From Flavisolibacter sp. (GTDB lineage Bacteria; Bacteroidota; Bacteroidia; Chitinophagales; Chitinophagaceae), in contig JACDAZ010000005.1 in assembly GCA_013695175.1 (NCBI GenBank), positions 1-14,033 of the forward strand: a DNA stretch of 14,033 nt, given 5' to 3'. The notes beneath the pieces were generated by a model. The model did not search any database. It saw only the letters and a program-made list of their open reading frames with translations, and was not told the DNA's origin. Below are positions 1 to 14,033 of the stretch, in pieces. A program made the position numbers and the translations under genes. The number at the start of each line of letters is the position of its first letter. Position 1 is the first letter of the stretch.

Positions 1-218
1 ATGATCAGCAGGCAAGGGAAAATTTACAGAAAGCATTGATGGAGTTAAAAAAACAACAACAGGAACAAAACCAGCAAAAACAAAACCGCGGAGGTGGGGG
101 AATGAGTGAAAGAGAAGCTGAAAATAAATTAAAGCAACTCCAGGAAAAGGAAAAAGATATCCAGCAAAAACTTAATAAATCTGACGATAAGGGGGGTGCT
201 ATGCCTAAAGACTGGTAA
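1..218 (+). CDS. 3' end of a BatC-like TPR protein (5' truncated by window edge)
   Basis: Only the last 71 codons are present; the reading frame is open to the left edge, with its first whole codon at base 3. The visible tail starts with a TPR-like helix (ARENLQKALMELKK), continues into a Gln/Lys/Asn-rich low-complexity linker with a GGGG run, then a charged coiled-coil-like helix (SEREAENKLKQLQEKEKDIQ), and ends in PKDW. TPR repeats, a Q/N/K-rich linker and a terminal KDW are how BatC proteins of the Bacteroidota 'Bat' aerotolerance operon end, which is the basis of the call. The family is thought to act in the cell envelope with the von Willebrand proteins BatA and BatB. The expected neighbour batD does not follow; ispG does. 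Another Q-rich envelope TPR protein is possible, since the TPR core lies outside the window. Confidence 0.6.
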   Translation, partial: DQQARENLQKALMELKKQQQEQNQQKQNRGGGGMSEREAENKLKQLQEKEKDIQQKLNKSDDKGGAMPKDW

Positions 219-279
219 TTTTTATAGAAACGGTTAATTTTCAACTCTTACATTACTTCTTCTGTTATTATGGGTAGAT

Positions 280-300
280 AAGCAATAATTTTGCTTTTTA
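280..300 (+). terminator. possible weak terminator after the batC-like gene
   Basis: A short AT-rich inverted repeat (AAGCAA at 280-285, TTGCTT at 291-296, 5-nt loop) is followed by further T residues. It lies between the batC-like stop codon and the ispG start. The six-pair stem contains only two G-C pairs, so its strength is doubtful; it may be chance in AT-rich DNA. Confidence 0.22.
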
Positions 301-320
301 ATTTCAGCACATGCGTTATT

Positions 321-2441
321 ATGGATATTCTGTACAATATTATTAAATATGAAAGATTAGCTACAAAAGAAGTAAAGATTGGAGATCTTCTGCTTGGTAA
401 TTTTAATCCTATTCGTATACAAACCATGACCACAACAGATACAATGGATACCATGGCAACTGTTGAACAAACCATCAGGTGTATAGAAGCAGGGGCTGAA
501 TTGGTAAGAATTACTGCACCATCAAAGAAAGAAGCTGAAAATTTATTGCATATCAAAAATGAATTACATCGCAGGGGTTATAAAACACCACTTGTGGCAG
601 ATATACATTTTACGCCTAATGCAGCAGAAATAGCTGCAAGAATAGTTGAGAAAGTAAGAGTAAATCCTGGTAATTATGTTGATAAGAAAAAGTTTGAATT
701 AATAGAATATTCAGACGGGGATTATGTTGAAGAAATAGAAAGAATCAGGGAGCGTTTTACACCCCTGGTAAGAATATGTAAAGAGTATGGAACGGCTATG
801 CGCATAGGAACCAACCATGGTTCATTGAGTGATAGAATTATGAGCCGTTATGGTGATACTCCTATCGGTATGGTTGAAAGCGCTATGGAGTTTTTACGTA
901 TTGCAAGAGCTGAATCTTACCACAATATTGTATTAAGTATGAAAAGCAGCAACCCTAAGGTAATGGTACAGGCTTACAGGTTGCTGGTAAAAATTATGCA
1001 GGATGAATTTGCTGAATGTTACCCTTTGCATTTAGGCGTTACGGAAGCGGGTGATGGTGAAGATGGCAGAGTAAAGAGTGCAGTAGGTATAGGTTCTTTA
1101 CTGGAAGATGGTATTGGTGATACCATACGGGTATCTCTAACCGAAGATCCGGAATTTGAAATTCCGGTGTGCCATGATATAGTGAAGAGGTATAGCCCAT
1201 CCCCGAATACATTATTAAATGTTCAAGATTCAACTAAAGCCCCTTCCCTAGGGGAAGGGGAGAAAGAGTATGATTTTCCAACTCCTGATTCAGAGAATCA
1301 GATAAATGATCAAAGATTCTCCCATCTAAGTTCCCCCTTCGGGGGACAGGGGGCTTCCATAGGCGGCCCCCAGGTTCCGGTTGTCATTGCAGATCTGAGT
1401 AAACTACCCGGCATAACGGCAAAAGATCTTGAAGCAGTTGGTTACACATATGAAGAAGCATTGGATAAATGGAATATTTCAGATACTGCTGCCGATTATA
1501 TTTTTACAGGTCATCATAAAATAAATTTTGCTTTACCGGGAACATTAAAAGTTATTGTATATCCTACTACATGGCTGGAAGTTTCAACAACTGCATTATT
1601 AAATAATGAAGAAGCACATAATAAGGTCTTTCCAATTTTTGACAGTGCTGGTTATATCAATGCCGATTTAAAAAGCAACCAACTAAACTTTGTGATGGTT
1701 GATTGTTTTAATGAAGAAACGACTGTCAATGATTTTACTCATTTGAATGGGCTGGCAAACGATCCTAAAGTTGTATTGTGTTTGAGCAGTACTAATAAAA
1801 ATGCAATGCAATCTATTCGACGCATGTTCATTGAATTAGAAAAGAGAAAAATTAAAAATCCAGTAATAATCGTTGTTGACAGCAACTGGAAAACTGCAGA
1901 TGAGCACCTGATACATTATGCCACTGAAGCAGGTGCTTTGTTGTTAGATGATATGGGGGATGGTGTTTGTTTTGGAATGACCATGGAAAGCTATCAAAAT
2001 TCTTCTATAAGCGATCAGCAAAAATTAGTAAATGCATCAGGAAGAAATTATATTACCTCAAGTTCAATTGAACATTTTATAAATAATACTGCATTTAGTA
2101 TACTGCAGGCTACACGAAAAAGAATTTCAAAAACAGAATATATCAGTTGCCCAAGTTGCGGAAGAACCTTATTTGATCTCCAGGAAACAACAGCCAAAAT
2201 TCGTGCTGTAACCAATCATCTTAAAGGTGTAAAAATTGCTATTATGGGCTGTATTGTAAATGGTCCCGGAGAAATGGCTGATGCAGATTTTGGATATGTT
2301 GGTAGTGGCCCTGGTAAAATAACTTTATATAAAGGAAAAGAAGTAGTTAAACGAAATGTGCTCAGTGAAGTGGCCGTTGAAGAACTAATTAATCTTCTTA
2401 AAGAAAATGGAGCATGGGTTGAAAAACCTGTATTGGCATAA
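321..2441 (+). CDS. ispG: 4-hydroxy-3-methylbut-2-enyl diphosphate synthase IspG (GcpE), three-domain form
   Basis: IspG converts 2-C-methyl-D-erythritol 2,4-cyclodiphosphate to HMBPP in the MEP isoprenoid pathway, using a [4Fe-4S] cluster. The 706-residue product has an N-terminal TIM barrel (about 10-300, including IRIQTMTTTDTMDT and MRIGTNHGSLSDR), a large middle domain (about 350-590) typical of Bacteroidota, Chlamydia and plants, and a C-terminal cluster domain. The cluster ligands are visible: Cys610 and Cys613 in CPSCGRT, and Cys644 with Glu651 in GCIVNGPGE. I start at the ATG at 321; a TTG 30 nt upstream is in frame but adds residues unlike the family. It is slightly longer than usual relatives because residues 306-345 or so are encoded by a palindromic repeat element in the linker between barrel and middle domain (see 1237-1356). 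All catalytic motifs are intact, so the gene looks functional. Confidence 0.95.
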   Translation: MDILYNIIKYERLATKEVKIGDLLLGNFNPIRIQTMTTTDTMDTMATVEQTIRCIEAGAELVRITAPSKKEAENLLHIKNELHRRGYKTPLVADIHFTPNAAEIAARIVEKVRVNPGNYVDKKKFELIEYSDGDYVEEIERIRERFTPLVRICKEYGTAMRIGTNHGSLSDRIMSRYGDTPIGMVESAMEFLRIARAESYHNIVLSMKSSNPKVMVQAYRLLVKIMQDEFAECYPLHLGVTEAGDGEDGRVKSAVGIGSLLEDGIGDTIRVSLTEDPEFEIPVCHDIVKRYSPSPNTLLNVQDSTKAPSLGEGEKEYDFPTPDSENQINDQRFSHLSSPFGGQGASIGGPQVPVVIADLSKLPGITAKDLEAVGYTYEEALDKWNISDTAADYIFTGHHKINFALPGTLKVIVYPTTWLEVSTTALLNNEEAHNKVFPIFDSAGYINADLKSNQLNFVMVDCFNEETTVNDFTHLNGLANDPKVVLCLSSTNKNAMQSIRRMFIELEKRKIKNPVIIVVDSNWKTADEHLIHYATEAGALLLDDMGDGVCFGMTMESYQNSSISDQQKLVNASGRNYITSSSIEHFINNTAFSILQATRKRISKTEYISCPSCGRTLFDLQETTAKIRAVTNHLKGVKIAIMGCIVNGPGEMADADFGYVGSGPGKITLYKGKEVVKRNVLSEVAVEELINLLKENGAWVEKPVLA
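1240..1260. repeat. left-arm hairpin of the ispG element
   Basis: A perfect 9-bp stem, CCCCTTCCC paired with GGGAAGGGG, closes a 3-nt TAG loop. The loop is out of frame as a stop, so ispG reads through. Confidence 0.85.
1285..1301. repeat. central hairpin of the ispG element
   Basis: A perfect 7-bp stem, CTGATTC paired with GAATCAG, closes a 3-nt AGA loop. It sits midway between the two GC-rich arm hairpins. Confidence 0.75.
1333..1345. repeat. right-arm hairpin of the ispG element
   Basis: Five C residues and five G residues flank a TTC loop. The following ACAGGGGG carries the outer inverted arm of the element, so the C run could pair alternatively with 1349-1353. Confidence 0.8.
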
Positions 2442-2506
2442 TTATACTCCGCATATTGTTTTTAAAACAACTTAATGTTGCAATCTAAAGTTCGAATTTA
2501 TTTTAC

Positions 2507-4186
2507 ATGCAAACAGATTTTTTAGTTATTGGCTCAGGTATAGCAGGATTAACTTATGCATTAAAAGTAGCCCAATACTTACCAGATAAAAAAGTAACCA
2601 TTATAACAAAAGCCGCTGCTGATGAAACTAATACCAAGTATGCCCAGGGTGGTATTGCTGTAGTAAATGATTTGGGAAACGATTCATTTGAAAAACATAT
2701 TGAAGATACATTGATATCGGGCGATGGATTGTGTAATAGAAAAATTGTAGAACTGGTTATTAAGGAAGGTCCGGAAAGAGTGAAGGAAATTATTGAATGG
2801 GGAGCACGCTTTGATAAAGATGCAGATGGTGATTTTAAACTGGGAATGGAGGGAGGTCATTCTGAATTTAGAATTTTACATCATAAAGATGTGACCGGAA
2901 TGGAAATAGAAAGAGCCCTGCTGGATACAATTGAAAAGTCTCCGAACATCAACATGATCAAACATTGTTTCGTAGTTGATATTATCACTCAACACCATCT
3001 TGGTTACCTTGTTACAAAAGCCACTACGGATGTAAACTGCTTTGGTGTTTATGTATTAAATGCAAAAATTAACCGGATTGAAAAAATTATTGCCGGTACA
3101 ACTTTATTGGCAACAGGCGGTAATGGTCAGGTATATCGTACTACTACAAATCCATCAATTGCAACCGGGGATGGGGTTGCTATGGTTTACCGTGCTAAAG
3201 GAAGAATAGAAAACATGGAGTTTATACAATTTCACCCAACAGCATTATATGAAGCAGGTAAAAGAGGTCAGGGGTTTTTAATAACAGAAGCCATCAGAGG
3301 AGACGGAGGGATTTTAAGAAACATTCACGGTGAAGCTTTTATGGAACGGTATGATGTACGTAAAGATTTGGCACCACGTGATATTGTTGCACGTGCTATA
3401 GATAATGAAATGAAAATTTCAGGAACGGAACATGTGTACCTTGATTGCCGCCACTTAAACATTGAAAAGTTTAAGGAACATTTTCCAAACATTTATGAAA
3501 AGTGTTTATCTGTAGGTATAGATGTAGAAAAAAATATGATACCTGTAGCACCTGCAGCGCATTATAGTTGCGGTGGAATTAAAACCAATGAATGGGGAAG
3601 AACATCTATTTTAAATCTGTATGCCTGTGGCGAATGTGCCAGTACAGGTTTACATGGAGCAAATCGTTTAGCAAGCAATTCGCTTTTAGAAGCTTTGGTT
3701 TTTGCACACAGGTGTTATGTGGCTTCAGTTGCTCCGTTTGATAATGATGATGCAGGATTGCAGCATCCCGATGGCTTGCTTTTTGGCTTTAAATCTAATG
3801 ATATAAACACACCACCACCGGGGAACATGAATGGAGTATCAGCTATTCCGGATTGGAATGCAGAAGGAACATCAGAACCAAAAGAAATGATTCTAATTAC
3901 TCAAAGTTTGAAAGAACTTCAGCAGGTAATGAGTGATTATGTTGGCATTGTACGAAACAATGTTCGTTTACAACGTGCTTTAAAAAGATTAGATATTTTA
4001 TTTGAAGAAACTGAAGATTTATATCAAACAACAACAGTGTCTCCTCAATTACTGGAATTGAGAAATATGATAACAGTAGGTTACCTGATTATAAAAGCAG
4101 CAAGTTTCCGTAAGGAAAGCCGGGGGCTACATTTTAATACTGATTATCCTTATAAATTATCACTCATTGAAAATATTGTACTATAG
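2507..4186 (+). CDS. nadB: L-aspartate oxidase NadB
   Basis: NadB oxidises L-aspartate to iminoaspartate with FAD, the first step of de novo NAD synthesis in the cytoplasm, passing product to NadA. The 559-residue protein begins with the dinucleotide-binding GSGIAG (residues 9-14) and carries TKYAQGGIA (43-51), EGGHSEFRILHHKD (115-128), QFHPTALY (241-248), APRDIVARAID (289-299), AAHYSCGGI (350-358) and HGANRLASNSLLEA (383-396). His243, Arg291, His352 and Arg387 line up with the substrate-binding and catalytic His/Arg set known for E. coli NadB (244, 290, 351, 386). A stretch of about 30 residues (410-440, ending TPPPGN) before IPDWN looks longer than in relatives I remember. The start ATG is 65 nt after ispG; nadA and nadC are not nearby. 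Confidence 0.94.
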   Translation: MQTDFLVIGSGIAGLTYALKVAQYLPDKKVTIITKAAADETNTKYAQGGIAVVNDLGNDSFEKHIEDTLISGDGLCNRKIVELVIKEGPERVKEIIEWGARFDKDADGDFKLGMEGGHSEFRILHHKDVTGMEIERALLDTIEKSPNINMIKHCFVVDIITQHHLGYLVTKATTDVNCFGVYVLNAKINRIEKIIAGTTLLATGGNGQVYRTTTNPSIATGDGVAMVYRAKGRIENMEFIQFHPTALYEAGKRGQGFLITEAIRGDGGILRNIHGEAFMERYDVRKDLAPRDIVARAIDNEMKISGTEHVYLDCRHLNIEKFKEHFPNIYEKCLSVGIDVEKNMIPVAPAAHYSCGGIKTNEWGRTSILNLYACGECASTGLHGANRLASNSLLEALVFAHRCYVASVAPFDNDDAGLQHPDGLLFGFKSNDINTPPPGNMNGVSAIPDWNAEGTSEPKEMILITQSLKELQQVMSDYVGIVRNNVRLQRALKRLDILFEETEDLYQTTTVSPQLLELRNMITVGYLIIKAASFRKESRGLHFNTDYPYKLSLIENIVL

Positions 4187-4227
4187 TTAATTTACTGTTA
4201 TGATACCAATTAATTTTTTACCTGCAT

Positions 4228-4827
4228 ATGGAATATATAAATCATCTTGCAAAGGATAAAAAACTGCGATCAGTTTTAATGGAGCAAGATCCGTTTGAAC
4301 TAAAGTTTCACAAGAATATTTGCCTCAGGTTATGCGCTTCCATTATGAGCCAGCAATTGTCTACTAAAGTTGCAAAAGTTATATACCACCGTTTTCTGGA
4401 ATTATATAGTGCCGCTGAACCCACACCGGAGCAGATTGTTGCTACTCCTTTTGATGCAATAAGAGCTATTGGTTTATCCAATGCAAAAACACAATATCTT
4501 TTAAATGTTGCACAATTTGCTATTGATTATAAGCTGGATGATAAGAAGCTAAAGAAAATGAGTGATGAAGATATTATTGAACTGCTGACACAGATTAAAG
4601 GTGTTGGAAGATGGACGGTAGAAATGCTATTGATGTTTACATTAGGAAGGGAAGATCTTTTTGCTGCGGATGATTATGGGATACAGGTGGCTATGAAAAA
4701 GCTGTATAAATTAGATGACACTAATAAAAAAGAATTCAAAGAAAACATGTTGAAGATCTCAAAAAAATGGTCACCATACAGAACCTATGCCTGTATGCAC
4801 CTCTGGCATTGGAAAGATGGTGATTGA
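4228..4827 (+). CDS. DNA-3-methyladenine glycosylase, AlkA/Mag1-type HhH-GPD
   Basis: This base-excision repair enzyme removes alkylated purines from DNA. The 199-residue product is essentially the HhH-GPD core. It has an N-terminal RLCASIMSQQLS helix, the helix-hairpin-helix IKGVGRWTVEML (residues 123-134), and FAADDYGIQ, in which Asp149 matches the catalytic Asp of AlkA (Asp238). It ends with WSPYRTYACMHLWHW, close to AlkA's WKPWRSYALLHIWY. It lacks AlkA's extra N-terminal domain and so resembles yeast Mag1 and other short 'glycosylase 2' proteins. There is no AraC-like Ada domain and no ada neighbour, so alkylation-inducible control is not indicated. The start ATG lies 41 nt after nadB. 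Exact lesion range cannot be told from sequence. Confidence 0.88.
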   Translation: MEYINHLAKDKKLRSVLMEQDPFELKFHKNICLRLCASIMSQQLSTKVAKVIYHRFLELYSAAEPTPEQIVATPFDAIRAIGLSNAKTQYLLNVAQFAIDYKLDDKKLKKMSDEDIIELLTQIKGVGRWTVEMLLMFTLGREDLFAADDYGIQVAMKKLYKLDDTNKKEFKENMLKISKKWSPYRTYACMHLWHWKDGD

Positions 4828-4887
4828 TCTTTAAAAGACATGGATTTTTTGCAGTATGAAAAGAAAAATTGCTCACTAACTTTTCAA

Positions 4888-4908
4888 CATTGACCATTGA
4901 CCATTCAC
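4888..4908. repeat. heptamer tandem repeat at the epimerase stop codon
   Basis: Two exact CATTGAC units are followed by a variant CATTCAC, whose last base is also the last base of the epimerase stop codon on the opposite strand. Such short 7-nt intergenic repeats recur in several bacterial groups; here only three units are present. Confidence 0.55.
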
Positions 4909-6023
4909 TATATCACCACCTTCTCTGCTTTTTCTAAATAAGATTCATCAATAACAGCACCCAGCCCCGGCACATCCGGCACATCAATAACTCCTTTATC
5001 TAAATAATTAATACCACCAATAACAGGATCTTCAGTAAACATAAGTGGAGTATCAAAATCGCAATGAACAATATGATCATTAGCTAAAGCCAAATGGGCA
5101 GAGGCTGTCATTCCAAGTCTGCTTTCCATAAAGCCTCCTACCTGCATGTGCATTCCGGCATGTGCACCGTGTTCGGCAATTTGTAAGCCCCTGAAAATAC
5201 CACCGGATTTCCCCAGCTTAATATTAAACATTTGGCAGGCTTTTAATTGTATTAACCTTTCAGCATCATGTTCATCACCACAGGTTTCATCGGCCATAAT
5301 AGGTATTGGGCTGGCGGCAGAAACCTTTTGCAATTCCATAAAACGCCAGCGCAATATGGGTTCTTCACAATGTTCAATATTATATGGTGCCAGTGCATGT
5401 AATACTTCAATTGCCATATCTGCTGTCTTCCAACCCTGGTTAGCATCTATTCGTAATGGAATTTCATTTCCTATGCCTTCTCTTATCATTCTTATTCTTT
5501 CTACATCAATATTTTTTGCTTCACCTAATTTTACTTTAATGGCAGGAAAGCCTTCATTTTTAAATCTGACAGCATCTGCCTGCATTTTATGAGGATCGCC
5601 GATGCTTACAGTCATATCTGTTTCTAATGTTTTATTTTTTCTACCACCTAAAAACTCGTACAATGGTAATTGAGCGTGCTGTGAAGCAATATCATATAAT
5701 GCCATGTCGAAAGCACTTTTCACGCTGCTATTACCATAAATTATTTTGTCCATATCTGCTATTCTGTCTTCTATTCTCAAAGCATCCTTTCCTTTCAGAA
5801 ATTTTGCAAAATATTGACCTACTATAAAACAAGTGTCAACACTCTCGCCATTGATACTCATATACGGGCTGCATTCTCCATAACCGGTGCAGCCATCTTC
5901 AGTTCTTAAAATAACTATCAAACTTTCTGCGCTATCCACAGCGCCCAATGAAATAACAAAGGGTTCTTTTAGATGAATAAATAATTTATAAAGCTCTATT
6001 GAAGTTATAGTACTGCCTGCCAT
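4908..6023 (-). CDS. dipeptide epimerase (enolase superfamily)
   Basis: Enolase-superfamily dipeptide epimerases invert a stereocentre in small dipeptides such as L-Ala-D-Glu from murein recycling. The 371-residue protein has an N-terminal capping domain (1-120) and a TIM barrel. Visible catalytic parts are the KxK pair Lys163/Lys165 (IKVKLG), metal ligands Asp193 (RIDANQ), Glu220 (EEP) and Asp245 (MADE), and the opposite-face Lys269 (NIKLGKSGG). Asp322-x-Asp324 (CDFDTP) matches the DxD that binds the dipeptide amino group and separates this family from mandelate racemases or muconate enzymes. Substrate choice is uncertain: related Bacteroidota enzymes include Ala-Glu and D-Ala-D-Ala epimerases. 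No peptidase or murein-recycling gene is adjacent; the gene is a single unit, convergent with the glycosylase gene and divergent from the lipoprotein gene. Confidence 0.88.
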   Translation of the reverse strand: MAGSTITSIELYKLFIHLKEPFVISLGAVDSAESLIVILRTEDGCTGYGECSPYMSINGESVDTCFIVGQYFAKFLKGKDALRIEDRIADMDKIIYGNSSVKSAFDMALYDIASQHAQLPLYEFLGGRKNKTLETDMTVSIGDPHKMQADAVRFKNEGFPAIKVKLGEAKNIDVERIRMIREGIGNEIPLRIDANQGWKTADMAIEVLHALAPYNIEHCEEPILRWRFMELQKVSAASPIPIMADETCGDEHDAERLIQLKACQMFNIKLGKSGGIFRGLQIAEHGAHAGMHMQVGGFMESRLGMTASAHLALANDHIVHCDFDTPLMFTEDPVIGGINYLDKGVIDVPDVPGLGAVIDESYLEKAEKVVI

Positions 6024-6041
6024 ATTAGAAATTTTAAAGTG

Positions 6042-6070
6042 CTAAGTTAAAAAGGCCTGAACCAACACAA
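6042..6070 (-). promoter_or_regulatory. possible Bacteroidota-type promoter of the dipeptide epimerase gene
   Basis: Read on the minus strand, TTG (6070-6068) is followed after 18 nt by TAACTTAG (6049-6042), one mismatch from the known Bacteroidota -7 box TAnnTTTG. The box lies 18 nt upstream of the start codon. The match is short and the DNA AT-rich, so this is tentative. Confidence 0.27.
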
Positions 6071-6112
6071 TAAAAAATTGATTTGAACGATTTTTGATGA
6101 TAGCCTATACTT

Positions 6113-6649
6113 ATGAAAAGCCTTTTTTATATCCTTATTGCTTTAATCCTTTTTAGCTGTAAAAAGGATGTGAAAGATTTGCCTGAAGCCACTCAAACAG
6201 GTGCTAATACTTTTGGTGCTCTTTTAAACGGAGCAATCTGGGTTCCGCAAGGTTTTGGGTTTGCACAAACTACACCTATTGTAGAAGCACGATTTTCAGC
6301 TAATAATTCAATATTTATCAATGCAAGAAATTTTGCGTCTTCTCCAAAAGAAACTGAATTTGAAATTTATATAAAAGATTTTAATGGAGTTGGTACATAT
6401 CAATTAAATCAAATCACCAATAAATTTCCAAACCATACTGCCAGTTATGCCTATTACGAGGAAAGAAAATTTACAATAGATAATGAGTGGAAAACAAATA
6501 ATCAATATACCGGCAGAGTCAATATAAATTTTTATGATCCCACTGAAAAAATAGTTTCAGGCACTTTTGAATTCCAGGCCATAAATCTTTATGGAGAACC
6601 TAAGCCTATAACTGTTACTGAAGGCAGGTTTGATGTAAAAATTCAATAA
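6113..6649 (+). CDS. small Bacteroidota lipoprotein of unknown function (DUF6252-like)
   Basis: The 178-residue product starts with MKSLFYILIALILFSC, a signal peptide ending in a lipobox with lipidated Cys16, followed by KKDVKD. The mature part (20-178) is predicted to be beta-rich, with GANTFGALLNGAIWVP near the start and SGTFEFQAINLYG...VTEGRFDVKI at the end. This layout, lipobox then 'fGallNGaiWvP' and a C-terminal 'GtFeF.A.n...i.iteGrFDv', is what I recall for Bacteroidota DUF6252-type lipoproteins; the family name is from memory and unverified. The protein is probably anchored in the outer membrane. Its ATG is 89 nt from the divergent epimerase gene. Its stop codon directly abuts the stop of the next, opposite gene. 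I can assign no biochemical role. Confidence 0.75.
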   Translation: MKSLFYILIALILFSCKKDVKDLPEATQTGANTFGALLNGAIWVPQGFGFAQTTPIVEARFSANNSIFINARNFASSPKETEFEIYIKDFNGVGTYQLNQITNKFPNHTASYAYYEERKFTIDNEWKTNNQYTGRVNINFYDPTEKIVSGTFEFQAINLYGEPKPITVTEGRFDVKIQ

Positions 6650-7315
6650 TTAATTAAATAAAATTCTGATACCTGTACTGGCAATAATGACCCTCGGTAA
6701 ACTATTATTGTATAAATAAGGCGAAGGAAAATTTGATGCAGGTAACCACGTACGTAAATCGGCATATAAATAAACACTTGTTGCCAATCTTGCCTCTGAA
6801 CCAATGCCAATATCAAATGTTAATCGCTTAAATGTGGCTGAACCTTCAATAGCTCTTAATTCAAATATATAATCAGCAGTGTCAATTGCCTTATCCCAGG
6901 TATTTTCAATTTTACCTGCTACCAATCCAAATCCTGCTAATCCATAAACAGTATAAGCCGATTCACTTTCTGCACCCCCAACAAAAAAATGTTTCCACCC
7001 AATTGAAATTTGCTGGTAAGATAATTTTGATGAAGAAGTATAATTAATATTCCTTGGAGAAGTAGTTGGATCTTTTGCAGTTGCAGTCAATGTATTTTTA
7101 AAGGTTCCGTTAGTATAATAGCTTAACCAGGCATATAAAGATTCTGTATTGGTGAAATGAACATTTCCCTGAATGGTTTGTCCAATAGCAAAAAAGCCCT
7201 GGTTTTTACTGATGCTTCTTAATAAAGAAAAGTCTGTAGCAATACTGAAACCTTCCTGAGCCTGGGAAGTTGTGTAAATGACAAAAGTAAAAATTGAGAA
7301 AACAAATTTTTTCAA
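6650..7315 (-). CDS. small predicted outer-membrane beta-barrel protein
   Basis: The 221-residue product opens with a signal peptide (MKKFVFSIFTFVIYTTSQA, likely cleaved after Ala19). Alternating hydrophobic and polar stretches follow, such as SLYAWLSYYTNG, YTVYGLAGFGLVAG, RLTFDIGIGSEARL and SVYLYADLRTWLP. It ends with a strand, VIIASTGIRILFN, carrying a near-terminal Phe, as outer-membrane barrels do. I recognise no catalytic motif. The start must be the TTG at 7315-7313: the codon just upstream in frame is TGA, the protein contains no later Met, and the signal peptide begins exactly there. The gene follows obgE by 57 nt on the same strand. Function is unknown; an eight-strand-type barrel or other envelope protein is a guess. 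Confidence 0.72.
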   Translation of the reverse strand: MKKFVFSIFTFVIYTTSQAQEGFSIATDFSLLRSISKNQGFFAIGQTIQGNVHFTNTESLYAWLSYYTNGTFKNTLTATAKDPTTSPRNINYTSSSKLSYQQISIGWKHFFVGGAESESAYTVYGLAGFGLVAGKIENTWDKAIDTADYIFELRAIEGSATFKRLTFDIGIGSEARLATSVYLYADLRTWLPASNFPSPYLYNNSLPRVIIASTGIRILFN

Positions 7316-7326
7316 ATCAGCTGATT
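7315..7326. repeat. 12-bp palindrome at the start of the barrel gene
   Basis: AATCAGCTGATT is a perfect palindrome overlapping the first base of the TTG start codon. It could bind a dimeric regulator or fold in the mRNA leader, or be chance. Confidence 0.4.
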
Positions 7327-7372
7327 ATGTAAACGAATATAACAGTTTAGTTGAAATCAATTATTGTGCATC

Positions 7373-8365
7373 TTATTCATTCAAAACCTTCCATAAAAGA
7401 TCTTTCATCTCTTGTATGTGATACATGGTAACAGATGAAATAAAAATATGTGGAGTTGATTGAGGTAATTCTTTGGCGATGGCTGTTTTTAATTCTTCGT
7501 CAAGCATATCGGTTTTGCTGATGGCAATTATAAATTTTTTATCCAGCAGCTCCGGGTTGTAATCCTTTAATTCTTTTACCAGAATTTCATATTCCTTTTT
7601 GTGGTCCTTACTGTCTGCCGGTAGTAAAAATAAAAGAATGGAGTTTCTTTCAATATGCCGCAGGAAGCGATGTCCTAATCCTTTTCCTTCAGCAGCGCCT
7701 TCAATAATGCCCGGTAGATCAGCAATACAAAAACTTTTACCATCCCTGTATTCAACCATTCCCAGGTTAGGGGTAATAGTTGTAAATGCATAATCAGCAA
7801 TTTTTGGTTTTGCTGCCGTTATTACAGAAAGCAAGGTTGATTTTCCTGCATTTGGAAAACCCACCAGTCCCACATCTGCTAATACTTTCAATTCAAGAAC
7901 TTTCCAGCCTTCTATACCGGGCAACCCCGGTTGTGAATGTTCCGGCGCCTGGTTGGTGGAAGTTTTGAAATTTGTATTTCCCAAACCACCTTTTCCACCC
8001 GGGAGCCAAACTCTCTCTTCACCATCTTCCAAAATTTCCAGTTCTTTTTCCCCTGTTTCTTCGTCTCTCGCAATAGTTCCCAGCGGCACTTCTAAAATAA
8101 TGTCCTTACCATTTCTACCTGTTTTATTATTATCACTGCCTCTTTCACCATCTTCTGCCAATACATTTTTATAATATCTAAGATGTAATAATGTCCAAAG
8201 GTTGCGGTTGCCCCGTAAAATTATATGTCCACCCCTGCCACCATCGCCACCATCCGGGCCGCCATAAGCAGTTAATTTATCTCTTCTGAAATGTTTTATA
8301 CCAGCGCCACCATGTCCGCTCCTGCAAAAGATCCTTATCTGGTCAACAAAATTTGATTTTTCCAC
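7373..8365 (-). CDS. obgE: Obg family GTPase ObgE/CgtA
   Basis: ObgE is an essential GTPase that binds the 50S ribosomal subunit and links ribosome maturation to nutrient state. The 330-residue protein has the glycine-rich Obg fold (1-160, with [18 protein letters not shown] and [10 protein letters not shown]) followed by a G domain. The G domain shows G1 GFPNAGKST (169-177), switch I YAFTTITP (192-199), G3 DLPG (216-219), G4 SKTD (283-286) and G5 ISSV (309-312). It lacks the optional C-terminal OCT domain, as is common in this phylum. The start ATG gives the family N-terminus [20 protein letters not shown]. It lies downstream of the T9SS gene but is separated from it by a strong terminator, so it should have its own promoter within about 50 nt. 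Confidence 0.96.
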
Positions 8366-8415
8366 TAAATATTTTTAAGTAATTCAATGTGCAAAGTTGC
8401 CGCTTAATACGGTAT

Positions 8416-8451
8416 AAAAAGAAAAAACGTCCTGCGGTGTGGCAGGACGTT
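8416..8451 (-). terminator. intrinsic terminator of the T9SS-secreted protein gene
   Basis: A perfect 10-bp stem, AACGTCCTGC (8426-8435) with GCAGGACGTT (8442-8451), closes a 6-nt loop. On the minus strand the stem is followed by a T-rich tract (TTTTTTCTTTTT). It lies 20 nt after the stop codon of the upstream minus-strand gene and well before obgE, so it should insulate obgE. Confidence 0.87.
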
Positions 8452-8471
8452 CATTTATATAAAGAAAGGGT

Positions 8472-9716
8472 TTATTGAATCATTAGTTTTTGCTGGTACA
8501 TTAATTTTTGAGAAGCATCTGTAAGTTTAATAAGATAGATTCCTTGTGCTTTTAATGTTAGTGGTACTGCCTGCGTTTGGTTTTCATTTTGAATACTGAT
8601 TTTTCTCTGCATAATTGTTCTTCCCATTACATCACTTAAATCCATTGTGTATTCTCCCATTGGTACCTGGTTAAACTGCATGGTAAATTGATTGGTAACA
8701 ACAGGATTTGGATAAACCTGTACCAGTTTAGAATAAGGTAATTGTTGCTGCGTCAAAAGATCAATAACAGAGGTTGAACCGGAACTGCGTGATGTATTTA
8801 AATAATTGCTGTTTGCCAGATCAGAACTTTTATAAATATCCTTAGCGGCCTGGAATAAAGATGACTCCCATGTTTTTGGATTAACCACATAATATCCTGA
8901 TGCATCAACAGCACTGCTTACAATCAGATTTCCTTCACCATCAACTACAGCACCGTTTACGGTAAATGTTGCCGGTAATCCTTTTATAGTTCCTATATGT
9001 TTAGCTATTTTGGTATCAGGACTTACTTTAAATACATGGTTACGGGCAGTGATAATATATAAATTTCCTTTTTCATCACTGATCATATCGCCACCAAAAC
9101 TTGTGCAGCTATTAAAAATAGAAACTCCATTATTTTCAGGATCATCAACCAATGATCCCAAAGAAGTAATTGAAATATTTTTACTTGTAGTAAATTTTAA
9201 AAATGTTTTACCATCATTTGAAATAGCATAACCAATTCCATCAGGGTTTATTACCATCCTTGTAATACTTTTAGCTCCCGAATTATGGAGGTTGCCGGAA
9301 CCTGTAAAAGTTTGATCAGAAACATAATAGATCTTCATTGTTTTAAGATCAATGTATCTTAATTGATCAATAAACATGGGTGTGAAATACAACCTGTTAT
9401 TTCTTCTGTCGTATGCAGCTGCGGCAACACCTGTACCAAAGGGCATTCTTAAAATGTTTGCATTTTTTTCTGTGTCAGGAATTGATAGTTCTGCTTTTGA
9501 GTGGGCATCATACAATACCGTTTTTATATTGGTTCCATCAAATAAAAAGCTACTGAATTCACCTGTTTTTAAATCTATTTTTCTTAAGGCGTTCCAGCCA
9601 GCACCATCTTTATTTAAATCTGTAACAGCATAAGCAAACCTGTCTTTTTGTGCCTGAACAAAAGTTGCAGAAAATAATAAGATTAAGAAAAATGAACAAT
9701 TTAAAGATCTCTTCAT
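8472..9716 (-). CDS. secreted beta-propeller-like protein with T9SS type A sorting domain
   Basis: The 414-residue product has a signal peptide (cleavage likely after Ala22, VQA|Q) and a body (25-320) of repeated short segments. These look like propeller blades, for example RLYFTPMFIDQLRYIDLKTMKIYYV, GDMISDEKGNLYIITARNHVFKVSP and GAVVDGEGNLIVSSAVDASGYYVV. The last 84 residues form a type IX (Por) secretion tail: YPNPV at 335-339, a YTMDLSDVMGRTI segment, GIYLIKL and a final QQKLMIQ strand. The T9SS exports such proteins across the outer membrane and removes the tail, often attaching the protein to the surface. The partner or ligand is unknown and no catalytic motif is visible. It appears to be a single-gene unit with its own terminator. 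Confidence 0.85.
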   Translation of the reverse strand: MKRSLNCSFFLILLFSATFVQAQKDRFAYAVTDLNKDGAGWNALRKIDLKTGEFSSFLFDGTNIKTVLYDAHSKAELSIPDTEKNANILRMPFGTGVAAAAYDRRNNRLYFTPMFIDQLRYIDLKTMKIYYVSDQTFTGSGNLHNSGAKSITRMVINPDGIGYAISNDGKTFLKFTTSKNISITSLGSLVDDPENNGVSIFNSCTSFGGDMISDEKGNLYIITARNHVFKVSPDTKIAKHIGTIKGLPATFTVNGAVVDGEGNLIVSSAVDASGYYVVNPKTWESSLFQAAKDIYKSSDLANSNYLNTSRSSGSTSVIDLLTQQQLPYSKLVQVYPNPVVTNQFTMQFNQVPMGEYTMDLSDVMGRTIMQRKISIQNENQTQAVPLTLKAQGIYLIKLTDASQKLMYQQKLMIQ

Positions 9717-9787
9717 AAAAATAGTTTTATAGTTAAGCGGGCTATTAAATTACAAATTCTAACTATGATACTGATCCTTTTAAACGT

Positions 9788-10372
9788 TTATTTTTTAAAT
9801 GGTTTGTAATCAGCCTTAAAAATAAATTCCTGAGCTTTTTGTTCAATCAGTGGTTCACATACTTTTAAAGTTTCCCTACATTGACCAGGTAGTTTTTGAT
9901 ATAGCAATGTTCCCTGAGATTTCCATTTTATCATTTCATCACTCACCCCTTTAATTATCTTAGCCGGATTGCCAGCCACCAACGAACGGCCCGGTATTTT
10001 TTCGCCTTGTTTTAAAAATGATAAAGCTCCAACAATACATTCATCACCCAATTCTACCTCATCCATTATAACAGCATTCATACCTACCAAACAATTTTTA
10101 CCGATTGTGGCCCCATGTATTATTGCTCCATGTCCAATATGAGCGGCTTCTTTAAGCAACACTGTAACACCAGGAAACATATGTATAGTGCAATTTTCTT
10201 GTACGTTACATCCATCTTCAATTATAATTTGGCCCCAATCACCTCTAACGGCTGCCCCCGGACCTATATACACATCTTTGCCAATAATTACATTACCTGT
10301 TACTGCAGCTTGTGGATGAATAAAAGATGAAGGATGTGCAACAGGTTTTATACCATTAAACTCATAAACCAT
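9788..10372 (-). CDS. paaY: PaaY-like hexapeptide-repeat (gamma-carbonic-anhydrase fold) protein
   Basis: The 194-residue protein has left-handed beta-helix repeats (for example VTGNVIIGKDVYIGPGAAVRGDWGQIIIEDGCNV) and a C-terminal helix. The fold's metal site is intact: His64 (CTIHMF), His81 and His86 (HGAIIH), with Arg43/Asp45 in VRGDW matching the conserved Arg/Asp pair of archaeal Cam. Length and C-terminal extension fit the PaaY/CaiE branch. PaaY proteins are thioesterases that clear toxic or dead-end CoA intermediates during phenylacetate breakdown. The position at the 3' end of the paaD-paaG-paaI cluster supports PaaY over a general gamma-carbonic anhydrase or the carnitine protein CaiE. 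It starts 27 nt after the preceding membrane-protein gene, so co-transcription is likely. Confidence 0.82.
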   Translation of the reverse strand: MVYEFNGIKPVAHPSSFIHPQAAVTGNVIIGKDVYIGPGAAVRGDWGQIIIEDGCNVQENCTIHMFPGVTVLLKEAAHIGHGAIIHGATIGKNCLVGMNAVIMDEVELGDECIVGALSFLKQGEKIPGRSLVAGNPAKIIKGVSDEMIKWKSQGTLLYQKLPGQCRETLKVCEPLIEQKAQEFIFKADYKPFKK

Positions 10373-10399
10373 GGCTCTAAGGTAATGTCATCATTTAAA

Positions 10400-11113
10400 T
10401 CAGGATGAGGTGTTTTCTGATGTTTCTGCTTTTGGCAGAGGCTTGCCCCTTGATATTCTTTGAATAATTTTTATCAGAAAATAAATAATAGCTCCAAATC
10501 CTAAAAGTAAAACCACTACTGCCGCCCCATCAGCACCAGAACATGAAAGGTTACAGGATATTGCAGCTACTAAATACATCAATAGAAGAGCAACAATTAC
10601 AGAAAGTGTTATCAATGCAATTTTTTCACCTCTAGTTGAAGTTTTGTATTCATGTTTAATTTTTGAATACATTTTTTTGAGGTGCTGCCGCATTTGCTTT
10701 GAAAATGATTTCTTATTCTTTTTTATTGAAATTGTTTTTTCTATTTTATAAACAGAAGCAGGCTCAACAGCCAATGCGGTTGAACCATTGAAAGGAGAGG
10801 TGAATGATATTGACTGATTACTATAGCATATAATTAAAATAAAAGATGAAGCAACGAGAAAAAAGTCAAACGTTTTTTGTGTTCTAAAATAATTTTTATA
10901 CTGGCCCCGGTTTCTTTTAAGGGGATAAAAAGCCAATAAAAAAAGAAACAAGAAGCAAATTGGATAAATAAGAAATCCGGAGATTTTTAAATGCCAATCT
11001 AAAAATGCTTTCCCAATAAAAAATCCTATTGCATTTAAAACGATATAAGACAAAACAATTGTTATTCTTGCATACCAGGGATTTTGGCGGGCCCACATGG
11101 ATAATTTTCTCAT
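10400..11113 (-). CDS. five-helix membrane protein of unknown function
   Basis: I do not recognise this 237-residue protein with certainty. Hydrophobic segments at about 17-36, 44-63, 82-98, 165-185 and 197-217 suggest five membrane helices. A strongly basic loop (130-165, rich in Lys) precedes the fourth. Helix 4 leads into AAISCNLSCSGADGAAVVVLLLGFG, with Cys187-x3-Cys191. A similar 'SCnLsCsG..glAv.v...G' ending occurs in many small Bacteroidota membrane proteins of unknown role. I choose the ATG at 11113; an in-frame TTG 36 nt upstream would add an atypical MYYCFKNNNYIL. The gene lies between a DedA-type gene (66 nt gap) and paaY (27 nt gap) on the same strand, inside the phenylacetate cluster, although nothing in the protein indicates phenylacetate metabolism. 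Confidence 0.68.
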   Translation of the reverse strand: MRKLSMWARQNPWYARITIVLSYIVLNAIGFFIGKAFLDWHLKISGFLIYPICFLFLFLLAFYPLKRNRGQYKNYFRTQKTFDFFLVASSFILIICYSNQSISFTSPFNGSTALAVEPASVYKIEKTISIKKNKKSFSKQMRQHLKKMYSKIKHEYKTSTRGEKIALITLSVIVALLLMYLVAAISCNLSCSGADGAAVVVLLLGFGAIIYFLIKIIQRISRGKPLPKAETSENTSS

Positions 11114-11179
11114 AAGTATATAGTTATTGTTTTTAAAGCAGTAATACAAATTAAGTAAAATAAATAATTATATCTATTG

Positions 11180-11743
11180 CTATTTTTCTACTTTAGAGCT
11201 TTTTCTTACTTTATTGATGATCCAGATTAAAAGAAATATTCCGGTTGCTGCTAAAATTAATTTCCCCTGCCAGCCAAAATCTACGACCTGCTTTACAGAG
11301 TAAGCTTCAATTAATAAAGCAGGGATTTTGCCTATGGAACTAGCAACAACAAACAGGGGTAATGAGATACGTCCAATTGCAGCTGCAAAAGTTACCAATC
11401 CGGAAGGTGCAAATGGTAAAATACGTAGTGAAAGAATGAGTAAAAAAGCCTGTTTGCCTTCTGAATCAACAAGTTTTTTAATATTCGGAAAACGTGAAAG
11501 AGAATCACGTGTCATTTTTTTAAAACCCAGCCGGTATAAATAAAAGGCAACTGCTGCACCTATTGCTTCACCTAAAAATGAAATGGCAGTACCGGGCCAA
11601 AAACCGAAAAATAAAATATTTGCTGCCGTTATAAATACACTGGGTATAATACCGGATACAGCAATTAGAATACTTATGACTAATGAAATAGGAATTGCAA
11701 ATTGTGCATATTGTTGAAATAATTCTAAAATGGAATCTTTCAT
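11180..11743 (-). CDS. DedA/TVP38/TMEM64-type (VTT domain) membrane protein
   Basis: The 187-residue inner-membrane protein has hydrophobic segments at about 14-45, 48-72, 100-125, 127-147 and 160-178. It carries the family signatures FFGFWPGTAISFLGEAIGAAVAFYLYRLG (45-73; glycine-spaced helix) and RILPFAPSGLVTFAAA (107-122; conserved Arg with a Pro-rich re-entrant loop). Members of this 'SNARE-associated' superfamily are linked to lipid scrambling or undecaprenyl-phosphate flipping and membrane homeostasis; the substrate here is unknown. The ATG at 11743 follows the paaI stop by 2 nt (TAATAATG), strongly suggesting translational coupling. An in-frame TTG 33 nt upstream, inside paaI, is less likely. 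Why it is coupled to a phenylacetate thioesterase is unclear. Confidence 0.82.
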   Translation of the reverse strand: MKDSILELFQQYAQFAIPISLVISILIAVSGIIPSVFITAANILFFGFWPGTAISFLGEAIGAAVAFYLYRLGFKKMTRDSLSRFPNIKKLVDSEGKQAFLLILSLRILPFAPSGLVTFAAAIGRISLPLFVVASSIGKIPALLIEAYSVKQVVDFGWQGKLILAATGIFLLIWIINKVRKSSKVEK

Positions 11744-11745
11744 TA

Positions 11746-12174
11746 TTACACCAATGTTTTTCCTGTTCGGAAACAAGTGCCTTTAAAATGTGCTACCTGC
11801 TCACCTAGCTGGTTTATAATGGTAATGTGATATAAACCTGTACTTCTGCCATTATGAATTTCTTTGGCTTCGGCAGTTAATTCATCACCCGGTTTGGTTG
11901 CTTTTGTAAAATTGATTGAAGTGTCTAATGCCACTGATAAATTATTGCGGTTATTACATGCAAATGCAAAAGCACTGTCTGCTAAAGAAAAAGCAAGTCC
12001 TCCATGTGTGATCCCAAAACCATTAATCATCTCATCACGAAGTGTCATTTTTATTTTACTATATCCTTCACGTACTTCTAAAACTTCTATTCCCATCCAT
12101 TGGCTAAAAAGGTCATCACGCATCATTTTAGCAACTACTTCCTTTGCTAACTGATCATTCTGCTGGTTATTCAT
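11746..12174 (-). CDS. paaI: PaaI hotdog-fold acyl-CoA thioesterase
   Basis: PaaI hydrolyses hydroxyphenylacetyl-CoA-type thioesters and is thought to release CoA trapped in dead-end intermediates of phenylacetate breakdown. The 142-residue protein is a single hotdog domain with the PaaI signature NGFGITHGGLAFSLADSAFAFACN (residues 51-74). The signature contains Asn51, His57 and Asp66, the last matching the catalytic Asp of PaaI. DTSINFTKATKPGDELTAEA (84-103) is the central hotdog strand region. The start ATG overlaps the paaG stop as ATGA, and its own stop is 2 nt from the next start, so paaG, paaI and the DedA-type gene should be translated together. The product is a cytoplasmic homotetramer in known relatives. 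Confidence 0.92.
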   Translation of the reverse strand: MNNQQNDQLAKEVVAKMMRDDLFSQWMGIEVLEVREGYSKIKMTLRDEMINGFGITHGGLAFSLADSAFAFACNNRNNLSVALDTSINFTKATKPGDELTAEAKEIHNGRSTGLYHITIINQLGEQVAHFKGTCFRTGKTLV

Positions 12175-12944
12175 TGTCCTGTAAATATGGGTTTTCTTTT
12201 TTCTAAAAATGCCTCTACACCTTCTTTATAATCTGCTGTAGATCCTGCTTTTTTTTGATATACTTCTTCTTCCTGTAATTGTTTTGCAAAATCATTATTG
12301 AACGATTTGTTTAATAATGTTTTAGTAAATGCAAGTCCTTTAGTGGGCATGTTAGCCAAAGTTGCGGCAATCTTTAAACTTTCTTCAATAAAAGTTTCAT
12401 CATGAAAGACCTTATAGATCATTCCTATTCTTTCAGCTTCTTCAGCAGATATCTTATCACCAAGCATCATTAATGCAGAAGCTTTCTGCCAGCCAATTAA
12501 ACGTGGTAAAATGAAAGTGCCACCACTATCCGGTATTAATCCAATTTTTGAAAAAGCCTGAATAAATGATGCTGAATTTGTAGCCACTACTACATCACAT
12601 GCTAAAGCTATATTGGCGCCTGCACCGGCAGCAACTCCATTTACCGCAGCAACTACAGGCTTTTCTAATTTTCTGATACGTGTGATTATTGGATTATAAT
12701 GTTCACCAACAATAGCTTCTATTTCCGGTCCATCCGGATCAACAACTTCTTCCAGATCCTGCCCTGATGAAAATGCTTTTCCACTCCCGGTAATGACTAC
12801 ACATCTTATTTCATCTTTTTTACATTCATCAAGTTTTTGCTGCATCAGCAAAGCCATCTCTTTATTGAAAGCATTATACTTTTGGGGGCGGTTGAATGTT
12901 ATAGTAGCAAGACCATCTTTTACATCGAATAATATACTTGGCAT
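12171..12944 (-). CDS. paaG: PaaG, 1,2-epoxyphenylacetyl-CoA isomerase (crotonase family)
   Basis: PaaG isomerises ring-1,2-epoxyphenylacetyl-CoA to the oxepin-CoA in aerobic phenylacetate degradation and may also move a double bond later in the pathway. The 257-residue crotonase-fold protein has the oxyanion-hole segment AFSSGQDL (57-64) and AVNGVAAGAGANIALACD (100-117). It also has LIPDSGGT (136-143), whose Asp139 matches the catalytic Asp of E. coli PaaG; the hydratase-type second Glu is not expected. A C-terminal GVEAFLEKRKPIF closes the domain. Context agrees: paaD lies 48 nt upstream and paaI overlaps downstream by ATGA. A generic enoyl-CoA hydratase is the alternative, but the Asp and neighbours favour PaaG. 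Confidence 0.92.
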   Translation of the reverse strand: MPSILFDVKDGLATITFNRPQKYNAFNKEMALLMQQKLDECKKDEIRCVVITGSGKAFSSGQDLEEVVDPDGPEIEAIVGEHYNPIITRIRKLEKPVVAAVNGVAAGAGANIALACDVVVATNSASFIQAFSKIGLIPDSGGTFILPRLIGWQKASALMMLGDKISAEEAERIGMIYKVFHDETFIEESLKIAATLANMPTKGLAFTKTLLNKSFNNDFAKQLQEEEVYQKKAGSTADYKEGVEAFLEKRKPIFTGQ

Positions 12945-12992
12945 GTGTTTAATTTCTTGCCAAATCTATATGCTAATATTTAAATAGAAACT

Positions 12993-13547
12993 TTAGTGGC
13001 ATTTAAAATAATCAAATGCTTCTTTGCAATCAAGACAACGATACATTGCTTTGCAGGCTGTAGATCCAAACTGGCTGATTAATTCGGTATGAAATGAATC
13101 ACAACGTGGACATGGCACTGCCTCCTGTTGAAACATTTCTTCATTACAAAATTGCTGTTTTGGATTGGGAGGAGCAATCCCATATTCTTTTAGTTTTCTT
13201 TTTCCTTCTTCAGTCATCCAATCAGTTGTCCAGGCAGGTGATAACTTTTGATTAATTTCTATCTTTTTATATCCTTTTTCCAACAGCTTTAACCTGATAT
13301 CCATGCTAATAACATCCATTGCAGGGCATCCGGAATATGTGGGAGTGATAGTTATTTTTACAAGTGGTTTTTCTTCTCCTGAAATGGTAATCAGTTCAAC
13401 TGCTCTCACAATTCCTAAATCAAGTACAGACAGAACAGGTACTTCCGGATCTTTTACTTCTTCCAGCAAATGCCAGATAATATCCTCATTTTTTATTTCA
13501 GGTAAAGGGGAATCAGAAATAAACTTATATTGGTTTTTCTGTTTCAT
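12993..13547 (-). CDS. paaD: PaaD (PaaJ-type) iron-sulfur maturation protein of the phenylacetyl-CoA epoxidase
   Basis: PaaD is required for a working PaaABCE ring epoxidase and is thought to help install iron or an Fe-S cluster. The 184-residue protein is a MIP18/DUF59 domain with a zinc-ribbon tail. The N-terminal domain shows VKDPEVPVLSVLDLGIVR (31-48) and PTYSGCPAMD (69-78) with Cys74, the conserved cysteine of the family. The tail has CPRC (146-149), CKAMYRCLDC (165-174) and a final FKCH. This architecture separates PaaD from the short SufT/MIP18 proteins. The genes paaA, paaB, paaC and paaE are not visible. The gene immediately upstream is a PIN-like toxin rather than paaC. Confidence 0.93.
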   Translation of the reverse strand: MKQKNQYKFISDSPLPEIKNEDIIWHLLEEVKDPEVPVLSVLDLGIVRAVELITISGEEKPLVKITITPTYSGCPAMDVISMDIRLKLLEKGYKKIEINQKLSPAWTTDWMTEEGKRKLKEYGIAPPNPKQQFCNEEMFQQEAVPCPRCDSFHTELISQFGSTACKAMYRCLDCKEAFDYFKCH

Positions 13548-13560
13548 TAAGCTATTGCAT

Positions 13561-13917
13561 TCATTTTATTAATTTTCTAATTCTGATTTTATCTTCCTGG
13601 ATTACTGTAAAAGAATTACTAAGTTCTTCAGAATATTTTTTTATAAAACTTGCAACTAATAAGCAATTATCTTTGATGGAAAGATTTTCTATTCTTATTA
13701 ATATGACTCCTTTAGATGGTAAATTATTTCGTATAACTAACTCACCAAAGTCTTTATCTTTTGTAACTAAAATACAATCATATTCTAAACATTTTTCTAA
13801 TACTTCTTTATCTGTAGCTCCTCTCATTTCTTCTGCGGCATAATGTATAATAAATGATGAGTTACGTAGAAGATCAACAAGTGGAAAATCAACACCTTCA
13901 TCTGCAAAAAACTTCAT
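13561..13917 (-). CDS. DUF5615 PIN-like toxin of a toxin-antitoxin pair
   Basis: The 118-residue protein matches the DUF5615 (Mut7-C-like, PIN-related) family: FADEGVD near the N-terminus (Asp6, Glu7), GATDKEVLEKCLEYDCILVTKDKDFGELVIR (33-63, with Asp36, Asp54 and Asp56) and a following SKGVILIRI strand. These acidic residues form the expected metal-binding RNase site, so the protein looks active. Members are usually paired with small DUF433 proteins and are regarded as VapC-like toxins; this is family knowledge, not shown here. The ATG overlaps the stop of the upstream antitoxin-like gene by 4 nt (ATGA). Its stop lies 13 nt before paaD, so transcription may run on into the paa genes. Confidence 0.86.
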   Translation of the reverse strand: MKFFADEGVDFPLVDLLRNSSFIIHYAAEEMRGATDKEVLEKCLEYDCILVTKDKDFGELVIRNNLPSKGVILIRIENLSIKDNCLLVASFIKKYSEELSNSFTVIQEDKIRIRKLIK

Positions 13918-14033
13918 ACGGATGCAGTGTAAACTTTTTCATTTTTCATAATAGTTGCAACATATTGTAGGGCAGCTAAAATATCTGATTCTTGTAAGTT
14001 AGGGTGTGCTTTTAATATTTGCTGAATAGAATA
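13914..14033 (-). CDS. DUF433-type antitoxin, C-terminal part (cut by window edge)
   Basis: The last 39 codons of a minus-strand gene are present and remain open to the right edge. They read SIQQILKAHPNLQESDILAAL followed by QYVATIMKNEKVYTASV. The pattern 'ILk.hPnL...DIlAAL.Ya' is the C-terminal helix pair of DUF433 proteins, whose usual partner is a DUF5615 protein like the one directly downstream. The stop codon overlaps the toxin ATG by 4 nt, as expected for a co-translated antitoxin-toxin pair. DUF433 proteins carry an N-terminal winged-helix-like DNA-binding part, so autorepression is likely, but that part and the promoter are outside the window. Confidence 0.78.
   Translation of the reverse strand, partial: YSIQQILKAHPNLQESDILAALQYVATIMKNEKVYTASV

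Follow-up and report, generated by a model that had tools for sequence, protein, structure and literature searches.

The Hairpin-Bounded Segment of ispG

The window analyzed here, a stretch of 14,033 nt from a Flavisolibacter sp. contig, includes an ispG gene, single-copy in this genome, in which a palindromic segment occupies the linker of the encoded enzyme. The features to which we refer are the following.

321..2441, forward strand: ispG (4-hydroxy-3-methylbut-2-enyl diphosphate synthase), the host gene, 706 aa (NF002534, E 5.7e-200; TIGR00612, E 3.9e-133)
1195..1356, forward strand: probable deletion derivative of a nuclease element in its whole extent (ends +/- 1-2 nt), with both conserved element ends; 161 nt
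1195..1204, forward strand: left end motif GCCCATCCCC, shared with complete elements
1237..1262, forward strand: left arm with hairpin 1240-1260, encoding KAPSLGEGE (35-nt arm, scoring up to 26 (+1/-1) against the left arms of metH elements)
1285..1301, forward strand: central hairpin CTGATTC-AGA-GAATCAG in the core, from the fold
1293..1316, forward strand: possible trace of a lost nuclease, ENQINDQR (compare PENQINDEQR of an in-ispG nuclease), from shuffle scores
1324..1356, forward strand: right arm with hairpin 1332-1346, encoding LSSPFGGQGA (37-nt arm, scoring up to 33 against the right arms of metH elements)

The coding sequence runs from an ATG at 321 to a stop ending at 2441, and homologues begin MDILYN. 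An earlier note on this DNA had described a 120-nt block within the gene, with three hairpins, rich in G+C in its arms and without a stop in the ispG frame, and this description is borne out. The block extends from AAGCCCC (1237-1243) to GGGGGCTT (1349-1356), with the ispG frame open throughout; it begins off a codon boundary, so that only its length is divisible by three. The left-arm hairpin is CCCCTTCCC-TAG-GGGAAGGGG (1240-1260) and that of the right arm is TCCCCC-TTC-GGGGGA (1332-1346). In predicted folding a 146-nt stretch here surpasses 199 of 200 shuffled versions (z -3.2). The two arms have a G+C content of 0.65 and 0.69, against 0.34 for the core and 0.37 for ispG overall. Four hairpins of the window reach a simple stem score of 12, the left arm being joint first among them, and the right-arm hairpin falls just below this cut. 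Elsewhere in the window, a perfect hairpin unrelated to the element (AACGTCCTGC-N6-GCAGGACGTT, 8426-8451) occupies a gap between minus-strand frames.

In the window IspG only GcpE exceeds the Pfam cut-off, and no DUF559 (PF04480) match does. The core peptide ENQINDQR is suggestive of a nuclease trace, its weak score being reached by 8 of 2000 shuffles against the in-ispG nucleases and by 93 of 1000 against all domains. Eight other remnant linkers gave no nuclease trace against the in-ispG nucleases (48 to 287 of 300 shuffles scored equally).

Element Ends, Arms, and Length

The arms and ends of the segment recur in longer elements carried by metH, ispG, and M23 peptidase genes of other Bacteroidota, in which a DUF559 nuclease is encoded in frame with the host protein. 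At their left end, elements in ispG (L194), in an M23 gene (L193, L102) and in metH (L070, L109, L205, L211, L246) carry the motif GCCCATCCCC, and a version altered at one or more positions is present in L201, L221, L068, and L075; in aligned left sides the motif lies about 30 nt ahead of AAAGCCCC. Since the same motif stands at 1195-1204 in the window, the inserted sequence reaches left to about 1195, and the boundary of 1237 originally assigned to it was about 42 nt too far right. From GCCCATCCCC to GGGGGC[CT], the distance is 500-530 nt in ten complete elements (13 relatives were tried and both ends found in ten, with no match to the pattern in L102 and L068, which are complete, and L165, a remnant) and 161 nt in the window, where the end reads GGGGGCT. 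All eleven lengths are of the form 3n+2, and thus the deficit of the window copy, 339-369 nt, is a multiple of three throughout.

The best match to the window arms is found in L201, a metH element of a Ferruginibacter MAG, with 26 of 35 on the left and 33 of 37 on the right; the sum of 59 compares with a maximum of 21 in 50 shuffled arm pairs. A score of at least 17 on both sides is reached by 12 of 182 elements, ten in metH (L068 and L069 being near-identical), one in ispG and one in an M23 gene. Both end motifs occur in 13 of the 190 loci fetched for nuclease matches and in none of 29 further same-family metH loci. The window copy therefore belongs to one sub-family, most nuclease elements having other arms, and it carries both arms and both end motifs of the complete members. 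No target-site duplication was seen by eye.

Copies Elsewhere in the Genome

In the 3.2 Mb assembly, which is 92% complete, the only occurrence of the left hairpin pattern is that in the window, whereas the right-arm pattern is found ten times including the window copy; the backward-read controls gave zero in both cases. The expectation of the earlier note that the 120-nt block would recur in the genome was thus realized for the right arm, with nine further copies, and not for the block, of which there is no second whole copy; a simple repeat family with the whole block elsewhere is ruled out. A chance palindrome is likewise excluded by these counts with their zero controls and by the arm matches. 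Apart from some single ones, the other right-arm copies are arranged as four or five inverted pairs with the right arm at both ends, the two starts of a pair being 89-158 nt apart. Six of these loci (L274, L277, L279-L282) lie between longer stop-to-stop frames or at their edges: in L277, L280, L281, and L282 one end of the copy runs into the stop codon (TAG or TAA) that closes a longer frame, and in L274 and L279 it falls within a few bases of such a codon.

The only DUF559 match of the genome is in frame in the one leuS that it has over the cut-off (G000:C293, L053 1309-1629), where a complete nuclease immediately precedes the TTRPDTIFG motif of LeuRS. Thus, one essential enzyme carries a complete nuclease here while ispG carries a remnant. 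A search for metH in this genome returned nuclease- or corrinoid-domain matches only, and the gene was not found.

The Insertion Site in IspG Relatives

Among the best 120 of 8000 scored candidates, at least five IspG proteins (P0005, P0009, P0016, P0046, P0050; 828-849 aa) have PF04480 in the linker, and L194, from Flaviaesturariibacter sp., provides a sixth complete copy like that of P0005. In P0005 the domain, at 114.4 bits against a cut-off of 20.6, occupies the same site as the window insert, and the nuclease-bearing proteins show arm peptides like those of the window, such as KAPSRGEGE ... LSSPTGGQGA in P0005. An AlphaFold model of the whole of P0005 was poor (pLDDT 58.5, pTM 0.36) and was set aside.

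We placed these sequences on a FastTree phylogeny of IspG with the linker removed. Its 174 rows (162 distinct sequences) comprise the window together with 116 of the 120 listed proteins and 57 of 59 loci. Six entries, P0025, P0040, P0069, P0092, L048, and L118, failed to match the patterns used, and P0006 is a fragment. The window sequence and five close sisters form a clade whose own sister is P0005, with its full nuclease, the joint node having a support of 100 in this protein-level comparison; P0058, with a short linker, is the next branch. The conserved YKRRETFxVxNIG tail is absent from seven of the 174 rows, namely P0005 and the window clade only. By crude rules of length and motif, under which L165, of the same genus, counts as short yet keeps one hairpin arm, 121 rows have a short linker, 36 a long one, 11 a two-armed one and six a nuclease (111, 34, 11, and 6 of the distinct sequences). 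The short linker is therefore the commonest state, the others being remnants or nucleases, and the contrary case named in the earlier note, in which close relatives have a linker of equal length and common origin but without palindromes, did not appear.

Nuclease, remnant and empty linkers are intermixed across the tree. P0008, at a distance of 0.14-0.15 from the nuclease-bearing P0009 and P0046, retains the front of a nuclease element; the shared stretch, EETVGYRYADxTVYxLLKDFAI, precedes the domain as delimited and was read directly from the sequence. With P0005 as the query, 385 of 394 same-family genomes gave a match, and among the matches listed one (G088) has a complete nuclease in ispG. 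On the nuclease tree the nearest tips to this domain are solo copies, at the end of a long branch, which looks like an independent arrival. The linkers of L192, L048, and L170 hold unrelated hairpins (AATTGGCAATTGACAATAAGCAATTGCCAATT in L192, for example), and the ispG linker may thus collect several palindrome families.

DUF559 Cassettes in Other Host Genes

PF04480 matches are present in 76 of 147 same-family genomes. Of the 110 loci fetched from this family (E up to 1e-26, plus one weaker), 107 have the domain by profile, the 106 distinct domains dividing into 58 in host frames and 48 solo. A contig scan of the best 80 of 403 relatives, a sample biased to the in-ispG nuclease type, added 82 domains, none of them in a frame shorter than 282 aa. 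Pooled, there are at least 181 distinct domains; to be retained a domain had to exceed 60 in score and 90 residues in length, a filter that favors intact ones. Of these, 133 are in genes, at 27 labelled sites in some 21 host genes and four unlabelled sites; these site and gene counts are approximate, as the labels beyond nine hosts scanned with NCBIfam are our assignments from conserved motifs. In that scan LeuRS, IspG, CinA, adenine deaminase, MiaB, urocanate hydratase, and chorismate synthase exceeded the curated cut-off, whereas MetH and IcmF were the best matches yet remained below it because their frames are cut by the locus end. Four hosts (ArgB, ThrB, HisA, and a nucleotidyltransferase-like protein) have the domain within the first 70 residues of the frame, and in them it may have been fused to an end of the protein instead of inserted into a linker. 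Two nuclease domains at different sites of one host frame were observed in L058 and L060 (LeuRS) and in L226 (AMP-ligase).

The nearest solved relatives of the nuclease are 3hrl and the homing endonuclease I-Bth0305I (3r3p), of the EDxHD family, to which the complete elements are related in sequence and fold. Six catalytic-type positions are unchanged in all 133 in-gene domains, and E, D, H, and D stand at fitting places in 133 of 133; these may correspond to the active-site residues for which the EDxHD family is named. To judge from codon comparisons, the domain is under purifying selection, with a median dN/dS of 0.10 and a maximum of 0.25 in the 23 of 36 pairs where the ratio is defined. 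At synonymous sites the nuclease is more alike than its host in 21 of 36 independent pairs and less so in 15; recent horizontal transfer has no overall support from these sites, nuclease dS being lower in several of the closest pairs and not in others.

Hairpins with a score of at least 11 flank in-gene domains on the left in 74 of 133 cases and on the right in 90 of 133, compared with 26 of 798 control windows; for solo domains the figures are 13 of 49 and 25 of 49 (controls, 8 of 294). The left and right flanks of in-gene copies show greater mutual complementarity than mismatched pairs do, with a median of 15 versus 10 and scores of at least 18 in 46 of 131 versus 38 of 519. Solo copies have medians of 9 and 9, high scores being commoner in true pairs (11 of 49 vs. 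1 of 191). The observation that in-gene frames are open through the right hairpin (121 of 121) and solo frames stop before it (28 of 34) was not relied on, since the two classes were split by frame length (270 aa) and the contrast is partly circular.

Domains from one host site tend to fall together (41 changes, where each of 100 shuffles needed 113 or more), a pattern that also fits long vertical inheritance, and in-gene and solo copies group apart (7 changes versus at least 37 in shuffles). With 28 states, the nuclease tree requires at least 27 moves between settings, and under midpoint rooting several sites, MetH_B12 and LeuRS_A among them, do not form one clade.

A survey of metH, for which 40 genomes were searched, gives an indication of the direction of change. 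The neighboring linker is empty (4-13 aa) in 25 of 30 fetched same-family loci, four do not fit the pattern, and in one genome it carries the element (171 aa). Thus, the element is the gained state in metH.

Origin of the ispG Segment

We propose, with a probability of about 0.78, that the ispG segment is a decayed, internally deleted copy of a selfish DUF559 (EDxHD/Vsr-like) cassette flanked by coding hairpin arms. This reading is based on the same arms, the same site, the complete nuclease of the sister lineage, the loss of a multiple of three, the many hosts and the conserved catalytic positions. We read the complete element as homing-like, non-splicing and selfish, with a putative mobility by cutting. 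The cassette would insert in frame into linkers of housekeeping proteins and be read as part of the host protein; its nuclease would cut empty alleles, into which repair would copy the cassette, and more rarely it would jump to new genes together with its hairpin ends. Copies that lose the nuclease would persist as harmless linker peptides and, the host gene being essential, only in-frame losses would survive. For the window clade, the simplest path is that the ancestor it shares with P0005 acquired the complete element, that the adjoining tail was lost, and that the nuclease then disappeared by an in-frame loss. Alternatively, the nuclease may have been gained later, by the P0005 lineage alone, into an older short element.

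The earlier note had seen here the in-frame insertion of a palindromic element into an essential gene. As regards the insertion this agrees with the single-copy ispG, the linker position and the related copies; the element, however, is not a simple repeat, and in place of a stand-alone repeat of the Rickettsia kind it reads as the internally deleted form of one that encodes a nuclease. That it is "domesticated" is unproven; what can be observed is that 64-66 of 67 linker residues are identical across the five close sisters.

A passive short palindromic element, similar to a MITE or a Rickettsia palindrome, might instead have inserted as such, the nuclease-bearing forms having entered the same permissive hot spot independently. 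In favor of this scenario are the short copies in this genome that bear that right arm and lie between genes or at their edges, and also the nuclease in the ispG linker of G088, whose proximity to solo copies implies that the linker was entered more than once. Nevertheless, the ispG copy has the distinct left end and left hairpin of the nuclease elements, while the paired copies have the right arm twice, and P0005 has the site, the left-arm peptide and the loss of the tail in common with the window; we thus regard this scenario as improbable. Less probable still is a nuclease fusion useful to the host, for instance in Vsr-type mismatch repair, which many enzymes would have recruited and some lineages would have lost again. 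The purifying selection on the domain would agree with it, and a DUF559 protein, VsrA, acts in Caulobacter and is a predicted mismatch-repair nuclease (PMC12907096). It does not sit well with the unrelated hosts, the patchy presence at the examined sites, the hairpin ends carried along and the frequency of empty alleles.

In-frame placement in conserved proteins, combined with a homing-type nuclease, also recalls a remnant of an intein or self-splicing intron. The Pfam matches of P0005 (E up to 0.01), however, are GcpE, DUF559, and MTES_1575 only, with no splicing (HINT) domain, neither the window nor six loci gave an Rfam match at the gathering score (an absence that is not proof), and the element ends are low-complexity hairpin peptides; we hold such an origin to be very unlikely. 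Chance drift of a disordered linker accords with the wide variation of linker length across the IspG family, but matching arms are found in elements of other genes and species, and we give it hardly any credence.

Returning to the decayed cassette, we think it probable, with less assurance than for the ispG segment itself, that these elements belong to a widespread class: EDxHD cassettes with neither start nor stop, which are permanent in-frame domains of essential enzymes, home without splicing, have hairpin ends that serve as linker peptides, and decay into new protein segments. We found no description of in-frame DUF559 elements in the literature searched, most subscription papers falling outside that search. 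If these elements do form such a class, homing endonucleases can live in essential genes without an intein or intron, tolerant linkers and coding hairpin ends being sufficient. The origin of many odd linker inserts in Bacteroidota enzymes would be explained, a clear route would lead from selfish DNA to new protein segments, and the sites (LeuRS, MetH, MetRS, AroC, IspG, and others) would amount to a natural catalogue of positions tolerant of insertion.

Comparison with Known Systems

Palindromic elements of Rickettsia have relatives in Wolbachia. Those of Rickettsia insert in frame in protein genes (PMC3733652), and the present case resembles them in that short palindromic DNA is read as extra residues. 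Here, in contrast, the complete form codes for a nuclease, the short form resembles a product of deletion, and the phylum is a different one. Pairs of insertion sequences and MITEs similarly combine a gene-bearing form with short forms having common ends, whereas in the present element a DUF559 nuclease and no transposase was found, and insertion is into coding frames.

The ShiLan element of a phage methylase is a homing-like insert without a splicing domain and open in the host frame; its HNH nuclease is encoded in a different frame and has a start of its own, while here the nuclease is in the host frame (PMC11855218). The same paper mentions a lone LAGLIDADG insert without a detectable splicing part, apparently vertically inherited (PMC11855218). 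With inteins and homing endonucleases (EDxHD, I-Bth0305I) the cassettes share a homing-type nuclease in frame in conserved genes and a patchy distribution. They differ from these in that no splicing part was found, the insert apparently stays in the enzyme, the ends are hairpins and the sites are many. Their nuclease-less remnants, such as that in the window, are comparable to mini-inteins.
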